DNA of 64,000 nt from the NCBI RefSeq assembly GCF_000828085.3, contig NZ_JXCA02000027.1:62126-126125 (forward strand), given 5' to 3'. The notes below the pieces were generated by a model, which was not told the origin of the DNA, did no database searches, and saw only the letters and a list, made by a program, of their open reading frames with translations. Of this stretch, positions 1 through 64,000 are shown one piece after another. The stretch's first letter is position 1, and every line of letters starts with the position of its first letter. This DNA comes from Scytonema tolypothrichoides VB-61278. Lineage in GTDB: Bacteria > Cyanobacteriota > Cyanobacteriia > Cyanobacteriales > Nostocaceae. A program made the translations under genes and the position numbers.

Positions 1-92
1 TCTGGGTTTGCCATTGAATGACTAGTCTGTTCCTCTACGATCTGAGATTTTTGATCACAGTGGGGTGCCAATTGTGTTGTTAAACCAGCCAT
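1..92 (-). CDS. partial CDS, N-terminus only, runs off left edge
   Basis: A minus-strand reading frame opens at an ATG at 92 and stays open for 30 codons to the window edge (begins MAGLTTQLAPHCDQKSQ). A strong Shine-Dalgarno (GGAGG) lies a few bases upstream, and the start is only about 20 bp after the stop of the HMA-like gene, so the two are probably co-transcribed. Too little protein is present to name it. By analogy with other cyanobacterial loci a metal-transporting P-type ATPase would fit behind an HMA-domain gene, but that is inference only. Confidence 0.55.
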   Translation of the reverse strand, partial: MAGLTTQLAPHCDQKSQIVEEQTSHSMANP

Positions 93-111
93 TGATGTCC
101 TCCAGTATTCC

Positions 112-1359
112 TTAGTATGGAACCGGGTCTAATGGAAAGTTCGCCATGAAGGATAGAGCCGTAAAAAGAGCTGGAGACTTAAAATCAGACCAAAGACCAT
201 CTGTTTCTACTACGGCTTGCTCTTTTAGCGTCGTTGATGTTGTTGGTTCGCTCAGATTAACTGGCTGTGTCAGCGCTTGTTCTATTGTTGTCTTTATGGG
301 CTTTGTTTGCTCTGTTGATGTTGTTGGTTCGCCCTGCTGATGAACTGGCTGTGTCAGCTGTTGATCTTCTATCTTTATGAGATTTGTTTCCGGGATTGTT
401 TTGTCTGCCAATTGCATCAAACCTACCCAATGAGATACTGGTATCTGGGCTGAACCATAGGTAATAGCAATAGATGCAGCATCACAATTGACGCGTACGT
501 TTGTCACTTGGGGTTCTGTTTTCAGTAACCTTTCGAGTCTTCGCGCATAGGCGCGATCGCGTGCAACTCGAGGCACATTCAACCGAATACGTCCTGGAAT
601 GGCATGAACTACGCTGTAGGCAATTTTTGCAGGCCCTGCTGCTGTTTCAATAGATTTGTGCTCCACTTTTGATTTTGATTTTGATAAGGAAGGGTGGTCA
701 GTTGTATTGGGTTTTGTAGAAGATTTGTTCTTGTCCTTTGCTTTTTGGGAACAAGAGACTGCACTTGTTTTTGATTCTGATTGCAGCTCGTCTATTACCC
801 GACGAGTCGCATTTGCTGTCACATAGTAAACAGGAATTGATGCTAAACCGCTGATTCCGAGTCCTCCAGTGACTGCTAACCCTGTAAATAAGGGAATAAA
901 CGAAATGCCCTGCTCTTTCCAAAAATCAGGAGATTTCCATGCGGCAAAGGGGTCTTTTTTACTCTTTGCCTCAGGCGAAGCTTGCAACTGGTGTATGTTA
1001 AATTGCTGGAGTCGTTCCAAGATTTGGGGCAAGGGCAGTTTTTTCTCATCAAAGTTAACAACTAAACTGCCTGTTTGCTCATTAACAGATACTTCCCTCA
1101 CCCCGTTTTGCTTTCGTAACTGCCCAGAGATGGTTTCAAATATCGAGTTATGACTACCGTCAGTAGCACGGATTCGGACGCGTCCTGTTGTTGCATGAAC
1201 AACTTGCAATTCAACTATAGGTGGCTGCATCGGTGACTGTGCAACAGATTTCTTGGTAGTTTCACTTGATTCATCGCTTGATTGCTGAGACGAAAATAAA
1301 TCCACAGGCATTTTTTCCTGAGGACTTACTCTCTCGCGACTACTGAGAGTTTTGGTCAT
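112..1359 (-). CDS. tandem HMA-like domain protein
   Basis: A 415-residue protein with two copies of a heavy-metal-associated-like domain. The first is at about residues 50-125 (starts VVHATTGRVRIR) and the second at about 245-325 (starts VVHAIPGRIRLN). Both keep the H-x-x-x-G-R-[VI]-R signature of the HMA_2-type domain and lack the CxxC metal site of classical HMA domains, so metal binding cannot be assumed. Between them lie a hydrophobic stretch (about 150-185, FIPLFTGLAVTGGLG) that may be one membrane hairpin and a Lys/Ser-rich linker. The C-terminus has Thr/Gln-rich near-repeats (ALTQPVNLSEPTTST and similar) and a short hydrophobic end. Role unknown; membrane-associated metal handling is a guess from the domain name. 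Confidence 0.7.
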   Translation of the reverse strand: MTKTLSSRERVSPQEKMPVDLFSSQQSSDESSETTKKSVAQSPMQPPIVELQVVHATTGRVRIRATDGSHNSIFETISGQLRKQNGVREVSVNEQTGSLVVNFDEKKLPLPQILERLQQFNIHQLQASPEAKSKKDPFAAWKSPDFWKEQGISFIPLFTGLAVTGGLGISGLASIPVYYVTANATRRVIDELQSESKTSAVSCSQKAKDKNKSSTKPNTTDHPSLSKSKSKVEHKSIETAAGPAKIAYSVVHAIPGRIRLNVPRVARDRAYARRLERLLKTEPQVTNVRVNCDAASIAITYGSAQIPVSHWVGLMQLADKTIPETNLIKIEDQQLTQPVHQQGEPTTSTEQTKPIKTTIEQALTQPVNLSEPTTSTTLKEQAVVETDGLWSDFKSPALFTALSFMANFPLDPVPY

Positions 1360-1453
1360 TTACCCGATAACTGCGTCAAGCCAGGTGGTTAACAATAGGT
1401 TAAGTGTAGCTTAATATTCTCGGTAAATTCTCATTCTTTAGAATTATTTATAG

Positions 1454-1987
1454 TTAAGTTTTGTTAACAAATTGTTTCTGATATTCCTGTTCTGTGATTA
1501 TGTCCAGAGTACTTTCGAGCCTGTCTAAAAAGACGACACCATCAAGATGGTCATACTCGTGTTGAAAGATACGAGCGACAAAATCAGTCAATTTTTGCTT
1601 TTGCGCTTTGCCATTTCGGTCTATGTATTCTACTTCAATTTCTTGATATCTAGGAACGAATCCCCTAATTCCGGGAACACACAAACAACCTTCCCATCCT
1701 TTGACGATCTCCGTGGAATGAGCTATGATTTTGGGATTAATCATAGCAGTAGGTTCCATTTCTGGAGCGTTGGGATATCTGGGATTGGGGCGAGAGGCAA
1801 CAATAAATAAGCGACAAGATTGGGCAACTTGAGGCGCAGCAATACCCACACCGTTAGCTTTAGCAACTGTCGCTATTAAGTCGTCAATCAGTTTTTGAAT
1901 ATGCTCATCCTTGATATTTTCAACCAAGGAAGCTTTCTGACGCAGTATCGGATCGCCTAATTGAAGAATTGATTTTAATTCACCCAT
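1454..1987 (-). CDS. def: peptide deformylase
   Basis: Removes the formyl group from the N-terminal Met of new proteins in the cytoplasm. All three family motifs are present: GVGIAAPQ (about residues 46-53), EGCLCVPG with the metal-binding Cys101, and HEYDH with His143, Glu144 and His147. The frame extends 33 codons further upstream, but that extension is AT-rich and unlike the family. Starting at the ATG at 1987 (MGELKSILQLGDPILR) gives 177 residues, the usual length. It lies 94 bp upstream of the HMA-like gene on the same strand. Its functional partner fmt is in the same window at 20-21 kb but not linked. Confidence 0.95.
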   Translation of the reverse strand: MGELKSILQLGDPILRQKASLVENIKDEHIQKLIDDLIATVAKANGVGIAAPQVAQSCRLFIVASRPNPRYPNAPEMEPTAMINPKIIAHSTEIVKGWEGCLCVPGIRGFVPRYQEIEVEYIDRNGKAQKQKLTDFVARIFQHEYDHLDGVVFLDRLESTLDIITEQEYQKQFVNKT

Positions 1988-2351
1988 AATAACTCTTAAT
2001 AATAACTTTTGTTCACAAAAAATTAATCGAAAAAATTTATGAAATATAAAATATGAATCAGAAAATTTTTTGAATTCATAATTCATACTTCATCATTTTT
2101 ACCTAGTACGGCGGGCGCTTAACAATTCAAAATTCAAAATTCAAAATTAAAGACAGTTTCCGCCCTTGGATTTAAACCCCAACGAAAACTGAAACTACGT
2201 GTAGACGTAGGGATCTTAAACCCTTTAATTTACGATAAATAAACATACCATTCACATTCAGCGAAAAGCTTATAAGATGAGCTTTTTGTAAAGTGCGTCC
2301 CCGTAGGGCATCTTTTGAATGAGCGAATGAGCGAATTGCGCACAAGCACTA
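1988..2351. other. intergenic region with heptamer repeat and weak hairpin
   Basis: No gene supported. It holds three tandem copies of the heptamer AATTCAA plus AATT (2124-2148), a typical short tandem repeat of heterocystous cyanobacteria. An AAAAGCT/AGCTTTT hairpin at 2264-2287 could terminate transcription of the protease gene to its right. Confidence 0.5.
2264..2287 (-). terminator. possible terminator behind the Deg/HtrA gene
   Basis: Inverted repeat AAAAGCT at 2264-2270 and AGCTTTT at 2280-2286, about 65 bp past the stop of the protease gene. The stem has only 7 bp and T-runs on both strands, so it is a weak call. Confidence 0.3.
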
Positions 2352-3758
2352 CTAGCTTCCACGTCGAACTGGTAAAGGTTCTGGTCTTACAGCTATTTGT
2401 GTTGTTTGTCCATTACGTAGCACTTGCAATTCTAAAGGTGATCCAATTTGACTCTTTTCGACTATCTTTTGCACTTCTTCTATTTTAGTAACTGGCTGGT
2501 TACTAATGCGTTGAATCACATCTCCTGTTTTTAATCCAGCAGCAGCTGCTGGAGAACGGGGCACAACATCAAGTAGTAAAATTCCCTTATCTGTTGCCAA
2601 ATTAATACCTAATGTGGAATTAACTTGTTCTTTAACATCTGGAGTCAAAGTCGCCATTTTAATACCTAAATAAGGATGATCAACCTTACCTTTTGCGATT
2701 AATTGCTGAGCAATGCCCTGCGCCGTGTTAATAGGAATGGCAAATCCTAACCCTTGAGCGCCGCGAATGATAGCTGTATTCATAGCAATCACGTCCCCCC
2801 GAGCATTTAACAGAGGTCCACCAGAGTTACCAGGGTTAATAGCAGCATCAGTTTGAATGTAATCAACACGTTTATCAGTAACACCAATGTCAGTGCTAGA
2901 ACGACCTGTGGCGCTGATAATTCCAGATGTCACTGTATAGTCTAAACCAAGAGGATTACCGATCGCAATCACCGCTTCTCCTGGTTGTAATAACTCAGAG
3001 TTACCTATAGAAACAGTTGGCAGATTATTTGCCTCTATTTTAATCACAGCAACATCTGTTACTGGGTCTTCACCCATAACGCGTCCCTTAAAAGAGCGAC
3101 CATCTTTCAGTTTTACTGTCACGCTTTGAGCACCGTTAACCACATGGGAATTGGTCAAAATTTGACCGCCAGCGTTAATAATGAATCCAGAGCCGCTACC
3201 CTGTTCGATTCTTTCTCTCGGCTGTGAGCTAAAAAACCGCCGAATAACTGGATCATCAAACTCCTGAGGAACTTGAGCAACGACAGTCCTTGCAGCATCA
3301 ATGCGAACAACTGCAGGTCCTACCTTTTGTACAACTCCAACAACGAAGTTAAAATTATTGGACGAAGAGACAACAGGTAAAATACTTGGAGAGGGGTTCT
3401 CTGTTGTCTTTTGGACTGACGTTTGAGCCTGAGCGTCTGTTTTTGTAGCATTGAGGGTACCAGCAGGGATAGAACAACCCCCAATAGACATCATTGCCCC
3501 ACTACCAAGCAGCATGACCCAAATACCATATATTGACCACCTTTGGGACAACTTCCTTTTGAAAGATACCCAAATGGGATGAGAGAGTGAGGAAGGCAAT
3601 AAGGCGGATGAAGAGAAAACTTCTCCTCTGCTCCTTTGCTCCTCTGCTCCTTTGCTCCTCTGCTCCTCTGCTCCTCTGCTCCTCTGCTCCTCTGCTCCTC
3701 TGCTCCTCTGCTCCTCTGCTCCTCTTCTCGGCTGAAAATCGTGATCTGTAGTCTTCAT
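2352..3758 (-). CDS. Deg/HtrA-type serine protease, trypsin-PDZ
   Basis: ATP-independent periplasmic or lumenal quality-control protease. With the ATG at 3758 it has 468 residues. The catalytic triad is visible: His205 (TNSHVVNG), Asp235 (VTDVAVIKI) and Ser312 ([11 protein letters not shown]). One PDZ domain follows (about 365-455, [19 protein letters not shown]). A Lys/Arg-rich segment, a hydrophobic stretch and a possible lipobox (IGGC, Cys95) mark the export signal. The oddity is upstream of that signal: residues 12-46 are four repeats of RGAEEQRS encoded by an 8-bp DNA repeat. A signal peptide some 65 residues in is unusual, so the repeat may be in the 5' leader, with translation starting at a non-ATG codon after it, or it may give a signal-anchor form. 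No good downstream ATG with positive residues exists; the only one (at residue 82) would lose the basic part. The symbol could be hhoA, hhoB or htrA; I cannot tell which. Confidence 0.9.
3629..3724. repeat. 12-copy tandem octamer TGCTCCTC
   Basis: Twelve head-to-tail copies of an 8-bp unit on the plus strand (TGCTCCTC, two copies TGCTCCTT), with a partial unit before them. Because three units make 24 bp, the minus strand reads through as an 8-residue peptide repeat in frame with the protease. Copy-number change by other than a multiple of three would shift that frame. Confidence 0.95.
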
Positions 3759-3935
3759 TTGTCTTTACTTCTCCGTATGAATCTATGGGTGATAAAATCT
3801 TGGCTACCGGGGGGAGACCAAGAATGATGACAACTCAAAGGCAAGTTTTGCCGTCTAGAGTATTGTTTCCAGTCATTGGTACTTGCTCATATCTTCATTA
3901 TTATTGTGACCATTGCCGAGCATTGGTGGTAAATT

Positions 3936-5318
3936 ATGGAAATGCCCATAGAAAATCTGTGGAGTCAGGTACTGGAACGCTTACAACTAGAGCTATCCCG
4001 TCCCACCTTTGAAACTTGGATCAAAACTGCGAGCGCCGAGCGATTGGAAAATAATTGCTTAGTCATTTTTACTCCCAACCCGTTTGCTCGTAATTGGTTA
4101 CAGAAATATTACATAAAAACGATCGCTAATGTTGTACAAGATATTCTTGGTTATCCCGTAGATATTTATATCACTGTTACTCAAGGTGATGAAGTTTCTC
4201 AAGTGAATGAACAAGAAGTTTCTTGGGGATTTCGGACTCAAACCAGTCCTTCAGAAACGCTCCCTCAAAACCGGCTAAAAACGACAGAATTAAACCTCAA
4301 GTATGTATTCTCTCGATTTGTAGTTGGTGCTAACAATCGTATGGCTCATGCTGCGGCGTTAGCAGTTGCTGAATATCCAGGAAGAGAGTTTAATCCTTTG
4401 TTTTTGTGTGGTGGTGTGGGTTTAGGCAAAACTCACCTGATGCAGGCGATTGGTCACTATCGATGGGAAATTAGTCCAGATTCAAGAATATTTTACGTTT
4501 CTTGTGAGCAATTTACGAATGATCTCATTGCTGCGATTCGTAAGGACAGTATGCAAAGTTTTCGAGAGCATTACCGTGCTGCTGATGTCCTTTTAGTGGA
4601 TGATATTCAGTTTATTGAAGGTAAGGAATATACTCAAGAAGAATTTTTCCATACTTTTAATACTTTACATGAAGCTGGTAAGCAGGTCGTTTTAGCTTCT
4701 GACCGTCCTCCCAACCAAATTCCTGGGTTGCAACAACGTCTGTGTTCGCGATTTTCTATGGGGTTAATTGCTGATATCCAACCGCCAGATTTAGAAACGA
4801 GAATGGCAATTTTACAAAAAAAAGCTGAGTACGAAAATATTCGTCTTCCAAGGGACGTTGTTGAGTATATTGCTTTTCACTATACTTCTAATATCCGAGA
4901 GTTGGAAGGAGCATTAATTCGTGCATTAGCGTATATTTCTATTTGGGGTTTACCCATGACGGTAGAAAATATTGCACCCGTTTTAGAACCACCAACGCAG
5001 AAACTAGAAGCCACACCAGAAGCAATATTATCATTGGTAGCAGAGGTTTTTGATATATCAATAGAAGACCTAAAAGGGAATTCGCGGCGACGAGAGATTA
5101 GCTGGGCACGTCAAATTGGAATGTATCTCATGCGCCAGCACACGGTTCTCAGTTTCCCCAGAATTGGAGAAGAATTTGGTGGAAAAGACCATACAACGGT
5201 CATCTACAGCTGTGAAAAGATTACCCAACTGCGACAAACAGATCAAAACTTGGTGAAAACACTGCGCCAATTGAGCGATCGCATTAACATGGCTAGTCGT
5301 CCCCACAAATTATCTTGA
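3936..5318 (+). CDS. dnaA: chromosomal replication initiator DnaA
   Basis: AAA+ initiator that binds DnaA boxes and opens the origin. The 460-residue protein is the normal length. Domain I is at about residues 1-80, followed by a short linker. The AAA+ core carries Walker A GGVGLGKT (159-166) and Walker B VLLVDD (about 218-223). Domain IV carries the DNA-binding signature GGKDHTTV (from residue 415), the family form of GGRDHTTV. The start MEMPIENLW has two possible Met codons (3936 and 3942); no strong Shine-Dalgarno separates them. The following spacer contains a cluster of matching DnaA boxes and then dnaN on the same strand. In several cyanobacteria dnaA is dispensable, so its importance here cannot be judged from sequence. 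Confidence 0.98.
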
Positions 5319-5813
5319 CAAAAACAAGACTTACGCAAATAAACCCAGTTTCTACCAAAAATCTCTGTTTCACAACCAAATACGAACGAATCAACCGGTT
5401 TTATGGCAGATAATGTGTAAGTCCTAAAAAAGAAACAAAATAAGTAAAAAAACGCGAAGAAATCGAGTAGGGGCGCAAGGCATTGCGCCCCTACTAATGA
5501 CTAATAACAGCCTTGACGAGTAAACTTTATTTGTACCGATCTACTTATTGTGTTTTCCACAAGGAACGCTTACCTCAAGTGTTAAGTTAAGTATAAAGAA
5601 TCTTTAAGATAAAATTACTTTGTGGAAAACTTTCGACAAATCTGTGGAAAAATTCATCAAGTATAAAGACTCTGTGGAAAACTGACCCTGTTTTTCCACA
5701 AGTTTTCCACAGCTAGCAACCTACTGAAGCATCTTTGAAGTAGATGTGCATCAAGTTTTCCACAATTTCCACAGGTACGACGACTGAATAACTAAAAAAT
5801 CATAAACTTGACC
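5319..5813. other. oriC: dnaA-dnaN spacer, putative replication origin
   Basis: Gene-free region between dnaA and dnaN. Seven perfect TTTTCCACA DnaA boxes were found: plus strand at 5553-5561, 5692-5700, 5703-5711 and 5756-5764; minus strand at 5621-5629, 5643-5651 and 5673-5681. A one-mismatch box (ATTTCCACA) lies at 5765-5773. Two copies of AAGTATAAAGA (5589-5599 and 5659-5669) sit among them, and 5580-5620 is AT-rich and could be the unwinding element. The first third holds a 12-bp-stem hairpin (5467-5494). The dnaN promoter must also lie here, so DnaA may regulate dnaN. Confidence 0.8.
5467..5494. repeat. perfect hairpin repeat GTAGGGGCGCAA
   Basis: Inverted repeat with 12-bp arms (GTAGGGGCGCAA and its complement) and a 4-base loop GGCA. 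There is no T-run, so it is more like the interspersed palindromic repeats of Nostocales genomes than a classical terminator, though it could end dnaA transcription. Confidence 0.7.
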
Positions 5814-6980
5814 ATGAAATTAGTTTGCACCCAAAGCGACCTTAGTACTAACCTCTCACTCACCAGCCGTGCTGTACCCTCACGTCCAACACATCCAGTA
5901 CTTGCTAACGTGCTACTACAAGCGGATGCTGAAACTAACCAAGTCAGCCTAACAGCGTTTGATCTCAGTTTGGGTATCCGCACGAGTTTTAGCGCCGAGG
6001 TGTTGCACTCTGGAGAAATTGCGATCCCCGCCAAGCTGCTTAATGACATCACTGCTCGCCTTCCAGAGGGTGAAATTACTCTAGAAAACGAATCAGCTTC
6101 TATAGATGATCCCCTAGCAGGGGAAGGCTCAATTGTGACTCTGATACCCAAAAGCGGGCGTTATCAAGTACGCGCAATGGGAGCACAAGAGTTTCCAGAA
6201 CTCCCTGTCATCGAAAATACTCAAGCACTACATATTCCTGCGGGTGCGTTAATTGAAGGATTACGAGGTTCTTTATTTGCAACTAGTGCAGATGAAACCA
6301 AACAAGTTCTCACTGGCGTACATTTAACAGTTCAACAAGACACACTGGAATTTGCAGCAACTGACGGACATCGTTTAGCTGTTGTACAGACGACTAATGA
6401 GAGTCCAGATACAAATACGGAAACTCGCTTAGAAGTCACAGTCCCAGCTAGAGCTTTAAGAGAACTAGAACGGATGCTGGCTCATACTAACTCACAAGAG
6501 GAACCTGTGGCGTTGTATTTTGACCAAGGTCAGGTTATTTTTGAATGGCAAAATCAAAGGCTGACGAGTCGTACTCTTGAAGGACAATATCCTGCTTACC
6601 GTCTACTCATTCCCCGACAATTTGAGCGAGAATTGGTTTTAGATAGGCGACAATTCTTGAGTGCTTTAGAACGAATTGCTGTGTTCGCAGATCAAAAGAA
6701 CAATGTTGTTAAGGTGAGCATGGATAGCGAAGCGCAGGAGATAACTATATCCTGTGAAGCTCAAGATGTTGGCAATGGTAGAGAATCAATGTCAGCACAG
6801 ATATTAGGAGAAGATATCGATATTGCTTTTAATATTAAGTATTTGATGGAAGGTTTAAAAGCATTACCATCTGTTGAAATTCAGGTGCAGCTAAATGGAA
6901 ACTTGACCCCAGTGATTTTTACACCAATCGGTGGTTTTAAGATGACTTATTTAGCTATGCCTGTTCAACTTAGGAATTAA
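5814..6980 (+). CDS. dnaN: DNA polymerase III beta subunit (sliding clamp)
   Basis: Ring-shaped processivity clamp for DNA polymerase III. It is recognised by the three-fold clamp architecture over 388 residues and conserved segments such as TSRAVPSRPTHPVLANV near the N-terminus, FAATDGHRLAV in the middle, and the C-terminal TPIGGFKMTYLAMPVQL. The frame is open from a TTG at 5808, but ATG at 5814 (MKLVCTQSDLS) matches family starts. No clear Shine-Dalgarno. It follows the origin spacer in the same direction as dnaA, with DnaA boxes within 40 bp of the start codon. Confidence 0.97.
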   Translation: MKLVCTQSDLSTNLSLTSRAVPSRPTHPVLANVLLQADAETNQVSLTAFDLSLGIRTSFSAEVLHSGEIAIPAKLLNDITARLPEGEITLENESASIDDPLAGEGSIVTLIPKSGRYQVRAMGAQEFPELPVIENTQALHIPAGALIEGLRGSLFATSADETKQVLTGVHLTVQQDTLEFAATDGHRLAVVQTTNESPDTNTETRLEVTVPARALRELERMLAHTNSQEEPVALYFDQGQVIFEWQNQRLTSRTLEGQYPAYRLLIPRQFERELVLDRRQFLSALERIAVFADQKNNVVKVSMDSEAQEITISCEAQDVGNGRESMSAQILGEDIDIAFNIKYLMEGLKALPSVEIQVQLNGNLTPVIFTPIGGFKMTYLAMPVQLRN

Positions 6981-7017
6981 AAAAGAATCCAGAAGTTAGT
7001 ATTTAGGAGTCAGAATT

Positions 7018-7112
7018 CCTCGTTTCCATGCAGAGCATAGGAACGAGAGAAAACGAGGAACCTCACCCGCCTACGGTACCCTCTCCTTAATAAGGAGAGG
7101 GTTGGGGTGAGG
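7018..7112. repeat. two adjacent palindromic repeats after dnaN
   Basis: First an imperfect hairpin at 7019-7047 (CTCGTTTCCATGC with GCATAGGAACGAG). Then a perfect one at 7078-7102 (ACCCTCTCCTTA, one-base spacer, TAAGGAGAGGGT), extended by CCTCACCC at 7061-7068 and GGGGTGAGG at 7104-7112. These look like interspersed repeats in the spacer between convergent dnaN and the Get3d-like gene and could serve as a two-way terminator. Confidence 0.65.
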
Positions 7113-7149
7113 TCAAGCAGGAATTATAAGTAATTAAGCGGATTTGATA

Positions 7150-8328
7150 TCACGCCGCAGCAAAACGGATTTTGAGATAGTCTTCCTCCATTTTTGCCCC
7201 CGCAGGTTGCAGTGCAGCTAAAGCTTGCGGCAAGACTAAATTACGACGATGATTACCAATTGTGATGTTTAATTCATCTCCACTTTTACTTAATTGAACT
7301 TGGTTTTTAGGAATGCCAGGTAAGTACAATTCCAAGCTGTATTGATTATTTTCTTGAACAACTCTAATTGTGGTTTCTTTGTAATAAACCTGAGTTGGAT
7401 CTTCATCTTTATACAGTGTTTCCTTCAAGCGTTCTAATGCAGCCAAACCACACATTTCTTCAGAAAAGAGCGGAACTTCCTTAATCGGTAACGGATGGAA
7501 GTTTTCATGAATTTCCTGGCGGTACTGCTTTTGATTCTCTTTCCAACGCTGGAAAAAGGGGTCTTGCACTGCTTCCGGAATAATGCGATTTGCGACGACT
7601 AAATCTGTTGCAACGTTATATAAACTCAAATAAGCATGAGCACGAAGAGATTCTTTAATCACCATCTTTTCAGGATTGGTAACAAGGCGCACAGAGGTTT
7701 GAGTGTTATCTGTTAATACTTTTTCCAGAGCTTCTATTTGTTGATAGAATTCGTAAGGTGCGTCCATCACCTCTTTGTCTGGTAAAGAAAAACCAGCAAT
7801 TGGTTTAAAAATCGGTTCAACTAGAGGTCTTAGTGCGACAGAAATGTTTTGGAAAGGTTTGTAAAAACGCCGCATATACCAACCACTGACTTCTGGTAAA
7901 CTCAACAGACGTAGTGCGGTGCCAGTAGGAGCCGAGTCAATAATCAAAACATCAAACTCCCCTTCATCGTAATGGCGTTTCATTCTGACCAAGCCAAAAA
8001 TCTCATCCATGCCTGGTAAAATAGCTAATTCTTCCGCCTGCACTCCGTCTAAACCCCGTGCCTGTAAAACTTGAGTGATGTAGCGCTTTACAGAACCCCA
8101 ATTTCCCTCTAGTTCTAGTAGTGCATCCAGTTCCGCACCCCACAAATTCGGGCGAATTTGTTTCGGTACGTGTCCCAGTTCTAGATCAAAACTGTCTGCC
8201 AGAGAATGAGCGGGATCTGTGCTCAAAACAAGTGTACGATAACCCAGTTCTGCACAACGAAGTCCAGTGGCGGCGGCTACGGAGGTTTTTCCCACGCCGC
8301 CTTTGCCTGTCATTAGAATTACACGCAT
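7150..8328 (-). CDS. Get3/ArsA-family ATPase with C-terminal Hsp20-like domain (Get3d-like)
   Basis: P-loop ATPase of 392 residues. The deviant Walker A GKGGVGKT is at residues 8-15, followed by the switch motif [13 protein letters not shown] and the [16 protein letters not shown] motif of ArsA/Get3 proteins. The last 75 residues or so ([16 protein letters not shown] onward) look like an alpha-crystallin/Hsp20-type beta sandwich. That combination defines the Get3d branch found in cyanobacteria and plastids. The CxxC zinc pair of eukaryotic Get3 is not seen. The cargo of this branch is unsettled; arsenite export is unlikely because no arsenical genes are near. The DUF2358 gene lies 43 bp upstream on the same strand and may share its transcript. 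Confidence 0.88.
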
Positions 8329-8371
8329 GGATGGTTTTGTCCAAGATGAGGAGTATTTACATTTATTTACA

Positions 8372-8761
8372 TTATGAACTCTTTAAGGGAAATAAATGCT
8401 GTTTCAGCACATCTAGGCGCGAACAGTGCCAATAATCTATGTGAGACACAATTAACCTTTGAGGGTTAAGGCGCAATTCACTCCAGCCTGGGATAGAAAT
8501 ACGTGGTTTCCAAGGGAGGGGGGTATTCCAGGTGAGTGTCCACTCAGTTTTGATTGTGTCTCCCTCTGTGCGAATATCGTGCAAGTCCATTTTGGTATTT
8601 AAAAACCAAGTCTCGATGAATTTAATCATCAGCTTATATTTTTCAACACCATGAAATTTGTTGAGCGGGTCTTGAAAATAAACATCTTGAGCGTAGATGC
8701 TGTATGTCTGATTATCAGGAAATCTTTGATAATCCTGTTTGAGAATTTCAACGATATCCAT
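8372..8761 (-). CDS. DUF2358 protein (SnoaL/NTF2-like fold)
   Basis: A 129-residue protein starting at ATG 8761 ([15 protein letters not shown]). The frame also offers a TTG 15 bp upstream, which I reject because the family begins as above. The segment [16 protein letters not shown] and the later [15 protein letters not shown] pattern are typical of DUF2358, a cyanobacterial and plastid family thought to have an NTF2-like cone fold. No catalytic residues can be assigned. It precedes the Get3d-like gene by 43 bp, so the two are probably one operon. Confidence 0.8.
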
Positions 8762-9014
8762 AATGCAATAATCCAATTAAATAATCCAAAAGACAAAGTG
8801 AGAAAATTGAAACAGTGAATCTCTTATATTATCTTAGAGCATGTTTATAAATAAAATATAAAAAAATCGGGTGTGTCACGACGCACGATTATACATCTAT
8901 AAAGCAAAAATTCTAGAAGCCCTAACACTAGGCTTTTGTGCTACAAGATTTATCTTCATATACAATTTCAGCGAAACAAACTCTAAAAAATAGCTAATAA
9001 TATGGAGGACACAA

Positions 9015-9680
9015 ATGGCAAATACAAGAGACACATTTGACTGGAATTTGTTTTTAAGGCAGTTTAGCCGAGATTTACTGGATCGTTTAGAAGATAGCGA
9101 ATTTACAAATTTATCATCAGAGATTATTAATAATAAATGGTTAGGCTATCCTGGAGCAATACATACTGAAATTCCCTCCGTTGAAGCTCGGTTGGAAACA
9201 ACTTTACCACCTTCTTACCGAAACTTTTTAGCAGCTAGTAATGGTTGGCAAAAGTTAGACAATATGATTGATAGACTTTTATCAACTCAAGAGATTGATT
9301 GGTTAGCTTCAAGAAATCAAGAGTTGATTGATGGATGGATGACTGGAATTGAAATAGGAAGTGGTTATACTCCTGTGCCTGATGAAGAATATTTTGTTTA
9401 TGGAGACGAGCAAGACTCAACTTTGCTACGAAACGAGTATTTGCAAACCGCCTTAGAAATCGGTGGTGACTCAAATCAAGGATTATTACTACTTAATCCT
9501 CAAATCGTATCTGAGAATGGCGAGTGGGAAGCTTGGTTTTTTGCTAATTGGCTTCCTGGCGCACATAGATACAGATCCTTTTATGAGTTGATGCTAGACT
9601 TGCACAAGCGTTTACTTGAGCTTCCAAAGCTTCGGGAGATTCCTAATTCTGATGAGAATACTTACAAAAAACTTCTTTAA
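9015..9680 (+). CDS. SMI1/KNR4 (SUKH) family protein
   Basis: 221 residues with a SUKH-1 domain: PSVEARLETTLPPSYRNFLA, then ASNGW, and an acidic loop region (PVPDEEYFVYGDEQD). SUKH proteins in bacteria usually act as immunity proteins against polymorphic toxins, or occur as stand-alone conserved proteins. Start ATG 9015 has a strong Shine-Dalgarno (GGAGG, 6 bp before). No toxin or secretion gene is adjacent: upstream is DUF2358 on the other strand and downstream 295 bp of non-coding DNA. Immunity is therefore not demonstrated. Confidence 0.8.
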   Translation: MANTRDTFDWNLFLRQFSRDLLDRLEDSEFTNLSSEIINNKWLGYPGAIHTEIPSVEARLETTLPPSYRNFLAASNGWQKLDNMIDRLLSTQEIDWLASRNQELIDGWMTGIEIGSGYTPVPDEEYFVYGDEQDSTLLRNEYLQTALEIGGDSNQGLLLLNPQIVSENGEWEAWFFANWLPGAHRYRSFYELMLDLHKRLLELPKLREIPNSDENTYKKLL

Positions 9681-9975
9681 CACTTGCATTAACTCAAACC
9701 TCAACTCCACATTCGGCTAAACCTAAATAATCTCTAGCTAACAAAACCCGCAAAGCGACCCTTTAGGAAACCACTACCTGAAATCGACCTCGATAGATCT
9801 ACCTGATTGGGGGCATCGCAGCACAACTTGCATTTCAAACCTTCTTTCCACAATTACTTTTGTGTTGTTTTTTACCTCATTTCCAGCGAATGCGTCCTTT
9901 TGCACTTAGTTCTGGAATTGACATTCAAATTTCTGATGCAATATTTGAGTTAATGAAATGAAGTGTCAAAAATTT
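9681..9975. other. intergenic, about 295 bp
   Basis: Nothing assignable. A plus-strand frame of about 50 codons without a start (from about 9798 to the TGA near 9959, ending GIDIQISDAIFELMK) looks somewhat protein-like and could be the tail of a lost gene, but I do not recognise it. Confidence 0.3.
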
Positions 9976-10554
9976 TTATAGAGAACTGGAATCAATCTCA
10001 TTCCACAAGCGCTCTAACTGATATCGCCATACTGCTAAAACTTCCTCTCTTGCTTGTGAAGTTTGATCTAGTTCACCCATCAACCCTTCTGCATAAAAGC
10101 GTTCTAAGTTTTGCAGAGTGGCTTCTAAAGACTGATTCTGCTGTTTAGCTGCTATAACAATCTGCCGAATGCGTTTTTCAATCAGTTTGTTAAAGGCATT
10201 ATCTAAACCAGTTCGATAGAGAGAAATCAGTTGGGCGATCGCATTCCCAAAATCTTCTGGCGTTAAACTATTGCAGTTGTGCTGAAACACCCCCCATAAA
10301 GCCCCTTGCTGCAAGGCATAACGTACTTGTTGAGTGTCATCAAAATTTGCTTCTAAAAACTGTTCTAAAAAAGGTTGAGCCTCTGATACTGGCATGATAG
10401 GTAATAAGATGCGTAACCAGTTTTCATCATCCGACAGCAAAACCAGCAGTCGAAAATCGGGAGTTTCTACTTGCCAGGAACCAGGTGCAATAGCATTGAC
10501 AGACGCTGCACTAAATAACTCTTTGAGCGTATCCGCGATTTGCGAGGGTGTCAT
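9976..10554 (-). CDS. conserved cyanobacterial hypothetical protein
   Basis: 192 residues from ATG 10554 (MTPSQIADTLKELFSA); a TTG-initiated extension of 16 residues is less likely. It is acidic, soluble and without signal or membrane segments. The pattern of an N-terminal helix, a beta region (FRLLVLLSDDENWLRILLP), then FLEQFLEANFDDTQQVRYAL and a long helical C-terminus recalls CesT/YbjN-like chaperone folds, but this is only a resemblance. Function unknown. Confidence 0.65.
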   Translation of the reverse strand: MTPSQIADTLKELFSAASVNAIAPGSWQVETPDFRLLVLLSDDENWLRILLPIMPVSEAQPFLEQFLEANFDDTQQVRYALQQGALWGVFQHNCNSLTPEDFGNAIAQLISLYRTGLDNAFNKLIEKRIRQIVIAAKQQNQSLEATLQNLERFYAEGLMGELDQTSQAREEVLAVWRYQLERLWNEIDSSSL

Positions 10555-10838
10555 AATCTTTATTTTCGCTTCAGTTTCTAGCGTACCTTTTTGCGCTAGC
10601 AATGTTATCTGCTTTAGTCATAAGTCTTTCTTTTGACGTAGCTGTCTTTTCATTAATTGCTATTTTTTTTGTAAGAATTCAGCACCCAGGAGTCAGAAGC
10701 CAGAATTTGTCAGGAGTTTAGCACTCTAGGGTATATTCATTCATCAAATATTCTCCTGATTCTTTCTGTACGGGCGCAAAGCCTAGATCCCCTACTGAAT
10801 TCTTACTTTGTTTTTGATTTCTTGACTGAGGGGCTTGA

Positions 10839-11798
10839 TTAATTTTTCAAAGGTTTCTGATAAATTAAAAATACTGAACCAATTGGTCCGGGGTTTTCCA
10901 CATAAATTTTATTATTATAGTACAGCCCTGGAGACATTCCTCCATCAAATAACATTCCTTCTTGAATCTTGCCTAAACAGTTATTGCGAGCAATTCCTTC
11001 AAGAACATCATCAAACATATCTGGTAAAAGCTCTTGATTAACTTGAGATATTTGAATATTGGAATTTGCCTTCAGATCATTGACTAGTAAAATGACATAA
11101 CCTTTATCAGTAATAGCTACAAGAGAGCGATTTCTTGCTTGTTGGCAGGCGAGTTCTCCTAAATCTTGACAAATATCTTTAAACTTACCGTTACGATAAA
11201 ACCTGCCATTCCCTCCTACTAAATTATAGTTCAGAATATTATCCTTTCTTCTTCCTACTTGAAGAGTTGCCTGACGCTGCTTTGGTTTAGCTGCTGATAT
11301 ACCGAATGAAGAACGTTTATTCTTAAAATCTCCTGAATATTCTACTCCCCGAGAAATGTTTAAGCCTTGAGGTTTATTATTAGTATCTATGTAATCCGCA
11401 TTAATTGCTGCAATTGGTAGTTGCCCGTTTAATTTGGCATTTTCATTACTGACGAGTTCATGAAATAATTTTGGTATATATTCTTGACGAAATTTACCTT
11501 TCTTATCTTTGGCATAAAGCTGATGAGACAAACCCATGTTGACTTTGAAGTCTAAAGCTTCTGATTTTGGGTTAAAAATAATGACATGGTTAATCCCTTT
11601 TGCATATCTTTCACCCTGGTTATTGGTTTTTAAGAAAGCAATACTGAATTGAGATTTTTCTCCAAAACAAGTTTGGGAGGCTTCACTTGATGCATTGAAG
11701 TTAATATATTTACAGCATGCTAAAAAACAGAGAACGATTGTAGATAGAAAAAATAAAATTCTTGTGTTTTTATAAAAAAGACAAAACTTATTTATCAT
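10839..11798 (-). CDS. phosphodiester glycosidase (NAGPA-domain) family protein, exported
   Basis: 319 residues. The N-terminus has a basic start, a hydrophobic segment (ILFFLSTIVLCFLACC) and a possible lipobox (FLAC), so it is probably a lipoprotein or secreted. The remainder matches the NAGPA fold: AAINADYID near residue 125, GLNISRGVEYSG, and the family's DGG motif in LFDGGMSPGLYY near the C-terminus. Relatives remove GlcNAc from phosphodiester-linked sugars (mammalian uncovering enzyme) or act on cell-wall glycans; the substrate here is unknown. It stands alone, between a conserved hypothetical and a 580-bp gap. Confidence 0.8.
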   Translation of the reverse strand: MINKFCLFYKNTRILFFLSTIVLCFLACCKYINFNASSEASQTCFGEKSQFSIAFLKTNNQGERYAKGINHVIIFNPKSEALDFKVNMGLSHQLYAKDKKGKFRQEYIPKLFHELVSNENAKLNGQLPIAAINADYIDTNNKPQGLNISRGVEYSGDFKNKRSSFGISAAKPKQRQATLQVGRRKDNILNYNLVGGNGRFYRNGKFKDICQDLGELACQQARNRSLVAITDKGYVILLVNDLKANSNIQISQVNQELLPDMFDDVLEGIARNNCLGKIQEGMLFDGGMSPGLYYNNKIYVENPGPIGSVFLIYQKPLKN

Positions 11799-12379
11799 AA
11801 GTAAACAATCTCATTTTCATATAAAAAATAAATTTTTCACATAATTTTCATCTTCTAGAATTTCGTGAGCGAACTATCAGTTGATTAAGTATAATAGCAA
11901 TTTATAATATCAAGATTAAGAGGCGAGCATGGTGAAAGAGGCGTTCGCGCCCTGCGCGGCTCCCCGAGTGAGCATCGCGTGCGTCGCGGTTTGCAGCATC
12001 ACTCCTGTGTTCAACAAAAGCTACATACCTCAAAACTTGTATAAACTTGCAAGAAGATTTTACAGTACGAAGAGTTCCAGACATGATGAATTCTTTGTTG
12101 CGGCGCTCACTTACAGAGAAAACTTCACTAGAACATGAAACCCGCTTCACTATATAGACGTGGGAGTCTGGACTAGGCTAAGCTAATATACTATATCTAC
12201 TTATACCAATTCCCTATGATAGCTTGCGTGGCGTAGCCATAGATGAGTTTAATCTTTCTTAATAACTTTGTTTGGAAGGCTTACACACTGTGGTTGTTTG
12301 TCACCAAATATTAAGCTCAAGTTTACTCCAGAATTGGTATTAGATATAAGTTAAAATCTTTGCTTAAATAAAAAATATT
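11799..12379. other. intergenic with GC-rich patch and MITE-like element
   Basis: No convincing gene. A GC-rich patch at about 11935-12000 differs sharply from its AT-rich surroundings. It creates open frames on both strands (69 and 82 codons) that resemble no protein I know. An element with terminal inverted repeats occupies 12203-12340. The promoter of the kinase-amt pair must lie in the last part. I looked for an NtcA site of the form GTA-N8-TAC and did not find one. Confidence 0.45.
12203..12340. mobile_element. MITE-like element, 10-bp terminal inverted repeats
   Basis: 138 bp bounded by perfect inverted repeats ATACCAATTC (12203-12212) and GAATTGGTAT (12331-12340). Just outside, TATATCTA on the left and its near complement on the right extend the symmetry with a 3-bp offset. 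It has no coding capacity and contains a GCGTGGCGTAGCCAT-type repeat. No clear target duplication was seen, so mobility is inferred from the ends only. Confidence 0.4.
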
Positions 12380-14548
12380 GTGACCTACTGCATCAACCCG
12401 TGGTGTCAACAGCGCCAAAATCCTAATTATGTGGAGCGTTGTCAAACCTGTGGGAATAGCTTATTTGTAAATGAGCGATATCAGTTAGTAAAACCGTTGC
12501 GCGAATTGCGCCAACAACAATATACTGAAGTCTTTGAGGTAGATGATCGGGGGACGCGAAAAGTCCTAAAGGTTCTCAAAGAAGACGATCCGAAGTTGGT
12601 CGAAATGTTTCAGCGAGAGGCAAGCGTCTTGAGGTATCTCAAGCACCCAGGAATTCCCATAATCGAGCCGGATGGATACTTTACCTTTACCTTGACGCTT
12701 GGCTACGGTTCTAAGATCTTGCACTGCTTAGTGATTGAGAAAATTGAGGGGCAAAATTTATGGCAGTGGCTGAACCAGAATAAACCAATTTCTCAAAAGC
12801 AAGCTCTAGTTTGGTTGCAACAACTTGTAGAAATTCTAGCTTTAGTGCATGAAAACAAACTTTTCCATCGGGATATCAAACCATCTAATATCATGCTCAA
12901 ACCTGATGGTCAACTTGTGTTAATTGACTTTGGTGCTGTTAAATATGGCACAAAAGCTTATTTAAGTAGTATAAGTAAGGGTTTTGAAGGTACGATCATA
13001 TTGTCATCTGGTTATACGCCCCCAGAACAGATCGAAGGCAAAGCTGTCAAGCAATCAGATTTTTATGCACTAGGGCGAACATTTGTCAACTTACTAACAG
13101 GTAACCCTCCAAGTGCATTTGTTGAGGACTCGACAACAGGTCAGTTAATTTGGCGAGATAGTGCTCCAGGGATCTCGAAACCATTGGCAGATTTAATTGA
13201 TTCGCTGATGGCTTTTTCTCCAAATCACAGACCTGAAAATACGCGGGTTATTTTGCAAAGACTAGAAAAGATTAGTCGCGAAACTGATGAATTGATGCAA
13301 GCTATAGAGTCATCAATTCGTTCAAGTTTGTCACAACTGCCTCCACCGCTAAAATATTTTACCGAAAAAATTCTCAAAAAGAAACTTCAGCGGTTGGCGA
13401 AGCAAAGCAGAATTCCTAAAATAGCTCTTTACGGGCGTTCTGGTGCGGGCAAATCATCTCTTATTAATGCCATTTTGGGACGGAGTGTTACTGAGGTTGG
13501 CTTAGCCAGAGCAACAACACAAATCACTGAAATATACGATTATGAGCGCAACGGATGGAAATTAAGATTCGTAGACTCACGTGGTGTAGGTGACTCACGG
13601 GATCATGCAGCCTTTCAACAAGCTATTAACGACGTTGTCCAAAACAAAGTAGACATCTTGTTATTCGTGATTCCGGCTGATGAGCGAGCATATGTGCCTA
13701 GCGATATTGATTTTCTCACTGAACTGAAATCAACGCACAAGCGAAAACATGGAGTTGAACTACCAGTCATTTTGGTTTTAAACAAGATTGATCGAATTCA
13801 ACCCACCTCGGAGTGGAATCCGCCCTATAAAGTTTTTGACTTCCAAACTCAGGATGCCAAATTCAAAACAGCCAGACAACAAGCAAAGGAAGCAAATATT
13901 CGTGATTGCGTGATGGCGAGAATCACTGAGTACAAAACTCTGAGTTCAATGTATGTTTATGTTTGTACTTTATGGGATGAATACGACGATAAACGTTACA
14001 ACATAGAAGAACTCGCTCTACGAATATATAAATGCATTCCTGACGAAGCTGGTAAACAGGGCTTTGGAGGAGCAACCGCCGCTATCACACTCAAGAAAGC
14101 TGTCGCCAGAGATTATACATTTGTCGCAGCATGTTTGGCATTTGTTGCTGACTGGTTTCCTTTTGGTGATTCAAAGGGAGTTTCGTCGATACAAAATCGC
14201 TTGGTGAGTATGATTGCCCAAATTGCTACTAACGGAGATCAGACCAATCAAGCCGAAAAATTATTGAGACAATTGGGTGTTCAACAAGCTGATACGAAAT
14301 CACCTATGTCTACTACATTCGCAATTGGTGAAGCGGCGATTCGTTACTTTATTGAGCAAGACAGCACTATGGAACAAGCGCAGCAAGCTTTTGCGGCAGA
14401 AAAAGAGCGACGAGAACCAGAATTCCAAGAAGCACTCAAGGGAGGAACTAACAAAGTAATGAGCAAACTGCGAGAGATAGATCAAGAACTATATGAACGC
14501 TACGGCTTGCCACGTATGTATGAGGATGAGAAGGATGATATATTGTGA
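12380..14548 (+). CDS. zinc-ribbon Ser/Thr kinase fused to Era/dynamin-like GTPase
   Basis: 722 residues, three parts. (1) A four-Cys zinc ribbon at residues 4-24 (Cys4, 9, 21, 24), as in cyanobacterial kinases. (2) A Hanks-type kinase at about 34-290, with a KVLK segment for the lysine, HRDIKPSN (163-170) and DFGA (183-186). (3) A GTPase at about 345-530 with P-loop GRSGAGKSS, switch Thr region ARATTQIT, DSRGVGD as G3 and NKID as G4, followed by a helical tail with a hydrophobic segment (YTFVAACLAFVADWFPFG) as in GTPases with DUF697-like ends. Start is GTG 12380 (TYCINPWCQQRQNP, the usual start of these kinases). Its stop overlaps the amt start by 4 bp (GTGA), so translation is probably coupled and a link to ammonium uptake is inferred. 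Substrates are unknown. Confidence 0.88.
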   Translation: MTYCINPWCQQRQNPNYVERCQTCGNSLFVNERYQLVKPLRELRQQQYTEVFEVDDRGTRKVLKVLKEDDPKLVEMFQREASVLRYLKHPGIPIIEPDGYFTFTLTLGYGSKILHCLVIEKIEGQNLWQWLNQNKPISQKQALVWLQQLVEILALVHENKLFHRDIKPSNIMLKPDGQLVLIDFGAVKYGTKAYLSSISKGFEGTIILSSGYTPPEQIEGKAVKQSDFYALGRTFVNLLTGNPPSAFVEDSTTGQLIWRDSAPGISKPLADLIDSLMAFSPNHRPENTRVILQRLEKISRETDELMQAIESSIRSSLSQLPPPLKYFTEKILKKKLQRLAKQSRIPKIALYGRSGAGKSSLINAILGRSVTEVGLARATTQITEIYDYERNGWKLRFVDSRGVGDSRDHAAFQQAINDVVQNKVDILLFVIPADERAYVPSDIDFLTELKSTHKRKHGVELPVILVLNKIDRIQPTSEWNPPYKVFDFQTQDAKFKTARQQAKEANIRDCVMARITEYKTLSSMYVYVCTLWDEYDDKRYNIEELALRIYKCIPDEAGKQGFGGATAAITLKKAVARDYTFVAACLAFVADWFPFGDSKGVSSIQNRLVSMIAQIATNGDQTNQAEKLLRQLGVQQADTKSPMSTTFAIGEAAIRYFIEQDSTMEQAQQAFAAEKERREPEFQEALKGGTNKVMSKLREIDQELYERYGLPRMYEDEKDDIL

Positions 14549-16044
14549 AATTTGACAGAATGAAATTGCAGTCTCAACCAAAACTCAAAGAATTAAAGTG
14601 CAAAAAAAGCTGGCTGTCACTGAATTGGAAATTCAGCTTACCCTTGGCAGCTATCATTGTGCTGATTTTGAATTACGCCGCAGTTGCCCAAACTTCTACA
14701 TCCCCAGTACAATCCTCTCTAAGCTTACAAGTAGCTGTGGACACGGTATGGGTGCTGTTCACTGGTTGTTTAGTATTCTTTATGAATGCTGGCTTTGCAA
14801 TGTTGGAAACAGGCTTGTGTCGTCACAAGAATGCCGTTAATTTATTAGCTCAAAACTTCATTGTATTTGCAGTGGGGACAATAGCTTTCTGGGTAATTGG
14901 CTGCGCGCTCATGTTTGGGGACAACACAAACCTATTGTTTGGAACAAAAGGTTGGTTTTTTGATGGGACAGACCAACAGATGTTCAAATCTCTTAATTCT
15001 AATGTACCTCAAACAGCTCTATTTTTCTTTCAACTCGTTTTTGCAGACACTGCAGCAACTATTTTTACTGGGGCGGTTGCTGAACGGATTAAGTTCATTG
15101 CATTTTTGATCTTTAGCTTTTTACTTATTGGTATTTCCTACCCCATTACTGGTCATTGGATTTGGGGAGGTGGTTGGTTATCCAAATTAGGATTTTACGA
15201 TTTTGCCGGTTCGACTGTGGTTCATTCGGTTGGTGGTTGGGCTGCTTTAGTGGGGGCTTGGTTGTTGGGACCACGTTTGTACAGAGTTGAATCGAACGGT
15301 GCACCGGTTTATCGCTATCTCAAAAACGGTAGCAACATTGCTATGCCTGGGCATAATCAGAGTATGGCGACTCTGGGGGGCTTTATTCTTTGGTTGGGCT
15401 GGTTTGGCTTTAATGCAGGTTCAACGCTGAGGGCTGATCCTGGTGCGATCGCTCATATTTTGCTCACAACCAACATGGCAGCTGCAACAGGTGGTATTGC
15501 AGCAACCCTGATCTCCTGGTGGCGCTTTGGTAAGCCTGAACTTACCATGATCCTGAATGGAGTCTTGGCAGGTTTGGTATCCATTACAGCTTCTTCTGCC
15601 TTCGTTAGCATTCGCAGTGCGTTTTGGATTGGTCTGGTTGCAGGAACTCTTGTGTTCTTCTCAGTGCTTTTTATAGATACAAAGTTAAAAATAGATGACC
15701 CTGTGGGTGCGATTTCAGTTCACCTTGTCAATGGTATTTGGGGAACACTCGCTGTGGGCTTATTTAGCGTCGGTATAGAAGATACACTGCGTAATAATGC
15801 TGTGCAATTTGCACCTGGTCCCAAACCGGGATTATTCTGTGGTGGGGGTTTAGAACAATTCTTGATTCAGTTACTTGGTGTTATCTCAGTGGGTATTTTC
15901 ACATTTGTGTTCAGCGCTCTTGCTTGGTCGGCAATTAAAGCTACAGTTGGTCTACGAGTTTCACCCCAAGCGGAACTTGATGGTTTGGATATTAGTGAGC
16001 ATGACATGGATGGTTACCACGGGTTTGAGAAGAAAGACGTGTAA
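14545..16044 (+). CDS. amt: ammonium transporter, Amt family
   Basis: Inner-membrane ammonium channel/transporter, 499 residues from GTG 14545; ATG 14560 is an alternative start. A signal-peptide-like segment (LPLAAIIVLILNYAAVAQ) precedes the eleven-helix core, as in other Amt proteins. Family signatures include GFAMLETGLCR, FADTAATIFTGAVAER, the pore segment ISYPITGHWIWGGGWL with the first pore His, and VGAISVHLVNGIWGTLAVG with the second. The C-terminal tail (SPQAELDGLDISEHDMDGYHGF) is the conserved cytosolic gate region that GlnK/PII contacts. No glnK is adjacent; instead the gene is coupled to the kinase-GTPase upstream. Confidence 0.95.
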   Translation: MKFDRMKLQSQPKLKELKCKKSWLSLNWKFSLPLAAIIVLILNYAAVAQTSTSPVQSSLSLQVAVDTVWVLFTGCLVFFMNAGFAMLETGLCRHKNAVNLLAQNFIVFAVGTIAFWVIGCALMFGDNTNLLFGTKGWFFDGTDQQMFKSLNSNVPQTALFFFQLVFADTAATIFTGAVAERIKFIAFLIFSFLLIGISYPITGHWIWGGGWLSKLGFYDFAGSTVVHSVGGWAALVGAWLLGPRLYRVESNGAPVYRYLKNGSNIAMPGHNQSMATLGGFILWLGWFGFNAGSTLRADPGAIAHILLTTNMAAATGGIAATLISWWRFGKPELTMILNGVLAGLVSITASSAFVSIRSAFWIGLVAGTLVFFSVLFIDTKLKIDDPVGAISVHLVNGIWGTLAVGLFSVGIEDTLRNNAVQFAPGPKPGLFCGGGLEQFLIQLLGVISVGIFTFVFSALAWSAIKATVGLRVSPQAELDGLDISEHDMDGYHGFEKKDV

Positions 16045-16058
16045 TAAATCTTCACTAG

Positions 16059-16535
16059 TTAGTCAGGTATCTTACTTCCTCTATACATAAGAGGATGAGA
16101 AAATTTACCATCTTTACTAGTATTTTTTGATACAGAGTCTTGCAATTTGGTCTGATTTGAGTTTGTGCTCTGGGACTCCTCATCTTTGAGTACAGCCTTC
16201 AACTTGTCCACAGTGCGATTGATATCTACAACTAGCATCCCTTCTGGAACATTACTAGCTATGACTAGTAAGAAAATATCAGGGCTACAGGTGGTTAAAA
16301 TCACATAACCGTCTCCACCTTTAACTGAAATCTGATCAATTCCATCCCATTGCACTTCCTTACGGGTGCGGTTAGCCAAATAAATCATCGTTCCCGCCAT
16401 AATCAATGCGGAATTCTCATCCATCCCAATTGTTGCGATCGGCTTACCCTCAGAATTCACGAGTGCTGTACCCTGAAAGCCCATCATGTTATTAGCAAAT
16501 TTTTTTAAAATTCCCCTGATCTCGTCTATATTCAT
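16059..16535 (-). CDS. roadblock/LC7-domain protein
   Basis: 158 residues. The first 115 form a roadblock/LC7 fold: MNIDEIRGILKKFANN, then GTALVNSEGKPIATIG, and SPDIFLLVIASNVPEGML. The last 40 residues are a polar tail. Bacterial members (MglB and relatives) bind small Ras-like GTPases, often as GTPase-activating partners. No mglA-type gene is adjacent. The nearest GTPase is the kinase-GTPase fusion across amt; the genes are convergent, 14 bp from the amt stop. Confidence 0.85.
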   Translation of the reverse strand: MNIDEIRGILKKFANNMMGFQGTALVNSEGKPIATIGMDENSALIMAGTMIYLANRTRKEVQWDGIDQISVKGGDGYVILTTCSPDIFLLVIASNVPEGMLVVDINRTVDKLKAVLKDEESQSTNSNQTKLQDSVSKNTSKDGKFSHPLMYRGSKIPD

Positions 16536-16689
16536 AATTCGCTATATGTTTTGTTTTGCTATGAGGATATCACTTATTTGATGATAACCTAGCAAATTTT
16601 CGGACATTGATCGTCAAAAATGGCTATGAAACCAATACCCCGCGCTTGCACTAAAAATCATTTTTGGAGAGGTCTAGTGAGAATAGGAC

Positions 16690-16734
16690 ATGAGTTAGGA
16701 GTTATGAGTTGAAAACTTATAACTCCTAACTCAT
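16690..16734. terminator. long hairpin downstream of the ferredoxin-like gene
   Basis: Arms of 21 bases at 16690-16710 and 16714-16734 (ATGAGTTAGGAGTTATGAGTT and its near-perfect complement, one G-U pair) with a 3-base loop. It sits just past the stop of the ferredoxin-like gene. There is no T-run, so it could be an interspersed repeat acting as terminator or RNA stabiliser. Confidence 0.5.
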
Positions 16735-16749
16735 AGCTATATATTTCAA

Positions 16750-16989
16750 TCACCAAGTTGGGTCACTAAACAAATTTATCGTCAACTCTTCGCGTCTTGG
16801 CGGTACTGCTGTAATGCAAGCACGGATCATGTGTCCATCCTCAACTTCCACACTGCAAGCGTGACACGACCCCATCAGACACCCAGTGGGAATAAATACG
16901 CCAGCTCGGTCTGCTACATCGAGCAGGGGTTCTCCCACTTCAGCATCAACTGTAACATCATCTGGTAAGAAGCGGACGCGAACAGTCAT
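16750..16989 (-). CDS. 2Fe-2S ferredoxin-like protein
   Basis: 79 residues from ATG 16989 (MTVRVRFLPDDVTVDAE), with a GAGGG Shine-Dalgarno about 9 bp upstream that lies at the end of cobQ. Cluster ligands are visible as CLMGSCHAC (C-x4-C-x2-C) and a final Cys in IRACITAVP, in plant-type [2Fe-2S] order. The protein is shorter than photosynthetic ferredoxin. Redox partner unknown. It begins 12 bp after the cobQ stop, so it is in the same operon and may support cobalamin synthesis, though that is only context. Confidence 0.85.
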   Translation of the reverse strand: MTVRVRFLPDDVTVDAEVGEPLLDVADRAGVFIPTGCLMGSCHACSVEVEDGHMIRACITAVPPRREELTINLFSDPTW

Positions 16990-17000
16990 GAAAATTACCC

Positions 17001-18479
17001 TCAAGGCAAAAACAGTGTTAAGTCCAAATGGCGTTCAACTTCAGCAGCTACAGAGTCTAAGATATGCTCTCTTTGTTCCCGGTAATTGGCAACGCCTGTT
17101 GGCAAAGATTTTAAACCCCGCTGTTGACGTAGACGATTTAACCAAGCACGTCTCCAAGGACCATTGTCGAAGATACCGTGGAGATAAGTACCCCAGACCG
17201 ATAAGCAATTATCCACCAAGCCTAAATTAGCATCATCGAATAGAGTATGGTAGTTTTCGGTTTCTGCTAGCGGAATTTCTATGCGCGATCGCCCTTGATG
17301 AATTTCAAACCCGATTACGGGTAAGCCCATTTGTGGAAAATGCGAGTTGACTTGGCGTTGACGAGCGACTTTCTGTCCTGTGATCACAGTTTTTATGGGT
17401 AACAGCCCTAGTCCTTGATATCTGCCAGCTTGTCCTTCAAGTCCTTCTGGATCGGCTATCATCTGACCTAATATTTGGTACCCACCACAGATACCCAAAA
17501 CTGTACCACCTGCTGCTGCATAGTGTTGAATTGCTTCTGCCATACCGCTTTTTTGCAGCGTTATCAAGTCAGGAATTGTTGTTTTTGTACCAGGAATAAT
17601 CAGTGCATCAGGATGTCCCAATTCTTGCTTAGGACTTATATATTTTACCCCAACTGTAGGTTCTGATTCTAATGGATCAAAGTCAGTAAAGTTAGAAATT
17701 CTCGGTAAGCGGATGACACTGATGTTGAGTTCAGTTTGTAATTTTTCTACTCTCCGTTCCAATAGGTCCAGGGAATCTTCTGCAGGATATAACTCTTCCA
17801 AATAAGGAATAACACCGACAACAGGAATACCGGTGCGTTCTTCCAACCATTTTATTCCTGGTTCTAGGAGCGATCGCTGTCCACGGAATTTATTAATCAC
17901 AATACCGCGAATCAAAGCACGTTCCTCTGGTTCGAGTAACTCCAGGGTTCCCACGACATGGGCGAAAGCACCACCTCTGTCAATATCAACAACCAATAGA
18001 GTTGATGCATTCAAGTATTTTGCCACCCGCATATTGGTTAAGTCTCGGTGCTTGATGTTAATCTCCGCAGGGCTACCAGCACCTTCACAAACCAACAAAT
18101 CAAATTCTGTACTCAAATGCTGTAGAGATTCTTCAATTGCCCGCCACCCGAGTTCAAAATATTGTTCGTAGTACTCTACAGCGCTGACTTTACCCATTGG
18201 TTTTCCCTTGATAATGACTTGAGAGGTCATATCTCCTTGTGGTTTGAGTAAGATAGGGTTCATTTCTATCCAAGGGGTAACTCCTGCAGCCCAAGCTTGT
18301 ACCGCCTGGGCGTAGCCAATTTCTCCACCATTAGCGGTCACATAAGCATTTAAAGCCATATTTTGACCTTTGAAGGGAGCCACTCGCCAGCCACGGCGCG
18401 ACAATATACGACAAATAGCCGCTGTTAACAGTGATTTCCCTGCGTGGGATGTTGTTCCCACTATCATAATTGCTTTCAT
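17001..18479 (-). CDS. cobQ: cobyric acid synthase (glutamine-dependent)
   Basis: Amidates four carboxyl groups of adenosyl-cobyrinic a,c-diamide using glutamine and ATP (cobalamin pathway). 492 residues from ATG 18479 (MKAIMIVGTTSHAGKS). The ATP-binding N-domain has GTTSHAGKS and FKGQNMALNAYV. The class-I glutamine amidotransferase domain carries the nucleophile in VLGICGGYQ and ends with the His region (GTYLHGIFDN). A TTG 6 bp upstream is also open but is not the family start. The only other cobalamin-linked candidate nearby is the ferredoxin-like gene. Confidence 0.96.
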   Translation of the reverse strand: MKAIMIVGTTSHAGKSLLTAAICRILSRRGWRVAPFKGQNMALNAYVTANGGEIGYAQAVQAWAAGVTPWIEMNPILLKPQGDMTSQVIIKGKPMGKVSAVEYYEQYFELGWRAIEESLQHLSTEFDLLVCEGAGSPAEINIKHRDLTNMRVAKYLNASTLLVVDIDRGGAFAHVVGTLELLEPEERALIRGIVINKFRGQRSLLEPGIKWLEERTGIPVVGVIPYLEELYPAEDSLDLLERRVEKLQTELNISVIRLPRISNFTDFDPLESEPTVGVKYISPKQELGHPDALIIPGTKTTIPDLITLQKSGMAEAIQHYAAAGGTVLGICGGYQILGQMIADPEGLEGQAGRYQGLGLLPIKTVITGQKVARQRQVNSHFPQMGLPVIGFEIHQGRSRIEIPLAETENYHTLFDDANLGLVDNCLSVWGTYLHGIFDNGPWRRAWLNRLRQQRGLKSLPTGVANYREQREHILDSVAAEVERHLDLTLFLP

Positions 18480-18853
18480 AACCAAATATTTGTTTTTCCA
18501 GCTTGGGTCGGTTAATTCAAAAGGTGAAATTAGTCATGAGTTTTCAGACTAGGAACTCCTGACTAGGGAGTCAAAAACCAAGATTTCACCGATTTAGTCA
18601 AATAGCTACGATAAAGACTTCATAAACTGAATTGAAACTCCCGTATTGATTGTTCCTTTTGATTCCCCACTCTTAACTCTTTTATAGCTTTTCTCCGTTG
18701 CTTATAGTATAAAAATTGACTTGTATAGCCGACGCCCTCACGCCGCGACAACGCTTGGTACCCCTTGCGGCTGTGCGTGACTATCGGTAAACCCGACGCC
18801 ACTGTGCATCTCCTGCACGCCGAAGCTTGCAACAACGCTTGGTACCCTTAATT
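18480..18853. other. intergenic with direct repeats
   Basis: No gene supported. A 16-base sequence, ACAACGCTTGGTACCC, occurs twice in direct orientation (18748-18763 and 18832-18847) within a GC-rich block, next to repeated GACGCC motifs. This is the style of interspersed spacer repeats in this genome. Confidence 0.6.
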
Positions 18854-19258
18854 CTAAAAGGGTAGCCTAAACCAACGAATAACAGCATTGTATAGGTTAT
18901 CACTCCATGTAGGAGTCCGCCAAGATTTCCTTTGAAATTGTTCTACTATTTGACGACCAAGAGGAGTGAGGCGGAAACTATCTGTAATTCCTTGACCATC
19001 TACTTCCCGTCGCAGAACACCCACTTGGATCAGCCACACAAGTGCATTGTCTGCTACTAACTCCGAGATAGAATGTTTAGTATAGCCATTTTGAACACCA
19101 GAACTACCAGTCATTTCACTTAACGCTACTCGACGAGAACGCATTGTTTCAAATAAGCAAGGATTGAAGGGAGAACACACTAAGGCTCGTTCTGCTCGTT
19201 CTAGAGTGGTGCGAGAATAGGTAAAGGTTTTCTGGTTTTGAGAATCTATACTAGGCAT
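18854..19258 (-). CDS. Npun_F0494 family protein
   Basis: 134 residues, soluble. It resembles the cyanobacterial family named after Nostoc punctiforme Npun_F0494: TYSRTTLERAERALVCSPF near the start and a C-terminal region (SFRLTPLGRQIVEQF) that looks like a winged-helix end. Function not known; DNA binding is a guess from the predicted fold. It is divergent from the small gene at 19411. Confidence 0.75.
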   Translation of the reverse strand: MPSIDSQNQKTFTYSRTTLERAERALVCSPFNPCLFETMRSRRVALSEMTGSSGVQNGYTKHSISELVADNALVWLIQVGVLRREVDGQGITDSFRLTPLGRQIVEQFQRKSWRTPTWSDNLYNAVIRWFRLPF

Positions 19259-19410
19259 TTGATCACTTTTAATACTTTCTGGCTTGGAATCTCAAACTGC
19301 TAAAACATGAGAAAACATTAGCTAGTAAAATATTACTTCTAAATTTATCTTTATTGGTTCGCCATCTCCGTTCCTTAAGTAACCATCATGAACTGCTTAC
19401 ACCAGAACAC

Positions 19411-19605
19411 ATGAAAAGACCTCTTAACCTGTTGGCTGTTAAAAGTTCCTTATTTTCAAGTCAGGTGGGCAATAAAATTTATCAGTATGTCCGCAGCCAG
19501 TGGAACGTAAGGGCAAAGCGCACGGTTTATACAGATGAATTTTATTCACGGCTAGAAGCTGTGGATGCGCTCAAAAATATTAGCAAATCGTTAACGATAA
19601 CATAA
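19411..19605 (+). CDS. small hypothetical protein
   Basis: 64 residues from ATG 19411 (MKRPLNLLAVKSSLFSS). The frame is open to an ATG at 19354, but the shorter form begins with a more protein-like sequence. It is basic (SQWNVRAKRTVYTDEF) and has no membrane segment. I do not recognise it; it may be a conserved small cyanobacterial protein. It ends 66 bp before the DUF6464 gene on the same strand. Confidence 0.5.
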   Translation: MKRPLNLLAVKSSLFSSQVGNKIYQYVRSQWNVRAKRTVYTDEFYSRLEAVDALKNISKSLTIT

Positions 19606-19671
19606 ACTATGCAAGTCAACACAGGCAGGTGCGTTACCATCCTATTAATGTAAATCACATTACAAAAGCTT

Positions 19672-20031
19672 ATGGAACCAGATTCTCTACCAACTGAGGT
19701 GATTCTGACGGATTCGCGTCAGTCCCTCGGGAGTGTGAAACTTGATTGGGCACCACAACCTGGAAACTATCTTGATTTTGAGGGCAAAACATACGCAGTT
19801 TTAGAGCGCCGCCACCGTTATCAATTTAAGGCAGGGCGCTATCGTTTGCAAAAAATTGCTTTATACGTACAGTCCGCTATACGACCAAATGAAAAAAGTC
19901 TTGTAGGAGGGCGTTGGGTCATCGGTGATGCCACCTGCCGCTACAATGCTTGTTCAGAAATCATGCGCTGCGCGGTTAACCCAGATGGACCATGTGAAAC
20001 ATGCCGCTACTACGAGAGGCGAGAGTGCTGA
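19672..20031 (+). CDS. DUF6464 family protein
   Basis: 119 residues from ATG 19672. N-terminal beta-rich part (TEVILTDSRQSLGSVKLDW), central basic segment (YAVLERRHRYQFKAGRYR), and a C-terminal Cys cluster (CRYNACSEIMRCAVNP, then CETCRYYERREC) that could bind zinc or a cluster. This arrangement matches the cyanobacterial DUF6464 family, function unknown. It is convergent with fmt, with 28 bp between stops. Confidence 0.75.
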   Translation: MEPDSLPTEVILTDSRQSLGSVKLDWAPQPGNYLDFEGKTYAVLERRHRYQFKAGRYRLQKIALYVQSAIRPNEKSLVGGRWVIGDATCRYNACSEIMRCAVNPDGPCETCRYYERREC

Positions 20032-20059
20032 GTGAAGTAAAGGAAATTTGGAAACAATA

Positions 20060-21064
20060 TCACTCAGCACTCCCAAATACCTCTCCCATTGCTAAACGCG
20101 AACCATTAACAAAATCCCATCCTGACTGGGGACGTTTGCCAGCACTTTGAACTTCTCGCAAGAGCAATAAGCCCTCTCCAGTTTGGACAATTGCTCCCAT
20201 TCCCTTGACGATGCTTACAACTTCCCCTGGACTACGCGATGCAGTTGACAAATTAGGTAATTTCTGCATAATTTCTTGAAGTTCTGCTGGTAGTTCATAA
20301 CCTTCAGCATCATCAAGGGGAGCAGTGGCGGTAATTTTCAATGGTTGATTGCGAAAGGTAGCGGTACAGTCTGGATAAAACCCTCTGATTTGATTGTGTA
20401 ATTGTATAGCGCTCTTTGACCAATTTAATTGATAATTTTCTTTCTTAATCAAAGGGGCATAAGTTGCTTGAGAATTATCTTGAGGAATTGGCTGAATTTC
20501 CTGGTCTTCCAGCTTGCACAAAGTCTCTACCAACAAATCTGCACCCAGAACTGCAAGTTTTTCTGCCAAATCATGAGCATTATCTAGTAATTCTATCGGT
20601 GTTGTTGCTTTGAGAAGCATTGCACCAGTATCCATTCCTGCATCCATTAACATTGTCGTGATGCCGGTTTCAGTCTCGCCGTTATACAAACACCACTGAA
20701 TGGGAGCAGCACCTCGATACTTGGGTAAAATTGAGCCATGCACATTAACACAACCCAATTTAGGCATATCTAAAATTTCTTGAGACAGAATTTGCCCATA
20801 GGCAACGACGACAAACACATCTGCGTCTGAGTCTTTAAGTTTCGTTAAAGTTTCAATGTCTTTTTTCACCCGGTGAGGTTGCCATACAGGCACATTAGCA
20901 GAGGTGGCGACAGCTTTTACTGGTGAGGGTATCAGTTGATTTCCACGTCCCCGACGTTTATCAGGCTGTGTTACAACTGCTAAGACATCGAATTCTGGAT
21001 TATTCAGTAGTTTTTCCAGAGTCGGTACAGCAAAACTAGGAGTGCCAAAGAATACGATTTTCAT
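20060..21064 (-). CDS. fmt: methionyl-tRNA formyltransferase
   Basis: Formylates Met-tRNA(fMet) with 10-formyl-tetrahydrofolate for translation initiation. 334 residues from ATG 21064 ([20 protein letters not shown]). Signature [20 protein letters not shown] includes the catalytic Asn and His; the catalytic Asp is in [11 protein letters not shown]. The C-terminal OB-like tRNA-binding domain is present (about residues 210-330). It is a partner of the deformylase at 1.5-2.0 kb. Confidence 0.96.
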
Positions 21065-21883
21065 CAGTCATTAGTCATTAGGAGGCAGTGTTCGACGCTT
21101 GGTTCGGTCAGGCAACAGGAGCCAGTGTGTTGGGGAGACACTGCGTTGGGGAGGACAGTGCCGGGCGTAGTTGTCGAGGTCTTGGGGGTTTCCCCCATCG
21201 GGAACCCCCCTCCGGGTTCGCCAGTCGCCTGGCTGTCGGGAAACCCTCCCGCAGCGCTGGACTCACCGCAACGCACTGGCTCCCCAAGTGGAGCATCTGC
21301 CGTCGGATTTCCTGACAGTCGGTGCATGTGCCGTCGGCTGTGCCAACAGTCGGTGCATCTGGCGTCACCTGCCGTTCATTAGGAGCCACTGCGTTATATC
21401 GTACTCGAACTGACTTGATCTTCTGTTTTTTCGTAGAGTTGTTAAGATAATTCATCAAGCATTGTATCATTTTCATCTTCAATAATTTTTGCTATCAGCC
21501 TTTATGCTTTAATATATTTACCCTAATTGGGTCAATTAACACCTATCTACCCCTGTCCCGAAAACATTTGGGAGTTCTCTAAGATGTTGTACGAGCCATT
21601 TACGGAGCGGGTTTATCAGTCGTCCTAATTTGTTGGTTTTGTACAAAACTCTTAAAATGCGCCTTCCTGATGGTTTCCAATTTTTTGGTTTACTAGCGTT
21701 CTTAAAAATTCTGTAGCCAGAACGCGTACTACGAATGACTCTATTTTGTAAAAGTATGCGAAATTTGAGTAAACTATATCGTTAAAACTGCTAGTTCCTT
21801 GTTATACATATAATGATAACCTGCTTCATTGCTGCATCCCCTTGTGCTCCTCACACAGCAACCGCCCTCTAGAGAGTCAACAA
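21065..21883. other. 819-bp intergenic with GC-rich repeat block
   Basis: The first 300 bp (about 21085-21385) are GC-rich and repetitive. ACAGTCGGTGCAT occurs twice (near 21315 and 21348), each followed by a similar CTGCCGTC/GGCGTCAC word, and GGGTTTCCC and GGGAACCC form local palindromes. Open frames here on both strands are low-complexity products of that composition and are not called. The remaining 450 bp are AT-rich with nothing assignable except the start region of the exported protein. Confidence 0.55.
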
Positions 21884-23233
21884 ATGCTTAAACACCTTAT
21901 GCTGTCTGGATGGTTCCGTGCGCAACCATTCGTTAAGTACCTGATTTTTGTGATGCTGATCGCGCCCTTGATGGCAGCATCAGAGCACACGACTTCGGCA
22001 CAACAAGTACAAGTAGCTAAAGTAGCTTCGGCAACAAAAGAGCCAGACTCTATAGCGGTTGATCCCCGGTTATTGACAACGGCTGCTGTTGATAAAGCTA
22101 ATTTCGTTTCAGTACCAAAAGCAGCGCCAATCAAGTCCTCTACAGAAAAATCTCATTCCATACCAATGTCTTTAGGTGCGGTTTCCCAACCGCAAACACA
22201 AATAGATCAACAGACAAATAAAAATGAGGCTTTGACTGTAAAAGATAGTTCTGCGTCAGTTCAGATGCCGTATTATGACCAATTGCCACCATTAGAGTTA
22301 CCGCCAGCACTAAAAGAATCTGAGTCGGCATCAAACGAGATGGCAGCTAGTCAACACAATTTAGTGCAACGATTGAAAGCTTCTAAAGTTATAGCCTTGG
22401 CGGCAAACAATGGCTCTGCATCTGGGGAAGTGCTTGCTGCTAAAACATTAGAAGCAGTTAAAATTGACCCTTTCAAAGAAGGACAACAAAAGTCAACAGC
22501 AGTACTTGTTGTCGAACAACCAGGACAACAAGCTTCAAAGCAACAGCAAGATCCAATAGGAAGTCCTCATCCTATTCCTTGGACTTGGATACAGGCGACC
22601 CAAGATGCTATTGGTTCTAAGGGTCTTTCCGGAGTGCGTTACTACCGCAGTATGCCTGTTATTTCTGCAGATGGTAGATATGCTATGTACAGCCGCGTAC
22701 AACTGGAAGTCAAACCACAAATGTATAATACCCGCGTGACCAGCGTTTTATTTGTAGAAGATAGGCAAACTAAGAAGTTGCGAGTGGTTAGTTCAACAGG
22801 TTCCATTAACGATCCCCTGTTAAAGGTTCAAGTTTCTTCAGCAAGTGATGCACAAGGAACTATTGCGGTATTAGTTCCTGTTAGCTGGTCACAAAAAGGC
22901 GATCGCTTTTTAGCACGCAAATTTGAAGGAGCGATGAACACTTCTGATGTCACAGATTATGCACTCATATGGGATCGGGAACAAAATCGCTCTGAAAGTG
23001 TCACTCCTTCACAAGAAGAATATAAACACGAGATCGCTGTGTTGTTAGGTTGGAGTAAAACTCACCCTGACCAAGTGGTCTTTCGTGCTGGCGAATTGGG
23101 CCAAGAAGAATGGCCTTTAATGACAGTTGGTTACGATGGCAAAACTGTAGCTGCTACAACTACAGAGCAGCCTGTTGTCTATGGTAAACGGGTTACAGAC
23201 GTCTGGGCTGAGCCACAAGTCGCTTACAGGTAG
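21884..23233 (+). CDS. exported cyanobacterial protein of unknown function
   Basis: 449 residues from ATG 21884 (MLKHLMLSGWFRAQPFVK), with GAGAG upstream; a TTG-initiated frame from 21842 is less likely. Signal peptide about residues 1-42 (YLIFVMLIAPLMAASEHTTSA). Residues 45-230 are a low-complexity Ala/Gln/Ser/Thr region. From about 235 (HPIPWTWIQATQDAIG) a structured domain begins, with SGVRYYRSMPVISADGRYAMYSR and regular beta-strand-like segments to the end. No known domain recognised; probably periplasmic or outer-membrane associated. Confidence 0.75.
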   Translation: MLKHLMLSGWFRAQPFVKYLIFVMLIAPLMAASEHTTSAQQVQVAKVASATKEPDSIAVDPRLLTTAAVDKANFVSVPKAAPIKSSTEKSHSIPMSLGAVSQPQTQIDQQTNKNEALTVKDSSASVQMPYYDQLPPLELPPALKESESASNEMAASQHNLVQRLKASKVIALAANNGSASGEVLAAKTLEAVKIDPFKEGQQKSTAVLVVEQPGQQASKQQQDPIGSPHPIPWTWIQATQDAIGSKGLSGVRYYRSMPVISADGRYAMYSRVQLEVKPQMYNTRVTSVLFVEDRQTKKLRVVSSTGSINDPLLKVQVSSASDAQGTIAVLVPVSWSQKGDRFLARKFEGAMNTSDVTDYALIWDREQNRSESVTPSQEEYKHEIAVLLGWSKTHPDQVVFRAGELGQEEWPLMTVGYDGKTVAATTTEQPVVYGKRVTDVWAEPQVAYR

Positions 23234-23504
23234 ATCATATTTGTCCAGTTGCCCATAATTAGGACTAACACAGAAAAAATCAAACGCTTAATTTAGCGAC
23301 TGAGGGAAAATATTCGGGTTCAAAAGCAATAATTCAATCACTCCAGTCGCTTAACTAGTTTTAAAAAATTGCAATCTGAGCCTGAGAAAGAGCAGAAATC
23401 TAGAATAGAAAATCTCTACTTTCATAGGCTCAAACTTCAAAAATGATTAAAAAAGTGAAGACGCCAGTGGAGATGGAGAAAATTTCTGCATTTTGTTTGC
23501 CAAT

Positions 23505-24932
23505 TTAATAGGCACCTGTCTTGCGTAGGACAACTTGAACAGTTTTTAACAAAATTTTCAAATCTAGCCAGAGTGACCAATTTTCAATGTAAGAAAGATC
23601 TAATTTCACCGCGTCTTCAAAGTTATCGATATTGGAACGTCCAGAAACTTGCCACAATCCAGTAATACCTGGCAACACTTCTTGACGGATAAAGTGCCCG
23701 GTTTTGAATTTTTCTACATCTCTTAGAGGAAGAGGACGTGGACCAACCAAACTCATTTGTCCGAGTAAAACATTAAACACTTGAGGCAATTCATCTAGAC
23801 TATAACGGCGCAGAAATGTACCAACTCTTGTGATCCGAGGGTCATTCTTCAGTTTAAACAAGACACCATCTTTGATTTCATTCTTTGCTTCAAGGTCTTT
23901 TTGCATCTTTTCCGCATTGACAACCATTGTGCGGAACTTCCAAATTTTAAATTTCTTACAATGTAGACCAATTCGCTCCTGCTTGAAGAAGATTGGTCCT
24001 GGAGAATCGAGCTTAATCAGCAAAGCAATGAGCAAATACACAGGTGAGAGTATTACTAACAAAAAAATGGAACAACAAAGGTCAAAACACCGCTTTACCC
24101 AAAAATCACTGCCTGCGATAATTGGTGCTGGAATCGTCATACAAGGGACTTCACCTATCATCCATACTACAGATTTCGGATGAAAGATTGTATTTTGTGT
24201 AGGGAGTATTCTCAGGGTAATACCAGCTGTTTGGAAATTCCAGCAAACATAGAGACGATTCTTAATGGAATTCCAAGAAACCAAAACTTCTACTATCCCT
24301 TGGTTGCGAAGATATTCCAAGGTTTGTTCTCTGTTAGCTCTATCGAGGCACCTAGAGTCAGAAATTCCCTGTACAGTGTAGCAATTCTCTTGTTCTATTA
24401 ACCTAAGATGACTCTCTTGATCTTCTATGTCGGAGATTAGAAAAACAGGATAACGAATTGCTCCTTTTTTACGAAGAAGTCTAGTGGTAACATCAAAGAT
24501 ACAGCGTCCAGCACAGATGAAAGCTACAGACAAAAACCAAAAGAGTAGAAAAGTTGAGCGAGAAACATAGCTCTCTGGTTCGTAGAGAAAAGCAATCAAC
24601 AAAAGGAGAATGCCTGACAAAGAAACTGCTTTAATCAGATCTGGATAATTACGACGAAAAATACCTGCTTTATACAGTCCTTGCGCTGCAATGAGTCCTG
24701 TTTCTACTGTTAAAACTAGCAGTAGAAAAGATGTTTGTTTTGTCCAAGGAGATTCTAATGGAGTTCCCAAAAAGACTGCCAACTTCCATGCTAGGATTAG
24801 GGAAATAACATCTAGGAAAATAAGTGTTAATATCCGTAAAAATCGGATAGTTAATCCTCTCTGTATCGTTGTGCCTTTGGCTGAGCGTAAATCGGGTTTG
24901 AATTTTACTCTTGATAGAGTTCTGGAAGCCAC
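23505..24932 (-). CDS. polyprenyl-phosphate sugar-1-phosphate transferase (WbaP/HepC-type)
   Basis: Transfers a sugar-1-phosphate from a nucleotide sugar to undecaprenyl phosphate, the first step of repeat-unit assembly, at the inner membrane. 475 residues: four or five N-terminal membrane helices (about 35-140), a Rossmann-like middle, then the catalytic bacterial sugar transferase domain (about 275-475). That domain has KRCFDLCCSIFLLVILSP, FKQERIGLHCKKFKIWKFRTM, SLDELPQVFNVLLG, GPRP and GITGLWQVSGRS. It is the last gene of the minus-strand polysaccharide cluster. Initiator sugar (glucose or galactose) cannot be told. Confidence 0.92.
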   Translation of the reverse strand: MASRTLSRVKFKPDLRSAKGTTIQRGLTIRFLRILTLIFLDVISLILAWKLAVFLGTPLESPWTKQTSFLLLVLTVETGLIAAQGLYKAGIFRRNYPDLIKAVSLSGILLLLIAFLYEPESYVSRSTFLLFWFLSVAFICAGRCIFDVTTRLLRKKGAIRYPVFLISDIEDQESHLRLIEQENCYTVQGISDSRCLDRANREQTLEYLRNQGIVEVLVSWNSIKNRLYVCWNFQTAGITLRILPTQNTIFHPKSVVWMIGEVPCMTIPAPIIAGSDFWVKRCFDLCCSIFLLVILSPVYLLIALLIKLDSPGPIFFKQERIGLHCKKFKIWKFRTMVVNAEKMQKDLEAKNEIKDGVLFKLKNDPRITRVGTFLRRYSLDELPQVFNVLLGQMSLVGPRPLPLRDVEKFKTGHFIRQEVLPGITGLWQVSGRSNIDNFEDAVKLDLSYIENWSLWLDLKILLKTVQVVLRKTGAY

Positions 24933-25065
24933 GATTTCTGTCCCTCCTTATATTTGTACCGTTATGGCAGTTTTTATTCGAGTTGAACACATTTGGCATA
25001 TGCAACCATAACTCTTACCATTAGGGGCAAGAGTGGTTGTTAATAAATGTGATCGGGAATTGAAA

Positions 25066-26232
25066 TTAACGCTTTGGAGCTTTGTCAAACGCTCTTGCTA
25101 TAGCATTCCATGCCAATTTAGGTTTCATATTAAAATCGAAAGGTAAAGGTCGTAATGGGGCTTTGTCTGAGCGGGGAAACCTCGAAAGCCAGGTGTCGCT
25201 ATCAGTAAATCCCCAAGTGATGACTGCAATGACAGCTGGTTCCTCTAAAACAATAGAGAGATAGTCTTCATAGACACTTGCAACAATGCGATCGCGAACA
25301 TTTATATCTCTAGGCAACTGATTGTCTGATACATCTAGCTCAGTAATCAGAATTTTTAGACCAAGGCTGGCAACATCACGTAGAAAAGCTCTCAGCTTCT
25401 TTGAATTTAATGGTTTATCTGCAAACAAGTGAGCTTGTATGCCCAAGGCTTGAACAGGCGTACCCTTCGACTTCAAAGTTTTTAGCAATTTCAGTGTAGC
25501 AATTCTTCTTGCTTCATGCTCCGGTGTATCATGATCCAATAGAGCGTCGTTATATACCAGCAGTGCTTTTGGATCCGCATCTCTAGCAGTGCGAAAAGCA
25601 AGGTCGATATAATCTGGACCCAAAAACTTTAGCCATGGTGTGTCTTGTAAACCGTCAGGTCGTCCGTGTTTCGGCTCAATTGCCTCGTTCACCACATCCC
25701 ATGAGTGGATTCGTCCAGCATACCGTTTAACAATTGTTGACACATGGTTTGTTAAAACGTTCTCAATTTCTTTAGAGGTGGTTTTGGGGTCTTGGAATTT
25801 ACTAATTAACCACTGAGGAATGACTTGATGCCAAACTAAAGGATGTCCCCGGAAGAGCATCCCATGTTTAGACGCAAATTGGGCAAAAGAATCAGTATCA
25901 TTAAAGTTGAAATTATTGATACTAGGGCGAGTTACGCTCCAATAAAACCCCCCCACTAAAAGACCGCACTCTCGAATGAAAGCAGACTGTAACTGCTTAT
26001 TTATAGATAAATTCTCGTAACCAAAAGACGGAAATGCTCCATAAATTAATCCTTTAGCAGCAGCCCGTTTGCGTAAAGAAGTATTACCCACAATAGAGAA
26101 ATTTCTCTTTCGGTTATATTGAGCTTTAACTTGATTGTTATCTTTGAATCTATTGGCACAAACAAGGGGAACCGTGCTTGCCAAAGTTCCTAAGCCAAGG
26201 AGAAAGCTACGTCGTCTAATGAAAAATCGCAT
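25066..26232 (-). CDS. GH10 endo-1,4-beta-xylanase, Tat-type signal
   Basis: Glycoside hydrolase family 10, 388 residues. The N-terminus MRFFIRRRSFLLGLG has a twin-arginine pattern (R-R-x-F-L) and a hydrophobic stretch, so export by Tat is likely. Active-site motifs are complete: WDVVNEAIEP with acid/base Glu183, and ILITELDVSD with nucleophile Glu299. WHQVIPQW and HLF near 268-270 are also typical. Substrate would be beta-1,4-xylose-containing or related glycan. It lies between the sugar transferase and a glycosyltransferase in the same strand series, suggesting trimming or release of the polymer made by this cluster rather than plant biomass digestion. Confidence 0.93.
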   Translation of the reverse strand: MRFFIRRRSFLLGLGTLASTVPLVCANRFKDNNQVKAQYNRKRNFSIVGNTSLRKRAAAKGLIYGAFPSFGYENLSINKQLQSAFIRECGLLVGGFYWSVTRPSINNFNFNDTDSFAQFASKHGMLFRGHPLVWHQVIPQWLISKFQDPKTTSKEIENVLTNHVSTIVKRYAGRIHSWDVVNEAIEPKHGRPDGLQDTPWLKFLGPDYIDLAFRTARDADPKALLVYNDALLDHDTPEHEARRIATLKLLKTLKSKGTPVQALGIQAHLFADKPLNSKKLRAFLRDVASLGLKILITELDVSDNQLPRDINVRDRIVASVYEDYLSIVLEEPAVIAVITWGFTDSDTWLSRFPRSDKAPLRPLPFDFNMKPKLAWNAIARAFDKAPKR

Positions 26233-26247
26233 TTTGATGAATTGCTA

Positions 26248-27390
26248 CTACATTAACTCTGCTAACAAAGTTTTCACAGTTTTACCAGCTACTGACCAGT
26301 TAAGACGAGACTGATATTCATGAAATGAGGATAATGCTAGTTGTTTGTACCTTGAGTAGTCAACAAATAAATTAGAAATGTAGTCACAATATTCTTTAAT
26401 GCTGGCTTCTCTAGAAAAGGTTTTTCCATTAAAATTATCTTTGATAATTGTTCCTATTCCACCAACATTCGTTGCAAGACAAGGAACACCAAATGAGTTT
26501 GCTTCACAAAACACTACTCCAAAGCACTCTGCTCTAGAAGGGACAATGAGGAAATGTGCAGTAGATAAGAGATCATCAAGCTTCTTTCTACCCTCTAGAG
26601 TAGATTTGCTAATAAAATCAAATACTTTAACATAACTGGGTAGCTGTTGATCAACAATAGGCAGACAGCCTACAACTGACAACTCTGTACTTAAACCTGA
26701 CTGATTTAATTCCCTCGCCACTTCAACAGCAACATCACCACCCTTTCTATACCAATCAACACCTAAGAAGACTAGATTACATTGATTTGAGGGTCTTGAA
26801 TCTATAAGTTTTTTAATATCATCAAGAGTTTGCTCAGATTCAATGTTGGCACCGAAGGGGACAACCTTTACCTTGATTGGATCGATTTGATAGTTATCAA
26901 TGGCTGTTTTAGCAGCCCATTCTGATGAATATATTGCTAATTGACATCGTTCGAGAGCAGATCTTTCTGCTGCGTTGCCGTTTTGAATAGTTTCTTGGCA
27001 CAAATTACTGAATTCAGGATAAAATTCTACCATGCCTGCAAAGGTGGCATCTGTCCAAAAGGCAATTGGTTGACTACAATCAAGATAGGAGATGGGAATG
27101 GTTCCTTCGCTGAATACAATGTCAGAATTGAGGTGAGATAACTTGCTCGCAACCTGCTTTGCATAATGCTTCAAAATGAACGGTTCTCTATCTCGTAAGT
27201 ATCTCTTTTTAGGGAAGACACGGTATGCAAGTTGCTTCCCTTTGAACAATAAAGCATTTTTCTGTTTTAAAGAAGAGATGTAGTCAACCATTATGCCTTG
27301 TTGGCGCAACGTCTGCACCATGTGGTAAACAGTGCCCGACCACGCTTTAATGTTGGTAGCATCATGCCTGGTTACATAAGCTAGTTTCAT
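26248..27390 (-). CDS. glycosyltransferase, GT4 family
   Basis: 380 residues, GT-B fold. Start MKLAYVTRHDATNIKAWSG. C-terminal GT4 donor-site pattern: FLIVPSRAECFGVVFCEANSFG, followed by GVPCLATNVGG. FLGVDWYRKGGDVAVEVARELN marks the nucleotide-sugar domain start. Cytoplasmic or membrane-peripheral enzyme adding a sugar to the lipid-linked repeat unit. Donor and acceptor unknown. It ends 16 bp upstream of the xylanase start, so the two are co-transcribed. Confidence 0.88.
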   Translation of the reverse strand: MKLAYVTRHDATNIKAWSGTVYHMVQTLRQQGIMVDYISSLKQKNALLFKGKQLAYRVFPKKRYLRDREPFILKHYAKQVASKLSHLNSDIVFSEGTIPISYLDCSQPIAFWTDATFAGMVEFYPEFSNLCQETIQNGNAAERSALERCQLAIYSSEWAAKTAIDNYQIDPIKVKVVPFGANIESEQTLDDIKKLIDSRPSNQCNLVFLGVDWYRKGGDVAVEVARELNQSGLSTELSVVGCLPIVDQQLPSYVKVFDFISKSTLEGRKKLDDLLSTAHFLIVPSRAECFGVVFCEANSFGVPCLATNVGGIGTIIKDNFNGKTFSREASIKEYCDYISNLFVDYSRYKQLALSSFHEYQSRLNWSVAGKTVKTLLAELM

Positions 27391-27781
27391 TGCTCTTGTG
27401 TGTTTATAATAAGTGTGCTATCGGATCGTCTTTGACAATGAGACTGCACAGAATAGCAAATCACTTTCGCAGTGATTATGCTTAATTTGTTACTATTTTA
27501 AAGCTTTAACATTCTGTGCAAGCTCAATGTCATTTGATATGAGTTGGTTGATATGTAGAGTAAACTAGTTGAGCGAACTAGTAGTTAAAGCTCCTATCCA
27601 AAAGACTGTTCCTTTTTCATTATCCCGCAGCATAGCTGGAAGAAATCTTCTCAAACTCAGATATTCTAATAGTACATTCCACACATACTAAATAGTTTCC
27701 GGTTTTTGAGCAGACAAAAGTAAACTCAAAGGTGCACAATTTGGATTCTTAATCAATTATCCTTATGACTCTTATGCACAG
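27391..27781. other. 391-bp intergenic inside polysaccharide cluster
   Basis: AT-rich, no gene. A 7-bp-stem hairpin ACTAGTT/AACTAGT lies at 27564-27582. The size of the gap suggests a promoter for the three genes to its left. Confidence 0.4.
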
Positions 27782-28591
27782 TTAGTCTAAGGAATTGGTT
27801 TTAAAAAGTCTCCAGCCAAACCTGCTAGCTAGCCATTGCATCACAAAAAACAGCAAAAACCGTGGATTGTGCTTAAAGTAACGTTTCCATAAACGTTTTG
27901 GCTCCATGAGCAGCCTAAACATCCACTCCATACCCCTTTTCTGCATCCAGCTTGGAGCTTGCTTAACACGACCCGAATGAAAGTCGAAGGCGGCACCGAC
28001 ACCGAGTATAACGGCAGGAATCCGGTTTTTGTGCGCTGCCATCCACCATTCTTGTCTAGGACAACCGATGCCTACAAATAAAATTCGTGCGCCTGAGTCT
28101 ACAATTTGCTGGGTGTAGGCATCATCTTCTTCGCGTGTTAACGGGCGAAAAGGTGGCGAAATCTGACAGGCAATTTGAAGGCCTGGAAAACGCTGATGCA
28201 AAAATTTTACAAATGCAGCTAAGCTTTCTGATGTTCCGCCATAAAGCCCAATTGGTATACCAGCTTGTGCTGCTGCTTCGCATACGTAGAGCGTCAGGGT
28301 AGGACCGTAGACTCGGGAGGCATTTTTGACACCAAGCGCAGTTAAGGCCCAAACTAGGGGCATACCATCGGGTGTTACTAGGGCAGCACTGTTAACTACA
28401 TTCGCAAATGCAGGATCATCGTGAACTTCCATGGTCATATGGACGTTGGCGACACAGATGTAGCAACTTTTTCTTGCTTGAGCCCAGCCCAAAATCCGCT
28501 GTGTTGCGTCTTCATAACTGGTACTGTCCACTCGCATGCGCAGGATATAGCGGTGCTTAAGAGGATTCAGTTGACTAATTGTTAGTTTCAT
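27782..28591 (-). CDS. WecG/TagA/CpsF-family glycosyltransferase (GT26)
   Basis: 269 residues. Family features: VANVHMTMEVHDDPAFANVV, TPDGMPLVWALTALG (donor/acceptor site region with the conserved Asp), RVYGPTLT, GLYGGTSESLAAF, and ILFVGIGCPRQEWWMAAHK. GT26 enzymes act on lipid-linked acceptors (ManNAc or GlcA transferases in enterobacterial antigen and teichoic acid pathways). The C-terminal basic region (KRLWKRYFKHNPRFLLFF) probably binds the membrane. Confidence 0.92.
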   Translation of the reverse strand: MKLTISQLNPLKHRYILRMRVDSTSYEDATQRILGWAQARKSCYICVANVHMTMEVHDDPAFANVVNSAALVTPDGMPLVWALTALGVKNASRVYGPTLTLYVCEAAAQAGIPIGLYGGTSESLAAFVKFLHQRFPGLQIACQISPPFRPLTREEDDAYTQQIVDSGARILFVGIGCPRQEWWMAAHKNRIPAVILGVGAAFDFHSGRVKQAPSWMQKRGMEWMFRLLMEPKRLWKRYFKHNPRFLLFFVMQWLASRFGWRLFKTNSLD

Positions 28592-28640
28592 GTCTTAGTA
28601 TCTCCATGTCAAGACGCATATGACGCATACTGAAGTTGGT

Positions 28641-28683
28641 AAAAAAGTACGGGTTCAGAACAGATGAATCTGCCTGAACCCGT
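28641..28683 (-). terminator. rho-independent terminator
   Basis: On the minus strand a 10-bp stem (ACGGGTTCAG, 28649-28658, with CTGAACCCGT, 28674-28683) is followed by a run of six T (28646-28641). It lies 70-110 bp after the stop of the GT4 gene at 28750 and before the GT26 start, so it divides the cluster into at least two transcripts. Confidence 0.75.
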
Positions 28684-28749
28684 TATAATTGCAACACGCA
28701 TTTTTCACTTTCCAATAAGTTTGATCACGTTTGCAAGGTCATCATTAAC

Positions 28750-29922
28750 TCACGTTTTACAGTTCACAACTCGCTGATAAATATCCATCAACATCTGGTA
28801 ATTTCTTTCTGCCGTGTACTTAGCTTCAAACTCAGATCTAGCTTCTCGCCGCATATGAGTGAGCTTTTCTGGATTCGCTAAAATCCACTCCACCTTGGCT
28901 ATTAAATCATCCGCATCACCAGGACGGAAGTAAAACCCAGTTCTACCAGGATCTACAACCTCTGCTATTGCACCGATATTTGCAGCGAGCACAGGAGTAC
29001 CTTTAGCAAAAGCCTCAATAGCTACAAGACCAAAGGTTTCATACCATTCTGATGGAAAGACTAAAAACATGGCTTCACCCATCAAAGAATGCACTTCTTG
29101 TATCGATCTACGTCCAAGGTATTCCACTTGAGAAAGTTTTTTAACTGCTTCTTTTACTTGATCGGCTAACGGACCATCTCCCACAATCTTCAAAGGAATT
29201 TGTCTGTCAAGTTTTTCCCAAGCTTTTATAAGTGTTTTTATTCCTTTTTCAGGCGACAGGCGACCCACAAACAGCGCATATTTTCCTTTTCCATGACCTT
29301 CACCAGGGTCAGGATAGATAAAATTTGGTTTGACAGCAAGCTTTGATGCAGGCAAGTTTGCTTGAAGAAATTTCTTGCGAGCAAACTCTGTAATGGTGAT
29401 GTATTGGTCTACGTTGTGTTCCCAGGTTTTTAGAAATCGATGTACAAATTGCATCGTTGCAACGACACTAGCCCCTGTTTTACTACCCCGATAACAACCG
29501 TGAAAAATACCAGGCCAAGGAAAAAATTTCCCAAGACAGTCTTCACACACCTTGCCCTCTCGAAAGAAATAGGAATTGAGACAAAATAAACGATAGTTGT
29601 GCAGCGTTTGTACCACTGGTATACCTACCTCCTGACAGGCATAGTGAACGGAAGGCGAAAGCAGTGGAAAAAAGTTATGTATATGCACAACATCAGGTTG
29701 AAACTTGGCAATTTCTGTAAGTACCAACTGTTTTGATGAGAGGGAATAAATGGCGCTGATAGCAGCTTTAACTTTTTCTAAAGGACTCGTAATATTGTCA
29801 TTATCGACTTCCAGTAAAGCTACGGTATGACCATTTGCCTCTAGAAGGGCTTTTTCTGTTTGCATGGTGACATCTTCGCCACCACCAATTTGATAGCGAT
29901 TATGTAAAATTAAGATGCGCAC
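28750..29922 (-). CDS. glycosyltransferase, GT4 family
   Basis: 390 residues. N-terminal MRILILHNRYQIGGGEDVTM with the Gly-rich donor-domain loop; VVHIHNFFPLLSPS; VGRLSPEKGIKTLIKAWEKL; and FVFPSEWYETFGLVAIEAFA with the conserved Glu residues of GT4. A Cys cluster around residues 115-130 (LFCLNSYFFREGKVCEDC) is seen in a subgroup of these enzymes and may bind zinc. 20 bp downstream of the GT2 gene stop. Confidence 0.9.
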   Translation of the reverse strand: MRILILHNRYQIGGGEDVTMQTEKALLEANGHTVALLEVDNDNITSPLEKVKAAISAIYSLSSKQLVLTEIAKFQPDVVHIHNFFPLLSPSVHYACQEVGIPVVQTLHNYRLFCLNSYFFREGKVCEDCLGKFFPWPGIFHGCYRGSKTGASVVATMQFVHRFLKTWEHNVDQYITITEFARKKFLQANLPASKLAVKPNFIYPDPGEGHGKGKYALFVGRLSPEKGIKTLIKAWEKLDRQIPLKIVGDGPLADQVKEAVKKLSQVEYLGRRSIQEVHSLMGEAMFLVFPSEWYETFGLVAIEAFAKGTPVLAANIGAIAEVVDPGRTGFYFRPGDADDLIAKVEWILANPEKLTHMRREARSEFEAKYTAERNYQMLMDIYQRVVNCKT

Positions 29923-29942
29923 AATTGTCTGACTCCTGTATC

Positions 29943-30773
29943 TTAATCAACAGCTTGGTGTTGCCATTGATTAAAGTAATAACCTTTCATTCCTTTCAGA
30001 AGGTAACGCTTTCCACGTGCCATTAATTTCAGCATTTCTCGGAAAGGCGATCGTACAGATGACGGTACTTTTTGCAATAAATGGTCATGACGTAGTAAAG
30101 CAATCTCTTGTTCATTAATTTGTTTCTTCAATGCAACTACAGATTTATTTTCTGTATGCCATCTAAAATCTGCTAGATAAGAATGAACGTGAATGAATTT
30201 GTATCTTTTCAGAGCTAATCTCAGAAAAAATTCGTAATCCATCGCATATTGAAAAGAATCATCTAAAAAGTTTCCTTCATCAAATATCCTCCGTTTAAAG
30301 AATGTAGAAGTACTGGGTATATATAAAACATGAAGATATTTCAGTATGAACTGGTCAAAATCGATTTCTCTTCGCGATTGAAAAACATCTCCCTTTTCAT
30401 TTACCCAACGATAGTCTCCATAAGCAATATCACTTTCAGGATATTCGGCGAAGCAGTTTGCTATCTTGTGGAAACATCCAGGAAGATACTTGTCATCTGC
30501 ATTGAGCCAACCAACTATGTCGCCTGTCGCCATACTAAAGCCTTTGTTAAGAGCGTCACTTTGACCTTTATCTGGCTCAGATTTCCAAATCAAATGGTTG
30601 TCGTATTTTTGAAGAATTTCAAGAGTTTTATCTGTTGAACAATTATCTAGAATAATATGTTCAAAGTTAGGATAATTTTGTTCTATTACGCTTTGGATAG
30701 CAACCTCTATAAAATTACCTTGATTGTAAGATGGGGTGATGATTGAGATTTTTGGATACATTTGATGACTCAT
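29943..30773 (-). CDS. glycosyltransferase, GT2 family
   Basis: 276 residues, GT-A fold. KISIITPSYNQGNFIEVAI at the start; DNCSTDKTLEIL; WLNADDKYLPG with the metal-binding Asp pair (a DxD variant); later AMDYEFFLRL. A second Met (MYPKISI) could be the true start. Adds one sugar to the growing unit; donor unknown. Confidence 0.88.
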   Translation of the reverse strand: MSHQMYPKISIITPSYNQGNFIEVAIQSVIEQNYPNFEHIILDNCSTDKTLEILQKYDNHLIWKSEPDKGQSDALNKGFSMATGDIVGWLNADDKYLPGCFHKIANCFAEYPESDIAYGDYRWVNEKGDVFQSRREIDFDQFILKYLHVLYIPSTSTFFKRRIFDEGNFLDDSFQYAMDYEFFLRLALKRYKFIHVHSYLADFRWHTENKSVVALKKQINEQEIALLRHDHLLQKVPSSVRSPFREMLKLMARGKRYLLKGMKGYYFNQWQHQAVD

Positions 30774-30861
30774 GATAAGTTAGCTTATTTGAAAGTTGAT
30801 GGAAATGATGCTCTTTCTAGGAAAAACTACTAAAAAGCACATTTTTGTTGTAATTTTCATT

Positions 30862-32130
30862 TCAAGATATATTTTGTTTGAGGTTTGCTCTACTTAAAAT
30901 CTCAGTGTACATAGATAAATACCGTTGGGCTTGGATTTGTATAGTGAATTCTTGTTCTGCTTTCTCACGAGCATGATGGCAAAGTTTTTGATATCGCTCT
31001 GTGTTTTCTAAGACCCAAGCAATTCCGTAGCCCAAATCTTCTATTTTGTAAGGTTGAGCTAAATAACCATTTTTCTGGTGCTCAATCATATCAGGCATAC
31101 CACCAATATGAAAAGCAATGCAAGGGGTACCACAAGCAATAGCTTCCATTACAGTGTTCGGCAAGTTATCCTCAATTGAAGGTGCAATGAAAACATCTGC
31201 TGCCGAATAAACTAGAGATAATGAAACATCATCTCTTAATTTCCCTGTGTAATGAGTGCGAAAGCCTAAGTCAATCTGATTAGCAGATTGTGAAGAGCCA
31301 AATATAACTAGTTCTAATCTGTCCTGCCAAACAGATTGACTTAAATTTTGCAGTGCTGCCTGTAACAAACTAAATCCCTTTCTCTTATGCTCTGTTGCAT
31401 TAACTGCTCCGAAAACAATCAATTGCTTATCTTGAGGCAGATTGAGTAACTCTCTTGCTATATGTTTATTGACTGGCTTGTACTTGTTAATATCAAGACC
31501 ATTAGGAATGACTTCGACTCGCGTATTTCGGAAAATAGAACTGGCTTGAGCACATTTAGCAAGCCATGAGCTAGGAGAGACAAGTGTGATATCAGCTTCT
31601 TGCCAAGCTTTAGTTTTACGTTGCCATTGCCAGCGAGATAAATCCCTTTCTTTTTGACTATTAAGTTGGGGACAAGCGCCACAAGAATTCATGTAGCGAT
31701 CGCACTTCTGGCTATAATGACAGCCCCCCGTAAATGCCCACATATCATGAAGAGTCCAGACTATAGGCTTATTTAGTTTTGCGATTGTTTCAACCTCCAA
31801 ATAACCATTACAAATCCAGTGCAGATTCAGGATATCAGGATTGAGTTGTTTAACTTGAGGACGGACTGTATCTGGAAGCCAAGATAAATAATAGTCAGTC
31901 AGTTCTCGTTGGGGATAAAACTTTAGCAGCAGTCTACTTAAAGATGGTCTAAGCTTGGCAATTCCCTTTTCTAACTTAGTGTGTTGAGCAATAACTGTTT
32001 TATCATCACTATTTTTGGCTTGCACTAAAAGTTGGGAACTGATGCCAATACTGTGTAAACCCTGATGAAGTCGATATACAGCCCGACCAGCTCCTCCGCT
32101 ATCGTAAGTACTCATATGTAAAACTTTCAT
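30862..32130 (-). CDS. glycosyltransferase, GT4 family
   Basis: 422 residues. MKVLHMSTYDSGGAGRAVYR at the start; WTLHDMWAFTGGCHY then CGACPQL (a Cys-rich acceptor-domain insert common in colanic-acid-type transferases); FGAVNATEHKRKGF; and FIAPSIEDNLPNTVMEAIAC with the GT4 Glu motif. Recognised as WcaC/WcaL-like only in a broad sense. Confidence 0.9.
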   Translation of the reverse strand: MKVLHMSTYDSGGAGRAVYRLHQGLHSIGISSQLLVQAKNSDDKTVIAQHTKLEKGIAKLRPSLSRLLLKFYPQRELTDYYLSWLPDTVRPQVKQLNPDILNLHWICNGYLEVETIAKLNKPIVWTLHDMWAFTGGCHYSQKCDRYMNSCGACPQLNSQKERDLSRWQWQRKTKAWQEADITLVSPSSWLAKCAQASSIFRNTRVEVIPNGLDINKYKPVNKHIARELLNLPQDKQLIVFGAVNATEHKRKGFSLLQAALQNLSQSVWQDRLELVIFGSSQSANQIDLGFRTHYTGKLRDDVSLSLVYSAADVFIAPSIEDNLPNTVMEAIACGTPCIAFHIGGMPDMIEHQKNGYLAQPYKIEDLGYGIAWVLENTERYQKLCHHAREKAEQEFTIQIQAQRYLSMYTEILSRANLKQNIS

Positions 32131-32252
32131 AGATCAATTTCCTCTTTGCTCTCAAAAATACTTATTTTATATATAAATTCTTATACGCGCTGAAAGCGTC
32201 TCTCTTTTGCATAAGTTTGCTTATGAATTTGAGGAATCAAGCAGAGATTTGT

Positions 32253-33560
32253 CTAACATGAACCTTCTGGAATATTTCTTTGATTACTAAGTAAATCAAT
32301 TTTGTCTCGACTGAGTAAAGCTGTTATTTTAAGCGAGGCAATTAGAATTCCAAGTATAAACAAAATATCCCATCCTACTTCAATATATGCATTAGAAATA
32401 AATGCCCAAATACAATATGCAACAACAGAACAAAAAAATGTTTTCCCAAACAGTGATATATCCTGCTTTGGAAATATTGACAACTGAAAAGATTCTTTCA
32501 AGAGAGTAAGGAGAAATCCTAAATATATCGAAAATCCAACAATTCCCCAGGATACATAAGTCCAAACATATACATTATGTGCGGGAATAACTTCAAATGC
32601 ATTTTCTTCACCTGCACCTCTGACAATATTATTGACAATACAAACATACTCCCAACCACGGGAACCAAAACCAAATATAGGTGAATTTTCATATGTGTAA
32701 TTACTGGTAGGAGTCCATACTCTCTCTACACGAAATCCCCAAGTGCCTTCACCCGAAGACTCCTTGGAAAAAGAGGATTCAGCAAAGCCAACAACATACA
32801 GATTGTATATCAAAATAAAGGTAATAATGAATGGAGCAATTCTCATAAAATTTTTGATAGAAAAACTAACGTGGAAGAGAAATAGAACGATTGGAAATGT
32901 TAAAAACAGAGCAGTTCTTGTTCCATTTATAAATAAAAGAGGAGGAATATATAGTAATAAAAAAGCCTTGAATAGCAGTCTTTTCAGACCTGATTTTTGT
33001 CTGATATAGAATAAGGCAAGGGGAAATAAAGTCATTAAGCCATTAGCATCTTCGTTAGCAGAAGCAAACAGACCGTGAATATCTTTTTCCTGAGTACCAT
33101 AAGAGGCAATGATACCTGATAAACTCTCAGATGAACGCTGAATGAGTATTGGATACTGAACAATAGTCGCTAAAAATACAAAGAGTAATGTAAACAGCAA
33201 AATATCTCTAACTTGACGGGTTGTTTGACTGTTTAAGCTCAGTAGCGCACATAGATACAGCAGAGACCAGGAAATATACTTTGCACAACCAGAAAGATGA
33301 ATCGGTACAGCCCCTGGAGGAATTGCTACGATTTGAAACAAGAAAAGTATCGGAAGTAGTAGCAATGGCCAGCCCATACTAATTGCAAATCTTAATCTCT
33401 TCTCATCAACTTTCCTTAATTGCTCAATCAAGACAAGGACTAAAAGCGGAATAAAAGCTAGTCTGAGCGCTCCAATAACACCTAAGTTAAGTTGAGGAAG
33501 CGATAAGATAAGATCAGCCACTAATAAAAATATAGGAATGTAAAAGATTTTTATTTTCAT
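32253..33560 (-). CDS. O-antigen ligase/Wzy-type polymerase
   Basis: 435 residues with about ten membrane segments starting at FYIPIFLLVADLIL. The long loop contains the Wzy_C/WaaL-type segment FGFGSRGWEYVC and PAHNVYVWTYVSWG with the conserved His, followed by further helices. Such proteins polymerise lipid-linked repeat units in the periplasm (Wzy) or ligate glycan; in a cluster with a Wzc-like kinase, polymerase is more likely. The two roles cannot be separated from sequence. Confidence 0.85.
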   Translation of the reverse strand: MKIKIFYIPIFLLVADLILSLPQLNLGVIGALRLAFIPLLVLVLIEQLRKVDEKRLRFAISMGWPLLLLPILFLFQIVAIPPGAVPIHLSGCAKYISWSLLYLCALLSLNSQTTRQVRDILLFTLLFVFLATIVQYPILIQRSSESLSGIIASYGTQEKDIHGLFASANEDANGLMTLFPLALFYIRQKSGLKRLLFKAFLLLYIPPLLFINGTRTALFLTFPIVLFLFHVSFSIKNFMRIAPFIITFILIYNLYVVGFAESSFSKESSGEGTWGFRVERVWTPTSNYTYENSPIFGFGSRGWEYVCIVNNIVRGAGEENAFEVIPAHNVYVWTYVSWGIVGFSIYLGFLLTLLKESFQLSIFPKQDISLFGKTFFCSVVAYCIWAFISNAYIEVGWDILFILGILIASLKITALLSRDKIDLLSNQRNIPEGSC

Positions 33561-33793
33561 TTTTTCTTTGGCTCAAGCTTTGTCAGATCGCTTGCGAGAA
33601 TTCAAATCATTATCAATGAAAGTGGCTCTAAAAGGTTATGTGCAATGACATTAGGATGCTCACAATCTCAGTCAATCTTAATCGTTTTTTTTCGTATTTT
33701 TATCCACATGTCACATTTCCTTTTTCCATCAATTGATGAAAACCTGACAATTTCCTAATTACGAAAATTTGGCTCATACTTGGATTCCACACT

Positions 33794-34705
33794 TTACTTG
33801 GGTATGAGCTTTTTAATTCTCTGTTTAATAAGTTGAAACGCTGTTTGCTTAAACAACGTTTTTTGTGTGAAATTATCTGCTTTTAGATTGCGAACTATAA
33901 AGGGTGGATGCTTGAGAGGAAATTCCATGACCTCTGTAGGCATATTGATGTAAGGGCTTACTTTTTTAGAAGTGAAATGAGTTGATTCTAAACCAAAGCC
34001 AATATTAGAAATTAAATTTGCCTTCGGGATAATACCTAGAGCACTTTGTATCCAACACGCAAATGTCCACTGATAATCCCAAATTTGATCTGAAGGGTTT
34101 TCAAAAACAGACTGAAAAAGATTACTCCAATACCTTACTGCCTTATAGTCTTCTAAAATATCGTTCAGACAACCTTCCGCTTGAATCTGTGGCCAAAGCT
34201 TCATATAAAGATCAAAGTGCTGCCAAGCCCGTCTCCAGCTTGCCCAACCCCAGCAGTGGTTGTATATAGAAAAGTAGTAACTATAATTTGTTCGTCTATG
34301 ACCCAACTGATAATTTGACCCAGAAATTGACGCAACTCGGGAATCGTATCTATATTTCTCAAGTAATTCTTCACAAAAGGGGAAAAATGTAGGATGAGGT
34401 ACGCAATCGTCCTCTAAAATAATTGCCTCCTCAACATTGCTGAAAACCCAATCAATACCGGTGGCGACACGTTTTGCACAGCCTAAGTTGGTATCAGAGT
34501 AATTTTTGATAACTTCGCAATTCCAATCAACTCGCTCTATAATTGCACGAGTAGCTTCGCACTTTTCTGCCTCACCAGGATGTTCAACACGGGATCCGTC
34601 TGCGATCACAAAAAGTTTTGGTGGTTTAGCTTGACGAATTGCTTCAAATACTTTTTCAGTTGTATGAGGTCTTTTGAAGATGATCAATGCTATGGGAGTT
34701 TGCAT
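33794..34705 (-). CDS. GT-A-type glycosyltransferase (hemolysin-associated/GT2-like)
   Basis: 303 residues. Start MQTPIALIIFKRPHTTEKVF; LFVIADGSR; then AIILEDDCVPHPTFFPFCEE with the metal-binding acidic motif; and HCWGWASWRRAWQHFD, a signature of a GT2-like family seen in capsule clusters. Donor unknown. Preceded by a 323-bp gap with nothing identifiable. Confidence 0.82.
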   Translation of the reverse strand: MQTPIALIIFKRPHTTEKVFEAIRQAKPPKLFVIADGSRVEHPGEAEKCEATRAIIERVDWNCEVIKNYSDTNLGCAKRVATGIDWVFSNVEEAIILEDDCVPHPTFFPFCEELLEKYRYDSRVASISGSNYQLGHRRTNYSYYFSIYNHCWGWASWRRAWQHFDLYMKLWPQIQAEGCLNDILEDYKAVRYWSNLFQSVFENPSDQIWDYQWTFACWIQSALGIIPKANLISNIGFGLESTHFTSKKVSPYINMPTEVMEFPLKHPPFIVRNLKADNFTQKTLFKQTAFQLIKQRIKKLIPK

Positions 34706-35028
34706 ATAGATTCTTTTGTTTTGTTTAAATCGTCACATTATATATTGATTGAGAGAAACGAAAATTAATCTGACGATGAATTTTTCATTGTGGTTCTTTC
34801 ATCTCAAATGTATAGAAAAGTTAATTCTTAGACAAAGATTTATTTGAAAATTATTAATTTACGAACTGAACTTGATTAGCTTTTAGAAACATAGCTATCA
34901 CTTGATAACCGAGGTCTAGTAAACTTTGAGTAAATCTTTTTAAAGAGGTTTGATGATAACCATTTACGGACAGAAATCAATTGTCAATACAATAATAGCA
35001 ATTTTCTTCACAATCACCTCTATGCTAA
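34706..35028. other. 323-bp intergenic
   Basis: AT-rich spacer between two glycosyltransferase genes on the same strand. No gene, hairpin or repeat that I can define; may hold a promoter for the gene at 33794. Confidence 0.4.
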
Positions 35029-36255
35029 TTACCAATTAGTTATATAAGATAGAAAAGGCTGAACTTTTTTGGCAAAATCAAATTCCTCTGCAAAACATTT
35101 TTTGGCATTTTCGGAATAAAAACTGTAATTACTTAATATCAGTTCGATAGCTGATTGAATTTCTACATGGTCAGAAGGATTTTGGATAACAATGCCAATT
35201 TTGTATTTTTCAACAATAGTAGATAGAGATTCTAAATTATTGACTAATACAGGTTTTCCATGTTTTAAATAAAAAGATAACTTTCCTGACGCCTTAGCAA
35301 TTTGAGCAAAATTATGATTAACATTTCTATAAAATGCCAATCCAATAGTTGCAGATGCAAAGATTTCATCTATTCTTTCAAAAGGCAGAGGTTCTAACGA
35401 TAAAAAAAGGTTATGTGAATTGCTCTCTATCAATGACTTTATATAGGTATCTTGTACATCTCTTTTCTCTTTTTCGTGGAAAATTAACGCACTTTTATTG
35501 TTGATAAAGCTAAAGGCATAAGCTAATTCTTTAGAAAATACTTCATCACATATCATCCCTGCTTGAATGATAATGTATGGGAATTCTTTTTCACTCAAAT
35601 TAAATATGTTTCTCCAGTAATTGCTGTTAGTTAATTTGTCATGTTTATCATCAAAAGACACAGTAGAATTCGGCAAGTAAAATACTTTTTTATGATCATA
35701 ATTATTAAATTCACCAAGACTTTTAAATCTGTCCTCGTCTTGAATCAGAATACACTCAGCTTTCCGATATGCCAAGCATTCCAACCACTTGATAATTCTA
35801 GCTAGCTTTCCAAAGTACTTTGGAGGATAAATCTCCAAAGAAAGATATGCAAATTGTCGCTTGAAGAAATAGAAATTTAGCAATGATGCAATTGAACCAT
35901 TTGCATCAACACCAATAACAATACTGTTCATGGGTAATATCAAATGATAGTTTTTTAATGTGTATAACGCAGACTGTGATATAAATAAAAGTAACTCTAT
36001 TACTCTTACTAACATGCCTAATTTAAGCATGCCAAGAACTGTGTAAATTATATTGATTGCAGGTATGTTATATCCCTTTGGAAAATAAGCAGCGACTATC
36101 CGATCATTGGGTATTTTGAACGTTGGTAAATCATGCTTGGTAGAATAAATAAATACACAGTATCCTTGCTCACTAAGAGATTTGACTAAGCTAATGATGG
36201 TTGGAGCAATGCTTATATGTCCTTCGTAAAAAAAAATACAGCACGACCTCTTCAT
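35029..36255 (-). CDS. glycosyltransferase-like protein (GT-B fold)
   Basis: 408 residues, lower GC and more Lys/Asn-rich than its neighbours. MKRSCCIFFYEGHISIAPTI at the start; LEIYPPKYFG; YLPNSTVSF at the linker between domains; FASATIGLAFYRN in the C-terminal domain; and a final catalytic-domain helix. It is consistent with GT4-like enzymes but diverged, so the call is by fold pattern and context. AAAGGAA Shine-Dalgarno upstream. 14 bp after the methyltransferase stop. Confidence 0.7.
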   Translation of the reverse strand: MKRSCCIFFYEGHISIAPTIISLVKSLSEQGYCVFIYSTKHDLPTFKIPNDRIVAAYFPKGYNIPAINIIYTVLGMLKLGMLVRVIELLLFISQSALYTLKNYHLILPMNSIVIGVDANGSIASLLNFYFFKRQFAYLSLEIYPPKYFGKLARIIKWLECLAYRKAECILIQDEDRFKSLGEFNNYDHKKVFYLPNSTVSFDDKHDKLTNSNYWRNIFNLSEKEFPYIIIQAGMICDEVFSKELAYAFSFINNKSALIFHEKEKRDVQDTYIKSLIESNSHNLFLSLEPLPFERIDEIFASATIGLAFYRNVNHNFAQIAKASGKLSFYLKHGKPVLVNNLESLSTIVEKYKIGIVIQNPSDHVEIQSAIELILSNYSFYSENAKKCFAEEFDFAKKVQPFLSYITNW

Positions 36256-36269
36256 GGTTTAGGTTCCTT

Positions 36270-37037
36270 TCATCCACAAATTACAAAATAAACGCCCCAA
36301 GTGTCAAACCCTGGTTCTCGATTGGTCATCCACTCCTGAGATTCGAGTATCCTCATCTGAAATTCCTGCAACATTAATTCTATTTCTGGCTTAAACAGAT
36401 AACGCATTCGGTGAGTTTCTCGAAGCTCATTAACCGCATTGCTGTTTTTGTCCTCAATAAAGACTTGGTAATTTACATCTACTAAATTCTCATTTGGATG
36501 CACTACTGGCTCTGCAATTCTGGTAACTAATATTTCCTCATTTTCCAGACGTTTAACTCTAACTGTGGGACGTTCAGTCAACACTGCAGGTCCATACCAT
36601 ATATCAAAAACAAAAATTCCGCCTGGCTTTAAATGTTCCTTGACAGTAGTAAAAGCTGCCAGTAAATCCTCATTCGTAGTTTGGTAGCTGATGACATGAA
36701 AAAGAGAGAGGATAACATCAAATGTCTGATTCAGCCTGAGGTGACGAACATCTCCGTGAGTAAATTTCAGTTGAGAAACTAATTTTGGATCGAGTTGGGA
36801 GAGGCGGCTGTCAGCTTTTTGTAACATCTCCTGGCTCAAATCCACCCCATGAATTTGGTACCCTTCCTTTGCCAGGAGAACTGCATGATTTCCTGTACCA
36901 CAGCCTAACTCTAGAATATTCTGTGCATCTGGTGCATGAGTTTGAATTAACTGTTGAATAAACTTCGTTTCTCCAACATAATCCTTATCTATGTAGAGAA
37001 GATCATAGTAACGGGCATAGTTGTTAAAAATACTCAT
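36270..37037 (-). CDS. class I SAM-dependent methyltransferase
   Basis: 255 residues from ATG 37037 (MSIFNNYARYYDLLYIDKD); a TTG two codons upstream is unlikely. Motif I ILELGCGTGNHAVLLAKEGY, then VDLSQEML and FDVILSLFHVISY fit a SAM-binding Rossmann fold. Probably O-methylates a sugar of the polymer, as methylated sugars are common in cyanobacterial exopolysaccharide; the substrate is inferred from position only. Confidence 0.88.
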   Translation of the reverse strand: MSIFNNYARYYDLLYIDKDYVGETKFIQQLIQTHAPDAQNILELGCGTGNHAVLLAKEGYQIHGVDLSQEMLQKADSRLSQLDPKLVSQLKFTHGDVRHLRLNQTFDVILSLFHVISYQTTNEDLLAAFTTVKEHLKPGGIFVFDIWYGPAVLTERPTVRVKRLENEEILVTRIAEPVVHPNENLVDVNYQVFIEDKNSNAVNELRETHRMRYLFKPEIELMLQEFQMRILESQEWMTNREPGFDTWGVYFVICG

Positions 37038-37283
37038 AATCAATCTCCAAACTTAAGTTTTCAGTAAAATTCGTGAGAAAAGAGAACGGAGTTATCTCAA
37101 TGAGAGGGAATGATACAAGAGTCAACTCTATCTTGCAAAATCTTGATTGACATCACGATTGCGTTGCGATATGCAGGCGTCTGCGTTCTACATATCGCCT
37201 GTTTTTATATCCAACTCCACCACCTACAAGTTAAAAACTCAATCGCAACACTGCTTAAGAAAGAAAATGACATATCTGCCCCA

Positions 37284-38300
37284 TTATGTGTTGATACATA
37301 TATCTGGTAATTGGTAATTCCAGTAGTCTTTCCTGAGAACCCAGTCTAGTAATTCCGGATTGGATAAGACACTATTTTGATGAAATTGGTATCCCCTTTG
37401 ATAGGCTTTCAAAAAACGCTCATCCAATTTCTCCTTTTCTGTTTGCTTACGAAACAACTTTAGACCTATTTTTTTCAGAAATATCAAAGGTTGTTTAATT
37501 CTATTAATTAAACTTACCTGCTTTAATTTTCCATTTGCTTGCCTAATATTTGAGTAAGAATCACAAACTCCTTGATAGAAGCAACGCTGATCAAAGTATT
37601 CATGAATCATTCTTTCTTTAGGAACACTATGAAATACTAAGGCTAATGGTTGATAAATGGCTTTGTATCCTTGAGAGTTAGCCTTCTGAGTTAACCCTGT
37701 TTCTCCATCTCCTTGCAGATGCTGCAAATGTTTAGGAATACAATCAGGATGAAACCCACCTAGCTCAAAAAGAGCACTTTTACGAATTGAGAAGTTTAAG
37801 CCCCAAACATAGTTAGCATCAATGTTACGAACTTGGTCACCAAAATCTAACAAACTCAAATAACCACAGAGTTTACCATAAGGGTGCTCTGACCAAAACC
37901 ACTCTAGCCACTCAGGTGGTTCAACTTCGTACTTAGGTAAATTACGCCCACCCACAATTTGCACACTAGAGTCATCAAATGATTCTTGAATTGCTTGCAA
38001 CCAGTTGACATCTGCTTCAATATCGTCATCTACAAAAATTAAAATATCACCCTTTGCTTCCAATGCTCCTCTATGACGACCTGATAACAATCCTGGTTCA
38101 ACTTCGTAAATGTAGTGGATTTTATGAAAAGGGTATGCAACAATAGCAGCTTCTGTAACTTGTTTGGTATTGTCAGTTGAACCATTATCAACCACAATAA
38201 TTTCAAATTGATCAGGCGAGAAGTTTTGCTGACAAATAGAATTGATTGCTAACTTCAGGGAGATCGCACGATTTAATGTAGGAATGATAATTGAAATCAT
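37284..38300 (-). CDS. glycosyltransferase, GT2 family
   Basis: 338 residues. MISIIIPTLNRAISLKLAIN; IIVVDNGSTDNTKQV; ILIFVDDDIEADVNWL with the DxD site; and an ED-like region HLQGDGETGLTQKA. The C-terminus is basic (KQPLIFLKKIGLKLFRKQTEK), suggesting peripheral membrane binding. Adds a sugar in repeat-unit assembly. Confidence 0.9.
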   Translation of the reverse strand: MISIIIPTLNRAISLKLAINSICQQNFSPDQFEIIVVDNGSTDNTKQVTEAAIVAYPFHKIHYIYEVEPGLLSGRHRGALEAKGDILIFVDDDIEADVNWLQAIQESFDDSSVQIVGGRNLPKYEVEPPEWLEWFWSEHPYGKLCGYLSLLDFGDQVRNIDANYVWGLNFSIRKSALFELGGFHPDCIPKHLQHLQGDGETGLTQKANSQGYKAIYQPLALVFHSVPKERMIHEYFDQRCFYQGVCDSYSNIRQANGKLKQVSLINRIKQPLIFLKKIGLKLFRKQTEKEKLDERFLKAYQRGYQFHQNSVLSNPELLDWVLRKDYWNYQLPDICINT

Positions 38301-38557
38301 ATATCACTTAAGTAGATAGGCGCGAATAAAGAACGTTATGTAAACAAAGGTAAATAGACACTTGCGATCATCGCTCAAAACAACTTCAGTGGAATGAAAT
38401 CGAAAACGCTCAATGCTCGCGCTAACTCCTCCACTCTCTGCCTTCGCCCCTTAGTAAGAAAAATTCTCACTACAATCTCTCCTTTACAGATTTTTACATA
38501 GTTACGTTTCTTCACGCCCATCTACTTAAGCGTTTTTAATGTTTTTGAGAATTTTCC

Positions 38558-39673
38558 TTATTTCAACATGTCCTTAACTGCCAACGCCACCTGTGTCATT
38601 TGTTCTTCCGTGAGTGCCAGCCCACTAGGAATATAAAAACCTCGACGAGCAATGTTTTCTGCCACTGGGCAAGATTCTTCTTCAAACAATCCCATCTTTC
38701 TGAACACAGGTTGTTCGTGCATACACCAAAAGAAAGGACGAGTACCAATCTTGTGCTTCGCAAGATGCTGCATCGCTTCTTGAGCCTCAAACGGTACATT
38801 GTCTTTCAGAACTAGACCGTACACCCAGTATATATTTGTTGCATATGTAGTCAGCGGCAACGGTAATTGTACGTCAGAGATATTTGCAAGTAACTCTGTG
38901 TAAATTTGTCCCATCCGTCGCTTACGTGCTACAAACTCATCCAAACGCTCTAACTGAGCAACGCCAATCGCTGCTTGTAAGTTAGTCATTCGCATATTCC
39001 AACCCAACTCTTCATGCACAAAGCGTTTTTGGGGTTGAAAGCACAAATTGCGTAAAGAACGGCAACGTTCTGCCAACTTCTCATCATTAGTCAGCAGCAT
39101 TCCCCCCTCGCCTGTGGTGATGTGCTTGTTAGGGTAAAAACTGAAAGTACTGATAGTGCCTAAGCTACCACAACGGCGTCCTTTATAAGTTTGACCGTGC
39201 ATTTCGGCAGCATCTTCAATAATGTGCAGCCCATACTTGTCGGCTAAGCCCAACACTTGATCCATATCTACTGGTAACCCATAGATATGAACAACCATAA
39301 TAGCTTTTGTTCTGGGTGTAATTTTGGACTCAATTTGGTTAACATCCATATTCCAGGTGTGGGGATCACAATCTACCACTACTGGTACAGCACCAGCACG
39401 GACAATTGCCGCCGCACAAGAAATAATCGTGAATGTGGGGAGGATGACTTCATCTTGTGAGCCAATTCCTAATGCTGCAACTGCTGCATCAAGAGCAACA
39501 GAACCGTTGCAGACAGCTATTCCATATTTACATCCTACATTGGCAGCAAATTGTTCTTCAAATTGTTTAACAAAGGGTCCTTCAGAAGAAATCCAACCAG
39601 TTTCGATACACTCAAATAAGTATTTCTTCTCGTTTCCATCTAGAAGTGGCTCGTTGACCGGAATTGGCTTCAT
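38558..39673 (-). CDS. DegT/DnrJ/EryC1/StrS-family sugar aminotransferase
   Basis: 371 residues, PLP enzyme. Start MKPIPVNEPLLDGNEKKYLF; the PLP lysine is Lys183 in SFYPNKHITTGEGG; IIEDAAEMHG gives the ring-stacking Asp region. It makes an amino sugar nucleotide from a keto-sugar. Its start overlaps the stop of the upstream cupin gene by 4 bp (ATGA), the pairing expected for a ketoisomerase/aminotransferase route to 3- or 4-amino-deoxy sugars. Confidence 0.93.
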   Translation of the reverse strand: MKPIPVNEPLLDGNEKKYLFECIETGWISSEGPFVKQFEEQFAANVGCKYGIAVCNGSVALDAAVAALGIGSQDEVILPTFTIISCAAAIVRAGAVPVVVDCDPHTWNMDVNQIESKITPRTKAIMVVHIYGLPVDMDQVLGLADKYGLHIIEDAAEMHGQTYKGRRCGSLGTISTFSFYPNKHITTGEGGMLLTNDEKLAERCRSLRNLCFQPQKRFVHEELGWNMRMTNLQAAIGVAQLERLDEFVARKRRMGQIYTELLANISDVQLPLPLTTYATNIYWVYGLVLKDNVPFEAQEAMQHLAKHKIGTRPFFWCMHEQPVFRKMGLFEEESCPVAENIARRGFYIPSGLALTEEQMTQVALAVKDMLK

Positions 39674-40113
39674 AGCTGACTCAACTCTGGCATTTTGGCT
39701 GACTCTGCAGAAATGCCCACAAACCGGGTTTTATCCTGCTCTCCCAAATAAGGACCTTGTTTAACCTCAATCATCTCGACTTCTTCAAGCACCTCAAAAC
39801 CATGCCCACCTGTGACTAGAAGAATTACATCACCAGCTTCTAACATTCGGCTTTCTAGATAGTTTTGTTGGTCGTTGTAAAAGTCAACACGCAACTTACC
39901 TCTTTTGAGAAAGAGAGTCTCTTGAGTATAAAAAACTTCACGTTGTACGGGATTATGAACGTGAGGTTGAATAATTTTTCCCTTTGGATGGCGCATATAC
40001 GCTAATTGCTGGGAAAGTTCGTTGGGTGTGAAGAAGTGAATCCCTGGTTTGTCAAATTTATGAGAAATAATCACAGCAAGTAACTGATCTTGGTAGATAA
40101 TTTGTTCCATCAT
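39670..40113 (-). CDS. cupin, WxcM/FdtA-like or sugar-binding
   Basis: 147 residues with a single cupin barrel: GKIIQPHVHNPVQREVFYTQ contains the His-x-His metal-type pattern, and ILLVTGGHGFEVLEE the second cupin motif. Sugar 3,4-ketoisomerases such as FdtA have this fold and precede aminotransferases, but the sequence is not close enough to the typical dTDP-6-deoxyhexose type to be certain. MMEQIIYQ allows two start Met codons. Translationally coupled to the aminotransferase. Confidence 0.75.
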   Translation of the reverse strand: MMEQIIYQDQLLAVIISHKFDKPGIHFFTPNELSQQLAYMRHPKGKIIQPHVHNPVQREVFYTQETLFLKRGKLRVDFYNDQQNYLESRMLEAGDVILLVTGGHGFEVLEEVEMIEVKQGPYLGEQDKTRFVGISAESAKMPELSQL

Positions 40114-40608
40114 GATTGATTCAAGTTGACTTTCGGTAACTTATAATACCACTAATGTTATTTGAAAAGACAGCCGACTAGCTCGACTTTATGCATTTTT
40201 CACAAATTGCAAACGCATACGCTCAAACCCTGATTTATCAGTGGAATTAAGTTTTCTGATGTCAACAGAATTGATCACAATGGAAAAAGTTTTGCGCGAC
40301 TGGCTATAGCTTTTACCGAAAAACAGGGCTGACCTTGTTTTTTTCGATAAAGTCGATCTCACTATGCATTTTTATAGGCAACATTCTGACCAATTCATAC
40401 TCCCTAAAAAGTTCAGAATCACAGGATATTGCAGCTTGTTATTTTTCATCTTATTCTATTGAACTACTTACATGAAATCCAGGGAAACACTTATTGGTTG
40501 TAAATTTATGTTAAATTTTTAACCCAAAAATAATGCAATCATAACCAATTCTTAAAGCTTTGTCTCATCTGAGACTTTCACCATTCTCAGTAACCGTAAC
40601 CGAAAACT
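40114..40608. other. 495-bp intergenic
   Basis: AT-rich spacer upstream of the cupin gene. No gene, clear terminator or repeat identified. It probably carries a promoter for the cupin-aminotransferase pair. Confidence 0.4.
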
Positions 40609-42426
40609 TCAAGATGAGATAGTTTGTCCCAAGACAACCTCCTGATAACTTCCTGACTTGACTATCTTTCCACGCTCAAGTACATAGATGCGATCGCAAT
40701 GTTCGACAGTGGAAAGTCTATGAGCAATAAGAATTAACGTTTTTGTACGACTCAATGATCGGATTGCTTCAGAAATCAGGTTCTCTGTTTCATTATCTAA
40801 TGCTGATGTCGCTTCATCTAAAATCAAAATCTCTCTTTGGTGGTAAAGCGCTCTAGCAATTCCTATCCGTTGGCGCTGACCACCAGACAACCGCACTCCA
40901 CGCTCTCCAACAGCAGTTTTTATTCCATCAGGGAGCTGCGAAATCAATTCTTCAAGTTGAGCAGTTTGAATTGCCTTTTGCAATTTTTGTGAATCAATTT
41001 GCTCATCCAGAACACCAAAAGCAATATTCCTCTCGATCGTGTCATCCATTAGGAAAATAGATTGCGGAATATAGCCAATCAAATTTTGCCAAGAGCGTAA
41101 GTTATCATATATTGACACTCCATCAACTCTAATATCTCCATGATTAGGTATCAGCAAACCTAAAATCACATCCACCAAAGTTGTTTTACCTGCCCCAGAC
41201 TTACCAATAAGAGCAATAGATTGACCCTTCTTAAGAGTTAAAGAAACATTTTCTAAGGCATTTTCTGAAACATTAGGGTAAGAATAATGGATTTTGTTAA
41301 GATTTATATCGTTATGAAAATTTAATTTTGGAAGGAAATTTGATTTACCAATCGTAACATTGGACTCGGATTTATATAAATTTTTTATATATTCTATACT
41401 TTCTAACTTATTGATCTCTAATTCTTTCAAATCGAAATACAACTTATTCAGTGAGTAGCTTGAATTTCTTAATGTACCTATTGCAGACATTAATTGACTA
41501 GACGCTGGAATCAAGCGAATTGAAGCGACGGCAAAAATGCTTAAAATTGAGATTAGGTTTTGTGGATTTTGATTGAATACTAAAGATACAGAAATGAAAC
41601 ATACTATAAATGTAACTAGAAGTGCTTCAATTGCAATACGTGGTAAGCTTTGAAAAACTTGAAATAAACTACCTGTCAATGCGTGTCTCTGAGCTTGTAT
41701 GTTCATCTGACTCTCAAAGTACGATTCGCAACCGATAACTCTTGTTTCTTTTAATCCTCCTACACTATGATTGATAATCCGAATCATTTCAGTATCTGAT
41801 TCACTGCCTTCTTTACCCCAATAAGCCATCTGGTCTTTAAATCGATTGTAAAAAGCAAATGCCAATGTCAGCATTAACAAAATGCTAGCTGTCGCCGAAA
41901 AATCTGTTTTCAATAACAGCAATATCAAAGCAGATACAACAACACTATTTGCTACAGAACTCAAAAGGGGAAGTGTAACAGAGTAACAGAAAAGAAAAGT
42001 TTCGTGAATGATATTCTGAATTAATGAAGCACTATTTTTATTTAAATGATAAGTGTAATTAACTGTTAAATAACCATGCAGTAACCTGAGTCTAAGTAAT
42101 CCCTGCTGAGTGAGACTGAAATCATAAATATATCTTTGAACTTGAAAGTACAATAATGACTTAATTCCAAAAATAATAATAATTCCCAAACCGAGTAGCG
42201 CAATATATTGACTAGTAGATTGAAAACCTGAATGCACGTAGCCCCAATTTAACCAAGAGTTTTGAAAAACTAAATCTGGGTTTGTGGCTAAACTCATGAA
42301 CGGTCCTACTAGTCCAATACCTAAAGCATCCAAAACAGAAATTAATAAAAATAAAAATAAGAGAAGAAAAATCGTTCTTTTTTTCGCCGATATAACGTAT
42401 AAAAACTTTGACAAATATTTTTTCAT
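40609..42426 (-). CDS. ABC exporter, membrane-ATPase half transporter (PglK/MsbA/HepA-like)
   Basis: 605 residues. Six membrane helices (about 20-330), then an ABC ATPase with Walker A IGKSGAGKTT, signature LSGGQRQRIGIARAL, Walker B EILILDEATSALD and the H-loop ILIAHRLSTV. Size and order fit lipid-linked oligosaccharide flippases such as PglK, or the polysaccharide exporter HepA of heterocyst envelope. Since no Wzx-type gene was recognised in the cluster, it is the candidate for moving the lipid-linked unit. Functions as a homodimer. Confidence 0.9.
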   Translation of the reverse strand: MKKYLSKFLYVISAKKRTIFLLLFLFLLISVLDALGIGLVGPFMSLATNPDLVFQNSWLNWGYVHSGFQSTSQYIALLGLGIIIIFGIKSLLYFQVQRYIYDFSLTQQGLLRLRLLHGYLTVNYTYHLNKNSASLIQNIIHETFLFCYSVTLPLLSSVANSVVVSALILLLLKTDFSATASILLMLTLAFAFYNRFKDQMAYWGKEGSESDTEMIRIINHSVGGLKETRVIGCESYFESQMNIQAQRHALTGSLFQVFQSLPRIAIEALLVTFIVCFISVSLVFNQNPQNLISILSIFAVASIRLIPASSQLMSAIGTLRNSSYSLNKLYFDLKELEINKLESIEYIKNLYKSESNVTIGKSNFLPKLNFHNDINLNKIHYSYPNVSENALENVSLTLKKGQSIALIGKSGAGKTTLVDVILGLLIPNHGDIRVDGVSIYDNLRSWQNLIGYIPQSIFLMDDTIERNIAFGVLDEQIDSQKLQKAIQTAQLEELISQLPDGIKTAVGERGVRLSGGQRQRIGIARALYHQREILILDEATSALDNETENLISEAIRSLSRTKTLILIAHRLSTVEHCDRIYVLERGKIVKSGSYQEVVLGQTISS

Positions 42427-42754
42427 TTTACTTAGTTAATTAGATTAACAGTCCAATCTTGTACCTTCAAGGATTTGATATAACAGTTGAATCAAGAAGC
42501 TTCAATGAAAAGCTTGATCAACAATAATGATTCACCAATCATAACCATTCAGAATTTTGATTGTCTTAGTCAACTATTGCCTTTACCTGAACCTTAGGTA
42601 TATTTTTGTCTGCTAACATATTAAGCAAGGTTACTAGAACCATTTTTCCTTAGAATCACTAAATCTTGAATATTGTGTATAACTCCTTTATGCTTATTGA
42701 CAAAGGCGATAGGCTTTAAACTTATCACCTATGCTCTTTACTAAAGCTTCCTCA
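42427..42754. other. 328-bp intergenic
   Basis: Spacer between the tyrosine kinase and ABC exporter genes. No gene or clear signal identified. Confidence 0.4.
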
Positions 42755-44962
42755 TTAATTCCGTCTTACAACTACAGAATTTCGAGATACACTACGACTC
42801 GACTCAACTGCTTCTTTCGTGTAGTAAAAGTAGCTGTCAGGCTCACTCTTGACATTCACACCATTAATCACCATACCCAACACATTGAGTCCTGACTGTT
42901 TCAAAAAGTCTCTAGCAGCATTGGCACTGGCAAAATCAACCACCCCTGGACGAACAACCCATAATATACCGTCAACTAGATTGCCTAAAACCGCAGCATC
43001 TGCGATTCCTCCTAAAGGAGGGGTATCAAAGATAACGAAATCATATTCCTCTGTAAACGAGCTAACAAGTGCAGCCATACACTTAGAATCTAATAGTGCC
43101 ACTGGATTTGGAGGTACAACTCCAGAGGGAATAACGTCTAGGTTAGGCATGGCTTCCTGTAAGGCGACATTAAGTGTATCTGGATTAACTATGACATGAC
43201 TTAAACCTACAGCATTCGTCAAATTCCAAACATGATGCTGGACTGGATGACGCATATCGGCATCAACCAGCAAAACCCGATGCCCCACTTGAGTCATTGC
43301 CATAGCTAAATTTGCTGCTACCTCAGATTTACCCTCACCAGACACGGAACTTGTCACCACAATAACTCTTGGTTCCCTATCCGAACTTAAAAACTTCAAG
43401 TTGGCTTGCAGCATTTGGTAGGCGTCACCAACAGGGAAGTGGGGAATGTCTCTACCAATCACCTTGGGAATTGATTGATCCACCTCTGGCACTCTCAAAC
43501 TCTTCTTCTGATTTCTACCTGTTAAAGGTATGACCCCGAGTAAGGTGTATTTGAATAATTCCTTAGCTTGTTTCACTGTCTTAAGTGATGGGTCAATTGT
43601 ATCTAAAGCAAAGGCAGCAACGGCACCAAACAGGACACCTAAAATCCCTCCAGCCCCGATAATCAGAATTTTTCCACTCCCAGTTGATTTATCAGGTACC
43701 AAGGCAGGGGAGATGACACGAGCATTTCCAATATTTTGATTTTCTGCTACTTGAACCTCTTGCAGTCTTGTCAAGAGTGTTTCGTAAGTCGTTTGAGCCG
43801 CTTTCAATTTCCGCTCAAGTTCCCGCTGAGTCTGTTCTAGCTTGGGCAAGATATTTGCTCGTTCTTTGTAGACAGTCCGTTGGTTAGACAATGTAGCGAT
43901 TTGTTTGACTAAACCAACGCGTTGTGCTTCAGTGCCAGCATAATCTTCCAGTAGCTTTTGTCGCAGAGACCCATTCTGTAAATTCCCTAAAGAAATTTGC
44001 TGATTGCTGCCAGTGACCTGCTTCATCCGCTGTTGTAACACGCTGTTGAGAGCAGCAACTTTTTCTTCCAAGTTGACAATAATAGGGTGTTCTGGCTTCA
44101 AACGACTACGCTCAACTGCAAGCTGGCTTTGTGCTTCCTGTAGTTGAGTCAACACTTGCTGAATTCCAGATGCCTGAGTCAATGAGGAATTGGTCACAGT
44201 TTGCTGCGAATCAATTTTCGCTTGATTCTGTAACTTTTGTGACCTAGCAGTGACATCTTCTAGTTGAGCTTGGGCTTGAGAAATTTGCTCATTTAATTTG
44301 GCGATCGCTTGAACTGCAGCACTGGCTTCTTCTTGAAGGGTGATGATTTTATTGTTCTCTTTGAATTGACGCAGCGCTGACTCAGCTTGTTTTACAGATA
44401 CCTCAGTTGTCGGTAGTTGTTTTTGAATAAACTTGCGGGCTGAGACTGCCTCTTGCCGATTCGCTTCTATGTTATTTTTGATGTAAGCCTGCATGACCTT
44501 ATTGACAACTTTTGCAGCCAGTTTTGGGTCTTTGTCAATATAAGAAACTTGCAGGATTTCAGTTCCTTTGAGACTGCTTATTTTAAGTGTATTGGTTAAT
44601 TCCTCAATTGTGATGGCTTTGCCCTTATCATCTTTAAGATCAAGTTCTGCAATAGTTTCCTGAATCACTGGAACGGATGCCACTATCTTCGCTTGAGTCT
44701 CGGACGGATTACTTTCCATAGTTAAAGTATCAAGCCGTCCAATCGCTTCCCCCAAACCTGTTAGAGAGGAGGTACGATTCGTCTTAATCAACAGACTTCC
44801 CTCTGCCTTGAACGTGGGTTTTGATGAGAATGCAAGTAAGGATGCAAGGCTCACAACAACACCACAAACCCCTACTGCAGGTAGCCAGCGTCTTTGCAGG
44901 ATCAGCCAGTATTTTTGAAAATCTATTTCTTCAGAGTTTGGTACAGGCTCCATAGCAGACAT
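42755..44962 (-). CDS. polysaccharide tyrosine autokinase (Wzc/CpsCD fusion)
   Basis: Chain-length regulator with BY-kinase domain, 735 residues from ATG 44962 (MSAMEPVPNSEEIDFQKYW), which has AGGA 7 bases upstream; GTG 45004 is a less likely start. The N-terminal Wzz domain has a membrane helix near 35-55 and a long periplasmic coiled coil (about 170-400). A second helix (IIGAGGILGVLFGAVAAFAL) precedes the kinase, with Walker A SSVSGEGKSEVAANLA, Walker A' LLVDADMRHP and Walker B FVIFDTPPL. The C-terminal Tyr cluster (SYFYYTKE) is the likely autophosphorylation site. It controls Wzy-dependent polymer length and export. Confidence 0.94.
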   Translation of the reverse strand: MSAMEPVPNSEEIDFQKYWLILQRRWLPAVGVCGVVVSLASLLAFSSKPTFKAEGSLLIKTNRTSSLTGLGEAIGRLDTLTMESNPSETQAKIVASVPVIQETIAELDLKDDKGKAITIEELTNTLKISSLKGTEILQVSYIDKDPKLAAKVVNKVMQAYIKNNIEANRQEAVSARKFIQKQLPTTEVSVKQAESALRQFKENNKIITLQEEASAAVQAIAKLNEQISQAQAQLEDVTARSQKLQNQAKIDSQQTVTNSSLTQASGIQQVLTQLQEAQSQLAVERSRLKPEHPIIVNLEEKVAALNSVLQQRMKQVTGSNQQISLGNLQNGSLRQKLLEDYAGTEAQRVGLVKQIATLSNQRTVYKERANILPKLEQTQRELERKLKAAQTTYETLLTRLQEVQVAENQNIGNARVISPALVPDKSTGSGKILIIGAGGILGVLFGAVAAFALDTIDPSLKTVKQAKELFKYTLLGVIPLTGRNQKKSLRVPEVDQSIPKVIGRDIPHFPVGDAYQMLQANLKFLSSDREPRVIVVTSSVSGEGKSEVAANLAMAMTQVGHRVLLVDADMRHPVQHHVWNLTNAVGLSHVIVNPDTLNVALQEAMPNLDVIPSGVVPPNPVALLDSKCMAALVSSFTEEYDFVIFDTPPLGGIADAAVLGNLVDGILWVVRPGVVDFASANAARDFLKQSGLNVLGMVINGVNVKSEPDSYFYYTKEAVESSRSVSRNSVVVRRN

Positions 44963-45004
44963 TGATTTTCCTATTGCATTTATGATTGTTACTGTCTGAC
45001 GCAC

Positions 45005-45484
45005 TCAATCTCCAAGCTGGAAATCTTTACTTCCGTAATAGCTAACCATCTTTGCATGTCTGCGAGTAAACTCGCCTACAGAAGGATTTCCCTCTGGGTG
45101 AATGACCCCTATCGCTTGTTGCCAGAGTTCTGGAGATACTATCGATACCTCATAGGTGCAACTCTCCTTATTTTGAGTTTTGCTAACACGCCTTTTAACA
45201 TGATACCATTTGGTTTGTTGGCACTGGTCACACCAAAATGCCTCCAACCATTCACCTTCCAGGCAAACCGCAGTCTTGGCCGCCACCAAAATCAAAGCAT
45301 TCTGTCGGCTAATTCCCCGTTGTTGGAGTTGTCCAGCACGATCCGCAAATAGAGGATACTTTTGACTAACGCTCTCAAGATAGCACCCATGAATTGGGCA
45401 GTAGATAGCCCGTCTTTTTGAACGGTTCCGGTTTCGGTTACATCTTCTATGCAATTTGACCTCCAGCATCGGTAAATACACCAT
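45005..45484 (-). CDS. Cys-rich conserved hypothetical, first gene of polysaccharide cluster
   Basis: 159 residues, strongly basic N-terminus (LHRRCNRNRNRSKRRAIYC), then CPIHGC, ISRQNALILVAAKTAVC, and FWCDQCQQTKWYHV. The Cys pairs (CPIHGC and CDQC) could bind one zinc ion. I do not recognise the family. It ends immediately before the kinase gene, so it belongs to the same transcript; a regulatory or DNA-binding role is possible but unsupported. Confidence 0.7.
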   Translation of the reverse strand: MVYLPMLEVKLHRRCNRNRNRSKRRAIYCPIHGCYLESVSQKYPLFADRAGQLQQRGISRQNALILVAAKTAVCLEGEWLEAFWCDQCQQTKWYHVKRRVSKTQNKESCTYEVSIVSPELWQQAIGVIHPEGNPSVGEFTRRHAKMVSYYGSKDFQLGD

Positions 45485-47396
45485 ATAGCAAAATAAGCTT
45501 ACATTGGAGAAACTGCGGTTAGGAAGACCGTATCACCCAACACCTACTACTTTCAAATCTCCTGTGTACATTAAAATCAAATAAACAGTTACCTACAAAC
45601 AGTTTAGTAATCAGTAGTCGGATTTTTTCTTAAAGGCAAAAGAAAGTTTTTATCATGGGTCGTCATTTGTGACTCACTTAATCAAATTGAAAAATACACT
45701 CCATTGCCAAGAAATTAACCTATTCAGGAGGTATAAACCTAGGTATTTAAGTAGAATTATAAACTTTAATACCACTGGATAGACCGTGATCTGGAACGTT
45801 TTTGATTTTAGTTACACTATTTCTCTGATTCGGCCTTTTTATGAGGCTACGTTGGAGGGACTGAGATCAAAAAGACCATCAAAGCCCAACTCCGGACATC
45901 AACAATAATCAGATATTTTTTTGACAACTATATATCCAGTGAACCGATACCAGATAATCTATAGAGGTTGCTACTATTTCCCTAATACTCTACATAAACT
46001 TAGCCTCCAATAAATACTGCTTATGCTGAATACAGTTGAAAATTAGATATCTTTAACGTGTAATCAACATGTTTTAGAGTATAACAAATCTCTGTTGTCA
46101 TTTGATTGTAAGCAGAAGTTTGTTTGAAATTTTCTCGACAATTAAAAACAAAGTACAGATTTTGACCATCATAAGCCTTACTCAATTGATAAAAAGTTTG
46201 CCAAACGGATTGCTAGAATTTTCTCACTATTCAATCAGTAGCAATTAATATCAGTAATTGTATCGTACTACATATTGCTTTGCAACTCAGTTAGTTCAGT
46301 CTAATGTTTGAACAATTGATATAACTGTTGGGGGATTGATAATTCTGACTGTTGAGCATTCGCCAGTCATGGCATAGAGTTTAATCTTTTTTGACTTTCT
46401 CTATGTATGCTAGCAGGAAATTATACTTACTTGTATAAAAATATGACAAAAATATGTTTCTAATTTTTCTAACTTTTTGAATTTTTGTTATTAAAAAACA
46501 TTGATTTGAACAGTATAAATAAGGATAATTCCAAATATGTAAATTTACATAAAGGGTAATTACTGAGTGTCTAAGCAATAGGTAACACTCACGAACGCGG
46601 CGGACGAATACTTTTCTGAAATTGGCATCTTCTCTGAAATCATGTATGAAAAAATACTTTTTATCTTGACTTGAAAAATACAGTGAAGATACTGATTGAA
46701 CAAGATACTAATTATAGTGTTATTAACATCCTATCTTGAATGATCGGAAGAGGAGGGGGAGAATGAGAAAGTGAAGGAATTAGAAAAATACCCCCCTTTA
46801 CATGGTTTCAACCGCAACTGGTCAAACTATTTATCCATAAAACTACGGATTGCTCTGCAATTATCTAATTGAACATCTAAAACATGGGGCGATGCTCCTT
46901 TAGGAGCCGAAGCATTGCTGCTCGCCATATTCAGTGTCTCGCTCAAAACTGCCGAACGTTTGTAAGAACTGCTTAAGAAGGGTGTGGGGTGTAAGGTGTA
47001 GATATCCTCATCAATAATTGATGTTGTTGGCGAACAAATGAGGAATCACACCTGTTAAGCTTCTCGTTGCCTGGCGTTCGCCACCGAATGCGCTACTAAG
47101 AGGCTCCGCCTCGAGTATTTAGATTTAGGCAGAGCCTCGTCGCCTGCATTTCCAGCCTGAGACTGGAAACGAATTTATGATTTGTTGGGTTGCGTTGCGC
47201 ACGAAACGGCAGTTACACCCAAAGAAGGACCCCCGCAGTCGCTACAATAAGAGCCAGCCTTGTTTTGTGGGTTTCCCGATTTGAGCGGACTGGCGTGGGC
47301 AACCCCTGCACGGCATAACTCTTGGCACGGAAGTGTCCTTCCCAACCTACAAGCGCTGTCAAAAAATATAGTTCATCTTTGGCTGCTTTTGTCGCA
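45485..47396. other. 1.9-kb intergenic upstream of polysaccharide cluster
   Basis: Largest gap in the window. AT-rich from 45485 to about 46860. From about 46880 to 47390 it changes to a GC-richer block made of short repeats: TTTCCAG/CTGGAAA hairpin at 47149-47169, AGGCTCCGCCTCGAG and GGCAGAGCCTCG near 47101-47140, and TGGGTTGCGTTGCGCACG. Short open frames (46381-46578, 47213-47428) do not look like proteins. It must hold the promoter of the polysaccharide genes, perhaps with a long leader. Confidence 0.5.
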
Positions 47397-49184
47397 CTAA
47401 GACTTAGGCTTATATGTTGAAGCAACATGCAACTCTTTTAACTGCTTCGTATCTACCACCGAAGGTGCATCTGTGAGCAAACAACGTGCTTGTTGCGTCT
47501 TTGGAAAAGCAATGACATCGCGAATTGATTCTTCTTTGGCTAGCAACATCACTAAGCGATCTAAACCATAGGCGATCCCACCATGAGGCGGAGTACCATA
47601 TTCAAACGCTTCCAACAGAAAACCAAACTTATTATGTGCTTCCTCTGGGGAAAGTCCAATCGCCTCAAACACCTGCTCCTGAATTTCCCGCTGATAAATC
47701 CGCAGACTACCACCGCCGACTTCAAAACCATTGAACACCAAGTCATAAGCTTGTGCTCTTGCACTTTTTAAGTCGCTCAAATCATCAGGATGGGGTGCAG
47801 TAAACGGGTGATGCAGTGCTTCTAGGCGATTTTCCTGTGCGTTCCATTCAAACATGGGAAAGTCTGTAATCCAGAGCAAGTTGATTTTTTCTGGATCTAT
47901 TAACCCGAATTCTCTGGCGATAACTTGCCGTAACTTATCTAAAGTTTTATTAACAGTAACAGTGTCAGCAGCAGCAAAAAGCAGTAAATGACCAGGTTTT
48001 GCATCTGTCCGGCGTAAGATTTCCTGTTTTTGCTCTGGGGTAAGGTTATCTTTAATTGCACCAATGGTGTCGATTTCCCCATCATTCCTAACTCGGATGT
48101 AAGCTAAACCTTTCGCCCCAGCGTCGGTGGCTTCTTTAAATAAGTCACCGCCTGGTTTGATGCGGACGTTAGAAATTGAATCGTTCCCGTTGGGAATGGG
48201 AAGAATTTTGACAATTCCTCCGTTGGTAACAGCTTCCCGAAAGACTTTGAAACCACAGTCTTTAACAACATCCGACACATTAACCAGTTCTAAACCATAA
48301 CGTGTATCTGGTTTATCACTACCATAGCGTTCCATTGCTTCGGCGTAGACTAGACGCGGGAAAGGACGTTGTAATTCAATGCCTTTAACTGTTTTGAAAA
48401 TGTGACAAACTAATTTCTCGTTAAGTTCGATAATCTCTTCTTGGGACATGAAGCTCATTTCCATGTCCAACTGGGTGAATTCTGGTTGTCTGTCGGCGCG
48501 TAAGTCTTCATCGCGGAAGCAACGGGCAATTTGATAGTATCTGTCAAAACCTGATACCATCAGCAATTGTTTGAATAGTTGGGGTGATTGCGGTAAAGCA
48601 AACCATTCACTGGGGTTGACGCGACTAGGTACGAGATAATCTCGCGCACCTTCGGGAGTGGAACGGGTGAGGACAGGGGTTTCAACTTCTATGAAACCTT
48701 CCACGTCTTCTAGGTAACGACGCATGGCTTTGACCACTTGATGGCGTAGTTGCAAATTCTGTGCCATGCGATCGCGCCGCAAATCTAAATAACGATACTT
48801 CAGCCGCAACTCTTCCCGCACAGGATCGGCGTCTGCAGTGGAAACTTGGAATGGTAACTGTTTACCGACGCAGTTGAGGAGTTTAATTGTATCAGCGTAG
48901 ATTTCAATTTCGCCTGTAGGTATGCGGGGGTTCAAGGATTCTTCAGGACGTTGCGTCACTCTACCTGTGATTTCAACAACGTATTCATTTCGTAGAGTAT
49001 TTGCCAGTTCATAGGAATTTGGCGTACGCTGTGGATCGCTGACCACTTGAACAATGGCAGTGCGATCCCGTAAATCTATAAATATCACACCTCCATGATC
49101 GCGGCGACGGTCTACCCATCCGTACAAGGTAACAGTTTCTCCAATGTGTTCTTTTCGGAGTTCGCCGCAATAGTAAGTTCGCAT
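47397..49184 (-). CDS. aspS: aspartyl-tRNA synthetase
   Basis: Class II synthetase charging tRNA(Asp) in the cytoplasm, 595 residues, the bacterial length. OB-fold anticodon domain first ([20 protein letters not shown]). Class II motif 2 has the [18 protein letters not shown] segment, with [20 protein letters not shown] before it. The bacterial GAD insert is at about 290-420, and motif 3 is [13 protein letters not shown] near the end. Alone, with a long gap on both sides. Confidence 0.97.
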
Positions 49185-50549
49185 AAGTCTTAGTTCTTAA
49201 TGGCCGAGCTAGAGAATTCAAGTCAATGTTAAAGCTTTTTCATTATCTAGCATCATTAGTCATTTTAATTTTAGAAATCTCATGCAAAAACTGACAACAG
49301 ATGAAACAAGTCAGTACCCGTTTCATCTGCTCAAAAATTTGTTGCTCGTTTTTCGGTTAAATGAAGCAAAATTAACGTTAATGACGAGAACCACTTCAAA
49401 TCTCACTCTCGTAAGCTGCATCGAGTCATAGATTCATTGCTAGCAACAGCATTACTTAACCCGCACTTTGATTGTATCGACCTCAACACAGATTCATCAG
49501 GTAGAAATTGCGCTCTAGATTTAGTACGGTTTTCTCACTCAAGTTTTTAAGTCCTCTTTGTGGTTTATACTTAAGGTTCATCCCATTTATTGCTGCCTCA
49601 GCGACTTGTCGTTGAGTGATTTTGATGCACAACTTAGGTCACATCCTGATGACAAGTTCAAAAAACTTATGCGAATTATGCAAAGACGGCGATCGCGTCA
49701 TTTCCATCTGCTTCCATCAAGTACTCGTGGTTAGCATACTCGTGCAGAATGTTCCTTAACAAGGAATCCGTTCATTCTGCTCACTCGTGCTAAACATTTA
49801 CGCACTAAGCTCTATCCAGAGAATTACACAAAAGGGAGAGTTTTGAAGCAGCATTGTGGTACTATTACTCCATTCGGATTTCGTAGTAAAGACTACGTTT
49901 AGGTTTTTTCTCAAGGAGAAGTGATTCGTGCATCAATGAGTGGATGTACTGAAACTGAAAAACCAAGAATGTTTTTGGTTGCGACCACAACTGTTGTCAG
50001 ATAGGACAGTGAAATCTGAAAAATGTCAACCTATTGCAAAGGAGTAGGAAGCTATGTGTTGCTAACTAGGAGATTGCGAGTTCAGGTACTATCCCTGGTG
50101 GTGACTTCGTGAGAAATGGGTCAAATCACTTACCCAAACTGAGCTGCAATTCCTGAGGGAGTGCGGTCTTGGGAAGTTTCCCCCGTTGTAGACGCCCGCC
50201 AGAACGCTTACCGCAATCTAGCGCATCTGCTGTTCAGTTATAGCAAGTTGGATCGGGGAGGCGAACACAGTTTAAACTCCGGTTTTGCCAGCAAATAAAA
50301 GATTTGGTGAATCAGTGCTATGCAGCTTAACTTCTAGCGCTTCCTTAATGGTCTGTGCCCTTGGGGAACCCGTAAGGCTGGGTTGAAATCAATTGCGGTT
50401 CCCAATCCCCAGTTAATGATGACTCTATTCGGAATTCCAAATTCCGAATTTCTCAATGATTTAACTCCTTTAGACAATAACCCAAATATCGGGCAAAGCG
50501 ACACAGGGAATCCACGGATTTAAGACATCACCTCTTTTGGAGAAATCTT
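49185..50549. other. 1.36-kb gap, possible structured RNA
   Basis: No protein gene. The segment 49850-50270 is more ordered than usual spacer: AAGGAG at 49914-49919 before a 22-codon open frame from ATG 49936 (MSGCTETEKPRMFLVATTTV), then hairpins such as TGGGTcaaatcacttACCCA (about 50117-50135) and GGGAAgtTTCCC (about 50172-50183). A perfect 10-bp hairpin ATTCGGAATT/AATTCCGAAT lies at 50427-50449. It may be a leader or small RNA for the gene at 50550. Confidence 0.35.
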
Positions 50550-51401
50550 ATGGGTCAAAATATCAACAAAGTTAAGATGGTGCATAATCCTACTAAGAGT
50601 TTGCACGATTTAGCAAAATTTATCATCAGTCCTTGGTTAGAGAGAGCATCTGTCAAATCTCTCCAAAAACGAGTCGATTATCTAGAACGACGTTTATCTC
50701 AAGAGCTACCTAATACAGAACAGCGTTTGAAGTCGCTGATTCAGCAACTGCAACGCCAGTTTAACTTTCTGCAAGACAGCACAACAAATCGATTCGACAA
50801 GTTATTAGAGTACGATTTGCCTCAACAAGTGCTGGACGTGCTGAACGAGCAAACTGATTTAATAATTCAAAACATAAAACCGATTGTGGAAGATTTAATA
50901 CGCGAGCAAGAGAATAATAAACGTTTACAAGAAAATATCAGCGAAGCACTTATTCCAGTCAAACATCACAAAATCGAAGAATTTTCAGAACATCTTCAAG
51001 AGTTCACGCCGTCACTCCCACTCCCAGAAGAACAATCAGCAGCCTCTTTAGAAGCAGGATTGTGGCTCTTAGCTCATCGAGACAAAATAACACAAGAAGT
51101 AGCAGATGAGTTATTGGGTTCGCAAAATCCCCAAATAGAAGTCTTTCGTCAGAACCTTAGTAGATATTTGAAACTGCTTGGAAGCTGCTTAGAAAACGGG
51201 ATTCAACCCCGTTTACTTTATAAAGGAATCATCACTCATGAACAGCCCGCAGTTGAGATATATGTGAATGGGTTCAAGTTGATTCAAAATAAATACATAA
51301 AGTGTTGGGAAGATTCAGCACAAATTTCAACTGAAGCAGTTCAACAGTTGAGGGCATACTTCAAGTACCTGATTGATTATTTGCTCAAAGCTTTAGTATA
51401 A
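50550..51401 (+). CDS. coiled-coil hypothetical protein
   Basis: 283 residues from ATG 50550 with GGAG 8 bp upstream. Residues 35-140 are predominantly heptad-like (SLQKRVDYLERRLSQELP, LIQQLQRQFNFLQDSTT), indicating a coiled coil. The C-terminal half (PLPEEQSAASLEAGLWLLAH onward) looks helical and soluble. No signal, membrane segment or known domain recognised. It is followed 14 bp later by a likely terminator, so it is monocistronic. Confidence 0.7.
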   Translation: MGQNINKVKMVHNPTKSLHDLAKFIISPWLERASVKSLQKRVDYLERRLSQELPNTEQRLKSLIQQLQRQFNFLQDSTTNRFDKLLEYDLPQQVLDVLNEQTDLIIQNIKPIVEDLIREQENNKRLQENISEALIPVKHHKIEEFSEHLQEFTPSLPLPEEQSAASLEAGLWLLAHRDKITQEVADELLGSQNPQIEVFRQNLSRYLKLLGSCLENGIQPRLLYKGIITHEQPAVEIYVNGFKLIQNKYIKCWEDSAQISTEAVQQLRAYFKYLIDYLLKALV

Positions 51402-51414
51402 GACTTTTTTCTCT

Positions 51415-51456
51415 GCCCCACCTTTTAGAAGGATGGGGCATTGGGCGCTTTTTGCT
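51415..51456 (+). terminator. terminator behind coiled-coil gene
   Basis: Stem GCCCCACCTT (51415-51424) with AAGGATGGGGC (51429-51439), one bulged A, followed after ten bases by five T (51449-51453). The ATG at 51433 lies inside this stem, which argues against it as a start for the AbrB gene. Confidence 0.55.
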
Positions 51457-51489
51457 AAATTAATTTTAAAATTTCAAAAAAGTCAATTG

Positions 51490-52089
51490 ATGAATCAGAC
51501 TTTAAGTGTAGCGCCTCCTAAACAAGTTACAACTCAACAGCAAACTCTAAAGCCCAAGCAAATCTCTGTAAAACCGTTAATTGTCCTGGGGTGGGAAATG
51601 CTTCTGGCATTACCCATAGGTTTGGTTTTGGCAAAATTTCACATTGGAGGAATTGCCTGGATATTTGGTGGTATAGTCTCTGGTGCTGTGGTGCTGCAGA
51701 CGTATCGGATTTTATATAGCTACACCCTCAAACCTAACCGGACTGCTAGAAAGACGGGAATGGCACTTGTAGGACTGAATGTCGGCTTTTCTGTAGCTCA
51801 CGGTCATCTAGCTGATGTTGCTTCTTGTCTTCCTATTTTCGCTTTGATCACGTTCTTTTTGTTGCTGTGTGGTACTGGAATTGGCTACATTTACTCCCAC
51901 ATCAGTAAAACGAATCTTTTAACAGCTATGCTGGCTACAGTACCTGGTGGTGTGGGATCGATGTCAGCGATCGCCGCAGACTACGGCAAAAATGTTACTC
52001 TTGTGGCACTCGTACAAGCAATTCGCGTCACAACCGTAGTTTTCCTGATTCCCCTCATCGCTAGAGTATTATCTGGTCAGCAAATTTAA
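51490..52089 (+). CDS. AbrB-family membrane protein, N-terminal half
   Basis: 199 residues from ATG 51490 (MNQTLSVAPPKQVTTQQQ). Five or so membrane segments with the AbrB duplication signature: GLVLAKFHIGGIAWIFGG, GLNVGFSVAHGHLADV, and LATVPGGVGSMSAIAADYG. The family (PF05145, once misnamed ammonia monooxygenase) has two such units in one chain of about 350-390 residues. Here a TAA at 52087 ends the chain exactly after the first unit, and the frame continues unbroken into the next gene. It is therefore either a nonsense mutant or a two-subunit form. Confidence 0.75.
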   Translation: MNQTLSVAPPKQVTTQQQTLKPKQISVKPLIVLGWEMLLALPIGLVLAKFHIGGIAWIFGGIVSGAVVLQTYRILYSYTLKPNRTARKTGMALVGLNVGFSVAHGHLADVASCLPIFALITFFLLLCGTGIGYIYSHISKTNLLTAMLATVPGGVGSMSAIAADYGKNVTLVALVQAIRVTTVVFLIPLIARVLSGQQI

Positions 52090-52104
52090 CCGCAAGCACC
52101 CCCG

Positions 52105-52695
52105 GTGAAAGGTGTCTTGTTCAGTTTTGAACCATCCCAATTAGGATTACTTTTACTGGCGCTGCTATTTGGTGGATTAGGAGTATATCTTGCTCTTTTA
52201 ACCAAAATTCCGGCTGGTGAGTTTTTTGGTGCAATCGTCGCTGGGATAGCGTTTAATCCTTTATCTGAATGGCTGCCTTTTGTGAGTAACGTTAATTTTA
52301 CTTTACCGCCTCTAGTGAATATAGTGGGGCAAATGCTTTTGGGGATAACCATCGGTGAGTATTGGGGTGACAAACCCACTTTCACAAAAAGGACTATAGT
52401 CTGCGCTTTGATGTCTGTAGGAATGACGCTGGTTGCTGGGGGTCTCGCTTCCATCCTTGCGATGGAATTAACTTCTTGGGACTGGTTAACCTGTTTGCTG
52501 GTTACAGCACCAGGAGGTTCAGCGGAAATGATTTTAGTTGCCCTAGCATTGGATCATAATGTTGAAATTGTCACAGCCGGTCATTTGGTGCGACTGATTG
52601 CTATTAACAGTTCTCTACCATTGTGGATATATCTATTTCGTCGTCTTGACAGTCAATCTTTGGAACCAACTTCAGTAGACCAAAAAGTTTTGTGA
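52105..52695 (+). CDS. AbrB-family membrane protein, C-terminal half
   Basis: 196 residues from GTG 52105 (KGVLFSFEPSQLGLLLLAL), same frame as the upstream half, five codons after its stop. The second AbrB duplication unit: LLLLALLFGGLGVYLALLTK, FFGAIVAGIAFNPLSEW, and VTAPGGSAEMILVALAL, the last parallel to LATVPGGVGS of the first half. No Shine-Dalgarno is obvious, so translation may depend on reinitiation or readthrough. Ends with a normal C-terminus. Confidence 0.72.
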   Translation: MKGVLFSFEPSQLGLLLLALLFGGLGVYLALLTKIPAGEFFGAIVAGIAFNPLSEWLPFVSNVNFTLPPLVNIVGQMLLGITIGEYWGDKPTFTKRTIVCALMSVGMTLVAGGLASILAMELTSWDWLTCLLVTAPGGSAEMILVALALDHNVEIVTAGHLVRLIAINSSLPLWIYLFRRLDSQSLEPTSVDQKVL

Positions 52696-52776
52696 CGCTG
52701 TTTTTGCCGAGAAGCTGTAGCTTTTAATACTAAATAGATATCTCCAGAAATTAATTGTGCGTTGTCTGCAACCCTT

Positions 52777-52804
52777 GTAGAGACGTTCCATGGAACGTCT
52801 CTAC
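52777..52804. repeat. perfect 28-bp palindrome
   Basis: Perfect palindrome with 14-base arms GTAGAGACGTTCCA and its complement, without loop. It belongs to the style of Nostocales interspersed palindromic repeats and marks the left border of the receptor remnant. Confidence 0.8.
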
Positions 52805-53133
52805 ATTTTGATAATAGGTTGAATAATGTCCCTGAACATAGCTTCAGTTTATGGACAACCTATGAGCTACTAAATGGAAACTTCAAGGGATTGGGATTTA
52901 GTTTAGGGTTTTTCTATATTGGAGAGCGACAAGGTGACCTAAACAACACCTTTACTTTACCAAGTTACTTCAGAACAGATGCTGCCATCTTCTACAAGAA
53001 AAATGACTTGCGAGTGGCTCTCAACTTGAAAAATCTTTTTGGTATTGATTACTTTGAAAGTGCAGATACTGACTTACGTGTTTTCCCTGGTTCGCCACTC
53101 ACGGTGCAGGGAACGATTTCGTGGCAGTTTTGA
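52805..53133 (+). pseudogene. TonB-dependent siderophore receptor, C-terminal remnant
   Basis: About 108 codons, open to the stop at 53133. They match the last strands of a FhuA/ferrichrome-type outer-membrane receptor: VPEHSFSLWTTYELL, GLGFSLGFFYIGERQGDLNN, and FPGSPLTVQGTISWQF, ending in the aromatic residue needed for barrel assembly. The family is about 700-850 residues, so the plug and most of the barrel are lost. The sequence starts abruptly after the 28-bp palindrome. No functional product expected. Confidence 0.85.
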
Positions 53134-53173
53134 TTTCCCTCAAGTTTTCCTTACAAAAGCAGGAGCATCGACC

Positions 53174-53281
53174 ATGAACTCTAAATCACTCCGAAACCTA
53201 ACATTTACCTTACACCGCTATCTCATCTAAGCCGTAGGACTGCGACTGATTATCTTCGGCTTGATCAGCAACTTAGGATAA
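53174..53281 (+). pseudogene. PepSY-domain protein, N-terminal remnant
   Basis: ATG 53174 opens 18 codons (MNSKSLRNLTFTLHRYLI), then TAA, then in the same frame 16 more codons (AVGLRLIIFGLISNLG) and another TAA. The whole matches the first membrane segment of PepSY-associated proteins that follow TonB-dependent receptors in iron-uptake loci (LRNLTFTLHRYLGLAVG-type). It is cut short by two stops and nothing further is conserved. Confidence 0.75.
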
Positions 53282-53299
53282 TAGAGAATAGAATTACGG

Positions 53300-54124
53300 A
53301 TGCTGTCAATGGTTGCCGAAATTAAAGAATTTGATGCCCAACATTGGGTGAAAACTCGTTCATCCCTTAATCCCGATGAATCAACCTTTCTCGTTTGGCA
53401 GGGCAAGATTTATGCTTTTGTCCCAGGTGAGAAAAGAAAACTCCTGTTTCAAATAGTGGGTTTCAGCGTGAGTAGGTGTATTCCTACAGAAGAAGGTTCC
53501 TGGGATTTTACCTCAAGAGAACTGACTTACTACCTTCACCCAGAAACAGGAGAAATTTTACATAAGTGGCATAATCCTTGGACTGATGAAACAGTTCCAG
53601 TGGCACACGTTGCAAATAGTCCCGTACAGGGTCATTTTAAAGGTAAGTTTCCAGCACCTGTAGACGGAGACTGGACAACGTTTGTGTTTGATATATTTCC
53701 TACTTACCCTAATCCTCTGAGGGAAAATCCCAAGTTTGCTGAGTATAGCCCACAAACGATTTATCAAGCAGCGGAATTGTTTAAATTAACTGTACCAACT
53801 GCAGATTTATTAAACTCTGAACTTCCCTCGGTAACTCAACTCAAGCTAAGTTGGGATCGGATTGGTCCGTGGCTTCCTTGGATGAAGATGGGTGCACGCC
53901 TTGGTCATCTCATCTACAGTGCTTATGGAAGCAAGGTGAATAGCTTGAGCGAGTTACCGCAACTGCTGCAAGATGAAATCAATACTCGCCTTCCTTTGTA
54001 CAAGAATGCGCCTGAATCGCTTCTTGATGTCGAGGATGTGAGTTCTTGGCTTTATTTTCAACAGCACTTTGATGCCTACTTAGCTGGTGAAACTTTTCCA
54101 CTACCACAAGCAGAGGATGTTTAG
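53300..54124 (+). CDS. DUF1838 family protein
   Basis: 274 residues from ATG 53300 (a second ATG is at 53309). SSLNPDESTFLVWQGKIYAF, DFTSRELTYYLHPETGEIL, KWHNPWTDETVPVAHVANSP and FVFDIFPTYPNPLRENP match DUF1838, a bacterial family of unknown function. No signal or membrane segment. Stand-alone gene, convergent with the YdcF-like gene. Confidence 0.85.
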   Translation: MLSMVAEIKEFDAQHWVKTRSSLNPDESTFLVWQGKIYAFVPGEKRKLLFQIVGFSVSRCIPTEEGSWDFTSRELTYYLHPETGEILHKWHNPWTDETVPVAHVANSPVQGHFKGKFPAPVDGDWTTFVFDIFPTYPNPLRENPKFAEYSPQTIYQAAELFKLTVPTADLLNSELPSVTQLKLSWDRIGPWLPWMKMGARLGHLIYSAYGSKVNSLSELPQLLQDEINTRLPLYKNAPESLLDVEDVSSWLYFQQHFDAYLAGETFPLPQAEDV

Positions 54125-54172
54125 CTTTCTCCTAACGGCGTAGAGAACACCAGAGGAAAGGAAAAATGTGAT

Positions 54173-54778
54173 CTAGTATTTTAACACGAGGTAGACGAAG
54201 TAAAAATATGTCTCTCGCATTAAAAACTCAAACTGGCTTTTGAAACTACGGTAGCGAGTTGTAGGCGTAGGGGATGGATAAGCATCCATCCCCATATTTT
54301 GTGCCATTAACACAGCTCGCTTAAGATGCAAAGGGTCACTGACAATCAGAAATTTGGACAAATCATGCTTGTCAGCCACTTTTTGAGCATTTTGCAAGTT
54401 CTGGTGAGTTGTGTGAGATTCTGTTTCGATAAGAATATCGCTTTGTCTGACTCCCCGCGCCATTGCATAGCGTTTGCCCACAACGGCTTCAGATATGTCA
54501 TCGTTTTTACCAACACCACCAGTAAAAATGATGGTGTGTACAACTCCTCTTTTGTAGAGATTAATCGCGTGATTGATTCTTTCTCTAAAAACTGGAGATG
54601 GTTCGTCTCCCCAAACTGCTGCTCCCAGAACGATTGCAGCATCAGCTTTGACAACACGCTTAGCACTACCGTAAAAGTATATATTGAAAGCTGTGATTGC
54701 AACTACTAGCAGGAGTGCAGACATAATCCCAAGTATGACCAAAGTTAGCCATTGTGTTTTGGTTTGATAACTGGGCAT
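54173..54778 (-). CDS. YdcF/SanA-like DUF218 protein, membrane-anchored
   Basis: 201 residues. One N-terminal membrane segment (LVILGIMSALLLVVAITAFN), then the DUF218 domain with ADAAIVLGAAVWGDEPSPVF, TIIFTGGVGKND, TESHTTHQNLQNAQKVA and FLIVSDPLHLKRAVLMAQ. Relatives (SanA, YdcF) affect envelope permeability and vancomycin tolerance; the exact reaction is unknown. Spacing of 54 bp from the VOC gene start suggests possible co-transcription with it. Confidence 0.88.
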   Translation of the reverse strand: MPSYQTKTQWLTLVILGIMSALLLVVAITAFNIYFYGSAKRVVKADAAIVLGAAVWGDEPSPVFRERINHAINLYKRGVVHTIIFTGGVGKNDDISEAVVGKRYAMARGVRQSDILIETESHTTHQNLQNAQKVADKHDLSKFLIVSDPLHLKRAVLMAQNMGMDAYPSPTPTTRYRSFKSQFEFLMRETYFYFVYLVLKY

Positions 54779-54832
54779 TGTTGATATCTCTCAAGTTAGA
54801 ATTTACAACACTTCATTTATCTTTTAACAACT

Positions 54833-55864
54833 TTACGAAGCTTCTAACAACGTCCAAAAGTACCCATCTGGTGCAACGAAAGAGAAACTCATCTCTCCAA
54901 ACTCGTTGGGAACGAGATTTGTATACTTCTGTATGGGGCTTGCTTTGATGCGATCTCCGTACACATCTAGTCCTCGTACTCGGTAAGTGTAAAGACAAAC
55001 TCCCAAGCAGCCCGGTTGTGTAGCTTCAAACCTAGAATTTAATTGGAGCAAATCAGGAAAGCGAATGATATAAAGTCTTCCGGAACGTGCAGCATATATA
55101 TTTGTTTGAGAAGACCGGGGGTCATCAAAGGCGGTAAGATAAAATTTCTCCCCCTTTTGGAGATCAAAAATTTCTCGACCTGCTAAGGAAGATTCGTAAC
55201 TTGTTTCTACATCGTCACGCACACGCAGCAAACCTAAAACTTCGTCATAAAACTTTAGAGTTTCTTTGCTGTCATCCTGAATGATCATCCCCATATGAGT
55301 AAACTGGCTTGTCTTCAGGGCAGAATTTTTGTTAATGTTTCCGTAGTGTGGCAGTGTATAACCAAATCTCTGAAAGAAAACCTGTCGCGTCAAAGGTTGC
55401 AATAAAAGCATTTCTCGCACTCCGATCACTGGTTCGATGAAAGGACGGCTTTTTCTCTCTTTGTTGTAAATCACTTCCCAGTGAGGGAATGTATTTTTAA
55501 TTTCCCAACCTGCTGCTTTTGCCTCCTCCACATGATTTAAAATGTTTAACACATCGTCTGTTAAGGTCGTTGCCCAACGATTTCCCTTCACTTTCATCGA
55601 CTCCATCCCTAATCCCTGATTGGTGGGATTTTCCCAAATCATCAGACGAAGCAAACCATGATCTGTATATTGATGGTAAAGGCGAATCGAACGTAAGGAT
55701 GAATTGACCCCATATAGTTGGTATGCTGCTGCTTGTGATAACTCACCTACTTGACCAACACGATAGCCAAAGAGTTCCCAGTATTGAATAGCTGAAATTG
55801 CTTCTTTGACGCCAATACACACTTCGTAGATGCCTTCAATAGCAGTTTGTTGCCCTTGGTTCAT
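54833..55864 (-). CDS. VOC (glyoxalase-fold) family protein
   Basis: 343 residues. Two VOC modules: the first starts about residue 10 (YEVCIGVKEAISAIQYWEL) with GYRVGQVGELSQ; the second starts about 190 (FTHMGMIIQDDSKETLKFYD) and ends FSFVAPDGYFWTLLE. Such folds bind a metal and serve as dioxygenases, isomerases or resistance proteins. Metal ligands cannot be fixed safely. Function unknown. Confidence 0.78.
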   Translation of the reverse strand: MNQGQQTAIEGIYEVCIGVKEAISAIQYWELFGYRVGQVGELSQAAAYQLYGVNSSLRSIRLYHQYTDHGLLRLMIWENPTNQGLGMESMKVKGNRWATTLTDDVLNILNHVEEAKAAGWEIKNTFPHWEVIYNKERKSRPFIEPVIGVREMLLLQPLTRQVFFQRFGYTLPHYGNINKNSALKTSQFTHMGMIIQDDSKETLKFYDEVLGLLRVRDDVETSYESSLAGREIFDLQKGEKFYLTAFDDPRSSQTNIYAARSGRLYIIRFPDLLQLNSRFEATQPGCLGVCLYTYRVRGLDVYGDRIKASPIQKYTNLVPNEFGEMSFSFVAPDGYFWTLLEAS

Positions 55865-56149
55865 AGTTAGTTATGACATATAATGAAAGGACTTTTTGAA
55901 ACAGTGTTCCTATTTTCAATTATCCATCTATTAGCTTGATATCAATTTATCAGCTTGATAATTGTGATTTTAAGAAAAATGATATGTAATTATTAATACA
56001 ATGAAACGGCTGATTGTAAAACTTTCCTATTTTAACTATGTTTTTATATAAAGTTACGTAAAAATGTTTTTAAAGAGAAAAAATCAAGACATAATGTACC
56101 ATAAATTGTGAAAAAGAATGGTAAAAAAATTATTGTTAGATACAGTAAA

Positions 56150-56290
56150 CCTGTGCTCGATTGTCACCGTCATCTTGTCGTTTAGATCTTGATTCTGAAC
56201 AGACTGCAAGTCTGTATGGCTAACAAATCTTGAGAAACTTAATGGGCGATACGCACATGTGATAAGCCAGAGGCTTATCGCTCTTTTGTA
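56150..56290 (+). ncRNA. candidate small RNA with own terminator
   Basis: Within the gap are two hairpins 45 bp apart: ACAGACT-GCA-AGTCTGT (56199-56215) and a 10-bp stem GTGATAAGCC-AGA-GGCTTATCGC (56259-56281) followed by TCTTTTGT. The second looks like a rho-independent terminator with nothing coding before it on the plus strand. A 5' end is not visible, so the left limit is a guess. It could equally be an interspersed repeat. Confidence 0.4.
56259..56289 (+). terminator. orphan terminator-like hairpin
   Basis: Ten-pair stem with one G-U pair and a 3-base loop (56259-56281), then TCTTTTGT. No protein gene ends upstream on this strand; see the small-RNA candidate. Confidence 0.5.
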
Positions 56291-57606
56291 TTTATGTATA
56301 AAAATTTTCTATCTTGACAAGTAGAGTTTTTATCCCTTGTTCTCGTTAAGATGTCTGAAATAAGGATTTTTGGAAGATTTTGAGATAACTTCGGCAAAAC
56401 TTTATAATAATATTGAGTATGATCTAGATATACTGTTACTGCTGCTTCTAAATGCTAAAATCACAACATATTGTTGCTAGTTTAAGAAAGCGACAGTAAC
56501 TAGTCTTCAGGGTGATTATTTATACATATTACTGGAGAAAGTGTGTTCTCAACAAATATAAAATTTGTATTTGATTTTTGAACAGAACCCAGTAGAGTTT
56601 ATGTTAAACGTTCAGAGTTAAGCGTTCCCTAGCTTAACTAGTCAGTTCATAAACCAAACCGGATTCCTGTATGTGTTTACTTAATCTTTTGCTTAATTAA
56701 GTAGACGCAAGATCGCTTGACACATTGTTAGAAAGTTTAGGGATAAATGATCATTAAACCCAACTGATATACAGCATAGGCTACTATCGTTTTAGTAGAG
56801 TACCAAAAGCGTAGTGATCAACATTTTGAAAAATTAGGTTTGATGTTTTTGCTGACAGCATAAATGAGTATCTCAACAAAGGAGAATTTTACAATTTTTG
56901 TAGACAAGATAATAGTACCAATTCTTTTTTGGTTGACCTGACTTGAAAATGGCAGTTTTTGAGCAAAGGAAGCAGGTGAGACAGCGCGAGTGACGGGTTT
57001 CCAACGCCAGTCGCTCATGGGGGAGACTCTCAAGACCGCACTGGCTGTCTTCGCAAGCGACTGCGTATTTCCTCCATCAGACGCTAAGCGCCAAAGGCGC
57101 ACGCTGCGCTAACGCTTTTGGCGTGCGCTTGCGCTTACGCTAACACCGAAGGTGTGGCGAAAGCATAGCCGAAGTGGGAGGAAAATTTTCCTACTCTTAA
57201 TGTATGTATAGCAGTCGTACTTGAGTTGTAAAATTTATCAACCGCCTTAGCGAAGCGTGTCCGAAGGACATAGACGCCAAGAACGCCAAGAAAAGAGAAA
57301 AGAGAGAAAAGAGAATTTTACAAATGATTTAGGATTGCTATAGTTGATGACGGCTAGTTACCTATGACATAAACAAAGACTATAGAAATAGCATCAGAAA
57401 CTATTTCATCTGCTCATTGACTAGTGAGACTTAGTCTTTTTTCCTATCGATGTTAATACATCTGATGAGATGAACCAATCTTATAAGAGTAAGATTGATA
57501 GGCTATCGTTCAGTATTTTGCATTCAGTAAATTGCATCTACCAAAAAAATCAACCTTGATTGCTTCCAGTAGATTTTTGGAAAAAATTGGTAGGTATATA
57601 GTTCAA

Positions 57607-60600
57607 ATGATTGACACAAATAAGAATCATACGACAGGCGAAAATAAAGATATTCAACACACTTTATTTATTAAGTCGTTGCAACCAAGTACTTTTATAC
57701 AGCATGAAAGTGACCTTGAAAATTTACCAAAAAAGGGTATTATTTCTTGGTTAAAACGAGCGAGCTTACGTAGAAAAGCAGTTGCCTTTGCCTTTGCCAT
57801 CGGTACCTTGCCAATCATATTAGTAGGGGTGTTCAGTTATAACATAGTAAACGACTCGACGACCAAGGAAATCACCAACGCTAAACAAGATAGAGCTAGT
57901 TTCTTGGCGGGCAACATAAACAGTTTTATGTTGAGACGGTATGGAGATGTTGAAATCTTCTCTAAACTGCCGTTTTTGCAAAACCGCAGATTAAGGCAAG
58001 TCCTCAGTCGTGAACAGATGCAAACACAGCTCAGTAACTTAAATGTTCAAAACAACTATGAAAGCATTGCTGTGTTCGACATTCAAGGTAACTTGGTTGC
58101 CGAGTCCCAAGGACGATCCATACCTAATCAAAAAAACGAAGACTATTTTCAAAAAGTACTCAAAAGTAACACACCATACATCAGCTTACCCTCAGCAGCA
58201 CAAAACAAAGAGAAAGCTAAAATTTACATATCTGCTTCTGTCAAAGATAGTGAAACAGGTCAAACAATTTATATAATCCAAACAGCCACGCTTTTGAAAT
58301 TTTTAGAAAAGGTAGTCTCAAGCTCGAAAACAAGTCCAGATAATTACTATTTGATAGATGATTCCAGAAAAATTTTTCTGAGTCAGGCAGGATATAACTT
58401 AGGTAAAGATGCTAAAGAAGAAATTCCGGGATGGGAGAAACTGCAAGCACAACAGAAGGTAGCTTCTGGCATATTTTCAAACAAAAAGAAAAATACTGAG
58501 GAATTAATAACCTATGTACCTTTGCCAAAAGTAGAAGGTTTGCCAGAATTGAAATGGACATTAGTTCTAGATATAAATACAGCAACTGCATTTGCAACAC
58601 AAAAACAATTATTACTAGCATTGCAGATGGGGACGTTCTTCACAGAATTGCTAGTTGGTGGCTTTGCAGCAATTGTTGCTAGCAGTCTCGTGCGACCAAT
58701 TTTGGTTGCGACGATGGCAGTTCAAAAATTGGGTAAAGGCAATTTTGATACTCGGATTGCGATCAAAGGCGAAGACGAACTTGCAATCTTGGTTTCTAAT
58801 ATCAACAAGATGGCAGACCAAGTGCAAGACCTACTACAAAAACAAGCCACTGAAGCTCATCTATTAAAGTTATTGACAAACATCTTGCTCTCAATTCGTT
58901 CCTCTTTGAGTATTGAAGAATTGTTCAACATTACAGTCACAGAAGCAAGACAAGCACTCAAAGCGGATCGGGTTATTATCTATCACTTTAATGCTCAAGC
59001 AGGCGGACAAGTTATAGCTGAATCTGTTGCTTCTCATTTTCCTGTTGCTTTTGAGGAGAAAATTGAAGATGCTTGTATAACTGAGGAAATGATAGAGGTT
59101 TACAGACAAGGTCGGGTTATAGTTATTAACAATCTCTTGGAAGCAGGTTTTTCCCCCGAATATCACAATTTGATGCAAACATTGCAAGTCAAAGCAAAGT
59201 TGGTAGCGCCAATTTTAAAAAATAATCAACTGATAGGTCTTTTGATTGCTCATCACTGTGAACAAGTTCATAATTGGCAATTTTGTGAGATCAATTTCTT
59301 GCGGCAGTTGGGGCTTCAAGTTGGGTTAACCTTGGAACGTGTCAGTTTACTGGAGATGGCACAGACACAAAAAGACCTTGCCATCCACTTGTCTCAAACT
59401 CATAACTCCCAAGATGTCTGTCATTTAGCGCTTCAAAGCATCCGCAAAGCTTTGAAAGTAGAACGAGCAGTGATTTACAAAATAGACGAAAATTTGCACG
59501 GAAGCGTTATTGCAGAATCAGTAGTGACAGGTTGGCCTTGTTCTCTAGGTGCACAAATTAACGACCCCTGTTTAAAAGATTATGTTGACAAGTATCGTCA
59601 GGGTCGTGTTGTCGCGATCAATAATATTTACGAAGGTCAGCTGAACAAGTGTTATATCAAACAACTCGAAGCATTTGCAGTTAAAGCAAATTTGGTCGCA
59701 CCGATTTTGATTGATCACAACTTGCTCGGTTTGTTAATTGTCCATCAGTGTTCTCAACCGCGTCTATGGGAACAGTCGGAAATTGATTTGTTTGAGCAAT
59801 TAGCCAGAATTGTTGGGCTGGCTTTAGAACGAGCTAATCTTTTAGAGCAAACTGAACAAGGACGCCAAGTGGCAGAACAAAGTTCGCAACAGCAACGCCA
59901 CCAGAAAGAAACACTGCAAATGCAACTCCTAAGATTGATAGACTGTTTAGAAGAAGCATCTCAAGGTGATTTAACAGTGCGTGCTGAAGTCACTAGTGGG
60001 GAAATAGGAACCGTTGCTGACTTTTTCAACTCCTTATTGGAAAGTTTGCAGGAGATTGTGATTCAAGTCAAACTAGCCGCGACTCAAGTGAATGCTGCAG
60101 TTGCAGATAACTCAGCAGCAATGGGTCAACTGGCAATTGAGGCACTTAAACAAGCAGAGGAAATTAGCCAGAGTCTGGATGCTATTGACCAAATGAGGGA
60201 ATCGATCAAAACTGTGGCAAAAACTGCCCAACAAGCCGCAGAAGTTTCCCGTACAGCATATCAGGCCGCCAAAACAGGAGACGTAGCTATAGACTTGACA
60301 GTCGAAAATATTCTCAAATTGCGCGATACAATGGGGGAAACGGGGAAAAAAGTCAAGCGTCTTGGAGAATCTTCGCAACAAATTTCGCGTATGGTGGCAT
60401 TGATTAATCAAATTGCCATGCAAACCAACTTGTTAGCTATCAACACTGGTATTGAAGCGGCGCATGCTGGTGAAGACGCGCAAGGTTTTGCTGTTATTGC
60501 TGAAGAAGTTGGTTTGCTGGCAGCTCAAAGTAAGGAAGCCACTTCAGAAATTCAAGAAATTGTTACCAATATCCAACTGGAAATCAGGGAAGTTGTCAAA

Positions 60601-60936
60601 GCTATGGAGTTGGGAACCACACAGGTTGTTGAAGGAACGACTCTGGTTCAAAATACCAAAGACCAATTGAATGACATTCTGGAAGTTTGTCATCAAATTG
60701 ACCAATTCGTACAGTCAATTTCTCACGCTACAGTCTCTCAAGTGCAAACCTCCCAAGAAGTTTCCTTGCTGATGGAAGATATCGCCAAAGTTTCAGAAAT
60801 CACTAGCAATTCATCTTACCAAGTTTCCACTTCTTTACAAAAAACAGTAGAGATTTCCCAACAGTTGCAAGAAAGAGTACGGACATTTAAGTTAAATCCT
60901 CTAGAACAGCAGAGGCTGATTGATAGCGATCGCTAA
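57607..60936 (+). CDS. methyl-accepting chemotaxis protein with two GAF domains (PixJ-like)
   Basis: 1109 residues from ATG 57607 (MIDTNKNHTTGENKD); a TTG 75 bp upstream is also open. Order: TM1 (AVAFAFAIGTLPIILVGVF), periplasmic Cache-type domain, TM2 (FFTELLVGGFAAIVASSLV), HAMP, GAF1 (about 415-575), GAF2 (about 600-745), a second HAMP-like segment, and the MCP signalling domain with hairpin tip IAMQTNLLAINTGIEAAHAG. In GAF2, Cys655 (DPC) and Cys682 (KCY) fall at the two Cys positions of DXCF-type cyanobacteriochromes. GAF1 has Cys490 (DAC) but Tyr519 (EYH) at the chromophore-Cys position. Bilin binding is thus possible only for GAF2 and is not proven. No che genes are adjacent. Its 3' end overlaps the convergent kinase gene by 50 bp. 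Confidence 0.9.
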   Translation: MIDTNKNHTTGENKDIQHTLFIKSLQPSTFIQHESDLENLPKKGIISWLKRASLRRKAVAFAFAIGTLPIILVGVFSYNIVNDSTTKEITNAKQDRASFLAGNINSFMLRRYGDVEIFSKLPFLQNRRLRQVLSREQMQTQLSNLNVQNNYESIAVFDIQGNLVAESQGRSIPNQKNEDYFQKVLKSNTPYISLPSAAQNKEKAKIYISASVKDSETGQTIYIIQTATLLKFLEKVVSSSKTSPDNYYLIDDSRKIFLSQAGYNLGKDAKEEIPGWEKLQAQQKVASGIFSNKKKNTEELITYVPLPKVEGLPELKWTLVLDINTATAFATQKQLLLALQMGTFFTELLVGGFAAIVASSLVRPILVATMAVQKLGKGNFDTRIAIKGEDELAILVSNINKMADQVQDLLQKQATEAHLLKLLTNILLSIRSSLSIEELFNITVTEARQALKADRVIIYHFNAQAGGQVIAESVASHFPVAFEEKIEDACITEEMIEVYRQGRVIVINNLLEAGFSPEYHNLMQTLQVKAKLVAPILKNNQLIGLLIAHHCEQVHNWQFCEINFLRQLGLQVGLTLERVSLLEMAQTQKDLAIHLSQTHNSQDVCHLALQSIRKALKVERAVIYKIDENLHGSVIAESVVTGWPCSLGAQINDPCLKDYVDKYRQGRVVAINNIYEGQLNKCYIKQLEAFAVKANLVAPILIDHNLLGLLIVHQCSQPRLWEQSEIDLFEQLARIVGLALERANLLEQTEQGRQVAEQSSQQQRHQKETLQMQLLRLIDCLEEASQGDLTVRAEVTSGEIGTVADFFNSLLESLQEIVIQVKLAATQVNAAVADNSAAMGQLAIEALKQAEEISQSLDAIDQMRESIKTVAKTAQQAAEVSRTAYQAAKTGDVAIDLTVENILKLRDTMGETGKKVKRLGESSQQISRMVALINQIAMQTNLLAINTGIEAAHAGEDAQGFAVIAEEVGLLAAQSKEATSEIQEIVTNIQLEIREVVKAMELGTTQVVEGTTLVQNTKDQLNDILEVCHQIDQFVQSISHATVSQVQTSQEVSLLMEDIAKVSEITSNSSYQVSTSLQKTVEISQQLQERVRTFKLNPLEQQRLIDSDR

Positions 60937-63202
60937 AGTGGTAACAAACCATCTTATTTAAAATCTGGGTCAATTTCTCGCTCACTTGCGTCCTTTGACG
61001 CCACATCACAGTACCAGTTTCAGGATTTGGCTGAAGTTCGTGAGGTGACAACCCAGTCAGCGCCTGAATGCCAATCATCCCCAAAGCATAAATATCACTA
61101 CACAAACGGGGATGTCCAGCAAATTGTTCTGGCGGTGCGTAACCCCGTGTCCCAATAGCCACAGTTGCTAATTCAGTTTGCTCATCACTTGGCGGTTGCA
61201 TCATTTTCACTGCACCAAAATCAATCAACACTAATTGATCATCTTGAGCACGCCTAATGATATTACTTGGTTTAATATCTCGATGAATCACACGATGCTC
61301 GTGAACAAATGCCAAAACTTTTAAAATTCCTCTAAGCATATCGATAACAAAAGGTTCACTCTGTACACCTCGCCCAGGTGGTAATTCCTCACTTAAGGAA
61401 TGTCCTGGAATATACTCTTGCACTAAGTAAAATTCATGTTTTTCTTCAAAATATGCCAAAAGTTGTGGAATTTGATTATGTTTTCCCAAAGCCTCTAAAA
61501 TTTCGGCTTCTGCATCAAATAATCTTCTCGCCACTTGCAAAAAGTTTGTATCGCGGCGAGCAGGCATCAGTTGTTTCACAACACAAATGGGATTGCCTGG
61601 ACGCTGAGTATCTTCTGCTAAATAAGTGCAACCAAATCCACCAGAACCAAGAACTTTCGTAATTTTATAGCGTCCACTTAAGACAGAATCACCTGTTTTT
61701 TTCGGGATATCAATCTTTGCTGATATGTGAAGATGTTTGTCTTTAATTGCTGTACTTTCTTTTAAGAGTGTATGTAACTGCTCTATAGCTTCTTGTTGTT
61801 TTTCTACTTGCAGGATAATAACCTTTGTTTCCTGCTGAGTTTTGTATGTGGTGTAAACCATAACGCTACCCCCACTGAGGAAAAGTGCTAAAGCAGGCGG
61901 TACTATCGGTACCCATCCTGCTTGCAGAAACAAACCAATACAAATTACCACCAAGCCACTTAGGGTTATACCTCCCACAACCACCAGTAATAAAGGATGT
62001 CGCACTCGCCACGCCAAACCAGCACCTATAAGTGACCAAACCCATACCCATACACCTTCAGCCCACTCAGGAAAATACCAAATCACAAATCGTCCATCCA
62101 GTGCAGCACTGATAATCTGACTAGCTATCTGTGCATGAAGAAAAACAGCTGGCATTCTTGCGGGTTGGTTTGGCAAAGCACTGTAAGGCGTGTAGAACCC
62201 AGGATGAAGGCTGGGAGATTTCGTACCAATAATCACGAGATGGTCTTTTATCCAATTGGGATTTATATTACCTTTAAGAATTTGTGTGAAAGTAACTTCC
62301 TTAGTAAAGCTATCCGGATGGTGATAATTCAACATGGCTTGGTTACCGCCATCATCCATCTTTTTATAACTACCTGCATTGCTGTCAAGAACTTTAAAGC
62401 TGGCTTTTACCTTTTGTGAATGGGCATCAACCAGCTTGAAATTATTTTCATCGCTGAAATCAGGTTGAATACCTTCTTTTTCCAAAAATCTGATTGCAAG
62501 TAGGGCGGCGAACGAGAAATTTGTTGTACATTTCTTGCCTTGCGGGGAATGAGCAAACAATAAACTGCGGCGGACAATGCCATCTTCATCAGATATCAAA
62601 TCGGTAAACCCGACATTATCTGGAGAAACATTCGATGGTGGTGCAACTTCCGGCAGATCCATGCTGCTGAAGGCACACGTACTAAAGATGTTATCTCGGC
62701 GCTTTAAGCCAATCCCCAAATTTTTTTGTTCTGGTCTATATATATTTAATCCGACAACACGTGGTTGATAAGACTGTAACTTTTCCAACAAATTGTTAAT
62801 TTTCTCGTCTGACAGAGGCCATCTGTGTTTATGAATATCATCCTCAGTGACAGTCACCAGCAAAATACGGGGATCAGGTGCTTCAGTAGGTCGTAACCAC
62901 AGCATGTGGTCATATGCTTTTAACTCCCAAGGCTGCAACCATTTCAGTTCTCGAATTCCCAATACTATGGTAGTTACACCCAAACTGGTCACAAGCAGAG
63001 TTCGCAACCAGCCATTAGGAGCATTCTTTCCACCAGAAGAGCATTCTTGAGGAGCCTCAGTTAAATCCAGTTCCTCCGGTTTACACTCAACAAGCGTATC
63101 GCGATATCGATTCGACGCCTGCACAGATAAAAAGGCGCGAAAAATCAAGCGACCTCCATCTTTTGCCCATGAAGCACGCAGTTTTTGTAATAGTCCCGTC
63201 AT
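60887..63202 (-). CDS. CHASE2 sensor Ser/Thr protein kinase
   Basis: 771 residues from ATG 63202 (MTGLLQKLRASWAKDGG). After a cytoplasmic N-terminus and TM1 (LLVTSLGVTTIVLGI) comes a CHASE2 periplasmic domain (AYDHMLWLRPTEAPDPRILLV onward), then two or three helices (VWVWVWSLIGAGLAWRV, LLLVVVGGITLSGLVVICIG), a short coiled coil, and a Hanks-type kinase. The kinase has GSGGFGCTYLAED, CVVKQLMP with the Lys, HRDIKPSNI, and LIDFGAVKM. An extracytoplasmic signal is therefore coupled to cytoplasmic phosphorylation. The stop lies inside the chemoreceptor coding end on the other strand. Confidence 0.92.
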   Translation of the reverse strand: MTGLLQKLRASWAKDGGRLIFRAFLSVQASNRYRDTLVECKPEELDLTEAPQECSSGGKNAPNGWLRTLLVTSLGVTTIVLGIRELKWLQPWELKAYDHMLWLRPTEAPDPRILLVTVTEDDIHKHRWPLSDEKINNLLEKLQSYQPRVVGLNIYRPEQKNLGIGLKRRDNIFSTCAFSSMDLPEVAPPSNVSPDNVGFTDLISDEDGIVRRSLLFAHSPQGKKCTTNFSFAALLAIRFLEKEGIQPDFSDENNFKLVDAHSQKVKASFKVLDSNAGSYKKMDDGGNQAMLNYHHPDSFTKEVTFTQILKGNINPNWIKDHLVIIGTKSPSLHPGFYTPYSALPNQPARMPAVFLHAQIASQIISAALDGRFVIWYFPEWAEGVWVWVWSLIGAGLAWRVRHPLLLVVVGGITLSGLVVICIGLFLQAGWVPIVPPALALFLSGGSVMVYTTYKTQQETKVIILQVEKQQEAIEQLHTLLKESTAIKDKHLHISAKIDIPKKTGDSVLSGRYKITKVLGSGGFGCTYLAEDTQRPGNPICVVKQLMPARRDTNFLQVARRLFDAEAEILEALGKHNQIPQLLAYFEEKHEFYLVQEYIPGHSLSEELPPGRGVQSEPFVIDMLRGILKVLAFVHEHRVIHRDIKPSNIIRRAQDDQLVLIDFGAVKMMQPPSDEQTELATVAIGTRGYAPPEQFAGHPRLCSDIYALGMIGIQALTGLSPHELQPNPETGTVMWRQRTQVSEKLTQILNKMVCYHFSDRYQSASAVLEDLT

Positions 63203-63423
63203 CACACAAGTGCTTCCCCTGCCAGAATGTGGTATAATTGCCAAATCTAAAACTTCAGATCCAAGCTACGAATAGCGCCAGAGTCAAGATCATCTCAGGT
63301 ATTATTCAATCTAGCAATTTAGTTGTTGGTAGGAACTGCGTATGATTTCAAAAGGACGCAGGCAGAATTTATTTACTCACTAATCCAAAAAAGGACTCCC
63401 AAAATATTACAGGCATTGGCACA

Positions 63424-63975
63424 ATGAAGGCAGTGCTGATTTTTGTGCAAAACGTGAGTTCAGAAAGTCTAGAAATTGCTAAAGCTGCGTACCAGAGTGG
63501 TAAAGTAGCCTTGGAAAAGGGGCACTATCGAGAAGCCGTTGAAAAACTGGAAAAAGCAAGAACTCTGGTAGCTCCTAATTCTCGCCTCGGTGGTGAGGTA
63601 CAAATGTCGCTAGTTACAGCTTATCAGGCAGCAGGGCGCACAGAAGAGGCGATCGCCCTTTGCGAACAACTCAAACGCCATCCCCATTCAGAAACGAGTA
63701 AACAAGCAAAGGAGGTGCATTACATCCTCAAAGCACCAATATTAGAACGACCAAGGGAATGGATGACGGAAATTCCCGATTTAGGTGCAATAGCTGACAA
63801 TGAAACCAAACTTCCTCTGGCTGTAAAGAATACTAAATCTTCCAAGAAGCAGATGCCTCCTGAACGAGAATTTGTTGATCTCACTCAGGTCAATACCAGA
63901 GATAATCGATTTATTTGGATGGCGTTGATTGTTATTGGTTTAACGTTAGGTGGTTTGTTTTGGTTGAGTTTGTAA
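63424..63975 (+). CDS. TPR-like protein with C-terminal membrane anchor
   Basis: 183 residues. SLEIAKAAYQSGKVALEKGH and YREAVEKLEKARTL are a TPR-type helix pair, with a second pair AYQAAGRTEEAIALCEQLK. The middle is polar, and the C-terminus is one membrane helix (FIWMALIVIGLTLGGLFWL) in tail-anchor position. It is divergent from the CHASE2 kinase, 221 bp apart, and might interact with it; role unknown. Complete within the window. Confidence 0.8.
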   Translation: MKAVLIFVQNVSSESLEIAKAAYQSGKVALEKGHYREAVEKLEKARTLVAPNSRLGGEVQMSLVTAYQAAGRTEEAIALCEQLKRHPHSETSKQAKEVHYILKAPILERPREWMTEIPDLGAIADNETKLPLAVKNTKSSKKQMPPEREFVDLTQVNTRDNRFIWMALIVIGLTLGGLFWLSL

Positions 63976-64000
63976 TTGACTTTGGGGGGTTTTCTGACAA

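Follow-up and report, generated by a model that had tools for sequence, protein, structure and literature searches.

What function does a gene coding for a kinase fused to a GTPase serve directly 5' of amt, a gene for an ammonium transporter? The sequence-only reading of the window (the whole stretch of 64,000 nucleotides analysed) had proposed that the fusion protein controls ammonium uptake. We refer to the kinase and GTPase fusion as KG. It is encoded by a single open reading frame (12380-14548, forward strand; 722 residues) and consists of a 4-Cys prefix (aa 3-28; NF045510, 30.2 bits against a cut-off of 24), a Hanks-type Ser/Thr kinase (about aa 34-300; Pkinase, 103 bits, residues 50-289), an Era/Der-type GTPase (about aa 345-540; MMR_HSR1, 52.3 bits against a cut-off of 21.9, residues 347-469) and a helical C-terminal domain (about aa 541-706). 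The Pfam models AIG1 and Dynamin_N also scored above cut-off over the GTPase region, but more weakly than MMR_HSR1. The scores were far below both the Era and the Der equivalog cut-offs, indicating that the GTPase is neither Era nor Der itself. In an alignment, the catalytic residues of the kinase (K61/K64, E80, HRD 163-165 and DFG 183-185) and the GTPase motifs G1 (GRxGxGKSS), G3 (DSxG) and G4 (NxID), which read GRSGAGKSS, DSRG and NKID in the window, were unchanged in 12 homologues. The combination of a zinc ribbon, a kinase and a GTPase in one protein, as read earlier, is therefore found here, but the zinc-ribbon (4-Cys) prefix is confined to the Brasilonema-type copies of KG and most relatives in the alignment are without it. 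The glycine-rich ATP loop of the kinase is degenerate in the Brasilonema-type copies and intact in most relatives. The AlphaFold model gave low confidence for the packing of the domains (pTM 0.44), and the hhalign match of the C-terminal domain to DUF697 spanned 48 columns with a probability of 29%. The window's organism is a Brasilonema-like filamentous cyanobacterium, and the closest relatives in the species collection are those of Brasilonema (88-92% identity over KG); the 55 matches to KG in the window's own genome are mostly to kinase domains.

The stop codon of KG (TGA, 14546-14548) is found together with two candidate starts of amt in the same short stretch of the forward strand (14545-14562), a GTG at 14545-14547, forming the overlap GTGA, and an ATG at 14560. 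At two related loci (L004 and L007) the first codon of amt is an ATG located 13 nt past the KG stop, with the GTG either missing or in another frame, while at a third (L005) the KG stop lies earlier. The ATG at 14560, 11 nt from the KG stop, is the in-frame equivalent of the start used by the relatives. Judging from this comparison, amt probably starts at 14560, and the GTG in the overlap is probably not the real start. Thus, the overlap from which translational coupling had been proposed is literally present, but it is specific to this genome, and distances of 97-480 nt between KG and amt in other genera argue against a conserved coupling. For these reasons, we regard the two genes as closely spaced rather than as demonstrably translationally coupled. 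No NtcA site (GTAN8TAC) was detected 5' of KG (the whole window has 13, against 8.8 expected), and promoter and terminator scans returned signals no more than shuffled expectation.

Using the GTPase and the C-terminal part of KG as the query (E < 1e-30), we searched 391 sampled genomes of the order. KG was present in seven of these, at nine loci, with 43-54% identity outside the window's genome. At seven of the nine loci (the window's genome included), distributed over three families and five genera, amt is located directly 3' of KG on the same strand. The same linkage was found on four further contigs from Brasilonema, one of which carries only a remnant of amt. The two unlinked loci, in G118 and G255, are second copies, and both genomes also hold a linked copy, which in G255 is incomplete and broken by a stop. 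Samples of the class and the phylum, each a fraction of its group, and plasmids yielded no further KG above the limits used, except for one distant Streptomyces GTPase. Since the linkage survived a search for fusions without amt nearby, we conclude that there is good support for KG and Amt being functionally linked. In Brasilonema UFV-L1, the KG-linked amt (L006:8102-8428) was reduced to a remnant through an internal deletion, with KG and the Roadblock gene described below intact and no other copy of the same amt in the genome, suggesting that KG can outlast amt, at least for a short time.

A third partner had been overlooked. A Roadblock/LC7 gene (16059-16535, reverse strand; 158 aa; PF03259, 25.2 bits against a cut-off of 23) is convergent with amt, 14 nt away from it. 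A convergent Roadblock gene (about 140-165 aa) is found 3' of amt at every KG-amt locus; the sequences from G363 and G118 individually score below the Pfam cut-off, and their membership comes from the alignment. With three Roadblock genes above cut-off and three amt genes in the window's genome, only 0.002 cases of a Roadblock gene within 200 bp of amt are expected by chance. AlphaFold predicted a Roadblock fold (pLDDT 80) with a disordered tail ending in MYRGSKIPD. The best Foldseek matches were Asgard Roadblocks, MglB and LAMTOR2 (with E-values of 8e-10 for a Roadblock and about 2e-7 for MglB), and profile comparison detected solved Roadblocks, including CvnB5, and weakly MglB. What was previously seen as a pair thus looks like two parts of a three-part module. 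A tail resembling YR(G/N)x(R/K), following a long extension, is frequent in Roadblocks associated with Amt or an NTPase (in the window, and at L075, L077, L106, L109 and L111); small Roadblocks adjoining MglA-like GTPases lack it. Possibly, this tail serves as a docking peptide.

The pairwise distances of the three proteins at the nine loci are correlated (KG-Amt, 0.95; KG-Roadblock, 0.92; Amt-Roadblock, 0.93). When the partners of the paralogues in G118 and G255 were swapped, the correlations dropped to 0.53 and 0.59, and relatedness of the species alone therefore fails to explain them. None of 5000 permutations reached the observed correlation, a count that comes from nine non-independent loci. 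In G118 and G255, the KG copies that lack an adjoining amt have their matching Amts encoded elsewhere in the genome, each beside a Roadblock gene (L075, L076). Three groups are shared by the three protein trees, namely Brasilonema, {G096, G118a, G255a} and {G186, G084, G118b, G255b}, of which the second has support in the KG tree and agrees with the small trees of Amt and the Roadblock without being resolved there. G363 groups with Brasilonema in the Amt tree and forms a long branch in the other two. These observations are suggestive rather than conclusive of coevolution. The association of KG, amt and the Roadblock gene itself is well supported, and we hold it with considerable confidence.

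Is KG the constant element of this association? We built a Roadblock profile from the amt-linked loci and tested it on 37 genomes outside the model set. The best further matches adjoin amt in genomes without KG. Nine Amt-Roadblock neighbours were found in the 37 genomes against 0.2-0.4 expected, which supports an association rather than giving a rate for all Roadblocks, because an amt-linked profile is biased towards that class. The neighbourhoods comprise amt with a DUF697-type GTPase and a Roadblock (G174, and G186 from the model set), a GTPase fused to a Roadblock beside amt (G161), a P-loop NTPase with amt and a longer Roadblock protein (G306 and G315; within 4 kb in G333) and amt with a Roadblock alone (G226, G042 and G238); in G118 and G186 amt is followed by a kinase. 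The GTPase of KG and the DUF697-type GTPase have a common P-loop core. The third type scored above the cut-off of no GTPase family and is hence named P-loop NTPase only. In the Amt tree the neighbourhood labels are clustered (for KG and for unlabelled rows, none of 500 shuffles was as low), and the canonical group, which includes the other amt of the window's genome, carries none of them. As the Roadblock is kept where KG is absent, the partner that stays constant beside Amt is the Roadblock, often with a GTPase, and not the kinase. A natural GTPase-Roadblock fusion of 566 aa (L126:4561-6258) unites parts that are encoded individually in a close relative (L077), and L116, L120, L122 and L123 show a separate conserved cluster of a Roadblock, another protein, which we take to be DUF4388-like, and an MglA-like small GTPase.

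The transporter itself (14560-16044, forward strand, with a longer frame from the GTG at 14545; TIGR00836, 432 bits against a cut-off of 343) keeps the twin histidines, the Phe gate and the equivalents of D160 and W148 (residues F, W, D, H, F, S and H). With all the pore residues checked intact, transport is likely retained. At the pore-closing positions of Ks-Amt5 (F27, Y30 and F34; PMC5764959) the window's Amt has F/L/L, so that two of the three bulky residues are absent and, unlike Ks-Amt5, its reading frame stops after a normal tail with no fused histidine kinase. There is therefore no sign that the window's Amt is purely a sensor; if it senses at all, it would do so as a transceptor. The closest solved structures include Ks-Amt5 and a 644-aa Amt, a match that does not discriminate because a canonical Amt of the same genome gives it likewise. 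The lack of an adjacent glnK, previously taken to favor control by KG, proved uninformative. Of the three amt genes in this genome (contigs C4 and C8), this locus included, not one has a P-II gene beside it, the P-II genes being on C1, C3 and C9, and cyanobacterial PII acts on Amt1, as demonstrated in Synechocystis (PMC6603209).

In MglA/MglB and in conservons, GTPases are under the control of Roadblock proteins (PMC4316618). The simplest common reading gives Amt the role of membrane partner to a GTPase switch that a Roadblock controls. We consider the chances about even that KG, Amt and the Roadblock work together as a single signalling module at the membrane of the cell. This would be a membrane ammonium transceptor, or a regulated transporter, in which a Roadblock governs the GTPase switch and, in the case of KG, a fused Ser/Thr kinase delivers the output. 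Amt would conduct and/or sense ammonium. The Roadblock would bind the GTPase of KG and set its nucleotide state, either as a putative GAP-like regulator or as a scaffold bringing the GTPase into contact with Amt, and the GTP/GDP state, coupled to the occupancy of Amt, would toggle the fused kinase on or off. Since a separate pair of canonical amt genes is also retained in the genome, we infer that Amt is more likely the input, as a transceptor, than merely a regulated carrier. Against such a module, KG is rare and patchy, two genomes have an unlinked copy, Brasilonema UFV-L1 has kept KG with a mere remnant of amt, and the putative control of an Era-type GTPase by a Roadblock would lack an established precedent. 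More tentatively, and with somewhat less than even chances, the locus may belong to a cyanobacterial family of ammonium transceptors with a Roadblock-controlled GTPase output, in which the GTPase types are exchangeable and a Ser/Thr kinase was fused in one lineage, a logic like that of transporter-Ragulator-Rag-kinase nutrient sensing.

The linkage and the coevolution also fit the opposite direction, that of the sequence-only reading, here extended by the Roadblock, in which KG and the Roadblock would take the place of PII and regulate transport by Amt, e.g., through phosphorylation or GTP-dependent assembly. In plants and fungi the tails of Amt/Mep proteins are known to be phosphorylated (PMC7737296, PMC4852598), and with its pore residues intact this Amt likely transports. 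However, a comparison of the Amt tails revealed no enrichment of S/T at the equivalent of T460 of plant AMT1;1 in the KG-linked Amts (S, S, S, T, Q, Q and Q at the linked loci, with S also in several canonical Amts), leaving this phosphosite without comparative support, and the Roadblock, often with a GTPase, stays beside Amt where KG is absent. We hold control of transport by KG to be less likely than not. Of the proposed tie between KG and ammonium uptake, the functional link stands on the conserved linkage, but the arguments from the overlap, the missing glnK and T460 fail.

It seems improbable that the block was simply transferred together, its genes having no joint function. The patchy spread of KG could stem from few such transfers and TnpB-like genes flank two of the loci, but gene order is kept though the proteins are down to about 50% identity and the flanks differ, different GTPase types occur in the same Amt-Roadblock neighbourhood, and matching paralogues were co-retained after KG moved. 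A defence or conflict system based on the kinase and the GTPase is very improbable: the KG kinase matches the PADLOC PD-T4-6 models (368 bits), but the match is generic, as other 4-Cys kinases of the genome reach equal or higher scores (up to 509 bits), Amt and the Roadblock match no PADLOC defence model, and the locus is syntenic among Brasilonema genomes with metabolic genes as neighbours.

The signalling module preferred here resembles the MglA/MglB system of Myxococcus and the conservons (CvnA-D) in that a Roadblock lies beside a GTPase, the conservons also having a membrane-bound sensor (PMC4316618). It differs in that the GTPase is of the Era/Der type and fused to a Ser/Thr kinase rather than a small Ras-type MglA, and the membrane partner is an ammonium transporter instead of the histidine kinase of the conservons; among the genes examined near KG, no histidine kinase or MglA-type GTPase was found, the neighbouring GTPase being KG. 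As in AmtB-GlnK, the gene for a cytoplasmic regulator adjoins amt, but the protein classes are different and none is P-II. The SLC38A9-Ragulator-Rag GTPase-TORC1 system likewise brings together a nutrient transporter, Roadblocks, a GTPase and a kinase (PMC5618229). This is an analogy only; we claim no homology of transporter or kinase, and the match of KG to the Rag Pfam model is marginal (23.5 bits against a cut-off of 22). KG shares its prefix and kinase domain with the cyanobacterial 4-Cys Hanks kinases and differs from them by the GTPase fusion; a survey of cyanobacterial kinases (PMC2176072) has no occurrence of GTPase or GTP, and a 2025 review makes no mention of a GTPase-kinase fusion. 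In the literature searched, with subscription journals mostly outside its scope, we found no Amt-Roadblock pairing. The linkage suggests an undescribed bacterial coupling of membrane ammonium to a GTPase-and-kinase signal. If so, PII and histidine kinases would be joined by a further kind of signalling output for ammonium transporters, bacterial Roadblock-GTPase switches would gain a defined membrane partner and a likely stimulus, and one of the roughly fifty Hanks-type kinases per such genome would gain an upstream signal. Ks-Amt5 and other Amt-signalling fusions also tie Amt to a signalling output with no adjacent glnK (PMC5764959), but here the output, consisting of GTPase, Roadblock and Ser/Thr kinase, comes from genes separate from amt. 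Large fusions of Amt to apparent two-component signalling domains (open reading frames of about 1150-1220 aa) also occur in the same order, at L060, L061, L062 and L066.
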